In this document: positions 1 to 64,000 of the stretch, one piece after another | How the letters are laid out: every line of letters begins with the position of its first letter | Numbering within the stretch: position 1 is the stretch's first letter | The notes under the pieces: generated by a model | Databases searched by the model: none | Told to the model about the DNA's origin: nothing | Seen by the model: the letters and a program-made list of their open reading frames with translations, nothing else | From: Leucobacter zeae | GTDB taxonomy: Bacteria; Actinomycetota; Actinomycetes; Actinomycetales; Microbacteriaceae | Direction of reading: 5' to 3' | Length of the DNA: 64,000 nucleotides | NCBI RefSeq assembly: GCF_016758175.1 | Contig: NZ_QYAB01000001.1 | Span: forward strand, 1,777,850 to 1,841,849 | Program-made: the position numbers and the translations under genes

Positions 1-1013
1 CGGTGCTCTCGTTCGGCGCGGGTATCGCCTCGCTGATCATCCTGCTCGCGCTGCTGCCCGGAATCACGGGGTCCTCGGCCGCACCTGCGCCGTCGGCGCC
101 GGTGATCGCGGCGCTCGTGGTGGTCCCTGCCGCGGTGTTCGAGGTGTTCGCGCAGGTGCCCGTGGCGCTCGCGGCCCGTCGCGTCGTCCGGGCGAGCGCT
201 GCGCGCGTCGCGGACCTCGTCGGGGCTCCGATCCCGATCGAGGTCCCGACGGAGATCCCGCTCGAATCTCCCGCAGTGTCCGCCGACGGCTCCTGCGCTC
301 CCGGTGCGGTCGCGGTCGCTCCTCCGCGGGACGCGTCGGTGCCGGGTGCGCCGCCGCTGATCGCGGTGCGAGACCTCGTGGTGCGCCGTCCCGGCCGCGC
401 CGAGCCCGTCGTGAACGGGATCGACTTCGAATTGCGCGCGGGGGAGACGGTCGTCGTGACCGGCGAGAGCGGCTCGGGGAAGACGAGCCTCGCCGAGGCG
501 ATGGTCGGGTTCCTCGCATACGGCGGCTCCTACCGCGTCCGGGGAGTCGAGGCCGCCGCGATGCCCCCGGCCGAGCTCAGGTCCGTGGTCGGGCTCTGCG
601 AGCAGCAGCCGCACCTCTTCGACACCGATCTGCGCCAGAACCTCAGGTTCGCGAGCGATCGCGACGGTTCCGGCGGCGCCGACGACGCCGTGCTCCTCGC
701 TGCGCTCGAGCGCGTGGGTCTCGGCGGATGGGTCGAGGAACGCGGTGGGCTCGACGCGCCGGTGGGCGAGCGCGGTGCGCTCGTGTCGGGCGGCCAGGCG
801 CAGCGCATCGCCCTCGCGCGCGCGATCCTCGCCGACTTCCCCGTCGTGATCCTCGACGAACCCACCGCCGGGGTCGACCGCGAAGTCGCCGACCGGCTGC
901 TTCGCGACCTGCTCGGAGCGGTCCCGCCGGATCGGGCCGTGATGCTCATCACGCACACCGATCTTCCCGACGGGCTCGCTCCGCGCCGACTCGTGCTGGG
1001 GCGATCGCGCTGA
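1..1013 (+). CDS. cydC: Thiol reductant ABC exporter, CydC-type subunit (3' part only)
   Basis: This is the C-terminal part of a fused membrane-plus-ATPase ABC exporter; the start lies left of the window. The first ~70 visible residues are the last membrane helices. An Ala/Pro-rich linker follows, then a full nucleotide-binding domain with Walker A GESGSGKTS (about residue 154), signature VSGGQAQR, Walker B VVILDEPTAGVD and switch histidine ITHTD. The Q-loop stretch CEQQPHLFDTDLRQNL resembles CydC. CydDC exports cysteine and glutathione to the cell exterior and is needed for cytochrome bd assembly. The CydC rather than CydD call, and the function, are inferred from family resemblance; the cydABD genes would lie to the left. 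Confidence 0.75.
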   Translation, partial: VLSFGAGIASLIILLALLPGITGSSAAPAPSAPVIAALVVVPAAVFEVFAQVPVALAARRVVRASAARVADLVGAPIPIEVPTEIPLESPAVSADGSCAPGAVAVAPPRDASVPGAPPLIAVRDLVVRRPGRAEPVVNGIDFELRAGETVVVTGESGSGKTSLAEAMVGFLAYGGSYRVRGVEAAAMPPAELRSVVGLCEQQPHLFDTDLRQNLRFASDRDGSGGADDAVLLAALERVGLGGWVEERGGLDAPVGERGALVSGGQAQRIALARAILADFPVVILDEPTAGVDREVADRLLRDLLGAVPPDRAVMLITHTDLPDGLAPRRLVLGRSR

Positions 1014-1040
1014 AGCGGGATGGGGGCAGAGCCGACGCGG

Positions 1041-1271
1041 CTACTGCGCCGCCTCCGACTTGCGCGGCCTCCCGCGCCTCGGCATGGGGCGCGCACCGGG
1101 GTCGCGCCCGGCCTCGGCGAGAGCCCGGCGCAGCAGCACCTCGATCTGCGCGTTCACCGAGCGCAGGTCGTCGGCGGCCCATTTCGCCACCGCCGCGTGC
1201 ACGGCCGGGTCGAGCCGCAGCAGGACCTGCTTCCTGCTGCGGCTCGACCCGGTGGGATCCTGCTCGGACAT
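1041..1271 (-). CDS. Small ribbon-helix-helix (Arc/HicB-like) protein
   Basis: A 76-residue protein. Its N-terminal half (RKQVLLRLDPAVHAAVAKWA, about residues 13-32) has the beta-strand then helix layout of a ribbon-helix-helix DNA-binding fold, followed by a second helix (DDLRSVNAQIEVLLRRAL). The tail is basic (GRPRK, AT-hook-like). Its ATG is one base from the stop of the upstream SPFH gene, so the two are surely co-transcribed. RHH proteins of this size usually act as dimeric repressors or antitoxins; no toxin gene is adjacent. It may autoregulate the operon through the palindrome at 2278-2300; that is inference. Confidence 0.75.
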   Translation of the reverse strand: MSEQDPTGSSRSRKQVLLRLDPAVHAAVAKWAADDLRSVNAQIEVLLRRALAEAGRDPGARPMPRRGRPRKSEAAQ

Positions 1272-1272
1272 G

Positions 1273-2250
1273 TCAGCTGTACAGGGATCCCGTGTTGATG
1301 ACCGGGGTCGCGCGCTGATCGCTCGTCAGCACGAGCAGCAGGTTCGAGACCATCTGCGCGCGACGCTCGTCGTCGAGGGTCACGATGCCCTCGTCGTCGA
1401 GCCGAGAGAGCGCCTGGTCGACCATCGTCACCGCCCCCTCGACGATCTTCTCGCGCGCGGCGATGACGGCGCTCGCCTGCTGGCGCTGCAGCATGGCCTG
1501 GGCGATCTCGGGGGCGTAGGCGAGGGAGGAGATGCGCACCTCGAGCACCTCGAGGCCCGCGATCGCCACGCGGGCGGCGACCTCGTCGGCGAGCTCGGAG
1601 GAGACGATGTCGGTGCTGCCGCGCAGCGAGAGCTCACCGGGGTCGGGCTCGTCGTACGGGTGCGTGGTCGCGACGTGGCGCAGCGCCGCTTCCGCCTGGG
1701 TCTCGATGAACTCGGTGTAGGCCTCGACCGCGAAGACGGCCTTCGCCGTGTCGGCGACCTGCCAGACGACGATCGCCGCGATGTGGATCGGGTTGCCGTC
1801 GGAGTCGTTGACCTTGAGCTCGTTCGTCTCGAAGTTGTGCACGCGCACGGAGACCTTGCGACCCGTGGTGAACGGGGCGACGAAGCTGATGCCGTTGCTC
1901 CGCACCGTCCCGACGTACCGTCCGAAGAACTGACGCACCGAGGTCTGACCCGGCGCGACGATGGTGAACATGGTGAAGATCAGGACCGCCACGATGACGC
2001 ACACGATGCCGAGGGTGAGCAGCAGGCCGCCCGATCCGTCGCCCGCGTCGAGCAGCACGCCGCCTCGGATCGCGAGGAACACGCCGAAGGGGATCGCGAG
2101 CACCCCGAGCAGGAACGCGGTGATGCCGGCGGCGCTGCCCTTGTGCCAGGCCGCGTGCTCGGAGATGTCGACGCGGATGCCGTCGTGGCCGACGGGCTCC
2201 GTCGAGACGGGTTCGGGGGCCGGTGCGGCCTCGGGGGTATGGACGTCCAT
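1273..2250 (-). CDS. SPFH/Band 7 domain membrane protein
   Basis: A 325-residue protein with a ~40-residue acidic/Pro-rich N-terminus, two close hydrophobic segments (about residues 43-64 and 74-97) and an SPFH domain (about 100-290). The domain begins at [20 protein letters not shown] and contains the typical [15 protein letters not shown] and [16 protein letters not shown] stretches. Family members (stomatin, prohibitin, flotillin, HflK/C) form oligomeric scaffolds on membranes and often influence membrane proteolysis or microdomains. The start has an AGAGGA ribosome site just upstream. It is the first gene of a two-gene operon with the RHH protein. The specific role is unknown. Confidence 0.85.
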
Positions 2251-2277
2251 GGTGATCCTCTCGGGCTGCCGTGCGTG

Positions 2278-2300
2278 AGTGATATAAAAACGATATCACT
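2278..2300. promoter_or_regulatory. Palindromic operator in the SPFH promoter
   Basis: A perfect inverted repeat with 8-bp arms AGTGATAT and ATATCACT around a 7-bp spacer (AAAAACG), 28 bp upstream of the SPFH start. It is strikingly AT-rich in a GC-rich setting. Read on the minus strand it overlaps plausible -10 hexamers (TATATC or TTATAT). This is what an RHH-repressor operator would look like; binding by the operon's own RHH protein is inference. Confidence 0.6.
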
Positions 2301-2361
2301 TTTTGTCGTGCGCGGAACACCGCAGCAACGGGGCTTCGCGAACGGGCCGACCTCGAGCCGA

Positions 2362-3225
2362 TCACCCGCGAGCGGGCCACCCCTCGAGCGGCTCCCAGCT
2401 GCGATCGAGCGCTCCGCGGAACCACCGCAGCCGGTGCTGATCCGGCGCAGCCTGCGCGATCCCGTCGATGCGCGTGACGACGCGGATGCCGTGCAGCGCG
2501 TTCACCGCCCAGACCTCCGAGCGCCGCAGCTCAGCGAGCGTCGGACGCCGGCGCGACAGCGCACCGGAGGGATGCGAATACGGCTCCCGGCGATCGAGCC
2601 TCCGCTGCGCCGCATCGACGAGAATGCTCTCGGTGACCGAGGCGACTCGGGCGTCCGACCCGATCACGCGCCCGGACGCGTCGGTGCCATCCGTCCACCA
2701 CACGAGGCTCGTGGTGGCGCCCTCGATCGCCCGACCGTCATCGTCGAGCAGGAGCGCCTCCGCCATGAGGCCGCGGTTGAGCGCCAGGAGCCGGTCGAGG
2801 TTCGGCCCCTTGCGGTCGGGGCGGTCGAGCCGGATCCCTGGCGCGCTGCGCAGCTCGATCGACTCTCGCAGTTCGGGGAGCGGCCGCAGCGACAGGCCGA
2901 ACTCGGGCTCGCCCCCTGGCGCGGGGGCCGCGCGGAGCTCGAGCCTCGGGAAGCCCTCGCCGTATGCGGCGATCCGGGCGCGTGCTTCGTCGAGGAAGGC
3001 GTCGATTCGCTCCTGGAGCGCCGCGTGATCCGCTGCATCGTTCTCGGGCCGGGGGAGCGCCGCCAGCGCCGAACTCGTGAACCTGGCTGCGTGCCGCCCC
3101 CATCTGCGGACTTCGGCGGCGCCGGTGCGCGGGTGCCGCCGGACGCGGAAGGAATCGGCGACGAGCAGCTGCGCCTCCGGTGCCGACGGGCCCGGACGCG
3201 CGTGCTCCGCAGCCATCCCGCTCAT
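2362..3225 (-). CDS. Aminotransferase class IV, probable aminodeoxychorismate lyase (PabC-like)
   Basis: A 287-residue protein of the fold-type IV PLP family (aminodeoxychorismate lyase, D-amino-acid and branched-chain aminotransferases). Visible landmarks are DRKGPNLDRLLALNR with the likely PLP lysine, EALLLDDDGRAIEGATTSLVWW (the E-G-x-TS phosphate-binding region) and VTESILVDAAQ. The assignment to PabC, which makes p-aminobenzoate and pyruvate from aminodeoxychorismate, is supported by pabB lying nearby on the opposite strand. The start is MSGMAAEH at 3225; a second Met three codons on is also possible. Without pabA in the window, another class IV function cannot be excluded. Confidence 0.7.
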   Translation of the reverse strand: MSGMAAEHARPGPSAPEAQLLVADSFRVRRHPRTGAAEVRRWGRHAARFTSSALAALPRPENDAADHAALQERIDAFLDEARARIAAYGEGFPRLELRAAPAPGGEPEFGLSLRPLPELRESIELRSAPGIRLDRPDRKGPNLDRLLALNRGLMAEALLLDDDGRAIEGATTSLVWWTDGTDASGRVIGSDARVASVTESILVDAAQRRLDRREPYSHPSGALSRRRPTLAELRRSEVWAVNALHGIRVVTRIDGIAQAAPDQHRLRWFRGALDRSWEPLEGWPARG

Positions 3226-3266
3226 GCGGCGAGCGTAGCAGCCGTCATCGCCCGCGCCTCCCGACG

Positions 3267-3323
3267 ATCCGGGTCGATTCGGGGGTGTGTTCGGCCGCAA
3301 CACACCCCCGAAGCGACCCGGAT
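3267..3323. repeat. 25-bp near-perfect inverted repeat (57-nt palindrome)
   Basis: Arms 3267-3291 and 3299-3323 are complementary at 24 of 25 positions (the mismatch is A3279 versus G3313... within TTCG flanks), with a 7-nt loop CGGCCGC. The arms include GGGGGTGTGTT and AACACACCCCC. It lies in the gap between two divergent genes, where a terminator is not expected. It may be a REP-like dispersed palindrome, a regulator site or a recent insertion. Copies elsewhere cannot be checked from this window. Confidence 0.75.
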
Positions 3324-3381
3324 TCGGGTGGGCGCCCCTGTGGAGCGCGTCGCGCGCCGCCGCGTGCGCGAAGATAGTACG

Positions 3382-4602
3382 GTGCCGAACCTCGCCGACC
3401 ATCGGCCCGCGCGCCGCGGGCTCTCCCTCCGCGACCTCTCGATGTCCGCGATCGTGGCCGGGCTCGTCGCGGTGCTGGTCGGCTACGCCGGATCTCTGGT
3501 CATCGTGCTCGAGGCGGCTCGGGCCGCCGGTCTCGACGCGCAGCAGACCTCGTCGTGGGTGTGGGCCATCTCGATCGGCAGCGGGGTGTGCGGAATCGTG
3601 CTCTCGCTGTGCACGCGGATGCCGATCCTGCTCGCCTGGTCCACGCCGGGCGCGGCGCTCCTGACGGCATCGATCGGGGGCTTCGCGTACTCGGATGCGA
3701 TCGGCGCCTTCCTCATCGCATCGGCAGTCGCAGCCGTCGTCGGCTGGACCGGGTGGTTCGGCAGGCTGCTCGCACTCGTGCCCGAGCCGATCCTCCAGGC
3801 GCTGCTCGCCGGCGTCCTGCTCCCGTTCGTCGTCCAGGCGGGCTCCGCCTTCGCGTCCGCGCCGCTGCTCGCCGGCGGCGTGATCCTCGTGTACTTCGTG
3901 GGCAAGCGGCTCTTCGACCGCTGGGCCGTCCTCGCGGCGCTCATCGCGGGTCTCGGACTGGCGGTGGCGACCGGCGCCTTCGACGGCTCGAACCTCGCGG
4001 GCGGGATCGCCCCCACGCTTCCGGTGCTCACGGCGCCCACCTTCGACCTCGCGGCGATCATGAGCATCGGGCTGCCGCTCTTCGTCGTGACCATGACCTC
4101 GCAGAACGCGACGGGGCTGGCGGTGCTCCGCCTCGACGGCTATCGTCCGAACGACCGGCTGCTGGTCGGCGGGGTCTCCACCGCATCGGCGCTGCTCGCG
4201 CCCCTCGGCAACCACGCGATCAACCTCGCGGCGATCACGGCCGCCATCGCGACCGGGCCGGCGACGCATCCGGATCGCTCGCGACGCTACGTCGCCGGGG
4301 TCGCGGGCGGGCTGGCCTACATCGTCGCCGGGATCTTCGGCGCGACCATCATCGGGCTGTTCGCCGCGATCCCGTCCGAGGTCGTCGCGTCCCTCGCCGC
4401 CGTCGCGCTGCTCGGCGCGACCCTCGCGGCGCTGCAGAGCGCGGTCGGCGGGGCGGGATCCGACCCGCGGTCCGGGATCGCCGCGCTCGTCACGCTCGCC
4501 GTCACGATGTCGGGCCTCACGCTGTTCGGCACCGGCAGCGCGTTCTGGGGCCTGATCGCCGGGATCGCAGTGCACCTCGTGCTGAGGTCGTGGCGCCGAT
4601 GA
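3382..4602 (+). CDS. BenE-type benzoate/H+ symporter family protein
   Basis: A 406-residue integral membrane protein with about 12 hydrophobic segments. The N-terminal stretch LSLRDLSMSAIVAGLVAVLVGYAGS and the internal GPATHPDRSRRYVAGVAGGLAYIVAG are characteristic of the BenE family, which imports benzoate or related aromatic acids with protons. Start GTG at 3382 keeps the family N-terminus. Its stop overlaps the pabB start (ATGA at 4599-4602), so the two are translationally coupled. That context suggests transport of a benzoate-like compound such as p-aminobenzoate, which is inference. Confidence 0.85.
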   Translation: MPNLADHRPARRGLSLRDLSMSAIVAGLVAVLVGYAGSLVIVLEAARAAGLDAQQTSSWVWAISIGSGVCGIVLSLCTRMPILLAWSTPGAALLTASIGGFAYSDAIGAFLIASAVAAVVGWTGWFGRLLALVPEPILQALLAGVLLPFVVQAGSAFASAPLLAGGVILVYFVGKRLFDRWAVLAALIAGLGLAVATGAFDGSNLAGGIAPTLPVLTAPTFDLAAIMSIGLPLFVVTMTSQNATGLAVLRLDGYRPNDRLLVGGVSTASALLAPLGNHAINLAAITAAIATGPATHPDRSRRYVAGVAGGLAYIVAGIFGATIIGLFAAIPSEVVASLAAVALLGATLAALQSAVGGAGSDPRSGIAALVTLAVTMSGLTLFGTGSAFWGLIAGIAVHLVLRSWRR

Positions 4603-5999
4603 GCGGGTCATCGGGGAGCCGCGCACCCGGCGGCCGATCGCCGGGAGGCGCACCAGCGGTCACCGTGCTCGACCGACCGATCGACGCCCTCGCCGTCGCG
4701 CGCCGGCTCGCCGCGTCCGGCCGCGCCTGGTTCTGGTTCGACGGGGCCGTCGCAGCGCCGGGGGAGGCGTCGATGAGCTACCTCGGAACCTCCTCCGAGG
4801 TGCGGTATGCGCTGCCGGGGGGAGAGCGCGAGTTCCTGGATCTCCTGCGTCGCGCGTTCCGCGAGGAGTGCTCCTCCGACCGGGGATTCGCCGGGGGGTG
4901 GGCCCTCGCGCTCGGCTACGAGTTTGGCGTCGGCCTGCTGGGCGTCAGCGCGGGCGATGCCGATCGAGCCTGCGGGAGAGAGACCGCGTTCGCGCTGCGG
5001 ACCGACCTGGTGCTCGCCGTCGATCACCGATCGGGCACCGCGGAGCTGCGGGGCGGGACCGCCGCGCAGCGGGAGCGCTGGACCGAGGCGTTCCTGCGCG
5101 ACGGCGGGGACGACGCCGGCGAGTGCGGCGCACCCGATCGCTCGCCGGAAGGGCCGACGGAGCGCGCTGCGGAGGCGGACGCCAGGTGGCGCGCCGACGA
5201 CGGCCGCTACGCCGATCGCGTCGAAGCGTGCAAGCGCGCGATCGCCGCGGGCGATGCCTACGTCCTCTGCCTCACGGACACGGCCGAGCTGCGCGGCGCC
5301 TTCGATCCCGTGGGCGTGTATGCGGCGCTCCGCGCCTCGGGGTCGGCGATCCGCGGCGGCGTCATCGCGGCGGGCGGCACCGCGCTCGTCTCCGCGAGCC
5401 CCGAGCGATTCCTGAGCGTCGCGGCCGGACGGGTGTCCACCCATCCGATCAAGGGCACGCGCCCCCGCGGAGCGACCCCGCGCGAGGACGCCGCACTCGC
5501 CGCCGAGCTCGCGGCCGATCCGAAGGAGCGCGCGGAGAACCTCATGATCGTCGACCTCATGCGCAACGACCTCAGCCGCGTCTGCGTACCGGGGTCCGTC
5601 GCGGTCGACGGCTTCCTGCGCGTCGAGACGCACCCGCATGTGCATCAGCTCGTCAGCACGGTGACGGGGCGCCTGCGCAAGGGCGCCGACGCGATCGACG
5701 CCATCCACGCGTGCTTCCCGGGAGGCTCTATGACCGGCGCCCCGAAGCGCCGCGCGGTCGAGATCCTGGCGTCGCTCGAGGACGGACCGCGCGGCCTGTA
5801 CTCGGGGTGCTTCGGCTGGATCGACGCGGGAGGCGACGCCGAACTGGCGATGACGATCCGCAGCGTCGAGCTGCGGGACGGCATCGCCAGCGTGGGCGCT
5901 GGCGGCGGCATCACGGCCGACTCGATCGCCGCGCACGAGGTCGCCGAGAAGCATCTGAAGGCCGCTGCGGTGCTCGCCGGGATCCGCGCCGCGCGCTGA
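4599..5999 (+). CDS. pabB: Aminodeoxychorismate synthase component I / anthranilate synthase-like chorismate-binding enzyme
   Basis: A 466-residue chorismate-binding enzyme. The C-terminal catalytic region shows IKGTRPRGATPREDAALAAE (about residues 284-303), ENLMIVDLMRNDLSRV and GGSMTGAPKRRAVEIL, the ammonia-dependent chorismate aminating core. There is no fused glutamine amidotransferase or lyase domain, so separate PabA and PabC are needed; a PabC-like gene lies divergently at 2362-3225. PabB makes 4-amino-4-deoxychorismate for folate. TrpE or a salicylate-type paralogue is less likely given the neighbours. It is coupled to the BenE-type gene by a 4-nt overlap and ends 24 nt from a convergent gene. 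Confidence 0.85.
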   Translation: MSGSSGSRAPGGRSPGGAPAVTVLDRPIDALAVARRLAASGRAWFWFDGAVAAPGEASMSYLGTSSEVRYALPGGEREFLDLLRRAFREECSSDRGFAGGWALALGYEFGVGLLGVSAGDADRACGRETAFALRTDLVLAVDHRSGTAELRGGTAAQRERWTEAFLRDGGDDAGECGAPDRSPEGPTERAAEADARWRADDGRYADRVEACKRAIAAGDAYVLCLTDTAELRGAFDPVGVYAALRASGSAIRGGVIAAGGTALVSASPERFLSVAAGRVSTHPIKGTRPRGATPREDAALAAELAADPKERAENLMIVDLMRNDLSRVCVPGSVAVDGFLRVETHPHVHQLVSTVTGRLRKGADAIDAIHACFPGGSMTGAPKRRAVEILASLEDGPRGLYSGCFGWIDAGGDAELAMTIRSVELRDGIASVGAGGGITADSIAAHEVAEKHLKAAAVLAGIRAAR

Positions 6000-6001
6000 G
6001 C

Positions 6002-6022
6002 GCGCGCCGGCCGGAGGCGCGC
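6002..6022. terminator. Small hairpin between convergent genes
   Basis: GCGCGCC and GGCGCGC form a perfect 7-bp stem with a 7-nt loop exactly between the pabB stop and the stop of the convergent SRPBCC gene. There is no T-run, so its efficiency as a bidirectional terminator is uncertain. Confidence 0.45.
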
Positions 6023-6511
6023 CTAGATCGAGGCGGTGCTCTCGGCGAGGGCCGCGAGCGCGGCGGTGACGGCGCCCCAGCCGTCGAAGAAGCCGAGCGC
6101 CTCGTGCCGATCCCGATCCGCGGGGGTCCCATGACGCACGACCACGTCGTACGCCGTTCCCTCGGGGTGATCGTCGAGCGTGATCGTCGCGGTCATCGCC
6201 ACCGGTGCCGGGAGCGCGGGGCGCAGCGCGCTGTCGAGCGCGTTGGTGAAGACGATGCGGCGGCCGGCCTCCACCTCGAGGAAGACCGCGTCCATGTGCG
6301 GCACGAAGTCCGTCCCGTCCTCGCTCATGCGCGTGACGAGCGCCCCGGCCGGCCGCAGCTCCAACCGGTCGACACGGGCGATGGTCGGCGCGGGGAGCCA
6401 CCATCGTGCGAATCGGTCCGGATCGGACCAGGCGCGCCACACGTGCTCGCGCGGGGCGCGGATGACGCGGTGCAGGGTCAGATCGCGTGCGGGGTCGATC
6501 TCCGGGTTCAT
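6023..6511 (-). CDS. SRPBCC/AHSA1-family protein
   Basis: A 162-residue START-like protein. The stretch LHRVIRAPREHVWRAWSDPDRFARWW near the N-terminus and the C-terminal GFFDGWGAVTAALAALAE are typical of the AHSA1 group, which has a hydrophobic ligand pocket. The ATG overlaps the stop of the upstream ArsR gene by 4 nt. ArsR-SRPBCC pairs are very common in actinobacteria; the ligand and physiological role are generally unknown. Confidence 0.85.
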   Translation of the reverse strand: MNPEIDPARDLTLHRVIRAPREHVWRAWSDPDRFARWWLPAPTIARVDRLELRPAGALVTRMSEDGTDFVPHMDAVFLEVEAGRRIVFTNALDSALRPALPAPVAMTATITLDDHPEGTAYDVVVRHGTPADRDRHEALGFFDGWGAVTAALAALAESTASI

Positions 6512-6948
6512 GAGGGCTCCGATCGTTCGCGGGCGGGTACGGCGGCCCTGGGTGCGGGCGCGGCGTGAACGGACTCGGCCGCGGCGTCGGTCTCGGCCTC
6601 GGCCTCGACGAGCGCGGCGAGGCGGTCGCCGCGTCCCTCCCACACGCGTCGTTGATCCGCCAGCCAGTGCTCGACGATGCCGAGCCTCGCGGTGCTGAGC
6701 GCGCAGCTCCGCACCCGCCCCGTCTTCCTGGTCCGGATGAGGCCGCACGCCTCCAGCGCGCGGACGTGCTTCAGGAACGACGGCAGGGCCATGTCGAACC
6801 CGCGCGCGAGGTCGCCGACCGTCGCCGGCCCGGTGCCGAGCCGCCGGATCACCGCGCGGCGCGTCGGGTCGGAGAGTGCCGCGAATACCGCGTCGAGGTC
6901 CGCGTGCGACGTCCTCGTCGGGAGGGGCGTCGACGATGAGTTATCCAT
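6508..6948 (-). CDS. ArsR-family winged-helix regulator
   Basis: A 146-residue regulator with a core at about residues 17-95: [20 protein letters not shown], then the recognition region [20 protein letters not shown] and the wing [16 protein letters not shown]. No obvious metal-binding cysteine motif is present, as usual for the SRPBCC-linked group. The C-terminal ~35 residues are Ala/Glu-rich and low in complexity. It is the first gene of a two-gene operon divergent from leuS and probably represses itself through the site overlapping its start codon. Confidence 0.85.
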
Positions 6949-6958
6949 ACGGCTAAGT
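6939..6958. promoter_or_regulatory. Imperfect palindrome over the ArsR start codon
   Basis: On the plus strand AGTTATCC-ATAC-GGCTAAGT; 6 of 8 arm positions are symmetrical. It covers the ArsR start codon and the probable -10 (TACTTA on the minus strand). This form, close to ACTTAGCC-N4-GGCTAAGT, is what is expected for SRPBCC-linked ArsR repressors. Binding is inferred. Confidence 0.4.
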
Positions 6959-6987
6959 ATTGTCCCGGTCTCGATCCCGCGCAAGAG

Positions 6988-7020
6988 CCGGTGCGCGGAA
7001 ACCGGTGCGCGGAAACCGGT
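6988..7020. repeat. Tandem 14-bp repeat upstream of leuS
   Basis: CCGGTGCGCGGAAA occurs twice without spacing (6988-7001, 7002-7015), followed by the first five bases of a third unit. It lies in the divergent ArsR/leuS gap, about 60-90 bp before the leuS start. Confidence 0.8.
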
Positions 7021-7077
7021 ATTCTGGTCCGGTGTGCGTCCGCGGCAGCGGGCGATCAGGACGAGATCGAGGTGCAA

Positions 7078-9588
<2,511 letters not shown>

Positions 9589-9603
9589 GTCGGGCCGGGA
9601 ACG

Positions 9604-10149
9604 GTGGCGATCGGATCGACGATGCACACCTTCGAGGTGTCGCTGGCCGACGTGGTGCGCGGGGTGTACGAGGACTTCACGCTCCGCGTGGCGCTGCACC
9701 CCTCGGAGACGCCCGAGTTCATGATGACCCGGGTGCTCGCGTACTGCCTGGAGTACGAGGAGGGCATCGCCTTCGGCGGCGGCGTCTCGACCCAGGGGGA
9801 GCCGGCGGTGCTCGTCCGCGACCTCACCGGCGCGCTGCGCGCCTGGATCGAGGTCGGGGCCCCCGACGCCGCCCGGGTGCACGCGGGCAGCAAGGCGGCC
9901 GAACGCGCGGCGGTGTACACGCATCGGGATCCGGTGAAGGTGATCGCCTCGTGGACGGGGAAGACGATCCACCGGGGCGACGAGGTGGTGCTCCGCAGCT
10001 TCGATGCCGGCTTCATCGACCGCGCGGTCGCCGAGGTGGGGCGGCGGAATACGCTCATCCTCTCGTTCTCGGACGGCCGGCTGTACCTCGAGCTCAACGG
10101 GGCATCGCTGAGCTCCGAGGTGCACGAGCACCGCATCTCCACGCGCTGA
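9604..10149 (+). CDS. YaeQ family protein
   Basis: A 181-residue protein beginning 16 nt after leuS. The features MHTFEVSLADVVRGVYEDFT, LRVALHPSETPEFMMTRVLAY, LTGALRAWIEVGAPD and AAVYTH match the YaeQ family, whose fold resembles PD-(D/E)XK nucleases; HPSET, E in WIEVG and the following Lys form the nuclease-like core. The biochemical role is not settled; E. coli YaeQ was studied as an RfaH-related suppressor. The gene may be transcribed with leuS. Confidence 0.85.
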   Translation: MAIGSTMHTFEVSLADVVRGVYEDFTLRVALHPSETPEFMMTRVLAYCLEYEEGIAFGGGVSTQGEPAVLVRDLTGALRAWIEVGAPDAARVHAGSKAAERAAVYTHRDPVKVIASWTGKTIHRGDEVVLRSFDAGFIDRAVAEVGRRNTLILSFSDGRLYLELNGASLSSEVHEHRISTR

Positions 10150-10342
10150 GCCTCCGCCGCGGACCGTGATCGCGGGTCGCCGAGCGTGCGTCGTCGACCG
10201 CGTCAGTGACGGGCGGAGCACCCGGTCCCGGTGGCCGCGAGACTCCGTCCTCAGGCGGTTCGAATCGGGTGGGATCGGCGAGTTCTCCCCACTCGCATTC
10301 CGCACCCCGATCGTGCGGCATCGCGGCCTCTAGCGTAGCCGC
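10150..10342. other. Intergenic spacer before comEA
   Basis: No gene is seen. TAGCGT at 10331-10336 is a plausible -10 seven bases before the comEA ATG, which would give a nearly leaderless mRNA. A GGTTCGAATC string at 10257-10266 resembles a tRNA T-loop but has no matching stem. Confidence 0.5.
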
Positions 10343-11284
10343 ATGCAGCAGGAAGCATCGGATCGAGCGGACGGCGACGGCGAGGCCGGAGATGCGGTGG
10401 ACTCGCGTCGGCCGGCCTGGAGCGCCGAGGCCGTCCTCGAGCGCGCGGGGTGGCGGGAGCGACACCGCCCCGACGCCGGGGTCGACGCGCCAGCGGTGCT
10501 CGAACTCGACCCGGAGGTTCCGCTGGGAAGACGGCTGAAGCGCGCCGTCTCCGCTCCGGTCATCGCCGGCGGAGCGGTCTTCCTCGCCGCGGTGGTGACC
10601 GCGATCACCGTGACGCTGCTCCAGGGGCCCGGTGCGCTCGAGGCGGCCGGCGCGCTCGGCGGTGCGGTCGCGGGCGCGGCGGACGCGGCGGGGTCGGAAG
10701 CCGTCGACGGCTCGACCCCGGGACCGGGCTCGCCCACGGGCGGCAGCGCGGGCGCCGCGACGCGGGGCTCTGCGCCACCGGGTGCGGTGGCGCAGAGCGG
10801 CACGGTCTTCGTCCACGTCGTCGGGGAGGTGGACGAGCCGGGCATCGTCGAGCTCCCCGCCGGCAGTCGCGTCGCCGACGCACTCGAAGCAGCGGGCGGC
10901 ACGACAGCGGACGCCGTTCTCGAGCGGCTCAATCTCGCGCGCGTCGTCGTCGACGGCGAGCAGGTGGTCGTTCCCGATGCAGCGGCTGCGGTCGCGGCAT
11001 CGGCGGGCTCGGGAACCGCGGCAGCGGGTGCGGCATCCGGTGCGGGCAGCGCAGGGGGAGGCTCGTCGACGGTCGGCGATGCGGAAGACGCGGCCGTGGA
11101 ACTCAACTCCGCCGACCGCGCAGCGCTCGAGACGCTCCCCGGAGTCGGCCCGGCGCTCGCGCAGCGGATCATCGACCGGCGCGAGCAGAACGGCCCGTTC
11201 ACGGCCGTCGACCAGCTCCTGGACGTGCGGGGCATCGGTCCGAAGGTCTTCGCCGGTCTGCGGGATCGGGTGGTCCTGCGATGA
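10343..11284 (+). CDS. comEA: ComEA family competence DNA-binding protein
   Basis: A 313-residue protein. An N-terminal cytoplasmic stretch is followed by one membrane segment (about residues 68-94), a Gly/Ala/Ser-rich linker, an SLBB domain (VFVHVVGEVDEPGIVELPAG, about 155-190), a second Ala-rich linker and a C-terminal helix-hairpin-helix pair (VELNSADRAALETLPGVGPA and RGIGPKVFAGLRDRV, about 252-312). ComEA binds double-stranded DNA outside the membrane and passes it to ComEC. The stop overlaps the comEC ATG (ATGA). Actinobacterial ComEA/ComEC are widespread even where natural transformation has not been shown. Confidence 0.9.
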   Translation: MQQEASDRADGDGEAGDAVDSRRPAWSAEAVLERAGWRERHRPDAGVDAPAVLELDPEVPLGRRLKRAVSAPVIAGGAVFLAAVVTAITVTLLQGPGALEAAGALGGAVAGAADAAGSEAVDGSTPGPGSPTGGSAGAATRGSAPPGAVAQSGTVFVHVVGEVDEPGIVELPAGSRVADALEAAGGTTADAVLERLNLARVVVDGEQVVVPDAAAAVAASAGSGTAAAGAASGAGSAGGGSSTVGDAEDAAVELNSADRAALETLPGVGPALAQRIIDRREQNGPFTAVDQLLDVRGIGPKVFAGLRDRVVLR

Positions 11285-14115
11285 GCGCCGGCATCGACCG
11301 GAGCCAGCGGTCGCCCCCGGGAGTGTGGCGGCTCTTCGCACCCGCACTGCTCGCCTGGGGTGCTGCGGCGCTCGCGGTCGCGCAGCCCGATCTCCGCGTC
11401 GGGGCATGGCTCGCGTTGACCGCCGCGACGATCGGCGGCGCGGGCGTAGCCCTCTCGTGTCTCGGCGGCTCGCCCGGCGCACTGGGACGGGGCGTGCTCG
11501 CCTCCGCGGGCGTGGCGTGCGCGGTGCTGCTCCTCATCGGCGCACGCGTCACCGCGGAGGAGCGGGTCCGCGCGGATCCCGGCCTGTCCGCCGCCGCGGC
11601 CGACGATCGCGTCGTCGAGCTGGAGGCGATGCTCGACGGCTACCCGGAATCCTCACGCGGCCCGTTCGGCGACCGGACCTCGGTGCGCGCCACCGTCGAC
11701 GGACGCGCCGGACGGGTGCCCGTTCTGCTCTGGCTCGACGACGCATCGGCCGCACGGAGCGCGACCTGGGGACCCGGCACGTCGGCTCGGGCGTCCGGCA
11801 CGCCGGTCGCGCTCGCGCTGCCCGCGTCGACCGCATTCGGCGTGCGCGTCGAGCGCCTCGTGGAGCTCCGCACGACCGGCCTCGGCGCCGGATTCGCGCG
11901 CGGTACAGCGGGGCTGCGTTCGGGTCTCTCGAGCGCGGCCGCGAACGTGCCCGGCGCCGCGCTCGTCCCGGGGATGTCCGTCGGCGATACCTCGCTCGTC
12001 GACGATGAACTCGAGGCGCTGATGCGCGACAGCTCACTGCTCCACCTGCTGGCCGTCAGCGGCGCGAACTGCGCGCTCGTCACGGATGCGCTCATCTCGG
12101 GTGCCGCCGTCTGCGGGATCGGGAGGCGCGGACGACTGGTGCTCGGGGCGGGCGGGCTCGCCGCATTCGTCGCGGTCGTGGGACCCGACGCGAGCGTGAG
12201 GAGGGCCGCGGTCATGGCCTGCGTCATGCTGGTCTCCCGCTTCGGCGGCAAGCGCGCGGTTGCGCTTCCGAGTCTCGGTGTCGCGATCCTCGTGCTGCTG
12301 CTCCAGGATCCGTGGCAGGCCGTCCAGGCAGGCTTCGCGCTCTCGGTCGCGGCGACCGCAGGCATCCTGCTGCTGGTGCCCGCGCTCTCCGAGGGGATTC
12401 GCCGTCTCGTGCGCGCCCCCTCGTGGCTCGTGCTCCCGATCGCGGTCGCCATCGCGGCGCAGCTGTCGTGCGGGCCGTTCCTCCTGCTCCTGCAACCGGG
12501 GATCCCCGCGGTCGGCATCGCCGCGAACGCGATCGCCGGACCGGTCGCCCCGCTGGGCACGGGGCTCGGGCTGCTCGCGATGCTCGTGCTGCCGGCCTGG
12601 GAAGAGGGAGGGACGCTCCTCGTGACCGCCGCGAGCCTGCCGGCGCGGTGGGTGGAAGCGACGGCGCGGGTGACTGCCGAGCTGCCGCTCGCGCACTGGT
12701 CCTGGCCGCAGGGGTGGATCGGAGCGGTGCTGCTCGCGGGAGCCGAACTCTCGTTCCTCGCCGCCCGGCTGCTGCTGGCGGGGCGCCTCGGCAGCAGCAG
12801 CAGCGATCCGGCTTTGGAGGCGGGTCAGGATCGGCCGGGACCGGCGCCCTGGCGGGCACGTCGCCCGCGCCCGGAACGTGTGCGGGTCGCCGTCGCGGTG
12901 CTGCTCTGCGGGGGCATCGGCGTCTTCGTCGGCCCGACCCTCGTCGCTCCGGCCGTCACGCGAGCGGGCACACCCGACGACTGGATCGTCGCGGCCTGCG
13001 ACGTCGGGCAGGGAGACGCGATCCTGCTGCGAGACCCGCGCGAACCGGCCAGGACCATGCTCGTCGACACGGGCGACGATCCCGAACGGCTCGGGGCGTG
13101 CCTCGAGCGATTCGGGGTCGGGCGACTCGCGCTGCTCGTGCTCACGCACGACGATCGCGACCACGTCGGCGCGCTCGACGCCGTCATCGACCGCGTCGAC
13201 GAGGCGATCGTGGCGCCCGACAGCCTCGAAGACGCCGGGCCGCGAACGGTGGTCGCCCGGCTGGAGCGCGCGAGGGTGCCCGTCACGCGGGCGTCGTCCG
13301 GGATGACCGGCGCGCTGTCCCGTCCCGGGCTGGCGTGGCGCGTGCTCGCGCCCGACGCCGGGGCGGTACCCGCCGACACGAACGCCGCAAGCGTGGTCCT
13401 GCGGGTCACGGCGGGAGGTGCCGTCGTCCTGCTCCTCGCCGACACCGGCGCCGAGGAGCATCGATCGCTCATGCGCAACCAGGCCTCGCTGCTCCGCGCC
13501 GACGTGCTGAAGGTCGCGCATCACGGTTCGCGCGACTCCGACGCCGAGCTGGTCCGCAGCGTCGGCGCGGCCTTCGGACTGGTCTCGGTCGGCGCGGACA
13601 ACGGCTACGGGCACCCCGCGGCTGATGCTCTCGCCGCGCTCGAGCGCGCTGGGACGGTGCCGCTCCGCACGGATCGACTCGGATCCATCGCGCTGAGCCC
13701 CGCGTCCGGTTCCGGAAGCGGACACGGGCCGGACGGGATCCGGGTCTGGGTCGAGCACCGTCCGGGGCGGAACGTTCCGTCAGCGGCATCGGCACCGAGC
13801 GCGATGCGGGCGATGTCGGTGCACGTCGATAGGCTTGATCCGTGGCGACGGCAGGCAAGAGCACAGCGAGCACGGGCTCGGCGAAGAAGATCCCCCAGCT
13901 CGATTGGAGCGAAGCGCGGCCGGCACCGGTGGTGCTCATCAGCGGCCCCGAGACGTTCCTCGCGGACCGGGCCGCCCATGCGATCCGCGAGTCTCTCGCG
14001 CAGCAGCATGCCGAGCTCGAGATCCACGACGTCGACGCCGCCGAGTACACCGCGGGGGAGCTGTTCACGATCGCGAGCCCCTCCCTGTTCGCTGAGCCGC
14101 GGTTCATCCGCGTGA
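11281..14115 (+). CDS. comEC: ComEC/Rec2 DNA uptake channel with MBL-fold C-terminus
   Basis: A polytopic membrane protein: N-terminal helices and an OB-like external region, the competence domain around SLLHLLAVSGANCALV (about residues 250-270), more helices to about 545, then a metallo-beta-lactamase-like domain (DVGQGDAILLRD about 570; LTHDDRDHVGAL about 621; VAHHGSRDSD about 745). It forms the channel that brings single-stranded DNA into the cytoplasm. The recognisable protein ends near IRVWVEHRP (about residue 828, 13763). No stop follows in frame until 14113-14115, so the open frame (944 codons) overlaps holA by 274 nt. The last ~115 residues are Arg/Ser-rich and look non-coding, so the true C-terminus is in doubt. 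Confidence 0.8.
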   Translation: MSAGIDRSQRSPPGVWRLFAPALLAWGAAALAVAQPDLRVGAWLALTAATIGGAGVALSCLGGSPGALGRGVLASAGVACAVLLLIGARVTAEERVRADPGLSAAAADDRVVELEAMLDGYPESSRGPFGDRTSVRATVDGRAGRVPVLLWLDDASAARSATWGPGTSARASGTPVALALPASTAFGVRVERLVELRTTGLGAGFARGTAGLRSGLSSAAANVPGAALVPGMSVGDTSLVDDELEALMRDSSLLHLLAVSGANCALVTDALISGAAVCGIGRRGRLVLGAGGLAAFVAVVGPDASVRRAAVMACVMLVSRFGGKRAVALPSLGVAILVLLLQDPWQAVQAGFALSVAATAGILLLVPALSEGIRRLVRAPSWLVLPIAVAIAAQLSCGPFLLLLQPGIPAVGIAANAIAGPVAPLGTGLGLLAMLVLPAWEEGGTLLVTAASLPARWVEATARVTAELPLAHWSWPQGWIGAVLLAGAELSFLAARLLLAGRLGSSSSDPALEAGQDRPGPAPWRARRPRPERVRVAVAVLLCGGIGVFVGPTLVAPAVTRAGTPDDWIVAACDVGQGDAILLRDPREPARTMLVDTGDDPERLGACLERFGVGRLALLVLTHDDRDHVGALDAVIDRVDEAIVAPDSLEDAGPRTVVARLERARVPVTRASSGMTGALSRPGLAWRVLAPDAGAVPADTNAASVVLRVTAGGAVVLLLADTGAEEHRSLMRNQASLLRADVLKVAHHGSRDSDAELVRSVGAAFGLVSVGADNGYGHPAADALAALERAGTVPLRTDRLGSIALSPASGSGSGHGPDGIRVWVEHRPGRNVPSAASAPSAMRAMSVHVDRLDPWRRQARAQRARARRRRSPSSIGAKRGRHRWCSSAAPRRSSRTGPPMRSASLSRSSMPSSRSTTSTPPSTPRGSCSRSRAPPCSLSRGSSA
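13830..13835 (+). promoter_or_regulatory. Putative -10 of holA
   Basis: TAGGCT six bases before the holA GTG suggests transcription starting at or next to the start codon (leaderless). It lies inside the over-extended comEC frame. Confidence 0.4.
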
Positions 14116-14888
14116 TCGGCGTGGAGCGGTGCTCGGACGCGTTCCTCGTCGACGCCAAACGCTACGTCGCCGAGCCCGCCGACGATACGACGCTGGTGCT
14201 CAGGCACGCCGGAGGTCAGCGGGGCAAGGCCCTGCTCGACCTGGTGCGTTCGGGGGCAGGGGGAGGCGCGGAGTTCGTGTGCGCCGAGGTGAAGAAGGAC
14301 CAGGATCGCCTCGCGTTCGCGCAGGCGGAGTTCCGCCGGCTCGGCGCTCAGGCCACTCCGGGCGCAGTCCGCATGCTCGTCGCCGCCTACTCGGGCGGCA
14401 TCGGCGAGCTCGCCGGCGCGTGCGCCCAGCTCGTCTCGGATGTCGGCACCCGGATCTCGGAGGACGAGGTGGGGCGCGCGACCGAGGGCCGCGTCGAGAC
14501 GAACGCGTTCAAGGTGGCGGATGCCGCCACAGCCGGTCGCGCCGCCGACGCGCTCGTGCTGCTGCGTCAGGCGCTCTCGACGGGAACCGACCCGATTCCG
14601 ATGCTCGCCGCGCTCAACATGAAGGTGCGCGGCATGGCGCGCGTCTACGGCGCATCCGGGCCGAGCGGACAGATCGCGAAGTCGCTCGGCATGGCGCCGT
14701 GGCAGGTCGAACGCGCGCAGCGCGAGGTCCGCGGGTGGCGCGAGGCCGACCTCGCGCGCTGCATCGACCTGGCGGCCGAGACCGAGTGGATGCTCAAGGG
14801 CGGCACGCGCGATCCCGAGTACGCGCTCGAGAAGTTCCTGCTGTTCGTCGCGCGGCGCGGGCGAGACCCGCAGGTCGGTCGCCGCTAG
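13842..14888 (+). CDS. holA: DNA polymerase III subunit delta
   Basis: A 348-residue clamp-loader subunit: an N-terminal AAA-like domain (PAPVVLISGPETFLADRAAH, about residues 26-45), a middle domain (GAVRMLVAAYSGGIGELAGA) and a C-terminal collar domain. Delta opens the beta sliding clamp during loading. The GTG start is preceded by TAGGCT. Position after comEA-comEC is the usual one in actinobacteria. The first ~15 residues are a flexible Ala/Ser/Lys leader. Confidence 0.9.
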   Translation: MATAGKSTASTGSAKKIPQLDWSEARPAPVVLISGPETFLADRAAHAIRESLAQQHAELEIHDVDAAEYTAGELFTIASPSLFAEPRFIRVIGVERCSDAFLVDAKRYVAEPADDTTLVLRHAGGQRGKALLDLVRSGAGGGAEFVCAEVKKDQDRLAFAQAEFRRLGAQATPGAVRMLVAAYSGGIGELAGACAQLVSDVGTRISEDEVGRATEGRVETNAFKVADAATAGRAADALVLLRQALSTGTDPIPMLAALNMKVRGMARVYGASGPSGQIAKSLGMAPWQVERAQREVRGWREADLARCIDLAAETEWMLKGGTRDPEYALEKFLLFVARRGRDPQVGRR

Positions 14889-14971
14889 CGCCTGTTCGCG
14901 CTCGACGGCGTCGCACGCGCGGCCGGCGATTCCTCCTCGCGTCGGTCCCGCTGGCCGGTGTCGCCGAGCCA

Positions 14972-15025
14972 CTACCGGAGCTTCCAGATGGCATCGGCGC
15001 CGATGCCATCTCGACGGGCCGGTAG
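14972..15025. repeat. 54-bp nested palindrome
   Basis: A 26-bp perfect palindrome (14986-15011, core ATCGGCGCCGAT) is flanked symmetrically by 7-nt unpaired stretches and then by CTACCGG (14972-14978) and CCGGTAG (15019-15025). As RNA this is a 13-bp stem plus a 7-bp stem with a symmetrical internal loop. It could be part of the holA termination region or a dispersed palindromic element. Confidence 0.7.
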
Positions 15026-15092
15026 GGGATCGAGGCGCCAGTGCCGGAATCACGGCATGGGGCGGGCAGCGGGACGGTCTGGCCCGAAGACA

Positions 15093-15126
15093 GCAGTAGG
15101 GCCCCGCCGGAGCGGGGCCCTACTGC
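15093..15126. terminator. Bidirectional terminator hairpin (rpsT/holA)
   Basis: A perfect 15-bp stem (GCAGTAGGGCCCCGC and its complement) with tetraloop CGGA, 34 nt beyond the rpsT stop, between convergent genes. No U-tract follows, as is common in high-GC actinobacteria. Confidence 0.8.
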
Positions 15127-15159
15127 ATGAGCACTCGTTCGAGTGCGGGAGCGCGGTGC

Positions 15160-15420
15160 TTAGAGCGCGGCCACCTGGGCGGCGAGCTTCGACTTGCGGT
15201 TCGCTGCCTGGTTCTTGTGGATGACGCCCTTCGAGACAGCCTTGTCGAGCTTCTTGCTCGCCACGGCCAGCTTCGCCTCGGCGACGCTCTTGTCGCCAGC
15301 GGCGATCGCGGCGCGGGTCGCGCGCACGTGGGTGCGGAGCTCGCTCTTGTACGCGCGGTTGCGCTCGGTCGCCTTGCGGTTGGTCTTGATGCGCTTCAGC
15401 TGCGACTTGATGTTTGCCAC
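15160..15420 (-). CDS. rpsT: 30S ribosomal protein S20
   Basis: An 86-residue, Lys/Ala-rich helical protein beginning [14 protein letters not shown], a typical S20 N-terminus and length. Start GTG at 15420 is chosen because the frame upstream (to 15519) does not look like S20; AAGGA lies about 10 nt before it. S20 binds 16S rRNA early in 30S assembly. It is monocistronic, with a ~100-nt leader and the strong hairpin at 15093-15126 downstream. Confidence 0.95.
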
Positions 15421-15525
15421 GTTGTGTTGTGTCCTTAACAGGTAAAGGTTTGACGGGTTGTCCGCTCGGCGAGAGAGGGCACCTCGCGGGATGTGTGGTG
15501 TGATCCACACGCAAGCCAAGAGTCG

Positions 15526-15531
15526 AGTTTA
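15526..15531 (-). promoter_or_regulatory. Putative -10 of rpsT
   Basis: TAAACT on the minus strand, about 105 nt before the rpsT start codon. It implies a 5' leader of about 100 nt holding a 6-bp hairpin (GTGTGG/CCACAC, 15493-15510). No clear -35 was found. Confidence 0.4.
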
Positions 15532-15550
15532 GCAGAAACCCGGTGCGGAT

Positions 15551-16363
15551 TCACTCGATGAGCTCGACCGTGTCGCCCACGCGAATCGTCCCGCCGCCGT
15601 GCAGGGGCAGCAGGAACCTGCCGAACGTCGGACGTTCCTGCCCGATCACCCGGGTCAGCGTGGTGAGCACCTCGGCGTCGCGCACTCCGGTCTCGGGGTT
15701 GGCGTGCGTGTTCAGGCAGCGCCCGATCGGCTCCTGCGGTGCGAACTCGAGGTCGCCGATGCGCACGCGGGAGAGTTCGGAGATCTCCTGCCAGGGGGCC
15801 ACGCCATCGATGACGATGTTCGAGCGGAACCGATGGTCCTGCATGGGGCGACCGATGGCGGCCTCGAGCGCGCCCAGGCTGGCGCGGCTGTGCATCGACG
15901 CGAAGCCCTGAGCGCTGTCCTGGAACCGCGACCTCGCCGCATCGCCGAGCAGGTGGAGCGGCAGCCGTCCGGGGCGATCCAGCCCGGCCCCGTCGGGGGT
16001 GGCGCGCAGGTACTCGGTCACCGCGGCGGAGAGCCGGGCTCGGCCCGCATCCGAGAGCTCTTCCTCGGCGAGAGGGCCCTCGGGGCCGTCGATCCTGATC
16101 CGGCCGCCGTGCGCGGATCCGGGGTGGAGGTCGAGCGACAGGCGGAGCGCCGCGAGCGAGGGATACTCCATTCTCGTGAGGCCCTTGGACTTCGACCAGA
16201 TCTCGAGCCCGTTCCGCTCGCGCGGCCGGAGTGCGTCGTCGTATCGAAAGGAGAAGGCGCGATCGCCCGCGATCCTGCCGTCGTCCTGCACGACGAGCTC
16301 ATCGGCCGCCTCCTGGCTGAACCCCTTGACCGGAAAACGATAGAGCGCGACGATCTGTGCCAT
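15551..16363 (-). CDS. MOSC domain-containing protein
   Basis: A 270-residue protein with an N-terminal MOSC beta-barrel (MAQIVALYRFPVKGFSQE; GDRAFSFRYDD) and a C-terminal MOSC domain (HRFRSNIVID about residue 178; GRCLNTHANPETGVRD about 215-230 with the conserved Cys). MOSC proteins carry sulfur or bind molybdenum cofactor, and many of this type reduce N-hydroxylated compounds. The start is MAQIVAL at 16363; ATGs at 16372 and 16375 are possible. It diverges from lepA across a 66-bp gap. Confidence 0.85.
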   Translation of the reverse strand: MAQIVALYRFPVKGFSQEAADELVVQDDGRIAGDRAFSFRYDDALRPRERNGLEIWSKSKGLTRMEYPSLAALRLSLDLHPGSAHGGRIRIDGPEGPLAEEELSDAGRARLSAAVTEYLRATPDGAGLDRPGRLPLHLLGDAARSRFQDSAQGFASMHSRASLGALEAAIGRPMQDHRFRSNIVIDGVAPWQEISELSRVRIGDLEFAPQEPIGRCLNTHANPETGVRDAEVLTTLTRVIGQERPTFGRFLLPLHGGGTIRVGDTVELIE

Positions 16364-16411
16364 GCGGTTCATCATCGCAGAACCCGACGTGCACCGGGCG
16401 CCCCGGTTGTC

Positions 16412-16420
16412 TGAGATAAT
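16412..16420 (+). promoter_or_regulatory. Putative extended -10 of lepA
   Basis: TG-A-GATAAT ends nine bases before the lepA ATG, so the transcript would be nearly leaderless. A weak TTGTCT-like sequence overlaps just upstream. Confidence 0.4.
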
Positions 16421-16429
16421 GCCCTCTAT

Positions 16430-18276
<1,847 letters not shown>

Positions 18277-18280
<4 letters not shown>

Positions 18281-19083
18281 GCGGTGCACGGGACGCCGGC
18301 GGCCGCCGCAGCAGCCACGTGGAGATGCCGGTCGCCTACGCCGCCGTCGGCGCGTCCAAGGCCGCCGACCTGCTGCGATTCCCCCCGGAGGGCACGACCC
18401 CCTACGAGGAGCGTCTGCGCATCGGCAGCGGGCAGGATCGGTTCCTGCTCGCGTCGAGCCTGCTCATGACGTGGGGGGCGCAGCGGGGTGCGGGGATCGA
18501 GGTCGTCGACGTCGTCCGCGGATCGGGCTCCCACTACGAGGGTCCGAGCTTCGACGACGACGGCCGACCGCAGGCGGCCGGCGCCCCTGAAGAGCACTTC
18601 GGCCCCGATGGCGAGCCGTACATTCTTGCGGGCACGACCGCGACGATCCGAGTGGATGGCCAGGATCCGCGCGCGATCCTCGTCGTGTACACGATCGACG
18701 AGGAGCGGCGGGTGGGCTTCGCCTGGGGGACAGGCGACGAGCTCGGCGCCGTCGGCGAGCAGCTCTTCACGGTCGAGCACCGCGACGACGACACCGTCTG
18801 GGCCGTCGCCCGCGGCTTCCTCGCCGCGCCGAAGAGCGGCCTGTTCGGGCTCAAGGCCCGCGCCGACATCGCCGCGGCTCTCGACACGGCCAAGCGTCAG
18901 GTGCAGGCGCTCGCGCCCGGCGTGATCCCGGTGCCGGCCGGTGCCGCCGCGATGATCGACGACGCGCCCGGGGCCGCGGATCGGGATCACCGCTCGTCTG
19001 CGGACGACGTGGGCGATGCGGTCACCGGCGTGATCCACCTCGAGGATTCGGAGGCCGGGGGCAGTGCCGAGCGCTCTTCCTGA
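18277..19083 (+). CDS. DUF1990 family protein
   Basis: A 268-residue protein. The stretches [51 protein letters not shown] and [32 protein letters not shown] match DUF1990, a domain of unknown function common in actinobacteria and plants. The last ~45 residues are acidic and low in complexity. It overlaps lepA by 4 nt and hemW by 20 nt, so it belongs to the operon. The role is unknown. Confidence 0.85.
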
Positions 19084-20305
19084 CGGCGATACGGCCCCGG
19101 AGGACGGGGCGCTTCCGTCCTCGGCAGCCGTCGGAGCGGAGCATCGGGCGTTCGGGGTCTACGTGCACGTCCCGTACTGCCGGGTGCGCTGCGGCTACTG
19201 CGACTTCAACACCTACACCGCGAGCGAGCTCGGCGGCACCCGTCGCGACGACTACGCCGACCAGGTGCGCGCCGAGCTCCGCTTCGGGGGCGAGGTGCTC
19301 CGCAACGCGGGGATTCCTGACCGCCGCGTCTCCACGGTGTTCTTCGGGGGCGGAACGCCGACACTGCTGCCCGCGTCCGACCTGGTCTCGATGCTCGACG
19401 GCATCCGGTCGGAGTGGGGGCTCGCAGACGGCGCGGAGGTCACGACAGAGGCGAATCCGGACTCCGTCGACGAGGAGTATCTGCGCACGCTCGCCGATGC
19501 CGGCTTCACGCGTGTGAGCTTCGGCATGCAGTCGGCGGTGCCGCACGTGCTCGCGACGCTCGACCGCACCCACACGCCCGCGCGCGTGCCCCAGGTGACG
19601 CGCTGGGCGAAGGCCGCCGGCCTCCAGGTGAGCGTCGATCTCATCTACGGCACGCCGGGGGAGAGCCTCGACGACTGGGAGCGTTCGATCGACGCCGCGC
19701 TCGAGACGGAGCCCGACCACATCTCGGCCTACGCCCTCATCGTGGAGCGCGGCACCAAGCTCGCCGCGCAGATCAGGCGGGGCGAGGTCCCCGAGCCCGA
19801 CGAGGATCTGCACGCCGAGATGTACGAGCTCGCCGATCGCCGCTTCGCGGCTGCCGGCTTCTCCTGGTACGAGATCAGCAATTGGTCGCGCACTCCCGAG
19901 CGCCGATCCCGGCACAACCTCGCGTACTGGACGGGGGAGGACTGGTGGGCAGCTGGTCCGGGAGCGCACAGTCACGTCGGCGGCGTGCGCTGGTGGAACG
20001 TGAAGCACCCCGGCGCATACGCCGAGCGCATCGCGCGCGGCGTCTCGCCCGCCTACGCCCGAGAGACGCTGGGCGAGGATGCGCGGCGCGACGAGCGGAT
20101 CCTGCTCGAGACGCGCATCGCCGACGGCCTCGCGATCTCCGAGCTCGGCGCCGGCGGCCGGACCGCCGTGCCTGAACTCATCGCCGACGGGCTCATCGAC
20201 GGCCGCGCCGCGATCGGTGCGGCAGGGGCCCCCGGGCGAATCGTGCCCACGCTGCGCGGCCGCCTGCTGGCCGACACGGTCGTGCATCGCCTGCTCGGGT
20301 CGTAG
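19064..20305 (+). CDS. hemW: Radical SAM heme chaperone HemW
   Basis: A 413-residue radical SAM protein. The cluster motif is CRVRCGYCDFNTYT (CxxxCxxC at about residues 41-48; YCDF is typical of the HemN/HemW group), followed by the SAM motif FFGGGTPTLL. HemW-type proteins carry heme and deliver it to acceptors rather than oxidise coproporphyrinogen. In actinobacteria the gene normally sits between lepA and hrcA, as here. GTG at 19064 overlaps the preceding gene by 20 nt. Confidence 0.92.
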   Translation: MPSALPDGDTAPEDGALPSSAAVGAEHRAFGVYVHVPYCRVRCGYCDFNTYTASELGGTRRDDYADQVRAELRFGGEVLRNAGIPDRRVSTVFFGGGTPTLLPASDLVSMLDGIRSEWGLADGAEVTTEANPDSVDEEYLRTLADAGFTRVSFGMQSAVPHVLATLDRTHTPARVPQVTRWAKAAGLQVSVDLIYGTPGESLDDWERSIDAALETEPDHISAYALIVERGTKLAAQIRRGEVPEPDEDLHAEMYELADRRFAAAGFSWYEISNWSRTPERRSRHNLAYWTGEDWWAAGPGAHSHVGGVRWWNVKHPGAYAERIARGVSPAYARETLGEDARRDERILLETRIADGLAISELGAGGRTAVPELIADGLIDGRAAIGAAGAPGRIVPTLRGRLLADTVVHRLLGS

Positions 20306-20322
20306 CGGCCGGCTGCGCGCCC

Positions 20323-20401
20323 GCTCCTCCGAGCGCGCCCGCTACGTCCCCCGCGGGCGGAGCCTGGCACGACCGCGACCAGCTCCTCCGAGCGCGCCCG
20401 C
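20323..20401 (+). repeat. Pair of 20-bp direct repeats before the hrcA promoter
   Basis: GCTCCTCCGAGCGCGCCCGC occurs at 20323-20342 and 20382-20401, 59 bp apart. With two mismatches the similarity continues for seven more bases. The second copy ends 18 bp before the CIRCE element. Confidence 0.85.
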
Positions 20402-20413
20402 AATGTCCTGCGA

Positions 20414-20419
20414 TAGACT
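20414..20419 (+). promoter_or_regulatory. Putative -10 of hrcA operon
   Basis: TAGACT overlaps the first base of the CIRCE element by position, so HrcA bound at CIRCE would block transcription initiation. Confidence 0.45.
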
Positions 20420-20445
20420 TGGCACTCATGAGTTCCGAGTGCCAG
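20419..20445. promoter_or_regulatory. CIRCE operator (HrcA binding site)
   Basis: TTGGCACTC-N9-GAGTGCCAG matches the CIRCE consensus TTAGCACTC-N9-GAGTGCTAA with the correct 9-9-9 layout and near-perfect dyad symmetry. It lies 60 bp upstream of hrcA, so HrcA very likely represses its own operon and releases it on heat shock. Confidence 0.95.
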
Positions 20446-20504
20446 TCGCGGCGCCGGACGGGTCCGGGCGCCGCGCGCCCGGAAGAGCGAGCAGGGGAGG
20501 GCCG

Positions 20505-21542
20505 ATGATCTCGGAGCGCAGCCTCGCCGTGCTGCATGCGATCGTGAGCGACTACGTGTCCTCGAACGAGCCCGTCGGTTCGAAGGCGATCGTGGAGCGG
20601 CACAGCTTCGGGGTCTCAGCGGCGACCATTCGCAACGACATGGCGCTGCTCGAGGACGACGAGCTGATCGCGCAGCCCCACACCTCCTCCGGGCGCGTCC
20701 CCACGGACAAGGGCTATCGCCTGTACGTCGACACGCTCGCGAGGATCCGCCCGTTGAGCCCGGCGCAGCGCACCGCGATCGAGCGGTTCCTCGGCGAGTC
20801 GGCTGACCTCGACGACGCGATGGTCCGCACGGTGCGGCTGCTCGCGCAGCTCACGAACCAGGTGGCCGTCGCACAGTATCCGTCGCTCCGACGCACGGTG
20901 GTGCGCCACATCGACCTCGTGGCGATCGCCGAGGACCGCGTGCTCTGCGTGCTCATCCTCGGCAGCGGTGTGGTCGAGCAGCAGATCGCGCGGCTTCCGG
21001 CCTCCCGGGTCACCGAGGCGTGGGTCCAGGGGCTCCGGGGCAGGATCGCGGACGCGGTCGTCGGCGTCGACGTCGAGGGGGCCGTCGCCGCGGTCACCCG
21101 CCTCGAGGAGAGCCTCGAGGCGTGGGCGGAGCCGGCCGAGGCGAGCCTCGTGCAGCGCGTGCTCGGGGTCGTCAGCGATCAGCTCCAGGCGAACCGGAAC
21201 GACCGGATCGCGGTCGCGGGCGCGGCGAACCTGAGCCGACCGGGGGAGTTCCACGGCGCACTGCCCTCCGTCCTCGAGGCGATCGAGGAGCAGGTGACGC
21301 TGCTCCGGCTGTTCGGCGAGCTCGCCCAGGACGGCCGTGACGTCGCCGCGTCAATCGGGCGCGAGAACGAACGGTACGGCCTCGCCGCCACCTCCGTGAT
21401 CGCGACGAGCTACGAGGAGGACGGCGCGCTCGTCTCGAAGCTCGGCGTGATCGGCCCGCTGCGCATGGACTACGCGGGCAACATCTCGACGGTGCGCGCG
21501 GTCGCGCGCTACCTCAACCGCTTCCTCGACGAAGCGCAATAG
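20505..21542 (+). CDS. hrcA: Heat-inducible transcription repressor HrcA
   Basis: A 345-residue repressor with an N-terminal winged helix (LAVLHAIVSDYVSSNEPVGS; SAATIRNDMALLEDDELIAQ; HTSSGRVPTDKGYRLYVD, about residues 6-75) followed by the GAF-like and insertion domains. It binds CIRCE with GroEL help and represses chaperone genes. The ATG has GGGGAGGG 5-10 nt upstream. It is followed by dnaJ, the usual actinobacterial pairing. Confidence 0.97.
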   Translation: MISERSLAVLHAIVSDYVSSNEPVGSKAIVERHSFGVSAATIRNDMALLEDDELIAQPHTSSGRVPTDKGYRLYVDTLARIRPLSPAQRTAIERFLGESADLDDAMVRTVRLLAQLTNQVAVAQYPSLRRTVVRHIDLVAIAEDRVLCVLILGSGVVEQQIARLPASRVTEAWVQGLRGRIADAVVGVDVEGAVAAVTRLEESLEAWAEPAEASLVQRVLGVVSDQLQANRNDRIAVAGAANLSRPGEFHGALPSVLEAIEEQVTLLRLFGELAQDGRDVAASIGRENERYGLAATSVIATSYEEDGALVSKLGVIGPLRMDYAGNISTVRAVARYLNRFLDEAQ

Positions 21543-21616
21543 ACCTCGGCGACGGCCGCGACGATCGGCCGCCCGACCCCGACGAACCACGACGAACGAC
21601 CTGAGGAGCAACTGCA

Positions 21617-22723
21617 GTGGCCGACCACTACGAGACGCTCGGCGTCACGCGCGAAGCGACGCCGGAGGAGATCAAGAAGGCCTACCGCAGGCTCGCGCGG
21701 GAGCTCCACCCCGACGTGAATCCCAGCGAGGAGGCCTCCGAGCGATTCAAGAGCGTGACGCACGCGTACGACGTGCTCAGCGACCCCGAACAGCGCCAGC
21801 GCTACGACATGGGCGGCGACCAGGCCGGCGGCATGGGCGGGTTCGGCGACATCTTCGAGACCTTCTTCGGCGGAGGCGGCGGGTTCGGGGGCGCGCAGCG
21901 CGGCCCGCGTCCCCGGTCGGAGCGCGGCGACGATGCGATGATCCGCGTCGACGTCTCGCTCGACGAGGTCGTCTTCGGCACGCAGCGCGACGTCACCGTG
22001 AACACCGCGGTGCTCTGCGGCACCTGCCAGGGCACCTGCTGCCAGCCGGGCACCCATCCGGTCACCTGCGACGTGTGCCAGGGGCAGGGGCAGGTCCAGC
22101 GCCAGGTGCGCTCGCTGTTCGGCAACGTGGTCACGATGCACCCCTGCGGCAGCTGCCAGGGCTACGGCACGATCATCGAGCACCCGTGCGTCGAGTGCGG
22201 CGGCAAGGGTCGGGTGCGCGAGCGTCGGACGATCCCCGTGGACATCCCCTCGGGGATCGACACCGGCACGCGACTGCAGATGCGCGGCGGCGGCGAGGTC
22301 GGCCCCGGCGGCGGCCCGAACGGCGATCTCTTCATCGAGTTCCGGGTGATGCACCACGACACGTTCAGCCGCGACGGCGACGACCTGCTCTGCACCATGC
22401 AGCTCGCCATGACCGACGCGATCCTCGGCACCGATGCGACGCTGCGATCGCTCGACGGCGACGTCGTGGTGGAGATCCCGGCCGGCACGCAGTCGGGCGA
22501 CCTGCTCACGGTGCGCGGTCGTGGGATCCAGGCGCTGCGTTCGACGAACCGCGGCGATCTCAGGATCGCGGTGCAGGTCGCGACGCCGACCAAGCTGTCC
22601 AACCGCGAGAAGGACCTGGTCCGGCAGCTCGCCGGGCTCCGCAAGGACGATCCGCCGCATCTCGGCGAGTTCCAGCAGGGGTTCTTCGGCAAGATCCGCG
22701 ACCGCTTCTTCCGCCAGGGCTAG
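21617..22723 (+). CDS. dnaJ: Chaperone DnaJ (second actinobacterial paralogue type)
   Basis: A 368-residue co-chaperone: J-domain (residues 1-65, HPD in ELHPDVNP), Gly/Phe-rich region (70-95), four-repeat zinc region ([32 protein letters not shown], about 134-200) and C-terminal substrate domains. The first zinc repeat ends in Cys where the classical CxxCxGxG has Gly. It stimulates DnaK ATPase. Linkage to hrcA rather than dnaK-grpE indicates the DnaJ2 type. GTG start with GGAG 10 nt upstream. Confidence 0.95.
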
Positions 22724-22730
22724 GCCGGGC

Positions 22731-23486
22731 ATGGCGAACCTCTACTACCGCGAGGAGTTGCCTGCCTCGGCGTTCGCCGTAGGCGGCGTCGTCGAGATCG
22801 CGGGGGATGAGGCCCGCCACGCGGTGCGGGTGAGCCGGCTGCGGGTCGGCGAGCGCATCCTCGTCGGCAACGGGCGAGGCGCGCTCGGCGAGGGCGTCGT
22901 CGAGGCGACCGACAAGGATCGCTTCGCGGTCCGCATCGAGCAGCGCTCGGACGCGGCGGCGCCGGAGACCCGCCTCGTGCTCGCGCAGGCTCTCGCCAAG
23001 GGCGACCGGGATGAACGCGCGGTCGAGCAGGCGACCGAGTTCGGCGTCGACGCGATCGTGCCGTGGGAGGCGTCGCGGTCCGTGTCGCGCTGGGGCACCG
23101 AGAAGCGCGAGAAGGGCGTCGCCAAGTGGGCGAGGACCGCACGCGAGGCATCGAAGCAGTCCATGCGCCCGAGGATCCCCGTGATCCGCGACCTCGAGCG
23201 ACTCTCCGGCCTCTGCTCGCACGCCGCGTCCGACGGCGTCGCCGTCGTCGCGCTGCATCCGCGTGGCGACGCACGGCTCTCGGAGTGGGCCGGCGGTGAC
23301 GCCGCGCGCGCCGCCAGCGAGATCGTCATCGTCGTCGGCCCGGAGGGCGGCTTCGCCGACGAGGAGCTCGACGCGCTCGAGGCGGCAGGCGCGCGCACGC
23401 TCGTGCTCGGCGACTCCGTGCTGCGGACCTCCAGCGCCGGTCCGGCCGGGCTCGTCGTGCTGAACACGGCGCTCGGGCGCTGGTAG
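22731..23486 (+). CDS. rsmE: 16S rRNA (uracil-1498-N3)-methyltransferase RsmE
   Basis: A 251-residue SPOUT methyltransferase: N-terminal PUA-like part (EIAGDEARHAVRVSRLRVGE) and C-terminal knotted SAM-binding part with EIVIVVGPEGGFADEELDAL and LGDSVLRTSSAGPAGL. It methylates U1498 of 16S rRNA in the 30S subunit. The ATG is 7 nt after dnaJ, so it is in the same operon. Confidence 0.95.
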   Translation: MANLYYREELPASAFAVGGVVEIAGDEARHAVRVSRLRVGERILVGNGRGALGEGVVEATDKDRFAVRIEQRSDAAAPETRLVLAQALAKGDRDERAVEQATEFGVDAIVPWEASRSVSRWGTEKREKGVAKWARTAREASKQSMRPRIPVIRDLERLSGLCSHAASDGVAVVALHPRGDARLSEWAGGDAARAASEIVIVVGPEGGFADEELDALEAAGARTLVLGDSVLRTSSAGPAGLVVLNTALGRW

Positions 23487-23538
23487 CGCAAGCCGCGTCG
23501 CGCCCCTCGGGGGCGGGTCGGTCCGGCGCGGCTGACGC

Positions 23539-23544
23539 TAGACT
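23539..23544 (+). promoter_or_regulatory. Putative -10 of the HIT gene
   Basis: TAGACT seven bases before the ATG at 23552 suggests an internal, nearly leaderless promoter. A 6-bp GC hairpin at 23501-23515 after rsmE may end the hrcA operon. Confidence 0.4.
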
Positions 23545-23551
23545 GGCATCC

Positions 23552-23902
23552 ATGACAGCAGAGACCGTGTTCGGCAAGATCGTCTCGGGCGAGATCCCGG
23601 TCGAGTTCCTCGCGGAGACCGACCGTGTCGTCGCGTTCAACGACATGCACCCCCAGGCCCCGGTGCACATTCTCGTGATCCCGAAGACCTCCGCGTATGC
23701 GAACGTGGCCGAGCTCGCCGCGGGGGACCCCGATCTGCTCGCCGAGATCGTGCAGGTATCGCGGGAACTCGCCGAGCGCTTCGCCGACGGGGATTTCCGT
23801 CTGATCTTCAACAACGGCGCGAACGCCGGCCAGACGGTGTTCCACGTGCACGCGCACGTGCTTGCCGGCGGACTCGAGGAGGGTTCCCTCGTTGGATCCT
23901 GA
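23552..23902 (+). CDS. HIT domain nucleotide-binding protein
   Basis: A 116-residue histidine-triad protein with the catalytic motif HVHAHV near residue 101 (in GQTVFHVHAHVLAGG) and an N-terminal part typical of the HinT branch (VFGKIVSGEIPVEFLAETDRVVAF). HinT enzymes hydrolyse nucleoside phosphoramidates and aminoacyl-adenylates. The gene overlaps phoH. Confidence 0.93.
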   Translation: MTAETVFGKIVSGEIPVEFLAETDRVVAFNDMHPQAPVHILVIPKTSAYANVAELAAGDPDLLAEIVQVSRELAERFADGDFRLIFNNGANAGQTVFHVHAHVLAGGLEEGSLVGS

Positions 23903-24932
23903 ATCCGGCCGCTCGGAGGCAGCCGGCTCGACCTCCGATCCCGAACTGCAGCGCACGGTGCTGCTCGACGGGGTCGACCTCGGCGCGTTCCTCGGGCACC
24001 GCGACCAGTTGCTCTCGGACCTCGAAGCGCAGCATCCTGGCGTGGCGTTCCACGCCAGGGACCAGGTGCTCACGCTTCGCGGCCCGGCCGGTGCCGTGCG
24101 CGCCGCAGAGGAGGTCGTGCGCGAAACCCTCGAGCTCGCCAGGCGCAGCGGCGCCGTCACCCGACACGATGTGAAGGAAATGACCCGAATGGTGCACGAG
24201 GGCAACGGCCCCGGAGCGGCCCAGATGCTGAGCGAGGCCATCGTGACCGTCCGCGGGCACTCGGTGCGCCCGCAGACCCGAGGCCAGCGCGCGTACGTCG
24301 ACGCCATCGACCGGAGCACGATCGTGTTCGGCATCGGTCCGGCGGGCACCGGCAAGACCTATCTCGCCATGGCGAAGGCGGTGCAGGCGCTGCAGCGGCG
24401 CGAGGTCGCGAAGATCATCCTGACGCGCCCCGCGGTCGAGGCGGGCGAACGGCTCGGCTACCTCCCGGGCTCGCTCGAGGACAAGATCGATCCATATCTG
24501 CGTCCGCTCTTCGACGCGGTGGGATCGATGATGGACCCCGACGTCGTGCCGAAGCTCCTCGCGAGCGGCACGATCGAGGTCGCACCGCTCGCCTACATGC
24601 GCGGACGCACGCTGAACGAGTCGTTCGTCATCCTCGACGAAGCGCAGAACACGACGCCCGAGCAGATGAAGATGTTCCTCACGAGGCTCGGTTACGGCTC
24701 GAAGATGGTCGTCACGGGCGATATCACCCAGGTGGATCTGCCGATCGCGGCGAGCGGCCTGCGCGTGGTGAACCGGATCCTGCGCGGCGTCGAGGACGTC
24801 GATTTCATCGAGCTCGGCGCCGACGACATCGTGCGGCACAGCCTCGTCGGAAGAATCGTGGACGCCTACAGCGCCTATGAAGAGCGCGCCCATGCGGAGC
24901 GCGAGCAGCAGCGGAAGGGAGACGCCCGGTGA
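23892..24932 (+). CDS. PhoH-like ATPase
   Basis: A 346-residue P-loop protein. Walker A is in GPAGTGKTYLAMAKAV (about residue 147) and Walker B in SFVILDEAQNTTPEQMK. The DEAQN motif and the RPAVEAGERLGYLPG stretch are typical of PhoH/YbeZ. YbeZ works with YbeY in RNA metabolism, and ybeY follows directly. Start TTG at 23892 is chosen for the strong GAGGAGGG 8 nt upstream, inside the end of the HIT gene; TTG at 23862 is in frame but lacks such a site. Confidence 0.9.
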   Translation: MDPESGRSEAAGSTSDPELQRTVLLDGVDLGAFLGHRDQLLSDLEAQHPGVAFHARDQVLTLRGPAGAVRAAEEVVRETLELARRSGAVTRHDVKEMTRMVHEGNGPGAAQMLSEAIVTVRGHSVRPQTRGQRAYVDAIDRSTIVFGIGPAGTGKTYLAMAKAVQALQRREVAKIILTRPAVEAGERLGYLPGSLEDKIDPYLRPLFDAVGSMMDPDVVPKLLASGTIEVAPLAYMRGRTLNESFVILDEAQNTTPEQMKMFLTRLGYGSKMVVTGDITQVDLPIAASGLRVVNRILRGVEDVDFIELGADDIVRHSLVGRIVDAYSAYEERAHAEREQQRKGDAR

Positions 24933-25390
24933 GCGTCGAGATCAACAACGAGTCGGGCATCCCGGTCGAGGAGGACCGACTGCAGCGGCTGGCGGCGTTC
25001 GTCCTCGAGTCGCTGCACGTCCACCCGAGCACCGACCTCGGCGTCGTGCTGGTCGACGAGGCGGCGATCGAACAGCTGCACGTGCAGTGGATGGACGAGC
25101 CCGGCCCCACGGACGTGCTCAGCTTCCCCATGGACGAGCTCAGGCCCGGCCGCGTCGACGCGCCGACGCCCTCCGGGCTCCTCGGCGACGTCGTGATCTG
25201 CCCGCAGGTGGCGGAGTCGCAGGCCGAGGCGGCCGGGCACGATCTGGCGCAGGAGATCTCGGTGCTGCTGACCCATGGCATGCTGCATCTGCTGGGGTTC
25301 GATCACGCCGTGCCCGATGAGGAGGCCGAGATGTTCGGGCTCCAGCGGGACCTGCTGCTCGCGTTCGCCATGCGCGAGCGGGCTCGATGA
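24929..25390 (+). CDS. ybeY: Endoribonuclease YbeY (rRNA maturation)
   Basis: A 153-residue zinc-dependent RNase with the signature LLTHGMLHLLGFDH (HxxxHxxxxxH, about residues 113-126). It takes part in 16S rRNA 3' end maturation and ribosome quality control. GTG overlaps the phoH stop and its stop overlaps the next ATG, so translation is coupled on both sides. Confidence 0.95.
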   Translation: MSVEINNESGIPVEEDRLQRLAAFVLESLHVHPSTDLGVVLVDEAAIEQLHVQWMDEPGPTDVLSFPMDELRPGRVDAPTPSGLLGDVVICPQVAESQAEAAGHDLAQEISVLLTHGMLHLLGFDHAVPDEEAEMFGLQRDLLLAFAMRERAR

Positions 25391-26679
25391 GCGCCGGACT
25401 CACGTTTCTGCTGCTCGGGGCGGCCCTGGTGCTGCTCGCGATCGGCGGTCTCCTCGCGGCCGCGGACGCCGCCCTCGGCGTCCGGTCGAAGGCCGAACTG
25501 CTCGCGCTCGCCGAGCAGTCGCCGCGCACGGGAGCGAAGATCCGCGCCATCGCCGAGGACGAGGCCACCCACCTCGGTGCGCTCGGCTTCGCGCGAGTGT
25601 TCGCGGAGACCCTGAGCGCCGTGCTCATCACGCTCGTGCTCGCGTACTCCCTCGACGAGCTGTGGCTCGAGCTCGTGCTCGCGACGCTCGTGATGACCGC
25701 GGTCACCTTCGTGCTCGTCGGCTCGAGCCCGCGCACCGTCGGTACGCACCACCCGGATGCGATCATCCGGTTCGCGGCGCCGACGGTGCGAGCGCTCCGG
25801 CTGCTGCTCGGCCCGCTCGCGACGGCGCTCATGCGATTCGGCGACCGCGTCACGCCGGGTCGGGCGTCGGGTCGGGGCCGTATCCGCGACGAGCAGCAGT
25901 TGCTCTCGATGGTGGATCAAGCGGCGGAACAGGAGCTGCTGGAGCACGACGATCGCGAGTACATCCACTCGCTCGTCGAATTCGGCGACACGCTCGTACG
26001 GGAGGTCATGGTGCCCCGCATCGACATGATGACCGTGTCGAGCGAGGACTCGATGCGCGAGGCGCTCGAGCAGATCCTCGCATCCCGGCATTCCCGGTTG
26101 CCCGTGATCGCCGGCGAGGTCGACGACGTCGCCGGGATCGTGCATCTGCGCGATGCGAGCGGCTTCGTGCTGCGTCGTCCCGATGAGGCCGAGAGCGCCC
26201 CGGTGACCCGCGTGATGAAGCCGGCCATGTTCGTGCCAGAGGTCCAGCGCGCCGACCGGCTCCTCCGGCAGATGCAGGAGGAGTCGAACCATCTCGCTCT
26301 CGTCGTCGACGAGTACGGGGGCATCTCGGGGCTCGTCTCGCTCGAGGACCTCATCGAGGAGCTGCTCGGCGAGATCACGGACGAGCACGACCGCGACGCA
26401 CCGGAGGTCGTGCTGCAGGAGGACGGATCGTTCCTCGTGAGCGCACGGCTCTCCGTCGAGGAGCTCGGCGAGCTCTTCGAGATCGAACTCGAGGACGACG
26501 ATGTGGAGACCGTCGCGGGACTCGTCGCGAAGCGCCTCGGTCGCCTGCCCGAGTCCGGCGACGCGATCGTCGTCGCGGGGATCGAGCTCACCGCGGCGGA
26601 TATCGAACGCCGGAGGCAGCGTCTGCTGACGGTCGAGGCGCGCTGGATCGGCGTGCAGGAGGAGGAGGACGGATCATGA
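25387..26679 (+). CDS. Hemolysin-family CNNM/CBS-domain transporter (CorC-like)
   Basis: A 430-residue membrane protein: N-terminal CNNM/DUF21 helices (about residues 1-150), two CBS domains (VMVPRIDMMTVSSEDSM about 205; VMKPAMFVPEVQRADRL about 277) and a C-terminal CorC/HlyC domain (VLQEDGSFLVSARLSVEELG). Members export magnesium or related cations. The N-terminal part is shorter and less typical than in many relatives. It sits between ybeY and era, its standard actinobacterial location. Confidence 0.9.
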   Translation: MSAGLTFLLLGAALVLLAIGGLLAAADAALGVRSKAELLALAEQSPRTGAKIRAIAEDEATHLGALGFARVFAETLSAVLITLVLAYSLDELWLELVLATLVMTAVTFVLVGSSPRTVGTHHPDAIIRFAAPTVRALRLLLGPLATALMRFGDRVTPGRASGRGRIRDEQQLLSMVDQAAEQELLEHDDREYIHSLVEFGDTLVREVMVPRIDMMTVSSEDSMREALEQILASRHSRLPVIAGEVDDVAGIVHLRDASGFVLRRPDEAESAPVTRVMKPAMFVPEVQRADRLLRQMQEESNHLALVVDEYGGISGLVSLEDLIEELLGEITDEHDRDAPEVVLQEDGSFLVSARLSVEELGELFEIELEDDDVETVAGLVAKRLGRLPESGDAIVVAGIELTAADIERRRQRLLTVEARWIGVQEEEDGS

Positions 26680-27596
26680 GCGCAGCGGATCGGCCGGCGG
26701 GGGCCGACGTGCCGGAATTCAGGGCGGGCTTCGTGTCCTTCGTCGGACGCCCGAACGCGGGCAAGTCCACACTCACGAACGCGCTCGTCGGCGAGAAGAT
26801 CGCCATCACGAGCCCGAAGCCGCAGACGACCAGACGCGCGATCCGCGGCATCGTGCATCGCGAGGACGGTCAGCTCGTGATCGTGGATACGCCCGGGATC
26901 CACCGTCCGCGGACGCTGCTCGGAGAGCGCTTGAACGCGCTCGTCGAGGCCACGCTCGGGGATGTCGACGTGATCGGCTTCTGCGTGCCCGCGAACGAGA
27001 AGCTCGGCCCGGGAGACCGCTTCATCAACGAACGCCTCGAGGATTTCCCCCGAGCGAAGAAGGTCGCGATCCTCACCAAGGTCGACGAGGCATCGCAGTC
27101 CGAGATCATCGATCAGCTCACCCGGTTGGGGGAGCTCCGCGAGTGGGACGCCGTCGTGCCGATCTCCTCGGTGACGAACGAGCAGCTCGACGTGCTCGCC
27201 GACGTGCTCCTGGGGCTGATGCCCGTGTCCCCGCCCTTGTACGAGGCGGACCGGACGACGGAGGAGACCGAGGACGATCGCATCGCCGAGCTGATCCGCG
27301 AGGCGACGCTCGAGGGCGCGCGCGAGGAGCTGCCGCACTCGCTGGCGGCGACCGTGGACGACCGTGAAGAGCGCGAGGACGGTCTGCTCGAGCTCTACGC
27401 GTCGATCTACGTGGAGCGCGACAGCCAGAAGGGCATCGTGATCGGCAGGGGCGGTGCGCGCCTGCGCGATACGGGCGAGCGGGCGCGACGCGAGATCGAG
27501 GCGCTCCTCGGGCGACGGGTGTACCTCTCGCTGCGCGTGAAGGTGCTGAAGGAGTGGCAGCGCGACCCGAAAGCGCTCGGCAGGCTCGGATTCTGA
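26676..27596 (+). CDS. era: GTPase Era
   Basis: A 306-residue GTPase: G1 GRPNAGKST, G3 DTPGI, G4 TKVD, then a C-terminal KH domain with GIVIGRGGARLRDTG (about residues 250-264). Era binds the 3' end of 16S rRNA and promotes 30S assembly. ATG overlaps the preceding stop by 4 nt. It ends the lepA-era series. Confidence 0.96.
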   Translation: MSAADRPAGADVPEFRAGFVSFVGRPNAGKSTLTNALVGEKIAITSPKPQTTRRAIRGIVHREDGQLVIVDTPGIHRPRTLLGERLNALVEATLGDVDVIGFCVPANEKLGPGDRFINERLEDFPRAKKVAILTKVDEASQSEIIDQLTRLGELREWDAVVPISSVTNEQLDVLADVLLGLMPVSPPLYEADRTTEETEDDRIAELIREATLEGAREELPHSLAATVDDREEREDGLLELYASIYVERDSQKGIVIGRGGARLRDTGERARREIEALLGRRVYLSLRVKVLKEWQRDPKALGRLGF

Positions 27597-27607
27597 GGAG
27601 GACGCAC

Positions 27608-27979
27608 ATGGACAGCATCACGGAACAGACGCAGATCACCGCGCTCGCGCAGCAGTACGGCGTGTTCGCCATCGCCTGGTACGTCATCGTTGCGATCGCG
27701 CTCTGGCGGGTCTTCTCCAAAGCCGGCTACCCGGGAATCCTCGCGATCGTCCCGATCCTCAACGTGTTCATCCTCGTGAAGGTCGCGGGCTACTCCGCAT
27801 GGATGACGCTGCTCTACCTGATCCCGATCGTCAACTTCGTGTTCGGGATCTTCGTGGCCATCCGCCTCGGCGAGCGCTTCGGCAAGGGCGGCGCCTTCTC
27901 GTTCTTCCTGCTCTGGCTCATCGCGCCCATCGGGTATCTGATCCTCGGCTTCGGCGGCGCCGGCTATCGGCGCCGCTAG
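27608..27979 (+). CDS. DUF5684 small membrane protein
   Basis: A 123-residue protein with three to four hydrophobic segments. The sequence KAGYPGILAIVPILNVFILVKVAGYSAWM then AIRLGERFGKGGAFSFFLLW resembles DUF5684 proteins (often annotated as signal-peptidase-like membrane proteins without catalytic residues). The function is unknown. ATG follows GAGGAGG by 6 nt and is 12 nt after era. Confidence 0.8.
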   Translation: MDSITEQTQITALAQQYGVFAIAWYVIVAIALWRVFSKAGYPGILAIVPILNVFILVKVAGYSAWMTLLYLIPIVNFVFGIFVAIRLGERFGKGGAFSFFLLWLIAPIGYLILGFGGAGYRRR

Positions 27980-27995
27980 TCCACCTGCCGTCGCG

Positions 27996-29015
27996 TCACT
28001 CCGCCGACGGGCGGATCTCGGCGCTGTGGCTCCGGCGTGCCGGGGCGGCCACCGACCCGTCGATCAGCTCGGCGAGCAGGTGCGCCGCCTCTCGCCCGAA
28101 CTCCCGGGGGCGCACGTCGAGGCAGGTGATGCGCTCGTCGAGCATCTCGGACACGGGGTCGCCCACGAGCGAGACCAGCTCGAACCGCTGCCCCGGCGTC
28201 CTGCCGTGCGCCGCGAGGTGACCCACCAGCCGGCCGGCGAGCCCCTGGTAGCCGCAGAGCAGCACGTCGATGCCGTCGTCGCGCACTGATCCGGCCGCCG
28301 GCTCGCTTCCGAGCACCTCCGAGAGCACCGCGGTGAGCACGGCCGGGCTCGGGTGCAGGGGGAGCTCCCGGATGACGGGTGCGCGGTCGTGCGCGGAGCA
28401 CCAGTCCCGATAGCCCGCGAGCACGTCCTCGGGGAACGAGGAATGGAACTGCTGGTCGGGGAGGAGGAGCGCGGGCCGACGGCGGCCTGCGGCCGCGGCG
28501 CGATCGAGCAGCTGCCCGATGCGCTCTGCGTAGGGGACCTCGATCGTTCCGTGGGCCAGGGGCGCACTCGGATCCAGCTGCCGGCCCGCCGTCACGAGCG
28601 GCACCCCGAGTCCGCGCAGCACCGGGAGCACCGGGTCCCCGGGGAGCGGGTCGATCGCGATCACCCCGTCGACGGACGGGGGTCTCGCCGCGAGCGCGTC
28701 GACGTCGCGGGTCAGATGCACGAGGTCGACACCGAGCTCGCCTGCGGCCGAGACGGCGCCGAACACGAACTCCATGTAGAAGGCGAAGCTGCGGACGACC
28801 GGCGGGATGTGCAATCCGAAGGCGCCTACCCTGCTGCCGCGGAGCTGCTGGGCCGCACGGTTGCCGACGTATCCGAGTTCCGCGGCCGCTGATCGGACTT
28901 GGACGACGGTCGCAGGCGCGACCCGCCCGCGACCGTGCAGGGCATCCGAGACCGTCGTCTTCGACAGGCCGAGCGCCGCTGCGATGTCGACGATCGTTGC
29001 CCGCTTCCGTGCCAT
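27996..29015 (-). CDS. LacI-family transcriptional regulator
   Basis: A 339-residue regulator. The N-terminal helix-turn-helix and hinge ATIVDIAAALGLSKTTVSDA ... LGYVGNRAAQQLRGSRVG (about residues 6-62) is classical LacI/GalR. The rest is a periplasmic-binding-protein-like sensor domain (VDGVIAIDPLPGDPVLPVLR; FGREAAHLLAELID). It is divergent from the small-protein/symporter/deacetylase operon and very likely controls it through the palindrome at 29079-29098. The ligand is unknown; an acetylated amine or a related compound is inference from the neighbours. Confidence 0.92.
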   Translation of the reverse strand: MARKRATIVDIAAALGLSKTTVSDALHGRGRVAPATVVQVRSAAAELGYVGNRAAQQLRGSRVGAFGLHIPPVVRSFAFYMEFVFGAVSAAGELGVDLVHLTRDVDALAARPPSVDGVIAIDPLPGDPVLPVLRGLGVPLVTAGRQLDPSAPLAHGTIEVPYAERIGQLLDRAAAAGRRRPALLLPDQQFHSSFPEDVLAGYRDWCSAHDRAPVIRELPLHPSPAVLTAVLSEVLGSEPAAGSVRDDGIDVLLCGYQGLAGRLVGHLAAHGRTPGQRFELVSLVGDPVSEMLDERITCLDVRPREFGREAAHLLAELIDGSVAAPARRSHSAEIRPSAE

Positions 29016-29042
29016 GCCCTCATGCTAGCGCCGAGCGGGGCC

Positions 29043-29048
29043 TTGACG
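29043..29048 (+). promoter_or_regulatory. Putative -35 of symporter/deacetylase operon
   Basis: TTGACG, with only a weak -10 (CACCAT) 17 bp further on. If correct, the LacI palindrome lies just downstream of the transcription start. Confidence 0.3.
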
Positions 29049-29078
29049 CGCACGCCAGGGGAAGGCACCATGGGATCA

Positions 29079-29098
29079 GTGCCGGAACGTTCCGGCAC
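29079..29098. promoter_or_regulatory. LacI-family operator (20-bp perfect palindrome)
   Basis: GTGCCGGAACGTTCCGGCAC is a perfect dyad with a central CG, the usual architecture of LacI/GalR operators. It lies in the 132-bp gap between the LacI gene and the operon it faces. Two copies of CGGCAGTGTCGCCG (29102-29115, 29117-29130) follow immediately, before the GAAAGGA ribosome site. Confidence 0.8.
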
Positions 29099-29147
29099 AT
29101 TCGGCAGTGTCGCCGCCGGCAGTGTCGCCGACCGAAAGGATTCCCCC

Positions 29148-29414
29148 ATGTCCGTTCCCGCACGCTCAGCGCCGCGGCGCCCGCGTCGTGCCGCGATTCC
29201 GGCGCTCGTCGGATTCTGCTTCTTCATCACCCTCTTCCCGCCGCTGCAGTGGATCGTCGGAGACGGAGGAGTCTGGTTCTTCATCGTGACCGGCGCGCTC
29301 GTGCTCGTCTCCCTCTGGGCGATGTATCTGATCGACGCCCGCCTCGATCCGGAGACGATCGACGGGCCCGGGACGCATTCCGACTCCGACCCCGACGAGG
29401 AGGCCGGTCGATGA
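29148..29414 (+). CDS. Small two-helix membrane protein, symporter partner
   Basis: An 88-residue protein with a basic N-terminus, two hydrophobic segments (AIPALVGFCFFITLFPPLQW; VWFFIVTGALVLVSLWAMYL) and an acidic tail. Its stop overlaps the symporter ATG by 4 nt. Small two-helix proteins of the DUF3311/DUF485 kind are commonly encoded directly before sodium:solute symporters and may be accessory subunits. Start ATG at 29148 follows GAAAGGA; the frame is open further upstream through the operator, which argues against an earlier start. Confidence 0.75.
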   Translation: MSVPARSAPRRPRRAAIPALVGFCFFITLFPPLQWIVGDGGVWFFIVTGALVLVSLWAMYLIDARLDPETIDGPGTHSDSDPDEEAGR

Positions 29415-30919
29415 TGTTCCTCGGCTACGGGGGCGTGGCCCTCTTCTTCGTGCTCATCGTGATCGTGCTCGAGCTCAACCGCAAGCGCGGCGAGAACTTC
29501 AGCGAGTACGCCACGGCGGGTCGCTCGTTCGGTCCGTTCTTCTCGACGATGGCGTTCGTCAACACCTGGCTGCCCGGCACGATCTTCATCTCGTTCGCCG
29601 GCTACGCCGCTGCGGCAGGGGCCATCGGGTTCTACTCGGTGCCCTACGCGCTCCTTGCCGTCGTCCTCATGTTCCTGCTCGCCAAACCCGTGCACACCTG
29701 GGGCAAGCGGTTCGACCTGCGGACCCAGGCGGACCTGCTCGGGCTCCGCTACGGCTCCAAGGCCGTCCGGGTGATCGCCGCCGTGATCGGCATCATCGCA
29801 TCCTTCCCCTGGATCGTGCTGGGCATGCAATCGCTGACTCTCGTGTTCACCTACCTGTCCTTCGGTCAGGTGGCGGCGGGCACCGCCGCGTTCATCGGGA
29901 TCGGCGTCCTCGTCCTCAGGCAGGTCTGGACCGTGCGGATGGGCGCGCGCGGACTCGTCATCAGCGACATGGTGCAGGGGCTCGTGGCGTACGGCGTCGG
30001 TCTCGTGCTCATCCTCGGCCTCATCACGTGGTTCCTGACCAACGGGCACGGCTTCGCCGAGGCTCCAGAGGGCTTCTTCCGGCTCCCCGGCCCGGGCAGC
30101 CCGGAGGGGCCGCTATACCTGTTCTCGCTCGTGCTCACGGGCGCGCTCGGCGGATGGTGCTGGCCGGACATCTTCGTGCGGCTCTTCGCCTCAAGCGGCA
30201 CGCGCACCATCAAGCGATCCGCCCTCATGGCGGCGCCCATCCTCTTCGTGTTCGGCACCGCGCTGTCGATCCTCGCCCTGCTCGCCGGGTCCATGCCCGA
30301 GGTCGCCGCGGCGACCGATGCGGTCTGGTTCATCGCCGCCGGAGTCGGCGGGCCGGTCGTGCTCACGCTCGCGGGCATCTGCGTCGTCGCCGCAACGATG
30401 GGCAACGTCGGAGCCAACCTGCAGGCGCTCGGGGCGCAGACCGCGAACGACATCGTCGGGGTGGCGCGCAACGAACGGATCGAGGATCCCCGCGCCGGGA
30501 AGATCGCGGTCGCCGTGCTCACCATCGTCGCCGGCGCGATCGCCGTGGCGAGCGCGTCCACCGTCAGCGGCCTCATCGCACTCGCGATGATCTCGTACCA
30601 GGGCATCGTGCAGCTGGCTCCCACGCTCCTGCTCGGGATCTTCTGGCGTCGCGGGAACGCCGTGGGCGCGATCGGGGGCATGGTGTCGGGGTTCCTCGTC
30701 GCGGCGGCCCTGCAGATCTTCTTCCCCATCGCGATCCCGTTCCTGGGCGGAATGACGAGCGGCGTCGCCGCGCTCGTCGTCAACACCGCCGTCTATGTGG
30801 CGTGCGCCTACCTCGTTCCCGTCCCCGCGCGCGAACGCGCGAGGGTCGACGGGCTGTTCGATTCACTGCACGAGCCGGCCGCAGCGCCGGCGCCCCTCGC
30901 GGAAGGAGTCGCGCGATGA
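29411..30919 (+). CDS. Sodium:solute symporter (SSS) family transporter
   Basis: A 502-residue membrane protein with about 13 hydrophobic segments. GYGGVALFFVLIVIVLELN, the SEYATAGRSFGPFFSTMAF stretch and GALGGWCWPDIFVRLFASSG fit the SSS family (PutP/PanF/acetate-type permeases). It lies in an operon with a small membrane protein and an HDAC-type deacetylase, both by 4-nt overlaps. The substrate is unknown; co-location suggests the compound that the deacetylase processes. Confidence 0.88.
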   Translation: MMFLGYGGVALFFVLIVIVLELNRKRGENFSEYATAGRSFGPFFSTMAFVNTWLPGTIFISFAGYAAAAGAIGFYSVPYALLAVVLMFLLAKPVHTWGKRFDLRTQADLLGLRYGSKAVRVIAAVIGIIASFPWIVLGMQSLTLVFTYLSFGQVAAGTAAFIGIGVLVLRQVWTVRMGARGLVISDMVQGLVAYGVGLVLILGLITWFLTNGHGFAEAPEGFFRLPGPGSPEGPLYLFSLVLTGALGGWCWPDIFVRLFASSGTRTIKRSALMAAPILFVFGTALSILALLAGSMPEVAAATDAVWFIAAGVGGPVVLTLAGICVVAATMGNVGANLQALGAQTANDIVGVARNERIEDPRAGKIAVAVLTIVAGAIAVASASTVSGLIALAMISYQGIVQLAPTLLLGIFWRRGNAVGAIGGMVSGFLVAAALQIFFPIAIPFLGGMTSGVAALVVNTAVYVACAYLVPVPARERARVDGLFDSLHEPAAAPAPLAEGVAR

Positions 30920-32055
30920 CCGAGCGACGCACGGGATACGTCTGGCATGAGCGCTACGCGTGGCACGACACCGGCACGGGAGTCGGCATCGCCGGGTCGG
31001 GCGGCTTCAATCAGCCGCACCAGGCGTTCGAGAGCTCCGAGTCGAAGTCTCGCTTCGCCGGGCTCGTCGAGGTGTCCGGACTGATCGATGACCTGGTGCG
31101 CATTCCTGCGAGGGAGGCGAGCGACGCCGACCTGCTGCGGGTGCACACGCCGGAGCACGTGGATAGGATCCGGCGCGAGAGCGCGGATCGCGGCGGCGAC
31201 GGCGGGGACGGGTTCACGCCGTTCGGCCGCGGATCCTTCGAGATCGCGAAACTCGCGGCGGGCGGCACGATGGCCGCGGTCGAGGCCGTGGTGCGCGGCC
31301 GCGTCGACAACGCCTACGCGCTCGTCCGGCCTCCGGGGCACCATGCACGACGGGAGATGGGCATGGGGTACTGCATCTTCTCGAACGTCGGCGTGGCGAT
31401 CGAGTACGCGCGTGCTGAACTCGGCGTCGGGCGCGTCGCGATCGTCGACTACGACGTCCACCACGGCAACGGTGCGCAGCAGATCTTCTGGGACGATCCG
31501 GACGTGCTGGCGATCTCGATCCATCAGGACCGGCTCTTCCCGCAGGACTCCGGGTCGGTGGAGGAGGTCGGCGGCGTCGGGGCCGAAGACACCACGATCA
31601 ACATCCCGTTGCCCGCGGGCTCGGGCAACGGCGCCTATCTGGCAGCGATCGACCGGGTCGTGCGCCCAGCGATCCTCGGATTCCGACCCGAGCTGATCCT
31701 CGTCTCCAGCGGATTCGATCCGAGCGCCGTCGACCCGCTCGGGTGCATGTCGGTGACGGCAGGCGGATTCCGGTCCATGGCGGCGCGGCTCGTGGAGATC
31801 GCGGACGAGACCTGCGGGGGGCGCATCGTGTTCTCCCACGAGGGCGGATACTCGCCCGTGCACGTCCCGTTCTGCGGACTCGCGGTGCTCGAGGCGCTCA
31901 GCGGCAGGGATACCGGGGTCGAGGATCCGTTCGCGATCTCGTTCGACGACTCGCCCGCGCACCCGCTGCAGCCGTGGCAGGACACCGTGATCGAGCGCGC
32001 CGAGGAGATCGCCGCACGTCTCGGGCTCGGCCGAGCCGAGCCGGGGGAGCGGTAG
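30916..32055 (+). CDS. Class II histone deacetylase / acetylpolyamine amidohydrolase-like enzyme
   Basis: A 379-residue arginase-deacetylase fold enzyme. Active-site signatures are RPPGHHARREMGMGYCIFSN (tandem catalytic His), VDYDVHHGNGAQQIFW (zinc ligands D-x-H), SSGFDPSAVDPLGCMSVT (third zinc ligand Asp) and HEGGYSPVH. The N-terminal YVWHERYAWHDTGTG is typical of the bacterial branch that includes acetylpolyamine amidohydrolases and acetoin-utilisation-like proteins. The likely reaction is zinc-dependent deacetylation of a small acetylated amine. Co-transcription with a symporter under a LacI regulator supports a catabolic role. Confidence 0.87.
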   Translation: MTERRTGYVWHERYAWHDTGTGVGIAGSGGFNQPHQAFESSESKSRFAGLVEVSGLIDDLVRIPAREASDADLLRVHTPEHVDRIRRESADRGGDGGDGFTPFGRGSFEIAKLAAGGTMAAVEAVVRGRVDNAYALVRPPGHHARREMGMGYCIFSNVGVAIEYARAELGVGRVAIVDYDVHHGNGAQQIFWDDPDVLAISIHQDRLFPQDSGSVEEVGGVGAEDTTINIPLPAGSGNGAYLAAIDRVVRPAILGFRPELILVSSGFDPSAVDPLGCMSVTAGGFRSMAARLVEIADETCGGRIVFSHEGGYSPVHVPFCGLAVLEALSGRDTGVEDPFAISFDDSPAHPLQPWQDTVIERAEEIAARLGLGRAEPGER

Positions 32056-32068
32056 CCGTCGCGGAGGC

Positions 32069-32108
32069 GGGCCGGAGCCCTCCGCGGTGTCGCGGACGGC
32101 TCCGGCCC
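32069..32108 (+). terminator. Terminator of the deacetylase operon
   Basis: GGGCCGGAGCC (32069-32079) pairs perfectly with GGCTCCGGCCC (32098-32108), 14 nt after the stop. Only two T follow. Its 3' arm is directly upstream of the leu leader promoter. Confidence 0.7.
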
Positions 32109-32120
32109 TTCGGGCGGTGT

Positions 32121-32126
32121 TATAGT
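32121..32126 (+). promoter_or_regulatory. -10 of the leuA leader transcript
   Basis: TATAGT lies seven bases before the leader-peptide ATG, so the transcript would start at or next to that codon. Confidence 0.6.
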
Positions 32127-32132
32127 GGCAGC

Positions 32133-34018
<1,886 letters not shown>

Positions 34019-34033
34019 CGGATCCCGCCGAGC

Positions 34034-34093
34034 GCGCAGCCGCCGCACCGCCCATTCGGACATATCTTCGAATGCCCGGTGTGGCGGCTGCGC
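34034..34093 (+). terminator. Long hairpin after leuA
   Basis: A 60-nt stem-loop: an 11-bp perfect outer stem (GCGCAGCCGCC with GGCGGCTGCGC), one G-U and five more pairs, a symmetrical 2x2 internal loop and a 6-bp upper stem with a 10-nt loop. It begins 15 nt after the leuA stop and most likely ends that transcript. The ruvA start follows 31 nt later. Confidence 0.65.
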
Positions 34094-34124
34094 CGTTGTC
34101 GGGGGAACGCCCTAGGGTGGGCTT

Positions 34125-34766
34125 GTGATTGCTTCGATTCGCGGGCAGGTCCTCGCTTCAGGTGCCGGTTGGGTCGTCGTCGAACCGGGGGCGGACGGCG
34201 GATCAGGAGTCGGCATGCGCGTCGAGGTGCCGAGCGGCCGGGTCTCCCAGTCCGCACCGGGGGACACGGTCTTCCTGCGCACGTCGCTCGTCGTGCGCGA
34301 GGACTCCCTGACGCTCTTCGGGTTCGCGACCCAGGAGGAGCTCGACGTCTTCGGGCACCTGATCGCGGTCTCGGGCGTCGGCCCGCGCAGCGCGCTCGGA
34401 GTGCTGTCGGCCCTCGCGCCCGCCGAGATCGCGGCCGCCGTCGCGTCTGAGGACGAGAAGCCGTTCCGCAAGGTGTCCGGGATCGGCCCGAAGACCGCGA
34501 AGCTCATCGTCGTCTCGCTCGCGGGGAAGCTGTCCGACGTGGCGCTCGCATCCGCATCGGCGCCGGCGGCGACGGATCCGTCCGCGGCGACCGCCGAAGC
34601 CGTGCGCGAGGGGCTCGTGGGCCTCGGCTGGAGCGATTCCGATGCCGAGCGCGCGGTGCAGGATGCCCGGGATGCCGGGGCGCCCGAGGACAGCGCCGGG
34701 CTGCTGCGCGCCGCACTCGCCCTGCTGCAGGGAGCGCGTTCCGGCGGCCGCGGGGTCCGCCGATGA
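34125..34766 (+). CDS. ruvA: Holliday junction branch migration protein RuvA
   Basis: A 213-residue protein: N-terminal OB domain ([20 protein letters not shown]), two HhH motifs ([14 protein letters not shown]-type at ~75; [16 protein letters not shown] about 115), an Ala/Ser linker and the C-terminal RuvB-binding three-helix domain ([20 protein letters not shown]). It binds the four-way junction as a tetramer. GTG start. No ruvC precedes it, unlike the usual ruvCAB order. Confidence 0.95.
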
Positions 34767-35758
34767 CGGGGGAGCTGTCGCCCCAGGCGACGCCGTCGGA
34801 GCAGGGGTACGAGGGAGCGCTCCGCCCGGCCACCCTCGATGAGTTCGTGGGCCAGGCCAAGGTCCGCCAGCAGCTCGGCCTGCTGCTCAACGCTGCGACG
34901 ATGCGGCAGAAGACGCCGGATCACATCCTGCTCGCCGGGCCGCCCGGGCTCGGCAAGACGACCCTCTCGATGATCGTCGCCACCGAGCTGGACAAGCCGC
35001 TGCACCAGACCTCCGGCCCGGCGATCCAGCACGCCGGCGACCTCGCAGCGGTACTCTCCGCGCTGACCCCCGGCGAGGTGCTCTTCGTCGACGAGATCCA
35101 CCGCATGGCCCGCAGCGCCGAGGAGATGCTCTACCTGGCGATGGAGGACTTCAAGGTCGACATCATGGTCGGCAAGGGAGCCGGTGCGACCTCGGTGCCG
35201 CTCGAGCTCGCCCCGTTCACCCTCGTCGGCGCGACGACCCGCGCGGGCCTGCTGCCGAACCCGCTCCGCGACCGGTTCGGGTTCACGGCGCACCTCGAGT
35301 TCTACTCCGACGACGAGCTCGCGCGCGTGGTGCGGCGGGCCGCGGGGCTCCTCGAGTTCGAGGTGTCCGAGCGCGGCATCGAGGAGATCGCCGGGCGGTC
35401 GCGCGGCACGCCGCGCATCGCGAACCGGCTCCTGCGGCGCGTCCGCGACTACAGTCTCGTGCACGAGACACCGGGAGACACGGCGAGCGTCGAGGCGGCC
35501 CTGCACCTGTACGACGTCGATCAGCACGGCCTCGACCGGCTCGACCGCGAGGTGCTGCGCGCCGTGGTCGAACGCTTCGACGGCGGCCCCGTCGGCCTGT
35601 CGACGCTCGCGGTGTCGGTGGGGGAGGAGCCGGAGACGATCGAAGCGGTCGTCGAGCCGTTCCTGGTCCGCGCAGGGCTGCTCTCGCGCACCCCTCGCGG
35701 CCGGGTCGCGACGCGCCTCGGCTGGGAGCACGTCGGCGCCGTGCCCGATTCACAGTGA
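34763..35758 (+). CDS. ruvB: Holliday junction helicase RuvB
   Basis: A 331-residue AAA+ motor: [19 protein letters not shown] near the N-terminus, Walker [12 protein letters not shown] (about residue 57), Walker [11 protein letters not shown], sensor and arginine-finger region [18 protein letters not shown], and a C-terminal winged helix ([20 protein letters not shown]). It drives branch migration with RuvA; ATG overlaps the ruvA stop by 4 nt. Confidence 0.97.
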
Positions 35759-35844
35759 CGACACGGTAGGCTTTGCGGGTCTGTGCATTTCGCGATTCTG
35801 CGATCCGCACCCGGTAACGCCCGACGAAGGGACCTCAGCTCGCC

Positions 35845-36327
35845 ATGGATCCGATCACTCTGATGATGTTCGCACTGATCGCAGTGCTCATCTTCTTCAT
35901 GTTCCGCAACAACAAGAAGCGTCGCGCGGCTCAGGAGGAGATGCAGAACAACCTGCGCCCCGGTGCCGAGATCATGCTCCAGTCCGGCATCTTCGCGACG
36001 ATCGAGTCGGTCGACGACGAGCAGAACCGCGCGACCGTGCGCAGCGGCGACTCGACCCTCGTGGTGCACCGCAACGCGATCGCACAGGTCGTGGCCCCCG
36101 TCGAGACTCCCGAGGAGTCGGGCGACGCGGACGTAGTCGCACCCGACGACGATCCCGCGTTCGGCGAGCGCATCGCGAACGGCGCGCCGGCTGCGGACGG
36201 GGACGCCGCCGTCGAGGAGACCACGACCGACGGCAGCACGGCCGAACCGTCCGCCGACCCCTCCGAGCGCACCGATTCGCCCGAGGGCGGCACCGACGCC
36301 ACCGGCCCGGAGACCCCGAAGGCCTAG
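35845..36327 (+). CDS. yajC: Preprotein translocase subunit YajC
   Basis: A 160-residue protein with one N-terminal membrane helix (ITLMMFALIAVLIFFMFRNN, about residues 4-23) followed by the conserved cytoplasmic part (LRPGAEIMLQSGIFATIESV). The last ~70 residues are acidic and low in complexity. YajC associates with SecDF, which follow. AAGGGA precedes ATG, and a TAGGCT -10-like hexamer lies at 35767-35772. Confidence 0.93.
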   Translation: MDPITLMMFALIAVLIFFMFRNNKKRRAAQEEMQNNLRPGAEIMLQSGIFATIESVDDEQNRATVRSGDSTLVVHRNAIAQVVAPVETPEESGDADVVAPDDDPAFGERIANGAPAADGDAAVEETTTDGSTAEPSADPSERTDSPEGGTDATGPETPKA

Positions 36328-36387
36328 CGCCCCGCCCGGGACGCCCGGGCGACGTTCCCACCCCCGTTGAGAGAAAGCAGTCCTGTC

Positions 36388-38274
36388 TTGGCATCCACAC
36401 CCGCTGTGCGGAAAGCCCGTCGCTCCCTCGTCATCCTGCTCGTCATCATCGTCGCCCTCGGCGGTCTGATCACGCTCGGCGTGTTCCGCAGCGATGCGAC
36501 ATGGACGCCGAAACTCGCGCTCGATCTGCAGGGCGGCACCCAGGTGCTGCTCGCGGCGGAGCAGACCGACGGCAAGGCGGTGAGCGGCGAGCAGCTCCAG
36601 CAGGCCGTCTCCATCATCCGCCAGCGCGTCGACGCCGCCGGCGTGTCGGAGTCCGAGATCACGACGCAGGGCAACGAGCACATCTCCGTCTCGATCCCGG
36701 GCAAGGCGGATGAGGCGACGCTCAAGCGCATCGAGGCGTCGGCCCAGCTCGACTTCCGTCCCGTGCTCTCGGTCGGGATCGGCGTCGACCTCTCGCAGGG
36801 CCAGGAGGGCGCGACCGAGGACGCCGCGGTCACCGGTGAGGACGGCGCCGCCGACGATGCGCAGGCGGATGCCGCGGCGGATGCCGGGAAGACCGACGCG
36901 CCGAAGGCGGACGAGGAGCAGAACCGTAAGCCCGCGCAGACCGAGGACGAGCCCGCCGCGGATGACGCGAAGCAGACCGACGCCGAGTCCGACGACGAGA
37001 ACCTCGATCCCGAGACGCTGCCCGAGGGGGCGGGCGACCTCGCCTGGATCACGCCAGCGCTGCAGGCCAAGTTCGACGCGTTCACGTGCGATTCCGAGGC
37101 CGCGCTCGACACGCGAGACGCTCCGGCCGATCGTCCGCTCATCACCTGCGACGAGTCGGGAACCGCGAAGTACATCCTCGGCCCGGTCGAGCTCAACGGC
37201 GACGTGATCACCGATGCGAGCGCCGGCATGGCGACGACGCAGACCGGAGCCACCACCGGCGAGTGGGTCGTGCAGATCGTCATGAACAAGGCGGGCGCGA
37301 AGACCTTCGGCGAGATCAGCTCGCGCCTCTTCGGCGCGCAGGAGCCGCTCAACCAGTTCGCGTTCGTGCTGGACGGCCGCGTGCTCTCGGCGCCGACGAT
37401 GCAGGGGCAGATCCTCGACGGACGCCCCTCCATCAGCGGCAGCTTCACGCAGGAGAGCTCCGAGGCGCTCGCGGACCAGCTCAAGTTCGGCGCTCTGCCG
37501 ATCGGATTCACCGTGCAGAGCCAGGAGGACATCTCGGCGACGCTCGGCGGCAATCAGCTCCAGGCGGGGCTGCTCGCCGGCCTCATCGGCCTGCTGCTCG
37601 TCGTCGTCTACTCGATGTTCCAGTACCGCACCCTCGGGACGTTGACGATCGCCTCTCTCGCGGTCGCGGCCGTGCTGACGTACTTGCTGCTGACCTTCTT
37701 CTCCTGGAGGCAGGGCTATCGGCTCTCGCTCGCGGGTGTCGCGGGCATCATCGTCGCCGTCGGCTTCACCGCCGACTCCTTCATCGTCTACTTCGAGCGC
37801 ATCCGCGATGCGCTGCGCGACGGGTTCTCGATCGAGTCTGCCGTCGAACACGGCTGGAAGCGCGCCTTCCGCACGGTGCTGGCATCCGACGGCGTGAACT
37901 TCCTGGCCGCCCTGGTCCTCTTCATCCTCGCGGTCGGCAACGTGAAGGGCTTCGCGTTCACGCTGGGTCTCACGACCCTCGTCGACGTCATCGTCGTCGC
38001 GCTCTTCACGCACCCGATGATGGTGCTGCTGGCACGCACGCGCTTCTACCGAGAAGGCCATCCCGCCTCGGGTCTCGATCCGCAGGGACTCGGCGCCGTC
38101 TACCGCGGGCGTGCCCAGTTCCGCGCCCCCGTCGTCGCGGCGAAGGGCGCGGGGAAGAAGAACGCGCGCAGCCAGCGCGAGGCCGAGAAGCGCCAGACCA
38201 TCGCCGAGCGCAAGGCCGCGGAGCTCGCCGGCGTATCGCCGTCCGCACCCGCCCAGACCGGAAAGGAGAGCTGA
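36388..38274 (+). CDS. secD: Protein translocase subunit SecD
   Basis: A 628-residue proton-driven translocase subunit. An N-terminal helix, then DLQGGTQVLLAAEQTDG (D1 signature), the large external domain, and the C-terminal six-helix RND-like part (GLLLVVVYSMFQYRTLGTLT; GFTADSFIVYFERIRDALRDG). Residues ~137-214 form an Ala/Asp/Glu/Gln-rich insert of low complexity, presumably extracellular. TTG at 36388 is chosen as start since it is followed by the normal basic N-terminus; TTG at 36367 is also in frame. Forms a complex with SecF and YajC. Confidence 0.93.
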   Translation: MASTPAVRKARRSLVILLVIIVALGGLITLGVFRSDATWTPKLALDLQGGTQVLLAAEQTDGKAVSGEQLQQAVSIIRQRVDAAGVSESEITTQGNEHISVSIPGKADEATLKRIEASAQLDFRPVLSVGIGVDLSQGQEGATEDAAVTGEDGAADDAQADAAADAGKTDAPKADEEQNRKPAQTEDEPAADDAKQTDAESDDENLDPETLPEGAGDLAWITPALQAKFDAFTCDSEAALDTRDAPADRPLITCDESGTAKYILGPVELNGDVITDASAGMATTQTGATTGEWVVQIVMNKAGAKTFGEISSRLFGAQEPLNQFAFVLDGRVLSAPTMQGQILDGRPSISGSFTQESSEALADQLKFGALPIGFTVQSQEDISATLGGNQLQAGLLAGLIGLLLVVVYSMFQYRTLGTLTIASLAVAAVLTYLLLTFFSWRQGYRLSLAGVAGIIVAVGFTADSFIVYFERIRDALRDGFSIESAVEHGWKRAFRTVLASDGVNFLAALVLFILAVGNVKGFAFTLGLTTLVDVIVVALFTHPMMVLLARTRFYREGHPASGLDPQGLGAVYRGRAQFRAPVVAAKGAGKKNARSQREAEKRQTIAERKAAELAGVSPSAPAQTGKES

Positions 38275-38275
38275 C

Positions 38276-39328
38276 ATGGCTCGCCGTTCATTCGCCGAAT
38301 TCGGCAACGCTCTCTACACCGGTGAGAAGTCGATCGACTTCATCGGGAAGCGCAAGACCTGGTACCTGATCTCGATCGTCCTGATCATCATCTCGATCGC
38401 GGGGCCGATGCTCCGCGGGGGGTTCGCCTTCGGGATCGAGTTCACGGGGGGCAGCCAGTTCCAGGTGCACCTCTCGGAGGCGCAGGACCGCGACACCTCC
38501 CTCGCCGAGCGCGCCGTCGAGGAGGCGCTGCCCGGCAGCGCTCCGCGCATCACGGAACTGGGCCCGACCGATATCCGGGTGCAGACCGAGGCGCTCGGCG
38601 ACGCGGAGAAGTCGGAGGTGACCACGGCGCTCGTCGACGCCTACGGCATCGACGCGGACGCGGTCACGTACTCGTTCATCGGGCCGACCTGGGGCCAGGA
38701 CATCACGCGTCAGGCCATCGTCGCGCTCATCGTGTTCATCCTCTTCTCGGCGCTCGTCATGTCGATCTACTTCCGGACGTGGAAGATGTCCCTGGCGGCG
38801 ATCATCGCTCTGCTGCACGACCTCGTGATCACGGCGGGCATCTACGGCATCTCGGGATTCGAGATCACTCCCGCGGCGATGATCGGCTTCCTGACGATCC
38901 TCGGATACTCCCTCTACGACACGGTGGTGGTCTTCGACAAGATCCGCGAGAACACGCTGCCGGGCGAACTGAACGACCGCCGCACCTTCGGCGAGTCGGT
39001 GAACCTGGGCGTCAACCAGACGCTGGTGCGCTCGATCAACACCTCCGTCGTCGCGTTGCTCCCGGTCGGTTCGATCCTCTTCATCGGGGCCTTCGTGCTC
39101 GGCGCGGGAACGCTCCGGGACATCTCGCTCGCGCTGTTCATCGGCATCTTCGTGGGCGCGTACTCGACGATCTTCATCGCCGCCCCGGCCTACGCGCACC
39201 TGCGCGAGGGCGAGGAGTCGGTGAAGCGCCGCGATGCGAAGGTGCTCCGGGCTCGGGCCAGGGCCGAGGACGACGTCGCGGATGCCCCGGCGGAGCCGGC
39301 CGGCGCCGGAACCGGCGGGGCGCACTAG
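38276..39328 (+). CDS. secF: Protein translocase subunit SecF
   Basis: A 350-residue membrane protein with the SecF signature FGIEFTGGSQFQVHL (about residues 52-66), an external domain, and helices including GYSLYDTVVVFDKIRENTLP. The C-terminus is an Ala/Glu-rich cytoplasmic tail. ATG starts one base after the secD stop with GGAAAGGAG upstream. Confidence 0.96.
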   Translation: MARRSFAEFGNALYTGEKSIDFIGKRKTWYLISIVLIIISIAGPMLRGGFAFGIEFTGGSQFQVHLSEAQDRDTSLAERAVEEALPGSAPRITELGPTDIRVQTEALGDAEKSEVTTALVDAYGIDADAVTYSFIGPTWGQDITRQAIVALIVFILFSALVMSIYFRTWKMSLAAIIALLHDLVITAGIYGISGFEITPAAMIGFLTILGYSLYDTVVVFDKIRENTLPGELNDRRTFGESVNLGVNQTLVRSINTSVVALLPVGSILFIGAFVLGAGTLRDISLALFIGIFVGAYSTIFIAAPAYAHLREGEESVKRRDAKVLRARARAEDDVADAPAEPAGAGTGGAH

Positions 39329-39412
39329 CCCTGCGGGCCGGGCGGTCCTCCCGGTTCGTTGGAATGGCCGCGCGTGGTGTAGCGTTCAATCATTCTGAAG
39401 GAGGTGTCGCCC

Positions 39413-41659
39413 GTGGCTGCCAGTGATGTGACTCATTCCGGAACCACGGCGCTGCGGCGCCTCGTGCCCCGCATCTTCTCTCGGGGAAGCGCCCCTGGTG
39501 CGGTCGATCAGCTCGTCCGCACCGTTCGCGCGAACTATCCGAGGGCGGATCTCTCGGTCATCGAGCGTGCCTACACCGTCGCGGAGCGCGCCCACCGGGG
39601 GCAGAAGCGCCGCAGCGGGGAACCGTACATCACGCACCCGATCGCCGTCGCCCAGATCCTCGCGGATCTGGGCGTCGCTCCGGTCGCCATCGCGGCAGCC
39701 CTGCTGCACGACACCGTCGAGGACACGGACTACTCGCTCGAGCAGCTGACGGAGGAGTTCGGCGAGGAGATCGCCATGCTCGTGGACGGCGTCACGAAGC
39801 TCGACAAGGTCAAGTACGGCGACTCGGCCCAGGCCGAGACCGTGCGCAAGATGGTCATCGCGATGTCCAAGGACATCCGCGTGCTCGTGATCAAGCTCGC
39901 CGACCGGTTGCACAATGCGCGGACCTGGGGGTTCGTCTCGAGCGACTCGGCGAAACGCAAGGCGCAGGAGACCATCGAGATCTACGCGCCGCTCGCGCAT
40001 CGCCTCGGCATCCAGTCCATCAAGGCGGAGCTCGAGGACCTCTCCTTCGCGGTGCTCAAGCCGAAGCTGTACGCCGAGATCGAGAACCTGGTCGCCCAGC
40101 GCAACCCGCAGCGGGACGAACTCGTGGGCCTCGTCGTCGGATCGATCGAGTCCGACCTGCGCGACGCGCGGATCCGGGGTGAGGTCACCGGGCGTCCGAA
40201 GGAGCTCTACTCGATCTATCAGAAGATGATCGTGCGGGGTCGCGACTTCGACGACATCTACGATCTCGTGGGCATACGCGTGCTCGTGAACTCGATCCGA
40301 GACTGCTACGGCGTCCTCGGCGCCGTGCACGCGCGCTGGACACCGGTGCCCGGCCGTTTCAAGGACTACATCGCCACGCCGAAGTTCAATCTCTACCAGT
40401 CCCTGCACACGACCGTCATCGGCCCCGACGGTCGCGCCGTCGAGATCCAGATCCGCACGGTCGAGATGCACCAGCGCGCCGAGTACGGCGTCGCCGCGCA
40501 CTGGAAGTACAAGCAGGGGGCCCAGGGCTCGCAGTCCACGAGTTCGAACGACATGGCGTGGCTCGCGCACATCTCCGACTGGCAGGCCGAGACGGAGGAT
40601 CCCGGCGAGTTCCTCGACGCGCTGCGCTACGAGATCGGTGCCAAAGAGGTCTACGTCTTCACGCCGAAGGGCCGGGTGATCGGCCTCCCCGCCGGGGGAA
40701 CCACCGTCGATTTCGCCTACGCGGTGCACACCGAGGTCGGGCACCGCACGATGGGCGCGCGCGTGAACGGGCGCCTGGTCTCGCTCGAGACTCCGCTGCA
40801 GAACGGCGATGTGGTCGAGGTCTTCACGTCGAAGGATCCCAACGCCGGACCGAACAAGGACTGGCTCGGTTTCGTCAAGAGCAAGCGCGCGCAGAACAAG
40901 ATCCGGCAGTGGTTCACGAAGGAGCGCCGCGAGGAGGCCGCCGAGACCGGCAAGCTCGAGATCACGAAGGCCATGCGCAAGCAGAGCCTGCCGCTGCGTC
41001 AGATCATGAACTCGGAAGCGCTGCACCAGGTGTCGCTGCAGCTGCGCTACGCCGACGTCACGGCGCTCTACGCTGCTGTGGGCGAGGGGCACGTCTCGGC
41101 GCAGTCGGTGATCGAGAAGGTGTCGGCGCTCGTCGCGGACGAGCAGACCTCCACAGAACCGGCGCTCGCGACGCTGCCCATCGCGGAGTCGCCTCGCGCG
41201 GCGAAGAGCAGCGAGTCGGGGGTCGTCGTCAAGGGCGCCTCGGATGTGCTCGCGAAGCTCGCGAAGTGCTGCACCCCGGTGCCCGGCGACGACATCAGAG
41301 GCTTCGTGACGAAGGGTCAGGGCGTGTCCGTGCACCGCGCCGACTGCCACAACTTCCTGGAGCTCGAGAAGCAGACGGACCGTCTCGTCGAGGTCGAGTG
41401 GGCGTCGAACGGGCGCACCGTCTTCCTCGTGCAGATCCAGGTCGAGGCGCTCGACCGCTCCGGGCTGCTCTCGGATGTCACGCGGACGCTCGCCGAGCAT
41501 CACGTGAACATCCTCTCGGCCTCGGTCAACACGTCGTCCTCCCGTCTGGCGATCAGCCGTTTCGTCTTCGAGATGGCGAACGCCACCCACCTCGATCACG
41601 TGCTGAACGCGGTGCGGCGCATCGACGGCGTCTACGACGTCTACCGCATCACCAACTGA
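39413..41659 (+). CDS. relA: Bifunctional (p)ppGpp synthetase/hydrolase Rel
   Basis: A 748-residue stringent-response enzyme: HD hydrolase domain (YITHPIAVAQIL; ALLHDTVEDTDYS; IKLADRLHNART), synthetase domain (GRPKELYSIYQKM; FKDYIATPKFNLYQSLHT), TGS (EVYVFTPKGRVIGLPAG), zinc-finger-like/helical part (AKCCTPVPGDDIRGFVT) and C-terminal ACT domain. Catalytic HD residues are intact, so both activities are expected. GTG at 39413 is chosen because AAGGAGG lies 8 nt upstream; GTG at 39404 overlaps that site. Confidence 0.96.
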   Translation: MAASDVTHSGTTALRRLVPRIFSRGSAPGAVDQLVRTVRANYPRADLSVIERAYTVAERAHRGQKRRSGEPYITHPIAVAQILADLGVAPVAIAAALLHDTVEDTDYSLEQLTEEFGEEIAMLVDGVTKLDKVKYGDSAQAETVRKMVIAMSKDIRVLVIKLADRLHNARTWGFVSSDSAKRKAQETIEIYAPLAHRLGIQSIKAELEDLSFAVLKPKLYAEIENLVAQRNPQRDELVGLVVGSIESDLRDARIRGEVTGRPKELYSIYQKMIVRGRDFDDIYDLVGIRVLVNSIRDCYGVLGAVHARWTPVPGRFKDYIATPKFNLYQSLHTTVIGPDGRAVEIQIRTVEMHQRAEYGVAAHWKYKQGAQGSQSTSSNDMAWLAHISDWQAETEDPGEFLDALRYEIGAKEVYVFTPKGRVIGLPAGGTTVDFAYAVHTEVGHRTMGARVNGRLVSLETPLQNGDVVEVFTSKDPNAGPNKDWLGFVKSKRAQNKIRQWFTKERREEAAETGKLEITKAMRKQSLPLRQIMNSEALHQVSLQLRYADVTALYAAVGEGHVSAQSVIEKVSALVADEQTSTEPALATLPIAESPRAAKSSESGVVVKGASDVLAKLAKCCTPVPGDDIRGFVTKGQGVSVHRADCHNFLELEKQTDRLVEVEWASNGRTVFLVQIQVEALDRSGLLSDVTRTLAEHHVNILSASVNTSSSRLAISRFVFEMANATHLDHVLNAVRRIDGVYDVYRITN

Positions 41660-41666
41660 CCGGGGT

Positions 41667-42257
41667 CTAGAGCCGATCCAGCCGGCGCAGCGCCGTCGCG
41701 CGGTACTGGCGCCTGCCGCAGGCGATGCGCTCTCGGAGCGCGGCGCGCCCGCCTGGCACCCCGAGAAGCAGGAGCCGGCACGCCACCCGATGCGCAGGGG
41801 CGAACGATGCAGTGTGCCTGAGCATGTCGACGAGCGTGCGCTCGGGTGCGGTGACGCGGAATTCGCCGAACGCGATGATCTCATCCGGAGCGCAGGAGAA
41901 CTCGCGGATCCTCGTCAGCGGTGCCCGCGCTCCCGCTGCACGCCCGCCACCCGTACCGAAGTCCAGCTCCGGGTCGGGTGAGCGCAGAGCTCCCCACACC
42001 CAGGCCGCCGTGGCCATGACCGCGATTCGGCGGTCCGCTCCCCAGGGCGCGAGCGCATGCAACCGCACCCGCGGGGACTCCGGCCAACCGACGAGTCGGA
42101 GGCCGGGCCCGCAGCGCACGAGCGTGCCCCGCTGCAGCTCGGCCGACCGGACCGCGACGGGCCAGCGGTCGATTCGCGGCGGTACGGGGACCGGGCGGGA
42201 CGGACGCGGTCCGCCGAGGTCGCTGGTTGCTGTCGTACCGGTCGGTCGTGGATGCAT
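41667..42257 (-). CDS. Hypothetical protein, AbiEi-like C-terminal part
   Basis: A 196-residue Arg/Pro-rich protein convergent with relA (7-nt gap). The C-terminal half (EIIAFGEFRVTAPERTLVDMLRH, about residues 130-152) resembles the actinobacterial AbiEi-type antitoxin/DUF559-associated group, in which a TxPxRTLxDxxR motif is common. No partner nucleotidyltransferase (AbiEii) or DUF559 nuclease is adjacent. Function unknown; the gene is probably a solitary member. ATG at 42257 is preferred over an in-frame start at 42353 that would run into the terminator of the next gene. Confidence 0.6.
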   Translation of the reverse strand: MHPRPTGTTATSDLGGPRPSRPVPVPPRIDRWPVAVRSAELQRGTLVRCGPGLRLVGWPESPRVRLHALAPWGADRRIAVMATAAWVWGALRSPDPELDFGTGGGRAAGARAPLTRIREFSCAPDEIIAFGEFRVTAPERTLVDMLRHTASFAPAHRVACRLLLLGVPGGRAALRERIACGRRQYRATALRRLDRL

Positions 42258-42324
42258 GCGCCCATCCTCGCCCGTGCGGCCGGGTTCCGGGAGCCTGACC
42301 GGGAGGACTGTGGATAACGAACGA

Positions 42325-42369
42325 ACGGCGCCCGGATTCCGTACGCAGTGCACGGAGTCCGGGCGCCGT
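42325..42369 (-). terminator. Terminator after the DUF349 gene
   Basis: An 18-bp stem with a single T-G pair (ACGGCGCCCGGA... arms 42325-42342 and 42352-42369) and a 9-nt loop, 21 nt beyond the DUF349 stop. No U-run follows. Confidence 0.8.
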
Positions 42370-42389
42370 CTGACGCGCGGTGGTTCGAC

Positions 42390-43625
42390 TCAGTCGCCGA
42401 GCGCCGCCAGCCAGGAGCGCTGCGTCGTGAGCTTCTCCTCCGCCGCGGCGCGCGTCTTCGCATCCCCGGCGGCCTCGGCGGCGGCGATCTCAGCGGTGAG
42501 CTCCTCGATCGATTCCTCGAGCTGCCCGCGCAGGCCCTCGCTGCGGGCCTTCGTCTCGGGGTTCGTGCGACGCCAGTGCTCCTCTTCGAGAGACTTCACG
42601 TGGTCCTCGATCTTGCGGAGCCGGCCCTCCACCTCGCGCAGCGCCTCGCGGGGCACACGACCGATCTCGTCCCAGCGCAGCTGGATCGCGGTGATGAGCT
42701 TGCGGGCCTTCGCGTGGTCCGTCTCCTCGAGGATCGGCTGCGCCTCGTCGAGGAGCTCCTGCTTGCCCGCGAGGTTCGCCGCGTACTCCTCGTTGGTCTG
42801 CGCGGCCTCGGCGGCCTTCGCCTCGTAGAGCACGTCGCCCGCGGCCTTGAACCTGGCCCAGAGCTGGTCATCGACCTTGCGGCTCGCGCGTCCCGCGGCC
42901 TTCCAGTCGTCGAGCAGCGCACGGTAGGCCGGGATGCCGTCGACGCCCTTCGGCGCGAGGGCCTCCGCGGCGGCGATGATCCGCTCCTTGCGGTGCTTCA
43001 CCTCTTTGTTGTTCGCATCCATCTGCGCGAAGTGCGCGCGACGGGCCGAATCGAAGGACTGGCGTGCGGAGCGGAAGCGCTTCCACATCGCATCGGCCTG
43101 CGACTTCGGGATCTGCGGACCCTCGCGCTGCGCCGTCTGCCAGTCGGTGAAGAGCTGCTCGAAGGCGAGGCTCGTGTCCTTCCAGCGGATCGAGGCCTCC
43201 GGCTGCGCGGCGAGGCGCTCGGCCTCGGCGACGACGGCCTCGCGCTTCGCGATCGCCTCCTGGCGCGCCGCCTCGCGCTCGGCCTGCTGCTTCTCGGTCA
43301 GCTCGGCGGCCCGTCCGCCGAGCTTGTCGACCCGGGCGCGGAGCGCCGCGAGGTCGCCGACCGCGGCCGGCTCGACGAGCTGTTCGCGCAGCTTCGACAC
43401 CGCGTCAGCGACGGACGACTCCGCGGTGCCGCGCGCGATTCGCGCCTCGAGCAGGGTGACCTGCCCCGCGAGGTCCGCGTACTTGCGGGTGAAGTACGCG
43501 AGCGCCTCCTCGGGCGTGCCGTCGGGGAAGGAACCCACGACCCGCTCGCTCTCGCCGTCGCGCACGTAGACGGTGCGGTCGTCGTCGACGCGCCCCCAGG
43601 ACGTTTCGTTGCTCGCTTCGCTCAA
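42390..43625 (-). CDS. DUF349 domain-containing protein
   Basis: A 411-residue, highly charged helical protein with repeated DUF349 units (IRWKDTSLAFEQLFTDWQTA; MWKRFRSARQSFDSARRAHF; YRALLDDWKAAGRASRKVDD; LWARFKAAGDVLYEAKAAEA) and a coiled-coil C-terminus. DUF349 proteins are common single-copy genes in actinobacteria; a ribosome- or nucleic-acid-associated role has been suggested, but the function is not settled. TTG start at 43625 follows AGGTGAGAG. A 16-bp perfect palindrome (43651-43666) lies in its leader. Confidence 0.85.
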   Translation of the reverse strand: MSEASNETSWGRVDDDRTVYVRDGESERVVGSFPDGTPEEALAYFTRKYADLAGQVTLLEARIARGTAESSVADAVSKLREQLVEPAAVGDLAALRARVDKLGGRAAELTEKQQAEREAARQEAIAKREAVVAEAERLAAQPEASIRWKDTSLAFEQLFTDWQTAQREGPQIPKSQADAMWKRFRSARQSFDSARRAHFAQMDANNKEVKHRKERIIAAAEALAPKGVDGIPAYRALLDDWKAAGRASRKVDDQLWARFKAAGDVLYEAKAAEAAQTNEEYAANLAGKQELLDEAQPILEETDHAKARKLITAIQLRWDEIGRVPREALREVEGRLRKIEDHVKSLEEEHWRRTNPETKARSEGLRGQLEESIEELTAEIAAAEAAGDAKTRAAAEEKLTTQRSWLAALGD

Positions 43626-43804
43626 GGTTCTCTCACCTGTCGTGTGTTCGGGTCGGCGCGCCGACCGTGCGGAATAGACCTCTCCACTATGCCACAGCCG
43701 GATGCGATCCTCAGGTGGCGCCTCGTACCTCGGACGGCCCGGGGGAGCGGCCCGAAGCCCACGGGCGCGGCTCCGGTGTCGGTGGCCGTCGATAGCATGG
43801 GGAC

Positions 43805-45115
43805 GTGGATCCCAACGCCTCGCAATCGCCCACCGCGCCGCTCGCGGTGCGGATGCGGCCGCGCTCGCTCGACGAGGTGGTCGGGCAGCAGCACCTCCTG
43901 CGCCAGGGGTCGCCCCTGCGCACGCTCGCCGACGCGTCGGGGGGAGGCGGCGCGGTCTCCGTGATCCTGTGGGGGCCTCCGGGAACGGGCAAGACCACGA
44001 TCGCCCAGGCGGTCGCGCAATCGAGCGGGCGCAGGTTCGTGGAGCTCTCTGCGGTGACCGCCGGGATCAAGGACGTTCGCACGGTGATGGAGCGTGCGCT
44101 CAACGACCGCGACCTCTTCCAGGTGTCGACCGTCCTGTTCCTCGACGAGATCCACCGCTTCACCAAGGCGCAGCAGGACGCGCTGCTGCCCGGCGTCGAG
44201 AACGGGTGGGTCACCCTCGTCGCCGCGACCACGGAGAACCCGTCGTTCTCCGTGATCAGCCCGCTGCTGTCGCGGTCGCTGCTCCTGACGCTCGAACCGC
44301 TCGACGACGCCGACCTCACGGCGCTGCTCGTGCGCGCCGCCGAGGACCCCAGAGGTCTGGGCGGCGCCGTGGTCGTCGAGGAGGCGGCGTACGAGGCGCT
44401 CGTCCAGCTGGCCTCGGGCGATGCCCGTCGCGCGCTCACGGGGCTCGAGGCCGCTGCGGCGTCAGCGCTCGCCGAGGGCGTCGACGTCACCGCCGAACTC
44501 GTCGCCGCGGTCGTCGATCGCGCGCTGCTGCGCTACGACCGCAACGGCGATCAGCACTACGACGTGATCAGCGCGTTCATCAAGTCGATGCGCGGATCGG
44601 ACCCCGACGCCGCCGTCCACTACCTCGCCCGCATGATCGAGGCAGGGGAGGATCCCCGATTCATCGCGAGACGCCTGATGGTGCACGCGGCCGAGGACGT
44701 CGGCATGGCCGACCCGCAGGCACTGCAGATCGCCGTCGCGGCCGCGGAGGCGACGCAGCTCATCGGCCTCCCCGAGGCGCGGATCCCGCTCGCGGAGGCC
44801 ACGATCTACATCGCGACCGCGCCGAAGTCCAACGCCGTCATCTCGGCCATCGACGCGGCGATCGCCGATGTCAAGGCGGGCCGCTTCGGACTCGTGCCGA
44901 ATCACCTGCGCGATGCGCACTATCCCGGGGCGAAGCGGATGGGGCACGGAAAGGGGTATCTCTATCCCCATTCCGATCCGCGGGGGGTCTCGACCCAGCA
45001 GTACCTCCCCGACGAGCTCGTGGGCAAGACCTACTACCAGCCGACCCAGCACGGGAACGAGCGGGGGCTCTCGGAGCGCCTCGAGAAGATCCGCAGGATC
45101 ACGCGGGGCTCGTGA
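43805..45115 (+). CDS. rarA: Replication-associated recombination protein A (RarA/MgsA)
   Basis: A 436-residue AAA+ clamp-loader-like ATPase: [16 protein letters not shown] at the N-terminus, Walker [10 protein letters not shown] (about residue 57), Walker [19 protein letters not shown], sensor 1 AATTENPSF, and the C-terminal tetramerisation region ([33 protein letters not shown]). It acts at stalled replication forks. GTG start. Confidence 0.95.
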
Positions 45116-45422
45116 GGCGAACCGGCAGCGCGTGATCCGGGACGCGCGGGGCGCGAGTTCCGCGGATGCGCCGGCGTTCTGATAAGATCGTCGTTGGCCA
45201 ACACCGCTTCGACCGCAGGCTGCAGTTCGGAGCCAGGTGGCAGTCGCCCTGTAGCCGGGTTTCTGCACTGGTCGTTCCCTCACCGATACATCGGTTCGCT
45301 GCGTCGCGTGCGTCACGAAGGCTCTCTGCCGAGAGCCCGGTTGTCGCGGGCGCAGCATCGCCGGGAGAACGCGCGATTCGATCCCGAATCGCGAGGACAG
45401 ACAGAAACCTGAAAGGACACAC
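45116..45422 (+). promoter_or_regulatory. Long structured leader of rpsD
   Basis: These 307 bases hold no convincing gene. A -10-like TGATAAGAT at 45180-45188 would give a leader of about 230 nt. It contains several hairpins, including GCTCTCTGCCGAGAGC around 45320 and a perfect 9-bp stem (CGCGATTCG-ATCC-CGAATCGCG, 45372-45393) about 30 nt before the rpsD start. In other bacteria S4 represses translation by binding structured leaders of its own mRNA; that function here is inference. Confidence 0.5.
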
Positions 45423-46052
45423 GTGTCGACTACGTCGCGTACCCGTTCGCAGACCCGCCGCTCGCGCGCGCTGGGCATCGCCCTCACCCCGAAGGCCGCT
45501 CGCTACCTCGAGAAGCGCCCCTACGGCCCCGGTCAGCACGGCCGCACCAAGCGCAAGAGCGACAGCGACTACGCCGTCCGTCTGCGCGAGAAGCAGCGTC
45601 TCCGCGCCCAGTACGGCATCCGCGAGAAGCAGCTCGTCATCGCCTTCAAGGAGGCGAAGCGCCAGGACGGCCTGACCGGTGAGAACCTGGTCGAGCTGCT
45701 CGAGATGCGTCTCGACGCCCTCGTGCTGCGCGCCGGCTTCGCCCGCACCACCGCGCAGGCCCGTCAGATGGTCGTGCACCGCCACATCCTGGTCGACGGC
45801 AAGATCGTCGATCGTCCCTCCTTCCGCGTGAAGCCGGGACAGCTCATCCACGTCAAGGAGCGCTCCGAGGGCACCGAGCCCTTCCAGGTGGCCGCTGCCG
45901 GCGGTCACGCCGAGGTGCTGCCCCCGGTTCCGGGCTACCTCGAGGTCGAGCTCGACAAGCTCCAGGCCCGCCTGGTCCGTCGTCCGAAGCGCGCCGAGGT
46001 CCCCGTGACCTGTGAAGTGCAGCTCGTCGTCGAGTACTACTCGGGTCGCTAA
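45423..46052 (+). CDS. rpsD: 30S ribosomal protein S4
   Basis: A 209-residue protein. KRPYGPGQHG (about residues 31-40) and REKQRLRAQYGIREKQL are S4 landmarks, followed by the S4 RNA-binding domain (LEMRLDALVLRAGFARTTAQ; HILVDGKIVDRPSFRVKPGQ, about 97-160) and the C-terminal VEYYSGR. The N-terminus lacks the zinc-binding cysteines of the C+ type and has the Microbacteriaceae form beginning MSTTSRTRSQTRRSRALGI. S4 is a primary 16S rRNA binder. GTG start with GAAAGGA 10 nt upstream. Unlike in many bacteria it is not in the alpha operon. Confidence 0.95.
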   Translation: MSTTSRTRSQTRRSRALGIALTPKAARYLEKRPYGPGQHGRTKRKSDSDYAVRLREKQRLRAQYGIREKQLVIAFKEAKRQDGLTGENLVELLEMRLDALVLRAGFARTTAQARQMVVHRHILVDGKIVDRPSFRVKPGQLIHVKERSEGTEPFQVAAAGGHAEVLPPVPGYLEVELDKLQARLVRRPKRAEVPVTCEVQLVVEYYSGR

Positions 46053-46085
46053 GCACTCGTGCACTGCGGGTCCTCGAGACCCGCG

Positions 46086-46121
46086 GCGGAAAGGGCATCG
46101 GTCTTCCGGTGCCCTTTCCGC
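46086..46121 (+). terminator. Terminator of rpsD
   Basis: A 16-bp stem with one T-G pair (GCGGAAAGGGCATCGG with CCGGTGCCCTTTCCGC) and a TCTT loop, 33 nt after the rpsD stop. No U-run. Confidence 0.8.
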
Positions 46122-46247
46122 GTTCCCGGACCCGTGGCGCTCCGAGGATCGCGACACCCGCACCCGCTAAGCTGAGGTGATGCTCGGGGCGCCTGGGAAC
46201 ACGCGGCCCGGGCGGAGTTCGTACCCTGGACGAGGAAGAAGAGGAAC

Positions 46248-46472
46248 ATGCGCAGACTGCAATGGCTGCTGAGCGGGGTCGTGCTGGGCTTCGTCGCGGC
46301 GCACTTCGTGAACCGGACCCCAGAGGGGCGACGCTTCTTCGACCGGGTGAACCGGGGCCTCGACGAGTTCGGCCGCGCCTTCGCCACCGGGTACCGGGAA
46401 GAGGAAGCCGTCTCGAACGAGACGATCGACGACGTCGAGGCCGCACTGCGCGACCTCACCGACAAGCGCTGA
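46248..46472 (+). CDS. Small single-pass membrane protein upstream of alaS
   Basis: A 74-residue protein with one hydrophobic segment (LQWLLSGVVLGFVAAHFV, about residues 4-21), followed by a charged helical part (RRFFDRVNRGLDEFGRAFAT) and an acidic C-terminus. Actinobacteria usually carry one or two such small genes (DUF948/DUF6167-like) between rpsD and alaS. Function unknown. ATG follows GAAGAGGA by 4 nt. TAAGCT near 46167 may be its -10. Confidence 0.75.
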   Translation: MRRLQWLLSGVVLGFVAAHFVNRTPEGRRFFDRVNRGLDEFGRAFATGYREEEAVSNETIDDVEAALRDLTDKR

Positions 46473-46512
46473 CCGCCGCGCGGACACCGAACCAAGAAAG
46501 ACAGACATCCGG

Positions 46513-49182
46513 ATGCAGACCGCCGAAATCCATCGCCGCTGGCTCGACTTCTTCGAGCGGCGTGGGCACACCGTCGTCCCCTCCGCCTCGCTCGTGAGCG
46601 ACGACCCGAGCCTCATGTTCACGGTGGCCGGGATGGTCCCGTTCGTCCCCTACCTCTCCGGCCTGGTCCCCGCGCCGTACGATCGCGCGACGAGCGTGCA
46701 GAAGTGCATCCGCACCAACGACATCGAAGAGGTCGGCAAGACTCCCAGGCACGGGACCTTCTTCCAGATGTGCGGGAACTTCTCCTTCGGCGACTACTTC
46801 AAGGAGGGCGCGATCCGCTTCGCGTGGGAGCTGCTCACGACGAGCGAGGCCGACGGCGGGCTCGGCTTCGACCCGAAGGATCTCTGGGTCACCGTCTACG
46901 AGGAGGACGACGAGGCGATCGCCCTCTGGAAGCAGCACTCGACGCTGCCCGAGGAGCGGATCCAGCGGCTCGGCAAGGAGACCAACTACTGGTCGACCGG
47001 CCAGCCCGGGCCCGCCGGGCCCTGCTCGGAGATCTTCTTCGACCGCGGCCCCGAGTACGGCATCGACGGCGGCCCAGCGACCGACGACGATCGCTATGTC
47101 GAGATCTGGAATCTCGTGTTCATGCAGTACCAGATCACCGACGTGAAGTCGAAGACGGACTTCACGATCGTGGGCGACCTGCCGAAGCAGAACATCGACA
47201 CCGGCATGGGCCTCGAGCGCGTCGCGTTCATCAAGCAGGGCGTCGACAACATGTACGAGATCGATCAGGTGCGTCCGGTGCTGGATCGCGCGGCCGCGCT
47301 CGCCGGTAAGACCTACGGCGCGGATCACGCGGACGATGTGCGCCTGCGCGTCATCGCCGACCACGTGCGCAGCGGCCTGATGCTCATCGCCGACGGCGTC
47401 ACGCCGTCGAACGAGGGCCGCGGCTACATCCTGCGCCGTCTGCTCCGGCGCGTGATCCTCTCGATGCGACTGCTCGGATTCGACGGACCCAGCTTCGCCG
47501 AGCTGTTCCCGGCCTCGCGCGATGCCATGAAGAGCGCCTATCCCGCCGTGGAGCGCGACTTCGAGTTCATCTCGCGTGCCGCCTACGCCGAGGAGAAGAC
47601 CTTCCTGCGCACGCTCGCGTCGGGCATCCAGATCCTCGACGGCGCGATCGGCACCGCGAAGGACGCGGCGGCGGGAGTCCCGGGCGATACCGCGTTCCTG
47701 CTGCACGACACCCACGGGTTCCCGATCGAGCTCACCATGGAGATCGCCGAGGAGGCCGGGGTCGCGGTGGACCGCGACGTCTTCGCGACGCTGATGCAGG
47801 AGCAGCGCGATCGCGCCAAGGCCGACGCCAAGGCGAAGAAGGGTCAGCGCGCCGACCTCTCCGTCTACAAGGAGCTCCGGGGGCTCGGCGAAACGCTCTT
47901 CACCGGGTACGACGAGCTCGTGCACGAGAGCCGCGTGCTCGGCATCGTCGTCGACGGTGCGCCCGTCGCCGCCGCGCACGAGGGCGACATCGCCGAGATC
48001 GTGCTCGCCGAGACGAGCCTCTGGGCCGAGTCCGGCGGCCAGGACTCCGACCAGGGGGTCATCGTCGGCGACGGTTTCGAGGCCGAGGTGCTCGACGTGC
48101 AGAAGCCCGTGCAGGGACTCGTCGTGCACACGGTGAAGGTCGTGATCGGCACGATCTCGGTCGACGCGCGTGCGGAGACCCGCGTCGACGCCGATTATCG
48201 GCGCGGGGCCACGCAGGCCCACTCGGGAACGCACATCGTGCACGCGGCGCTGCGGGAGGTGCTCGGGTCGACCGCCCACCAGGCCGGCTCGTACAACAAG
48301 GCCGGGTACCTGCGCCTCGATTTCACGCATGGCGACGCGCTGTCGGCCGAGACGAAGAGCGAGATCGAGGAGATCTCGAACCTCGCGATCCGCTCGGACT
48401 ACGAGGTCGTCACGCGGGAGCTGCCGATCGACGAGGCCAAGGCGCTCGGCGCGATGGCGCTGTTCGGCGAGAAGTACGGCGATCGCGTGCGCATGGTGGA
48501 CATCGGCGGCCCCTGGTCGCGCGAGCTCTGCGCCGGGACGCACGTCTCGAGCTCGTCCGAGGTCGGCATGATCAGCCTCGTCTCGGAGAGCTCCGTCGGC
48601 TCGACCAACCGCCGCATCGAATCCCTCGTCGGCATGGAGGCGTTCCGCAACTTCGCCGCTGAGCGCGCGATCGTGCAGCAGCTCTCGAGCGGCCTGAAGG
48701 TGCCTCGCACCGAGCTCATCACCCGCGTGCAGGATCTGGGGGCGCAGCTCAAGGCTGCCGAGAAGCGAGTGGCGGCGCTCGAGGCCGAGAAGCTCGCGCA
48801 GCGGGTGCCCGAGCTGCTTGCCGGCGCGGATCGCGTGGGCGGCGTCGCGGCGGTGCTGCGATCGCTCGGAACCGTCGGTTCTGCCGATGACCTCCGCGGT
48901 CTCGCGCTCCAGCTGCGCGAGCGTCTCGGCGCCGAGGCGGGCGTCGTCGTGCTCGCGGGAGCGGTGTCGGGCGGGGACGGCGCTGACAAGCCCGTGGTCA
49001 TCGCGGCGACCACCGCGGCCGCGCGCGACCTCGGCGTCAAGGCCGGCGACCTCGCCAAACTCGCCTCTCGGGTGCTCGGCGGCGGCGGCGGCGGCAAGCC
49101 CGATCTCGCCCAGGGCGGGGGCAGCGACGCGTCCAAGATCGACGATGCTCTGGTGGAGATCCGCCGGAGCCTCGAGGGCTAG
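46513..49182 (+). CDS. alaS: Alanyl-tRNA synthetase
   Basis: An 889-residue class II synthetase. The N-terminal catalytic domain starts MQTAEIHRRWLDFFERRGH; the editing domain shows HSGTHIVHAALREVLG (HxxxH, about residue 572) and CAGTHVSSSSEVG; the C-terminal Ala domain ends with a Gly-rich GGGGGKPDLAQGGG stretch. It charges tRNA-Ala and clears mischarged Ser/Gly. The following genes ruvX and mltG are closely spaced. Confidence 0.97.
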   Translation: MQTAEIHRRWLDFFERRGHTVVPSASLVSDDPSLMFTVAGMVPFVPYLSGLVPAPYDRATSVQKCIRTNDIEEVGKTPRHGTFFQMCGNFSFGDYFKEGAIRFAWELLTTSEADGGLGFDPKDLWVTVYEEDDEAIALWKQHSTLPEERIQRLGKETNYWSTGQPGPAGPCSEIFFDRGPEYGIDGGPATDDDRYVEIWNLVFMQYQITDVKSKTDFTIVGDLPKQNIDTGMGLERVAFIKQGVDNMYEIDQVRPVLDRAAALAGKTYGADHADDVRLRVIADHVRSGLMLIADGVTPSNEGRGYILRRLLRRVILSMRLLGFDGPSFAELFPASRDAMKSAYPAVERDFEFISRAAYAEEKTFLRTLASGIQILDGAIGTAKDAAAGVPGDTAFLLHDTHGFPIELTMEIAEEAGVAVDRDVFATLMQEQRDRAKADAKAKKGQRADLSVYKELRGLGETLFTGYDELVHESRVLGIVVDGAPVAAAHEGDIAEIVLAETSLWAESGGQDSDQGVIVGDGFEAEVLDVQKPVQGLVVHTVKVVIGTISVDARAETRVDADYRRGATQAHSGTHIVHAALREVLGSTAHQAGSYNKAGYLRLDFTHGDALSAETKSEIEEISNLAIRSDYEVVTRELPIDEAKALGAMALFGEKYGDRVRMVDIGGPWSRELCAGTHVSSSSEVGMISLVSESSVGSTNRRIESLVGMEAFRNFAAERAIVQQLSSGLKVPRTELITRVQDLGAQLKAAEKRVAALEAEKLAQRVPELLAGADRVGGVAAVLRSLGTVGSADDLRGLALQLRERLGAEAGVVVLAGAVSGGDGADKPVVIAATTAAARDLGVKAGDLAKLASRVLGGGGGGKPDLAQGGGSDASKIDDALVEIRRSLEG

Positions 49183-49186
49183 TCGC

Positions 49187-49681
49187 TTGCGCACGGGTGT
49201 GCGGATCGGCGTCGACGTCGGCAAGGCCCGCGTCGGCGTCGCCCGCAGCGACGCGCACGGCATGCTCGCGACCCCGGTCGAGACGGTCCCGCGCGATCTC
49301 GACGGAGATGCCGACCTGCATCGGATCGCCGAGATCGTCGCCGAGCTCGACGCGGTGGAGGCCGTCGTCGGTCTGCCGCTGAACCTGCGCGGCGAGCGCA
49401 CCCCCTCGACGGAGGACGCCGAGGCGTTCGCCCGTCGTCTCGCGACACGACTCGCCGCATCCGGCACCGCCGTGCGGCTCGTGGACGAGCGCCTCTCGAC
49501 GGTGTCCGCCCAGGGCCAGCTGCGGCAGGCGGGGAAGAAGACGAAGCAGAGTCGATCCATCATCGACCAGGCCGCTGCGGTGGTCATCCTGCAGCACGCC
49601 CTCGACATCGAGCGCTCGCGCGGCGAGGCTCCCGGCGACGCGGTCGCCCCAGAGACCCCCCGGGAAGGGAACGAACCATGA
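49187..49681 (+). CDS. ruvX: Holliday junction resolvase-like protein RuvX (YqgF)
   Basis: A 164-residue RNase H-like protein: RIGVDVGKARVGVARSDAHG (catalytic Asp), VEAVVGLPLNLRGERTPSTE, VRLVDERLSTVSAQ and DQAAAVVILQ. YqgF is needed for 16S rRNA 5' end processing; junction-resolvase activity is debated. TTG at 49187 is preferred because GAGGG lies 8 nt upstream; GTG at 49199 is an alternative. Its stop overlaps the mltG ATG. Confidence 0.9.
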   Translation: MRTGVRIGVDVGKARVGVARSDAHGMLATPVETVPRDLDGDADLHRIAEIVAELDAVEAVVGLPLNLRGERTPSTEDAEAFARRLATRLAASGTAVRLVDERLSTVSAQGQLRQAGKKTKQSRSIIDQAAAVVILQHALDIERSRGEAPGDAVAPETPREGNEP

Positions 49682-50775
49682 ACGCGAAGCGCCAGCGCGA
49701 AGGCAGGAGCATTCTGAAGCGCGTGCTCATCACGCTCCTCGTGCTCGCCGTGCTCCTCGGCGGGCTCGCCGCAGCGGGAGCCTACCTGTGGTCCCACTTC
49801 GGCGACCGGGTCTCGCTCGCCCTCGGCTGGACGACGAACGACTACGAGGGCGAGGGGCACGGTGAGACCGTCGTCGTGATCACCGAGGGCGAGATCGGCG
49901 AGGACATCGCGAAGTCGCTGGCCGACGCCGGGGTGGTGAAGACCTCGGAGGCGTTCTACGAGCTGCTGCTCCAGCAGAACCCGGCGGTCGAGTTCCTGCC
50001 CGGTTCGTACCGGATGAAGCTCGAGATGAGCTCACAGGCCGCGCTCGACGCCCTGCAGAATCCCGAGAACCGCATGGCGTTCACCGCAATGATCCCCGAG
50101 GGCCTCACCGTCGCGCAGGTCCTCGAACGCACGTCCGCCGGAGCCGATATCCCGCTCGAGGAGCTGCAGGCCGCCGCGGAGGACGTCGCCGCCTACGATC
50201 TGCCGAAGGGCGTCGACAGCCTCGAGGGCTGGCTGTTCCCGGCGACGTACGAGTTCGAGGAGAACACGACGGGCGAGCAGGCCATCGCGCGCATGGTCTC
50301 GGAGCAGAAGGCGGTCCTCGACGAGCAGGGCGTCGCCGAGGCCGACCGGGAACGCGTGCTCAACATCGCCGCGATGGTGCAGCGGGAGGCCGGGCGTCTC
50401 GAGGACTTCGGCAAGGTGTCGCGGGTGATCGCGAACCGGCTCGACGAGGGCATGAAGCTGCAGATGGACTCGACCGCGCAGTACGGGATGGGCGAGCACG
50501 CCGACGGCAGCGTGTGGTCGACCGACGAGGCGCTCGCCGATGACAATCCCTGGAACACCTACGTCCATGAGGGGCTGCCGAAGGGGCCGATCTCGAACCC
50601 GGGACGCGACGCGATCGCTGCCGCGGTCTCTCCCGAGCCGGGGGACTGGCTCTACTTCGTCGCGGTGAACCTGGACACGGGCGAGTCAGCGTTCAGCTCG
50701 TCCCTCGAGGAGCACGACGCCGCGGTGGCGAAGCTCGGCGAGTGGTGCTCCGCGAATCCCGGCAAGGGGTGCTGA
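49678..50775 (+). CDS. mltG: Endolytic murein transglycosylase MltG
   Basis: A 365-residue protein: basic N-terminus, one membrane helix (VLITLLVLAVLLGGLAAAGA, about residues 16-35), a LysM-like region (VVITEGEIGEDIAKSLADAG) and the YceG catalytic domain with LNIAAMVQREAGRLEDFGKV (catalytic Glu in the QRE position) and LPKGPISNPGRDAIAAAVSP. It cuts nascent glycan strands at the membrane. Standard actinobacterial neighbours are alaS-ruvX before and aroE after. Confidence 0.95.
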   Translation: MNAKRQREGRSILKRVLITLLVLAVLLGGLAAAGAYLWSHFGDRVSLALGWTTNDYEGEGHGETVVVITEGEIGEDIAKSLADAGVVKTSEAFYELLLQQNPAVEFLPGSYRMKLEMSSQAALDALQNPENRMAFTAMIPEGLTVAQVLERTSAGADIPLEELQAAAEDVAAYDLPKGVDSLEGWLFPATYEFEENTTGEQAIARMVSEQKAVLDEQGVAEADRERVLNIAAMVQREAGRLEDFGKVSRVIANRLDEGMKLQMDSTAQYGMGEHADGSVWSTDEALADDNPWNTYVHEGLPKGPISNPGRDAIAAAVSPEPGDWLYFVAVNLDTGESAFSSSLEEHDAAVAKLGEWCSANPGKGC

Positions 50776-51668
50776 TGGCCGGAGCGGGCGCGGGCGGCTT
50801 CAGCGCAGCGGACGGGGTGCTCCGCGAGCGCCTCGCGGTGCTCGGGTCGCCGATCGCGCACTCGAAGTCGCCCGCCGTGCACACCGCCGCGTACGCCGAG
50901 CTCGGCCTCGACTGGGCCTACGATCGCACCGAGTTGCAGGCAGAGGAGCTCGAGGAGTATCTGGCGTCCCGCGACGCGGCGTGGCGCGGGTTCTCGCTCA
51001 CGATGCCGCTCAAGGAAGCCGCCCATCGTCTCGCCGCGGTGCTCGACCCCGTCGCCGCCGAGAGCGGCGTCGTGAACACGCTGCTGCGCATTGCGAGCGG
51101 TGTCGACGGCGCACCGCGTTGGGCGGGATTCAACACGGACGTCCCCGGACTCGCCGCTGCGATCGGCGCCGCCGGTCTCGACCCGGCGCGCACCGTCGTG
51201 CTCGGCGCGGGCGCGACCGCGGTGTCCGCGCTCCTCGCGGCGCGCCGACTCGGCGCACGGAGCGTCACGATCGCCGCCAGGAGGCCTGCGGCGGCCGAGC
51301 TGCTCGTCGAACGCTTCGACGGCACGGAGGAGCCCGGGGGGTCCCCGCTCCGGGTGCTCGCGCGCGGACTCACGGAGCCGCTCCCCGCAGACACGACGCT
51401 CGTGGTCTCGACGCTCCCGGGGCCCGCCGGCGGCGATCTTCCGCTGACGGCGGGGATGGGCGGCGCACCGCTCTTCGATGTCGCCTACGATCCCTGGCCC
51501 TCGCCGCTCGCCGAGCGCTGGCGGGATGCGGGCGGCGCGGCGCATCCTGGCACCGACATGCTCGTCGAGCAGGCGCTGCTACAGGTGCGGATCTTCCGCG
51601 GCGGGGATCCCGGGATCCCGCTGCCCGAGGAGCCGACGGTGCTCGCCTCGATGCGCGCGGCGGTCTGA
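50775..51668 (+). CDS. aroE: Shikimate dehydrogenase
   Basis: A 297-residue enzyme reducing 3-dehydroshikimate with NADPH. The substrate-binding region [16 protein letters not shown], the catalytic Lys in [15 protein letters not shown], Asp in GFNTDVPGL and the Rossmann motif [12 protein letters not shown] are all present. ATG overlaps the mltG stop by one base (TGATG). Confidence 0.93.
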
Positions 51669-51759
51669 ACCCGACGCCTGGCGCCCCCGACGCAGGGGGA
51701 GCGGTCGCCGAACGCGCGTCGCGCGCGAACGGACTCCCGCGTATGGGAGGATAGAAGGT

Positions 51760-52956
51760 ATGCTGCGTTGGCTCACCGCCGGAGAATCTCACGGCCCCGA
51801 ACTCATTGCCGTCCTCGAGGGGCTGCCCGCCGGGGTCCCCGTCTCGCTCGATGGGATCCGCGAGGATCTCGCGCGCCGCAAGCTCGGCTACGGCCGCGGC
51901 TCGCGCATGAAGTTCGAGCAGGATGAGCTCCACCTCTCGGGCGGCGTCGTGCAGGGCGTCTCCATCGGCGGCCCCGTCGCGATCCGCGTCGGCAACACCG
52001 AGTGGCCCAAGTGGACCGAGGTGATGTCGGCGGAGAAGACCGAGCTCTCGGAGAAGTCGCGCGGGCGCGGCGCGGCGCTGACCCGACCCCGCCCGGGACA
52101 CGCCGACCTCGTCGGAATGCAGAAGTACGGTTTCGACGAGGCGCGGCCGGTGCTCGAACGCGCGAGCGCCCGCGAGACCGCCGCCAGAGTCGCGCTCGGC
52201 GCGGTCGCGCGCGCGTTCCTCGCCGAGCTCGGCATCTCGCTCGTGAGCCACACGATCTCGATGGGCGACGTCGCGGTGCCCGAGGGCTCGCCGCTGCCGC
52301 GGCCCGAGCACGTCGCCGCTCTCGACGCGGACCCGCTGCGGTGCTTCGACGCCGAGACGAGCGCGCGCATGGTCGCCGAGGTCGACGACACCAAGAAGTC
52401 GGGTGACACGCTCGGCGGCGTCGTCGAGGTCCTCGCCTATGGACTGCCGCCCGGGCTCGGATCCTACGTGCACTGGGACCGCCGGCTCGACTCGCGCCTC
52501 GCCGGAGCCCTCATGGGGATCCAGGCGATCAAGGGCGTCGAGGTGGGCGACGGCTTCGAGACCACCCGCAGGCGCGGCTCGGTCGCGCACGACGAGCTCC
52601 GCATCGACGGCGGGCGCATCGCGCGCGATACCGGCCGTGCCGGCGGGATCGAGGGCGGGATGACGACCGGCCAGGTGCTGCGCGTACGCGCGGGGATGAA
52701 GCCCATCGCGACCGTGCCGCATGCGCTGCCGACCATCGACGTGGCGACCGGCGAGGACGCGAAGGCGCACCACCAGCGCAGTGACGTCACTGCGGTCCCC
52801 GCGGCCGGAGTGGTCGCCGAGGCGATGGTCGCACTCGTGCTCGCCGACGCCGTGACCGAGAAGTTCGGCGGCGACAGCGTGGCAGAGACCCGCCGGAACC
52901 TCGAGGCGTACGTGTCGGCGATCCCCGAGCGGCTGGCGACCGTCGTCGAGTCGTGA
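51760..52956 (+). CDS. aroC: Chorismate synthase
   Basis: A 398-residue FMN-dependent enzyme with family signatures [18 protein letters not shown] (about residues 8-25), [40 protein letters not shown] and the C-terminal [20 protein letters not shown]. It makes chorismate from EPSP. ATG at 51760 lies 92 nt after aroE, with a GAAGG site upstream. Confidence 0.96.
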
Positions 52957-52969
52957 GCGGGGTTTCGTC

Positions 52970-53665
52970 GTGAGCGGGCAGCGGCGGGCCGGTCGCGCCG
53001 CCGGGCCCCCGGTGCAGCGCCCGAAGCCGTCACCGCCGACGACCCCTGCACTGCAGCAGCCCCCGACGGGATCGGTCGAGGTTCCGGAGCCTCCCAAGCC
53101 TGGTCGCCGCAGCCGCGGATCCCGCCGGCGTCGGCGGGGACCCCGTCTGCCCGACCGCGCGATCGTCTTCGTCGGCCCCATGGCCGCGGGCAAGACGAGT
53201 CTCGGCAAGCGCGTCTCGCGCGAGCTCGGCGTGCCGTTCATCGACACCGACGCCGTCATCGTGCGCCGTCACGGCCCGATCACGGAGATCTTCGCGCGTC
53301 GCGGCGAGGAGGAGTTCCGCAGGATCGAGGCCGAGGTCATCGCCGAGGAGCTCGCGGTGCCGGGCGGTCGCGTCGTCGCGCTCGGCGGCGGCGCCGTCAT
53401 CACTGAGCGCACCCGCGCACTGCTCGCGCAGTACCCGGTCGTGCTGCTCATGACGACGCAGGAGGCCGTGCTGCGCACCGCGAACCTCTCGCGCCGCCCG
53501 TTGCTGCGGGACGATCCCCAGGCCTGGGGACGCATCCTCGAGGAACGCAGACCGTTCTACGAGGAGGTCGCGGACGTGACCTACCGCACGGACCGCGCCA
53601 CGAAGGAGCAGCTCGCCCGCCGCGTCGCGCAGTGGGCGCGCAGCTTCCGCAAGGAACCCCGTTGA
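52970..53665 (+). CDS. aroK: Shikimate kinase with an N-terminal extension
   Basis: A 231-residue protein. The kinase core (about residues 62-228) has Walker A GPMAAGKTSLGKR, the shikimate-binding FIDTDAVIVRRHG, the GGGAVITE motif, and the lid RRPLLRDDP. The first ~60 residues are a Pro/Arg/Gln-rich low-complexity extension absent from typical 165-175-residue AroK proteins. Start GTG at 52970; GTG at 53011 would shorten the extension. Confidence 0.93.
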   Translation: MSGQRRAGRAAGPPVQRPKPSPPTTPALQQPPTGSVEVPEPPKPGRRSRGSRRRRRGPRLPDRAIVFVGPMAAGKTSLGKRVSRELGVPFIDTDAVIVRRHGPITEIFARRGEEEFRRIEAEVIAEELAVPGGRVVALGGGAVITERTRALLAQYPVVLLMTTQEAVLRTANLSRRPLLRDDPQAWGRILEERRPFYEEVADVTYRTDRATKEQLARRVAQWARSFRKEPR

Positions 53666-53691
53666 ACGAACCCCATGTGAAGGGACCCCAG

Positions 53692-54834
53692 TTGACCGAG
53701 AGCACTCCCGAGCGCACACCCGCCGCGGCAGCAGCCACCGGCGCGTCCTCCGCAGACTCCGCTGTCACCACGATCGATGTGACGGGCGAGTCGGCCTACT
53801 CCGTCACAGTCGGCAGGGATCTGCTCGGCCGCGTGCCCGAGGCCCTCGGCGATCGCGTCTCGAAGGTGCTCATCGTGCACACCCCGACCGTCGGCAAGAT
53901 CGCCTCCGATCTGCGGGAGTCCCTCCAGGAGCGGTACGCACAGGTGCTGCTGGCCGAGGTCCCGGACGCGGAGTCGGCGAAGCGGGTCGAGGTCGCTGCG
54001 TTCTGCTGGCAGATCATGGGGCAGGCGGACTTCACTCGTACGGACGCCGTCATCGGCCTCGGCGGCGGCGCGCTGACCGACCTCGCCGGGTTCGTCGCCG
54101 CGACCTGGCTCCGCGGCGTGCGCCTCGTCACGATCCCGACGAGCGTGCTCGGCATGGTCGATGCCGCGGTCGGCGGCAAGAACGGGATCAACACGACCGA
54201 GGGCAAGAACCTCGTGGGTACGTTCTACGCCCCCGCCGCCGTGATCTGCGACCTGCGGCTCGCCGAGACGCTGCCGAAGAACGAGGTCCTCGCCGGCTTC
54301 GCCGAGATCGCCAAGTGCGGCTTCATCGCCGAGCCCGAGATCCTCGATCTGCTCGAGGCGGACGTGGACCGGGCGACCGACCCGACGACGCCCGAGTTCC
54401 AGCGGGTCGTCGAGCTCGCGATCGGGGTCAAGGCGCGCGTGGTGTCCGAGGACTTCCGCGAGGGCGGCCTCCGCGAGATCCTGAACTACGGCCACACCCT
54501 CGGCCACGCGATCGAGCACGCCGAGCGGTACCAGTGGCGCCACGGCGTGGCGATCTCGATCGGCATGATGTTCGCGGCCGAGCTCGGCCGCATGGCGGGT
54601 TCGCTCTCGGACGCTGCGGTCGACCGGCACCGCCGGGTCCTCTCCTCACTGACCCTGCCCCTCTCGTACCCCGCCGGACGGTGGCAGGGGCTCCTGGCGG
54701 CGATGCAGCGGGACAAGAAGGCGCGCGCCGGCATGCTTCGGTTCATCGTGCTCGACGACATCGCCAAGCCCCGTGTGCTGGCGGGCGTCGACGAGTCCGT
54801 GCTGCAGTTCGCCTACCAGGAGATCGCGAACTAG
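53692..54834 (+). CDS. aroB: 3-dehydroquinate synthase
   Basis: A 380-residue NAD- and zinc-dependent enzyme of the shikimate pathway: GLGGGALTDLAGFVAATWLR, VTIPTSVLGMVDAAVGGKNG, FAEIAKCGFI and the zinc-binding YGHTLGHAIEHAERYQWRHG. The N-terminus is uncertain. TTG at 53692 with GAAGGGA upstream is chosen; TTG at 53662, overlapping the aroK stop, sits behind a near-copy of the same ribosome site, and GTG at 53677 is also in frame. Its stop overlaps the stop of the convergent gene (CTAG). Confidence 0.93.
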   Translation: MTESTPERTPAAAAATGASSADSAVTTIDVTGESAYSVTVGRDLLGRVPEALGDRVSKVLIVHTPTVGKIASDLRESLQERYAQVLLAEVPDAESAKRVEVAAFCWQIMGQADFTRTDAVIGLGGGALTDLAGFVAATWLRGVRLVTIPTSVLGMVDAAVGGKNGINTTEGKNLVGTFYAPAAVICDLRLAETLPKNEVLAGFAEIAKCGFIAEPEILDLLEADVDRATDPTTPEFQRVVELAIGVKARVVSEDFREGGLREILNYGHTLGHAIEHAERYQWRHGVAISIGMMFAAELGRMAGSLSDAAVDRHRRVLSSLTLPLSYPAGRWQGLLAAMQRDKKARAGMLRFIVLDDIAKPRVLAGVDESVLQFAYQEIAN

Positions 54835-55373
54835 TCCGGGATCGCCACGGCGAGCAGTGCGACGCCCGGAACCGTGACCGAGGCTGCCGCCAGGACGGCG
54901 ACCCCCGGCAGGAACGGCATGCCGCGCAGTCTGACGGGGACGGCCGCGAGGTAGACGGTGATCGGGATCAGGCAGAACAGCACGCCCGAGAATCGGCCCG
55001 TCCAGGTGGCGTGCGACAGTTCGCCCGCTCCGACGACTTCGACCGAACCGATGGCAAGCGATGTCGCGTACGCGGTTCCGCCCGCGATGAGCCCGACCGC
55101 GGCGAGCACGACGCCCGGCACCAACCACTTCCCGCAGCCGAGCGGAGCGCCGGCGGTCAGGACGGACAGCGCCGAGGCTCCGAGGAGCATGAGCATCTGA
55201 CGGACCCCGAACCCGTACTCGGGAGCACTGGCCTCGTGCCCGAATTCGACGAGCAGCCCTCCCATGATCTGCCATGCGGCGAGCGTCGCCGCCGCACCGA
55301 GTACTCTGACGGCGAGAATCGTCACAGAACCGCGTCCCTCGCCGCGTACATCCGGGGTTCTCCGCATCAGCAT
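54831..55373 (-). CDS. Hypothetical four-helix membrane protein
   Basis: A 180-residue protein with four hydrophobic segments (VTILAVRVLGAAATLAAWQI; MLMLLGASALSVLTAG; WLVPGVVLAAVGLIAGG; VLFCLIPITVYLAAVP...VAVLAAASV). No family was recognised. It is 40 nt downstream of the AAA+ gene on the same strand and may be co-transcribed with it. It shares its last four bases with aroB. ATG at 55373, or the one two codons later. Confidence 0.65.
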   Translation of the reverse strand: MLMRRTPDVRGEGRGSVTILAVRVLGAAATLAAWQIMGGLLVEFGHEASAPEYGFGVRQMLMLLGASALSVLTAGAPLGCGKWLVPGVVLAAVGLIAGGTAYATSLAIGSVEVVGAGELSHATWTGRFSGVLFCLIPITVYLAAVPVRLRGMPFLPGVAVLAAASVTVPGVALLAVAIPD

Positions 55374-55413
55374 CGGTCCAGTGCGGCGTCGGTCTGTGTC
55401 AGCATCGGCGGCA

Positions 55414-56916
55414 TCAGCCGATCCGGAATCCCTGCCCCTCGAGGATCAGGCCGAGCACCCGGCGATCCTCGCGATGCATCACGCCCTCGACGAATCGGCC
55501 GAGCGCGCGCTCCAGCGTGACCGCGCCGGCGCTCCCCGCAGCCTTCTGCAGGATCGCGACGAGTGTGCGCGGCGCGATCACCGACTCCTCGAGGCCGGGC
55601 CGGCCGTCGATCTCGCGCTCCGTGCTGACGAACTCGGCGAACCCTTCGCCGTGGGAGCCGGCGAATACCTGCTGGCTGATGAACGCCGCACGGACCGCGC
55701 GCATCAGCTCGCCCGGGCCGATCGCGGCGGGCAGGCGGCCGTGCGGGTCGGCGATCGCGGCGACGGCGAGCAACCCGTTCTCGGCGGGGAACTCCTCGTA
55801 CCGCCGGCCGGCGTCGGGGTAGTGCACCCGGTAGCCGTTGGCCCCGAAGCGGTTGATCAGCTCGGCGCTCAGCCGGTCGAGGCCCCGGTAACGGTGCGGA
55901 GTCTGCTCGTTGGCGGTCGCGATGATCGCGAAGCCCTCCGCGATCGTGACCACGCGCCCCGCGTCCTCCTGCACTCCGAGCGTGTCGCCCGGCCGCAGCT
56001 GCAGGATGCGGTTCAGCCGCTTCAGGAACTCGGGGGGCATCGCGTTCACCTCGTCGAGGATCACCGGCCGTCCCTCGGCCATGGCGCGCAGCAGGGGGCC
56101 GGGCACGAACGCGCTCACGGTGGCACCCGCCTCCGCCCGGAGCTCGTGCGACCCGATGAGCTGCGCGCTCGTGATGTCCCCGTAGCCCGAGACGAGCTCC
56201 GGCTCCAGACCGGCGCCGTGTCGGGACAGGTACTCGGCGAGCGCCGTCTTCGCGCCTCCCGTCTCGCCGACGAGCAGCACCGGGTCGCCGCGCAGGATCG
56301 CGGGCAGCGCCTCGGCGATGATCCCGCGCATCTGCGCGGTCAGCAGCAACCCATCGCGCAGCTGACGCCTGGCCTCGCGGATGCGCATGGTTCCCAGTGC
56401 CTCGATGACTCCGTCGCGGACCGTCGCGTCCGTGACGCGCTCGCGCCATGCCGCTTCCGAGCTCATCGTGTCCGTGGCGACGGCGGCGCGGGCGGACCGT
56501 CGCAACCGCGCAGCCGCGGCGGCTTCGCCGCGCGTGAGATCGCGGTCGCCCGCGGCCGCGCGCGCCACGATCGCATCCGCCGCGGCATCTGACGCCTCGG
56601 CGTCCTTGCGCTCGCGCCGCGCCGCGAGCGCAAGGCGCAGCGTGCGCGCCCGGAGCTCGAGCGCACGCCGCACCGCGACGCCGGATTCCGGGTCCGTCGC
56701 GATCTCGTCGAGCCGCGCGTCGAGGTGCGCGAGGTCGGCCGCATGATCGTGTCCGACCGTCCCGGCCTCGGCCGTTCCGTCGGTCTCGGCCGAGCCGAGG
56801 CCGCGAACCCGTTCGGCGATCCGGGCGTCCGCTGCGATGGCTCGGAGCACCCGTCTGCGCTCGCGACCGAGCTGCTCGGCTTCGGAGACCGCGGGCGACG
56901 CATCGAAAGGCAGCAT
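55414..56916 (-). CDS. MoxR/AAA_5-type AAA+ ATPase of an ATPase/VWA module
   Basis: A 500-residue protein. The first ~190 residues are charged, helical and probably coiled-coil. The AAA+ core has Walker A LLVGETGGAKTALAE (about residue 216), Walker B RPVILDEVNAMPPEFLKRLN (about 287), sensor 1 FAIIATANEQTP and arginine finger SAELINRFGANG, the pattern of dynein-related (AAA_5), MoxR-like ATPases. Such ATPases work with VWA-domain partners to insert metals or remodel targets (CobS/CobT, NorQ/NorD, MoxR systems). It diverges from the VWA gene across 58 bp. The function here is unknown. Confidence 0.85.
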   Translation of the reverse strand: MLPFDASPAVSEAEQLGRERRRVLRAIAADARIAERVRGLGSAETDGTAEAGTVGHDHAADLAHLDARLDEIATDPESGVAVRRALELRARTLRLALAARRERKDAEASDAAADAIVARAAAGDRDLTRGEAAAAARLRRSARAAVATDTMSSEAAWRERVTDATVRDGVIEALGTMRIREARRQLRDGLLLTAQMRGIIAEALPAILRGDPVLLVGETGGAKTALAEYLSRHGAGLEPELVSGYGDITSAQLIGSHELRAEAGATVSAFVPGPLLRAMAEGRPVILDEVNAMPPEFLKRLNRILQLRPGDTLGVQEDAGRVVTIAEGFAIIATANEQTPHRYRGLDRLSAELINRFGANGYRVHYPDAGRRYEEFPAENGLLAVAAIADPHGRLPAAIGPGELMRAVRAAFISQQVFAGSHGEGFAEFVSTEREIDGRPGLEESVIAPRTLVAILQKAAGSAGAVTLERALGRFVEGVMHREDRRVLGLILEGQGFRIG

Positions 56917-56974
56917 GCCGTCACGCTATCACCGCTCGTGGGGTCGGCCCGACGCCGACGGATAGTGTGGGGGC
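56917..56974. promoter_or_regulatory. Compact divergent promoter region of the AAA+/VWA module
   Basis: Only 58 bp separate the two start codons. TAGTGT at about 56962-56967 (plus) and TAGCGT at 56923-56928 (minus) are -10-like and would give nearly leaderless messages in both directions. Shared regulation is likely. Confidence 0.45.
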
Positions 56975-58924
56975 ATGTCTGCGTCCGCGTCCTCCGCTGC
57001 ACGGCTCGAGGCCGTCGCGGCCCTCCTCGGGATCCCCATCGAGGTCACCGACGGCGCAGAGTGGGAGGTGACCGACGGACGCCTGCGCGTCGGCCTCGGA
57101 TGGTACGCCGTTCGCGGCCACGGCCCGGCGGAGGCAGAGGCGCTCGCGCTCCTGCAGCTGTGGGAGACCGTGCGCGCGGATCGAGCGGCACCGGATCGTG
57201 AGCGCCGCCGCAGATCGATCGCGACGCTCAGGCCCGAGCTCGACCCGCTGCTCGAGGCCGTCGCGCGCGTGCAGGCCTCGGCGGAGCTGATCGAGGCCAT
57301 GCCCGGGATGCGCACGGCCCTCGTCGCTGCGATCCGGCGCAGCATCCCCGATGATCTGAGCAGCTGGCAGCGCCACCTGCAGTGGGTCGGAGCGCTCATG
57401 CGCGCGGGGATCGCCGCCGCCGCAGGGGCAGGACCGTGGACCGACCCGGGGGTGTCGGCGTCCGAGGCCGCGGTCTTCGGGCTCGATCCCGCGGTGCTCG
57501 ACGAGTGGGCCGGGCTCGGGCGGATGGATGCTCAGCGGATCCCGGATCCGACGCACGAGCCGCTTCGGCGGGTGCTGATCCCGGATCCGTCGCGCACGCC
57601 GCTCCGCAGGTTCGAGCGCGCGCTCGCTCTGCTGCTGCCTCCGTACGAGCGCCTGCTGCGTCTCGACGCCGAGACGCGCGGCTGGTCGGGCGGCGATGGG
57701 GCGCGGGACGGAGTCGACGGGGGCGACGGTGCGTCGGACGGAGGCGAGTTCGGCGAATCGGCTCCGGGCGCGAGCGGCGCCGACCCCGATGCCGGCGACG
57801 CCGAGGGAGCGGGGGAGTCCGCGACGGCCGAGTCCGAGCGGGACGCGGCCCGGAAGGGCGAGGGGCGTCAGACCGCGGAGGGGGCGGACCTGTTCGCGGC
57901 CGAGCAGGCGGGCTTCGTGAGCACGATTCTCGCGACGCCGATGCCGAGCGACGGTGCGGTGTTCGCGGCGCTGCTCGACGCGCTCCCGGATGCACTGGCT
58001 GCGGCGGATCGCGACCGGGACGGCGCGCCGGCGGCGCAGGGGGCGCACGCCGCACCGGGTGACGGCGGAGCGACCGCGATCACCGAGTACCGCGCGCGAG
58101 CCGACGATCTCGCCGACGCGATCGAGCGGATGCGCGACGTGTGGTCCCGCGTCATCGCGGAGCGCGTCGGCACCCGTGCGGCGCTCAGCCGCGACGCCCG
58201 TCCCGAGGGGGAGTCGCTTGCGACGGAGCGGCTCGCGGGCGCGGTCGCCGAAGCGCGTGCGGGGGTGCGACGGCCCGCGGCGTTCCGGGAGCGCGTGCAC
58301 CGTCGCCGGCGGACTCGGAGGGCCGGCAGCACCGACTACGTGCTGCTGGTCGACCGCTCCGCCTCCATGAGCGGCCCGGCGGCAGAGGCAGCCGCAGACG
58401 CGATGCTCATCATGATCGAGGCGCTGGCAGGGGTGGAACGCGACATCCTGCACGCGGAGCGCGCGGGCGGCGTCGATCTCGAGCTCGACATCCGCACCGC
58501 CCTGATCGTCTTCGACGCTGAGGCCCACGTGGTGAAGCCGTTATCGCACGGGCTCGATGACGCCGCGCGACGCGCGGTGCACTCCGCGATCCGCTCGCCG
58601 CGCGGGTCCACCAACGATGCGGCCGCATTGCGGGCCGCGGGAGCACAGCTGGGCGTTGGCGCTTCGGCGTCGGAGGCGCGCACCGCGCCCGACGGGTTGC
58701 AGCGCCGCCGTATCGCGATCCTCGTCGGTGACGGAGGGACGAGCGATCCGCTGGCGGCAGCCGTGGAATTGCGGCGACTGCGCGATGCCGGCGTCGCGGT
58801 CCACGGGATCGGGATCGGCGACGACGACATCGTCGCGCGTTACGCGCCGAGCGGGCGGCGTCTGGACGATCCGCGCGGACTCGCCGAGACATTGCGAGAG
58901 CTCGTCGCCGATGAGCTACCGTGA
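56975..58924 (+). CDS. VWA domain protein of the AAA+/VWA module
   Basis: A 649-residue protein. The N-terminal ~220 residues are helical and CobT-like in appearance (GLGWYAVRGHGPAEAEALAL; RPELDPLLEAVARVQASAEL). An acidic/Gly-rich low-complexity stretch covers about 240-310. A basic linker precedes the C-terminal VWA domain, whose MIDAS reads LLVDRSASMSGPAAEAAADA (DxSxS, about residue 458); GSTNDAAALRAAGA gives the metal-binding Thr, and VGDGGTSDPLAA the Asp. It very likely partners the divergent AAA+ ATPase. Its stop overlaps the next GTG. Confidence 0.85.
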   Translation: MSASASSAARLEAVAALLGIPIEVTDGAEWEVTDGRLRVGLGWYAVRGHGPAEAEALALLQLWETVRADRAAPDRERRRRSIATLRPELDPLLEAVARVQASAELIEAMPGMRTALVAAIRRSIPDDLSSWQRHLQWVGALMRAGIAAAAGAGPWTDPGVSASEAAVFGLDPAVLDEWAGLGRMDAQRIPDPTHEPLRRVLIPDPSRTPLRRFERALALLLPPYERLLRLDAETRGWSGGDGARDGVDGGDGASDGGEFGESAPGASGADPDAGDAEGAGESATAESERDAARKGEGRQTAEGADLFAAEQAGFVSTILATPMPSDGAVFAALLDALPDALAAADRDRDGAPAAQGAHAAPGDGGATAITEYRARADDLADAIERMRDVWSRVIAERVGTRAALSRDARPEGESLATERLAGAVAEARAGVRRPAAFRERVHRRRRTRRAGSTDYVLLVDRSASMSGPAAEAAADAMLIMIEALAGVERDILHAERAGGVDLELDIRTALIVFDAEAHVVKPLSHGLDDAARRAVHSAIRSPRGSTNDAAALRAAGAQLGVGASASEARTAPDGLQRRRIAILVGDGGTSDPLAAAVELRRLRDAGVAVHGIGIGDDDIVARYAPSGRRLDDPRGLAETLRELVADELP

Positions 58925-60075
58925 GTGGCGTGGGGCGACCGACGGCGGACGAGCCGGGCAGTGGAGCGAGAAAGGGCGGGGCAGTGGAGCTAGGAGCGGG
59001 CGGACGAGCCGAAGAGCGGGAGCGGCTGGGGTTGATGCGCGCGCTGTTCCCGGACATCGCGCTGGATCTCGACCGCGCGCTCGACGCGCACGGTCACGCT
59101 GACGCGTCCGCCGCATTCGACGCCTGGATCGACGCCCGCGCAGACGCCGTGATCCCCGGCGCCGGCTTCGCGCAGGTGGAGGACGTCGAGAGCGCGGAGC
59201 GGTTCCAGCAGGCGTTCGCCGCCGCGCGGCGCGCGGCGGCCTGGTTCGGCGGCGCGGCGGAGTCCGGTACCGGCGCGCCGGGGTCGGACCCGGTCGGCGC
59301 GCGCTCCGCCGCCTCCGCCCCTCGCGGGCTCGCCGTGCCCGAGCCCGAGGCCTTCTCCGAGGCCGGAGTCGACTTCGCCAGGCTCGCCCGTGCAATGGCC
59401 GCGGACCCGTCGCTGGTACCGGTGCCAGCGCCCCACGGATTGGGAGCGGATGCCTGGCGAGCGGCGTACCGTGCCGCCGCGTCGGCGTACGTTCGAGGGG
59501 CGGCTTCGGAGACGGGTGCCGCCGAGGTCGGGCCGGCGGTCGGGGAGCCCGGTATCGCGGCCGGGCCGCTCGCGCTCCCCGAGGGCCCGGGGGGCTCGCC
59601 GCTCGTGCTCGCCTCCGAAGCCGAGCGCGGGTTCGCGCAGCTCGACGCGGTCCCCGTGTCCGGTGGACGCGCGGCCGCGGTCGTCTCGATGGGGTGGGAG
59701 GCGAGCGCGGGCTCGGGCGCGGCTCCGCGCACGATCCCCGGAATCGATGCGGGCTCCGGATCGGCCGAGCGACGACGGCCCCGCTGGACGCTGCGGCTCG
59801 TGCCTGCTGGGCAGCGACCGCAGACGCTCGGTCTCGGATTCGCGCACGGAGAGCATGTGTCTCTGCCCGAGATGCTCATGCTGCAGCTGATGAACCTCGC
59901 CTCGGGGGAGGAGCTCGTCGACTCGGAGAGCTTCACCTGGCTGGCGGGTCCGGTCGCCGACGGGCGCATGGCGGCGCGCCACGTCTACGATGCGGGGGAG
60001 CGCGTCATCCGCATCACCTGTCGCGAGGTCGGCAGCCAGGGCCCGCACATGGGGACTCGACCGCCCGTCGGGTAG
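58921..60075 (+). CDS. Third protein of the AAA+/VWA module, unknown
   Basis: A 384-residue protein with no recognised family. Start GTG overlaps the VWA stop (GTGA); GTG at 58984 with AAAGGG upstream is an alternative. An acidic helical part (LMRALFPDIALDLDRALDAH) is followed by a long Ala/Gly/Pro-rich stretch, and a compact C-terminus (WTLRLVPAGQRPQTLGLGFA; VSLPEMLMLQLMNLASGEEL; FTWLAGPVADGRMAARHVYD) that looks like a small conserved beta-rich domain. No signal peptide or membrane helix. Coupled translation suggests it is a client, adaptor or effector of the module. Confidence 0.75.
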   Translation: MSGVGRPTADEPGSGARKGGAVELGAGGRAEERERLGLMRALFPDIALDLDRALDAHGHADASAAFDAWIDARADAVIPGAGFAQVEDVESAERFQQAFAAARRAAAWFGGAAESGTGAPGSDPVGARSAASAPRGLAVPEPEAFSEAGVDFARLARAMAADPSLVPVPAPHGLGADAWRAAYRAAASAYVRGAASETGAAEVGPAVGEPGIAAGPLALPEGPGGSPLVLASEAERGFAQLDAVPVSGGRAAAVVSMGWEASAGSGAAPRTIPGIDAGSGSAERRRPRWTLRLVPAGQRPQTLGLGFAHGEHVSLPEMLMLQLMNLASGEELVDSESFTWLAGPVADGRMAARHVYDAGERVIRITCREVGSQGPHMGTRPPVG

Positions 60076-60122
60076 GGCGCCACGTCACGTCCGCGTCGGC
60101 GTCAGGGAGCGCTGCCGCCGAC

Positions 60123-60689
60123 CTACTCCCAGACGCTCAGCGCGTCGTCCCGGAGCGATGGTAGCCGGGTGGACGCGCCCCAGGCGAGCACCTCCTCGGG
60201 CACGCGCAGCTCCTCGGGGTCGGCGCCGCTCTTCTCGAGGAGCTCGTCGATCGGCACGACGCCGCCCGAACGACGCAGGATCCTGGCGCGGACGATCGCG
60301 CGCGCGTAGACCTCGGGGCGTCCCTCGGCATCGGGTCGCACGAAGCGCTGCTCCATGTACACGGCCTGCTCGTCGAATCCGAGGATCCGCGATTCGATCC
60401 AGAATCGCATCCAGGGGTTCAACGACCTGCGGTACGAGATCGTCTGGCCCACCACCACCGGGTACCAGCCCTCGCGCCTGAAGAGTCCGACCACTCCGTT
60501 GCGCTGGATGAGATCGAAGCGGGCGACGTCCATAACGGAGAGGTACTTGCCGTTGTTCATGTGCCGGAGCAGGTCGAGATCGGTGGGCCAGACGCGGAAC
60601 CGGGATCGGGAGACATCCCCGAAGCCGAGACGGTGCCCGCGCGGGCCGACGAACAGGAAGTGCCAGACGGTACGGAAGAGCATGTGCAT
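60123..60689 (-). CDS. Hotdog-fold acyl-CoA thioesterase-like protein
   Basis: A 188-residue protein. The stretch VWPTDLDLLRHMNNGKYLSVMDVARFDLI (about residues 33-61; cited in part: DLDLLRHMNNGKYLSV) is the 4-hydroxybenzoyl-CoA thioesterase/THEM6-type motif with the conserved Asp/His-Met-Asn-Asn. Further hallmarks are ISYRRSLNPWMRFWIESRI and AVYMEQRFVRP. Acyl-CoA or acyl-carrier-protein hydrolysis is inferred. Convergent with the preceding gene. Confidence 0.8.
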   Translation of the reverse strand: MHMLFRTVWHFLFVGPRGHRLGFGDVSRSRFRVWPTDLDLLRHMNNGKYLSVMDVARFDLIQRNGVVGLFRREGWYPVVVGQTISYRRSLNPWMRFWIESRILGFDEQAVYMEQRFVRPDAEGRPEVYARAIVRARILRRSGGVVPIDELLEKSGADPEELRVPEEVLAWGASTRLPSLRDDALSVWE

Positions 60690-60870
60690 GCGGCGAGCCT
60701 AGGTCCGCCGGCCGGGAGCATCTCCGTCGGTTGTGCCAAAAGTGCATGCTCAGGCGCTCACGGCACCGTGAGTGCTGCGACTCCGACAGCAGTGGTCGGC
60801 AGGCGCGCGCTGAGCGCTCGGGGCCGAGGCATCGGTGCCGAGCCCGGTGCGGCTTCGCGCGCCCGCCGCC

Positions 60871-62040
60871 TCACTGCACGGGGAGGGCGTCGTTGTCGTA
60901 GCAGGCGAGATCGCTCTCGTGGAGCGCGCGCGCCTGCGCGTCCGTGGTGTCGTTCATGACGTACTCGGGGTGGGCTTCCCCGACGCGTGCGAGTGCGGCA
61001 CGATCGGCGCCGAGGTAGATCACGGCATAGGAGTTCGCGACCCCCTCTCCGTAGGCATTGTTCCATTTCACGGCGGACTGGTTACCGCATTGGACGTGAA
61101 TGAGCTTGTGCGCGATCTCGTGCTTCATGGTGGCGACGAATGACGGATCCGCGACCTTCGCCATGCCCTCCGGGGTGTACGTGATCAGCCCCCAGCCTCC
61201 GTAGTCCCCGCCCAGGCATACGAACGCAGCGATGTCCTTCTCGAGGTTCGGGCACCCCGCCTCGTCCTGGTCGAGAGTGATCCGTGAGCCCACGAGGGCC
61301 GCGAGCTCTTCCGCGACCCTCAGATACGAACCATCGGAGTCCGGTGCGATGTCGGTGTCCGTGATCCGCTGCTCGATCTCGACGATCGCCGGATCCTGCG
61401 GGAACCCCCGCGTCTCGAGCTCGGTGCCGGCGCCGCCGAAGAGGATGCTGCCGGCTTGCTCCTCGATGTCCGCGCCGAGCGTCGAGTACGCGTAGCTTTC
61501 GGCAGCATCCAGCGTCTCGAACTGCATACTCCCCGCTTCCTCGACCGTGGCGATCACCGACTCGAGGTACTCGCGGGCCGCGGCCCGGTACCCGGGCGAT
61601 GCGCGGACGACGAACTCGGCCGGCGGCGCTGCGAGCGGATCGATCAGTGCATCACCGGCCGGGAGCTTCGCGCGCAGATTCGTCAGTTCGCGTTGGTAGA
61701 AGTCGGCTTCGGACAGCGGCACGCCGCCATCCGCGCTCCCACCGGATCCTGCGGCAGAGCTCGTGCCGGACGTTCCGTTCGGCACGAACGCCGATGTGAA
61801 CTGGTGGGCGCCCCAGACGACGGCGGTCACGAGACCCAGCAGCACGACGACCCCGGCGGACACCCAGATGATCAGGCCGCGTCGCTTGCGCCGCCCGGGA
61901 ACCGACGCTGCAGGTCGCTCCGACGGAGCCGGCGGCGCGTCCTGCACGTGATCGGTCCAGGAGGTGCCGTCCCAGTACCGGTGCCGAGCCGGATTCTCAG
62001 GGTCGGCGTACCAGCCCGCGGCGGGCGATGGTTCAGTCAC
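60871..62040 (-). CDS. DUF2510 membrane-anchored gluzincin-like metallopeptidase
   Basis: A 389-residue protein. DUF2510 occupies the N-terminus (GWYADPENPARHRYWDGTSW, residues ~8-27), a basic loop (GRRKRR) precedes one membrane helix (GLIIWVSAGVVVLLGLVTAV, about 52-71), and a large extracellular part follows. It contains HEIAH near residue 308 and, 20 residues on, a glutamate in NAYGEGVANSYAV, the HExxH...E layout of gluzincin peptidases. Two or more Cys outside the membrane could form disulfides. Start GTG at 62040 follows AAGGGACC. The substrate is unknown. Confidence 0.75.
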   Translation of the reverse strand: MTEPSPAAGWYADPENPARHRYWDGTSWTDHVQDAPPAPSERPAASVPGRRKRRGLIIWVSAGVVVLLGLVTAVVWGAHQFTSAFVPNGTSGTSSAAGSGGSADGGVPLSEADFYQRELTNLRAKLPAGDALIDPLAAPPAEFVVRASPGYRAAAREYLESVIATVEEAGSMQFETLDAAESYAYSTLGADIEEQAGSILFGGAGTELETRGFPQDPAIVEIEQRITDTDIAPDSDGSYLRVAEELAALVGSRITLDQDEAGCPNLEKDIAAFVCLGGDYGGWGLITYTPEGMAKVADPSFVATMKHEIAHKLIHVQCGNQSAVKWNNAYGEGVANSYAVIYLGADRAALARVGEAHPEYVMNDTTDAQARALHESDLACYDNDALPVQ

Positions 62041-62475
62041 GATAGGTCCCTTCGGAGTGCCAGGTATCGGAAGAGTGAGCAGCGCATCGCCTGCCGAGGT
62101 ATCGACCCGCCGCGCCACCGGATCGCTGTGCTGCACGTCCGCGGCGGAGACGACACCACGACGCAGGGGCGGCCCGGAGCGGGATCCCGCCTCCGGTCGC
62201 CATCAGGCATCGTGCGCCACCGCATCCGCTGCGCCTGCTCTGGCTCATGGGGACCTCTCGGTTCGCTGCATCCCCCATGCGTTGGCCAGACTACAGGCGG
62301 AACCGGACCAGGGCCATCTCATCGACCGATCCGCCGCCCGTGTCTGCAGGGGAGCGGTGGCCGGGCCGGGACGGCCCGCCTGACGGCCACGATTCCGAGC
62401 CGGGTGTAGACTGTATCGGCGCGCTCAGCAGCTGAGATCCCGCGCTCGAACCCCACAGAACCGGAGAAGCACTGC
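62041..62475. other. 435-bp intergenic region before efp
   Basis: No convincing gene. It contains AGGTATCG twice (62062-62069, 62097-62104), a GCGGGATCCCGC palindrome within a bulged 11-bp stem (62174-62196), a nested GC hairpin near 62358-62375, and TAGACT at 62407-62412 as a likely -10 for efp with a ~60-nt leader. On the minus strand GATACC near 62064-62069 could serve the DUF2510 gene. Confidence 0.5.
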
Positions 62476-63039
62476 ATGGCAACCTCGAACGACATCAAGA
62501 ACGGCACCGTGATCAAGGAGAACGGGCAGCTGTGGAGCGTAATCGAGTTCCAGCACGTCAAGCCGGGCAAGGGCGGCGCCTTCGTGCGCACCAAGCAGAA
62601 GAACGTCGTCTCGGGCAAGATCATCGACAAGACCTACAACGCCGGTGCGAAGATCGAGACCGCGAACGTTGACCGCCGCGACTACCAGTACCTGTACCAG
62701 GACGGCGCCGACTACGTCTTCATGGATCAGGCCGACTACGACCAGCTGACCGTCTCGGCCGTCGTCGTGGGCGATGCCGCACGCTTCATGCTCGAGAACC
62801 AGCAGGTGCAGATCGGCCTGCACGAGGGCGAGCCGCTCTACCTCGAGATGCCCGCCTCCGTCGTGCTCGAGGTCACCTACACCGAGCCGGGCCTGCAGGG
62901 CGACCGCTCGACCGGCGGCACCAAGCCCGCGACCGTCGAGACCGGCGCCGAGATCCAGGTCCCGCTGTTCCTCGAGACCGGCACCAAGGTCAAGGTCGAC
63001 ACCCGCACGGGCGACTACCTCGGTCGCGTGAACGACTAG
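62476..63039 (+). CDS. efp: Elongation factor P
   Basis: A 187-residue three-domain protein: [20 protein letters not shown], the tip loop [17 protein letters not shown] with the conserved Lys (about residue 34), [12 protein letters not shown], and the C-terminal [23 protein letters not shown] relieves stalling at polyproline stretches. It is followed 6 nt later by nusB, the usual arrangement. Confidence 0.97.
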
Positions 63040-63045
63040 TCCTCG

Positions 63046-63462
63046 GTGTCTGCACGTACCAAGGCGCGCAAGCGCGCCCTCGACATGCTCTTCCAGGCCG
63101 ATGTGCGGGAGGAGTCGATCGCCGCGATCGTCAACGCCGAGGCGAAGCGGGCGTCGGCCGAACCCGAACGCGCCGCCTCGTGGCTCTATGCCCGCGAGAT
63201 CGTCGACGGCGTCACCGACCATCGCGAGGAGATCGACGAGCTCATCATGAGCTACGCCCAGGGCTGGACCCTCGAGCGGATGCCGCACGTCGATCGCGCC
63301 CTGCTGCGCCTCGCCTCGTGGGAGATCCTCTACAACGACGAGGTGCCGACCGCGGTGGCCATCGACGAGGCCGTCGAACTCGCCAAGGAGTACTCGACCG
63401 ACGATTCGGGTCGCTTCGTGAACGGCGTGCTCGGCAAGATCGCGGATCACGCCAGGGCGTAG
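63046..63462 (+). CDS. nusB: Transcription antitermination factor NusB
   Basis: A 138-residue all-helical protein: ARTKARKRALDMLFQADVRE, MPHVDRALLRLASWEILYND, VAIDEAVELAKEYSTDDSGR and FVNGVLGKIAD are family signatures. NusB with S10 binds boxA RNA in rRNA antitermination. GTG start, co-transcribed with efp. Confidence 0.96.
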   Translation: MSARTKARKRALDMLFQADVREESIAAIVNAEAKRASAEPERAASWLYAREIVDGVTDHREEIDELIMSYAQGWTLERMPHVDRALLRLASWEILYNDEVPTAVAIDEAVELAKEYSTDDSGRFVNGVLGKIADHARA

Positions 63463-63475
63463 GCTCGGAACGATC

Positions 63476-63531
63476 CCGAAGGGCGGGACGCGCGCAAGAC
63501 ACTCCGGATCCGCGCGCGTTCCGCCCTTCGG
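63476..63531 (+). terminator. Terminator of efp-nusB
   Basis: A 19-bp stem with one G-T pair (arms 63476-63494 and 63513-63531, starting CCGAAGGGCGG) and an 18-nt loop, 13 nt after the nusB stop. No U-run. Confidence 0.8.
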
Positions 63532-63546
63532 CGTATCCGGATGCGC

Positions 63547-63552
63547 TAAGCT
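63547..63552 (+). promoter_or_regulatory. Putative -10 of pyrR
   Basis: TAAGCT, which would start transcription near 63559 and give a leader of ~50 nt that includes the PyrR-binding loop. Confidence 0.45.
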
Positions 63553-63570
63553 GGACCGGTAACAGCTTTT

Positions 63571-63600
63571 CTTTAAGACCGTCCGGTGAGGCGGAGAAGG
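63571..63600 (+). promoter_or_regulatory. PyrR-binding loop overlapping the pyrR ribosome site
   Basis: CTTT...CCG-TCCGGTGAGG-CGG-AGAAGG: an outer CTTT/AAGG stem with an internal bulge, an inner CCG/CGG stem and a loop carrying TCCGGTGAGG. It matches the PyrR recognition loop pattern (UCCnGnGAGG). The AGAAGGGG ribosome site is part of the 3' side, so PyrR with UMP would block translation, as known for mycobacterial pyrR. Confidence 0.75.
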
Positions 63601-63609
63601 GGGGCTCGA

Positions 63610-64000
63610 ATGACGGGTACGCGAACGGTGCTGGAAAGCGCCGACATCTCGCGCGCGCTGACTCGAATCTCGCACGAAATCATCGAAGCGAACAAGGGCG
63701 TCGACGGCCTCGTACTCGTAGGCATTCCCACTCGCGGCGTGGTGCTGGCGAAGCGCATCGCGGAGACGATCTCCCGCATCGAGGGCGTGCCGCTCTCCGC
63801 AGGCAGCCTCGACATCACGCTGTACCGCGACGACCTCGCGAAGCATCCCACGCGTGCGCCCCAGCCGACCGACATGCCGGCGTCCGGCATCGACGGCGCC
63901 ACGGTCGTGCTCGTGGACGACGTACTCTACTCCGGCCGCACCGTCCGCGCGGCGCTCGATGCGCTGAACGATCACGGCCGCCCCAGGGCCGTGCGCCTCG
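63610..64000 (+). CDS. pyrR: Bifunctional pyrimidine regulator PyrR / uracil phosphoribosyltransferase (5' part)
   Basis: The first 130 codons are visible; the gene continues past the right edge. The N-terminus [28 protein letters not shown] and the PRPP-binding motif [20 protein letters not shown] identify PyrR. It senses UMP/PRPP and controls the pyr operon, which likely follows (pyrB, pyrC). Its own mRNA leader carries a PyrR-binding loop. Confidence 0.95.

What the first reader, a model, noticed from the sequence alone, without database searches (positions are those of the whole stretch)
55414..60075. Divergent AAA+ ATPase / VWA / unknown-protein module
A MoxR/AAA_5 ATPase with a long helical N-terminus faces a 649-aa VWA protein with an intact MIDAS across a 58-bp shared promoter; a third, unrecognised 384-aa gene is translationally coupled to the VWA gene. 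AAA+/VWA pairs are known as metal chelatases (CobS/CobT, BchI/BchD), NorQ/NorD activators, and as parts of vWA-MoxR-associated (VMAP) conflict systems. No cobalamin, denitrification or chlorophyll gene is nearby, and the third protein fits none of these. This makes it the window's best candidate for an undescribed system. A four-helix membrane protein (54831-55373) follows the ATPase gene and may belong.
Basis: partly seen in the sequence, partly recalled or inferred. Interest (0 to 1): 0.75.

Follow-up and report, generated by a model that had tools for sequence, protein, structure and literature searches.

The report
Leucobacter three-part AAA+/VWA protein machine
Next to its aromatic amino-acid genes, this Leucobacter-like chromosome carries a three-gene unit (a ring-type ATPase, its metal-site partner and a third protein of unknown kind) that stays together in related species and exists as two old paralogous sets, so it is probably an undescribed protein-remodelling machine with an unknown target.

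Summary
Window 55414-60075 encodes an AAA_5 (MoxR-like) ATPase, a divergent VWA protein with intact MIDAS, and an unrecognised third protein. In 54 genomes of the genus (Leucobacter, inferred), all 52 third-gene places scored lie beside a VWA gene. Of 45 good genomes 44 have each gene; the exception lacks all three. In 378 family genomes, ATPase and third protein occur in the same 12, from two genera. A second, anciently diverged set sits elsewhere, its third gene inverted but adjacent; second copies form one clade in all three trees. So the third protein is very likely integral. It has no Pfam or PDB-sequence relative, and its alpha+beta domain model gave no significant Foldseek match. The pair is distantly related to an AAA/VWA pair of another actinobacterial family that lacks the third gene. 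Tested features of VMAP, Yeh-type and CobS/CobT systems are not met. The four-helix membrane gene does not appear to belong. Best reading: an AAA+/VWA remodelling machine with its own third subunit as client adaptor (0.5); client unknown.

The parts
55414..56916 (-). MoxR/midasin-like AAA_5 ATPase, 500 aa; poorly conserved N-terminal part (about 1-160), AAA core about 195-370
   Evidence: Pfam AAA_5 6e-21 at 212-357; Walker A GETGGAKT (A to G in 1 of 37), Walker B ILDE, ATAN, R356, R450 otherwise invariant in 37 loci
56975..58924 (+). VWA protein, 649 aa: long N-terminal region, D/E- and G-rich stretch about 250-300, C-terminal VWA with MIDAS D460-x-S462-x-S464, T546, D586
   Evidence: Pfam VWA 3e-9 at 456-618; MIDAS residues invariant in 37 of 37 loci
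58921..60075 (+). Third component (P384; possibly starts at GTG 58984 = 363 aa): helical N-terminal part plus alpha+beta domain about 140-370
   Evidence: beside VWA in 52 of 52 scored places; AlphaFold2 mean pLDDT 76, 152 residues >= 90; no Pfam/PDB match
56917..56974 (.). 58-bp divergent intergenic region
56963..56968 (+). -10-like TAGTGT, 6 nt before the VWA ATG (leaderless-type start)
   Evidence: such an element 5-8 nt before the start in 21 of 36 relatives; 1.7% of all ATGs in the loci
56923..56928 (-). -10-like TAGCGT, 6 nt before the AAA ATG (leaderless-type start)
   Evidence: such an element in 25 of 36 relatives

Best explanation
A ternary AAA+/VWA remodelling machine. The ATPase forms a MoxR-type ring. 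The VWA protein docks on it, presumably with a loop in the pore as shown for NorQD, and uses its MIDAS metal to hold an acidic residue of a target. The third protein is a dedicated, fast-evolving subunit that binds the VWA protein and gives client specificity or gating. ATP hydrolysis moves the VWA protein and so remodels the client. Shown here: three intact, selected, tightly linked genes and whole-module paralogy. Inferred: ring assembly, pore docking, the adaptor role. The client is unknown; near-universal presence in the genus, mostly at one chromosomal site, argues for a housekeeping target.
For: Linkage: 52 of 52 scored third-gene places beside VWA; 51 of 53 scored VWA places have an AAA on the contig. 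Co-occurrence of AAA and third protein in the same 12 of 378 family genomes. Absence of all three at the syntenic site in G195. Two ancient paralogous modules: second copies form one clade in all three trees (support 0.996-1.0); path-length correlations 0.94 (ATPase/VWA), 0.87 (ATPase/third), 0.89 (VWA/third) over 37 loci; partial correlations given aroB 0.76, 0.55, 0.62 over 22 loci. Catalytic and MIDAS residues invariant. Nearest solved relatives of the ATPase: midasin 1.8e-34 and NorQ 4e-8, both AAA+/VWA machines. NorQD mechanism: PMC13036017, sections 7 and 11 read.
Against: No binding evidence and no complex model; the VWA structure job was never accepted. Nothing here separates adaptor from client directly. 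In second-copy loci the third gene is inverted, so it need not be co-transcribed there. In the third-protein tree the type A sequences of the second genus (L045, L047) fall inside the Leucobacter ones, unlike in the other two trees. Distances correlate only moderately with aroB (0.56-0.60 over 22 loci), so descent within the genus need not be strictly vertical. The polar invariant residues of the third protein would also suit an enzyme.
Confidence: 0.5

Rival explanations
1. The third protein is the client: an unknown enzyme or metal protein that the ATPase/VWA pair matures, as NorQD matures NO reductase and CbbQO activates rubisco.
For: Known pairs often sit beside their client genes (nor operon; otherwise recalled); the third protein has invariant polar residues in its best conserved part (E317, D334, R353, D357, R368, H376, R380) that could be catalytic or metal ligands (inference).
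Against: It was not found without the pair in 378 family genomes (one chance-level hit, G842 at 3.4e-4) or, convincingly, in 396 phylum genomes. Known clients are usually wider spread than their activators (recalled). It is the fastest-evolving of the three (mean tree distance 1.44 vs 1.33 and 0.85).
Confidence: 0.25
2. A conflict or defence system of the MoxR-vWA ternary type, with the third protein as the sensor.
For: Three linked genes, congruent trees and several complete sets per genome are traits reported for VMAP ternary systems (PMC7159879, passages read).
Against: No domain follows the VWA domain; PADLOC matches of the ATPase are weak RtcR/PspF-type AAA ones only (7.6e-5 and 0.0018) and the other proteins have none. 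Presence in 44 of 45 good genus genomes, with efp in the fetched stretch in 33 of 39 type A loci of the genus, is unlike patchy spread. No relative in viral contigs and no third protein in plasmids.
Confidence: 0.1
3. A metal chelatase of the CobS/CobT or BchI/BchD kind.
For: D/E-rich stretch before a C-terminal VWA; 4 of 25 VWA members match Pfam CobT_C weakly, best 0.0014.
Against: No CobS or Mg-chelatase model among the Pfam families listed for 25 ATPase members or the NCBIfam matches of the window proteins; no corrin or porphyrin gene recognised by eye among recurrent neighbours (several clusters not identified).
Confidence: 0.05

Closest known systems
   Same: adjacent pair; profile match of ATPases E 2e-25 over 265 columns and of VWA proteins E 1.5e-12 over 472 columns including the N-terminal part
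   Different: no third protein in these stretches by profile search, E up to 1, with L041 and L045 found as controls; both genes on one strand; strong in 3 of 60 genomes of that family, G561 included
NorQ/NorD (and CbbQ/CbbO)
   Same: AAA+ ring plus C-terminal VWA with MIDAS; NorQ matches the ATPase profile at 4e-8
   Different: NorQ is a single AAA+ module; here about 190 residues precede the AAA core; unrelated third gene
Midasin (Rea1/Mdn1)
   Same: closest solved ATPase by sequence, 1.8e-34; VWA domain acting on an AAA ring
   Different: separate proteins, not one giant chain; no ribosome-assembly partner identified
VMAP and other MoxR-vWA ternary systems (PMC7159879)
   Same: three linked genes, several complete sets per genome, congruent trees
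   Different: gene order, third protein, N-terminal motifs and effectors differ
DUF5691/SWIM/AAA/DUF5682/VWA_CoxE cluster of actinobacteria (the name Yeh-type is recalled)
   Same: AAA_5 plus VWA (L135); ATPase profile match 9e-16 over 176 columns
   Different: third protein unrelated to DUF5682 or the SWIM protein (E 0.35 and 0.55)

Membership tests
MoxR-type AAA+/VWA pair | AAA_5 ATPase with intact Walker A/B, sensor 1, arginine finger | tested here: met
   (finger position assigned from recall)
MoxR-type AAA+/VWA pair | adjacent VWA partner with intact MIDAS | tested here: met
MoxR-type AAA+/VWA pair | hexamer ring with VWA loop in the pore | not testable with these tools
VMAP ternary system | strict order VMAP-MoxR-vWA | tested here: not met
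   47 pairs divergent, 4 same-strand with inverted third gene
VMAP ternary system | motifs WxhapG and PsWRxa N-terminal to the MoxR AAA domain | tested here: not met
   no tryptophan among invariant or 90%-conserved positions of the ATPase
VMAP ternary system | variable effector domains C-terminal to the vWA domain | tested here: not met
   VWA match ends at 618 of 649, no further domain
VMAP ternary system | third protein with VMAP domain | tested here: not met
   no VMAP family among Pfam matches of 24 members scanned; that Pfam holds VMAP models is recalled, a bpMoxR model was seen
DUF5682/SWIM (Yeh-type) cluster | DUF5682 and SWIM partners | tested here: not met
   third protein unrelated to either
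CobS/CobT chelatase | CobT/CobS family models | tested here: not met
   weak CobT_C hits in 4 of 25 VWA members, best 0.0014, none for the window protein; no CobS model
CobS/CobT or BchI/BchD chelatase | corrin or porphyrin genes alongside | tested here: inconclusive
   none recognised by eye; several neighbour clusters not identified
NorQ/NorD | NorQ/NorD family model | tested here: not met
   none among NCBIfam matches up to E 1
RavA/ViaA | LARA domain after the AAA module (recalled) | not tested
   no RavA or ViaA model appeared, but the domain was not compared

The most novel reading that the evidence does not exclude
A new class of ternary AAA+/VWA machine whose third subunit has a fold not seen before, kept as a core machine of Leucobacter and, in some species, in two paralogous forms with separate clients.
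Probability: 0.3. Interest if true: 0.75.

Novelty: new variant of a known kind. Interest (0 to 1): 0.5.

Why it matters
AAA+/VWA machines insert metals, activate enzymes and help assemble ribosomes, but how they choose clients is poorly understood. A compact three-part version with a third subunit found nowhere else in the sets searched, and duplicated as a whole, would make client choice testable: some species hold two such machines, each with its own third subunit, in one cell.

Tried and rejected
Membrane protein 54831-55373 as a component: no match in the 49 fetched loci. DegT aminotransferase as client of the second copy (it precedes the ATPase gene in L041, L042, L046, L048): homologues at E <= 1e-80 in 43 of 54 genus genomes, only four of which have the second copy, so it is not tied to it. 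Third protein related to DUF5682 or SWIM partners: no. Mobile homologues: no relative of ATPase or third protein in viral contigs; third protein none in plasmids; the ATPase meets only AAA cores under 60% identity in 75 plasmid and 6 phage records; the third protein was not searched in phages, nor the VWA protein in any of these. Fold matches of the third-protein model: best E 1.9 in the PDB and 1.7 among viral models, so none. A missing match is no proof of a new fold, and only 24 sequences fed the model. The RelE/HigB-type entries high in the PDB list align over about 30-40 columns (75 in one) at chance level and are not read as relatedness. Literature: no held paper has Leucobacter with MoxR and von Willebrand or with AAA and 'VWA domain-containing'. 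Five hold MoxR, vWA and 'ternary system'; of these I saw passages of PMC7159879 only. A search for YehL/DUF5682/SWIM gave nothing useful.

Full report
What is there. The 500-aa ATPase has one AAA_5 domain (6e-21); the 649-aa protein ends in a VWA domain (3e-9); the third protein has no match up to E 1 in Pfam, NCBIfam or PADLOC and none of weight among solved chains by sequence (best 0.24 and, with the profile, 0.15). Scanning 24 third-protein members one by one against Pfam gave four scattered families, best 0.024. Across 37 aligned loci the ATP-site residues and all five MIDAS residues are invariant, but for one A to G in Walker A. dN/dS is 0.05-0.25 for the three genes in 9 close pairs.

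Where it comes from. Of 29 loci found with the ATPase in named genomes, 27 are Leucobacter by title, one is an Actinomycetota bin (L065) and one an unrelated AAA hit (L089). The window's own genome is therefore taken to be Leucobacter (inference). In 54 genomes of its genus the ATPase is found in 50, the VWA protein in 49 and the third protein in 48; of 45 good genomes 44 have each. The good one without them, G195, has aroB, the thioesterase gene, efp and nusB in the usual order, but none of the three genes in the stretch (the profile search was for the third protein); one other ORF fills the gap. In 378 genomes from 85 genera of the family, the ATPase (E <= 1e-15) and the third protein occur in the same 12 genomes, from two genera (the VWA protein was not searched there). 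The second genus includes L. chinensis: L084 and G051:C18 share contig length and place. A 3.4e-4 third-protein hit in G842 over 61 positions is taken as chance. In 396 phylum genomes the third protein has, beyond the window, only four hits of E 0.0016-0.0096.

Linkage. All 52 scored third-gene places lie 24-416 bp from a VWA gene, measured between profile ends. 51 of 53 scored VWA places have an ATPase gene on the contig. The two exceptions (G157, G191) and three lone ATPase places (G157, G180, G191) are at contig ends or on broken contigs. 47 pairs are divergent as in the window (type A); four have ATPase and VWA on one strand with the third gene convergent (type B). In G188 about 2.7 kb lies between ATPase and VWA. 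In type A loci of the genus, efp lies within the fetched stretch in 33 of 39 (duplicates included). Gene names aro, efp, nusB and the like are by eye.

Two paralogous modules. G153, G166, G177 and G192, and both searched genomes of the second genus (G051, G121), carry types A and B. Type B lies beside a serC-like gene in L041-L044, L046 and L048; in L041, L042, L046 and L048 a DegT aminotransferase gene directly precedes the ATPase gene, with MocR-like and GabT-like genes beyond (DegT and Aminotran_5 by Pfam for L041, the rest by similarity or by eye). In trees of 37 loci type B is one clade for each protein (support 0.996, 0.999, 1.0). Path-length correlations are 0.94 (ATPase/VWA), 0.87 (ATPase/third) and 0.89 (VWA/third). 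In 22 type A loci they are 0.84, 0.70 and 0.76, and 0.76, 0.55 and 0.62 after taking out aroB, with which each protein correlates at 0.56-0.60. The placing of the second genus's type A third protein inside the Leucobacter set is a disagreement between trees. Keeping the third gene in both copies, even inverted, is the strongest sign that it is part of the machine.

Promoters. A -10-like TANNNT ends 5-8 nt before 25 of 36 ATPase and 21 of 36 VWA starts, against 3 of 36 for the third gene and 114 of 6,781 ATGs (1.7%) in the loci. All positive ATPase and VWA cases are among the 28 type A loci of the main genus; some misses are starts that my script placed wrongly. The window has TAGCGT and TAGTGT, each 6 nt from its ATG. 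This suggests two back-to-back leaderless promoters, with the third gene read through from the VWA gene (inference).

Third protein. AlphaFold2 from 24 sequences gave mean pLDDT 76, pTM 0.71, 152 residues at 90 or more. The order is four N-terminal helices, two short helices, strand 165-172, helix 176-197, a stretch with low-confidence parts and short elements, strand 288-295, helix 315-327 and strands 339-345, 350-357, 362-369. The last hundred residues are best conserved (mean share of the commonest residue 0.63-0.70 per block), with F338-T339-W340, A352-R353, D357, R368, G374, H376 and R380 invariant. Foldseek found nothing at E <= 0.001 in the PDB (46 matches up to E 10, best 1.9) or among viral models (95, best 1.7).

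Relatives of the pair. Outside the two genera the nearest ATPase in 396 phylum genomes is in G561 (2.8e-31), then other AAA types from 2.3e-17 down; 34 genomes pass 1e-8, the window's included. G561, G627 and G638, of one unnamed family, have an ATPase/VWA pair without the third protein in the stretches fetched. Profile comparison links the ATPases (2e-25) and the VWA proteins over 472 columns (1.5e-12). The DUF5691/SWIM/AAA/DUF5682/VWA_CoxE cluster is more distant (9e-16; partners named for L135). Among solved structures midasin (1.8e-34) and NorQ (4e-8) are nearest.

Mechanism. NorQD works by a VWA finger in the ring's pore, a proposed MIDAS or linker contact to the target, and ATP-driven twisting (PMC13036017: abstract, sections 7 and 11; PMC9976466: passages). 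I transfer this to the present pair as inference. The third protein most likely supplies client choice. Presence in nearly all genus genomes, mostly at one site, and the lack of effector domains speak against defence.

Novelty. Engine known, third part new in the sets searched; hence 'new variant of a known kind'. I found no paper on it in the searches named.

Noticed in passing
L041, L042, L043, L044, L046, L048 (second-copy loci): The second copy lies beside a serC-like gene and near several other apparent PLP-enzyme genes (DegT, GabT-like, MocR-like, alanine racemase-like or LysA-like, mostly by eye; not the same set in each). Whether this means anything is unknown.
   Followed up: partly
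L045:12500-13366, L047:12462-13328, and L060, L069, L071, L075, L077, L081, L082 (L076 duplicates L060): A DUF1684 gene lies on the ATPase side of type A loci in both genera (37-40% identity between them), in different orientations.
   Followed up: partly
window:60871-62136 (-): Protein with a DUF2510 match and one hydrophobic segment; its C-terminal part holds HEIAH, a zinc-peptidase-like motif (by eye).
   Followed up: no
L049 and L085 (L. coleopterorum): ATPase, VWA and third gene matches are split into pieces, but so are those of efp and aroC (L049), which points to assembly errors, not gene loss.
   Followed up: partly
L130:10920-12374 and L141:4758-6200: A trigger-factor-like gene (by eye) is divergent from the ATPase gene in two genomes of the distant family.
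   Followed up: no
L146:8208-10101 (G195), L148:203-1687 (G193): Where the module is missing in G195 another ORF fills the gap; the ORF beside the thioesterase gene in G193 looks like a MocR-type regulator (by eye).
   Followed up: no
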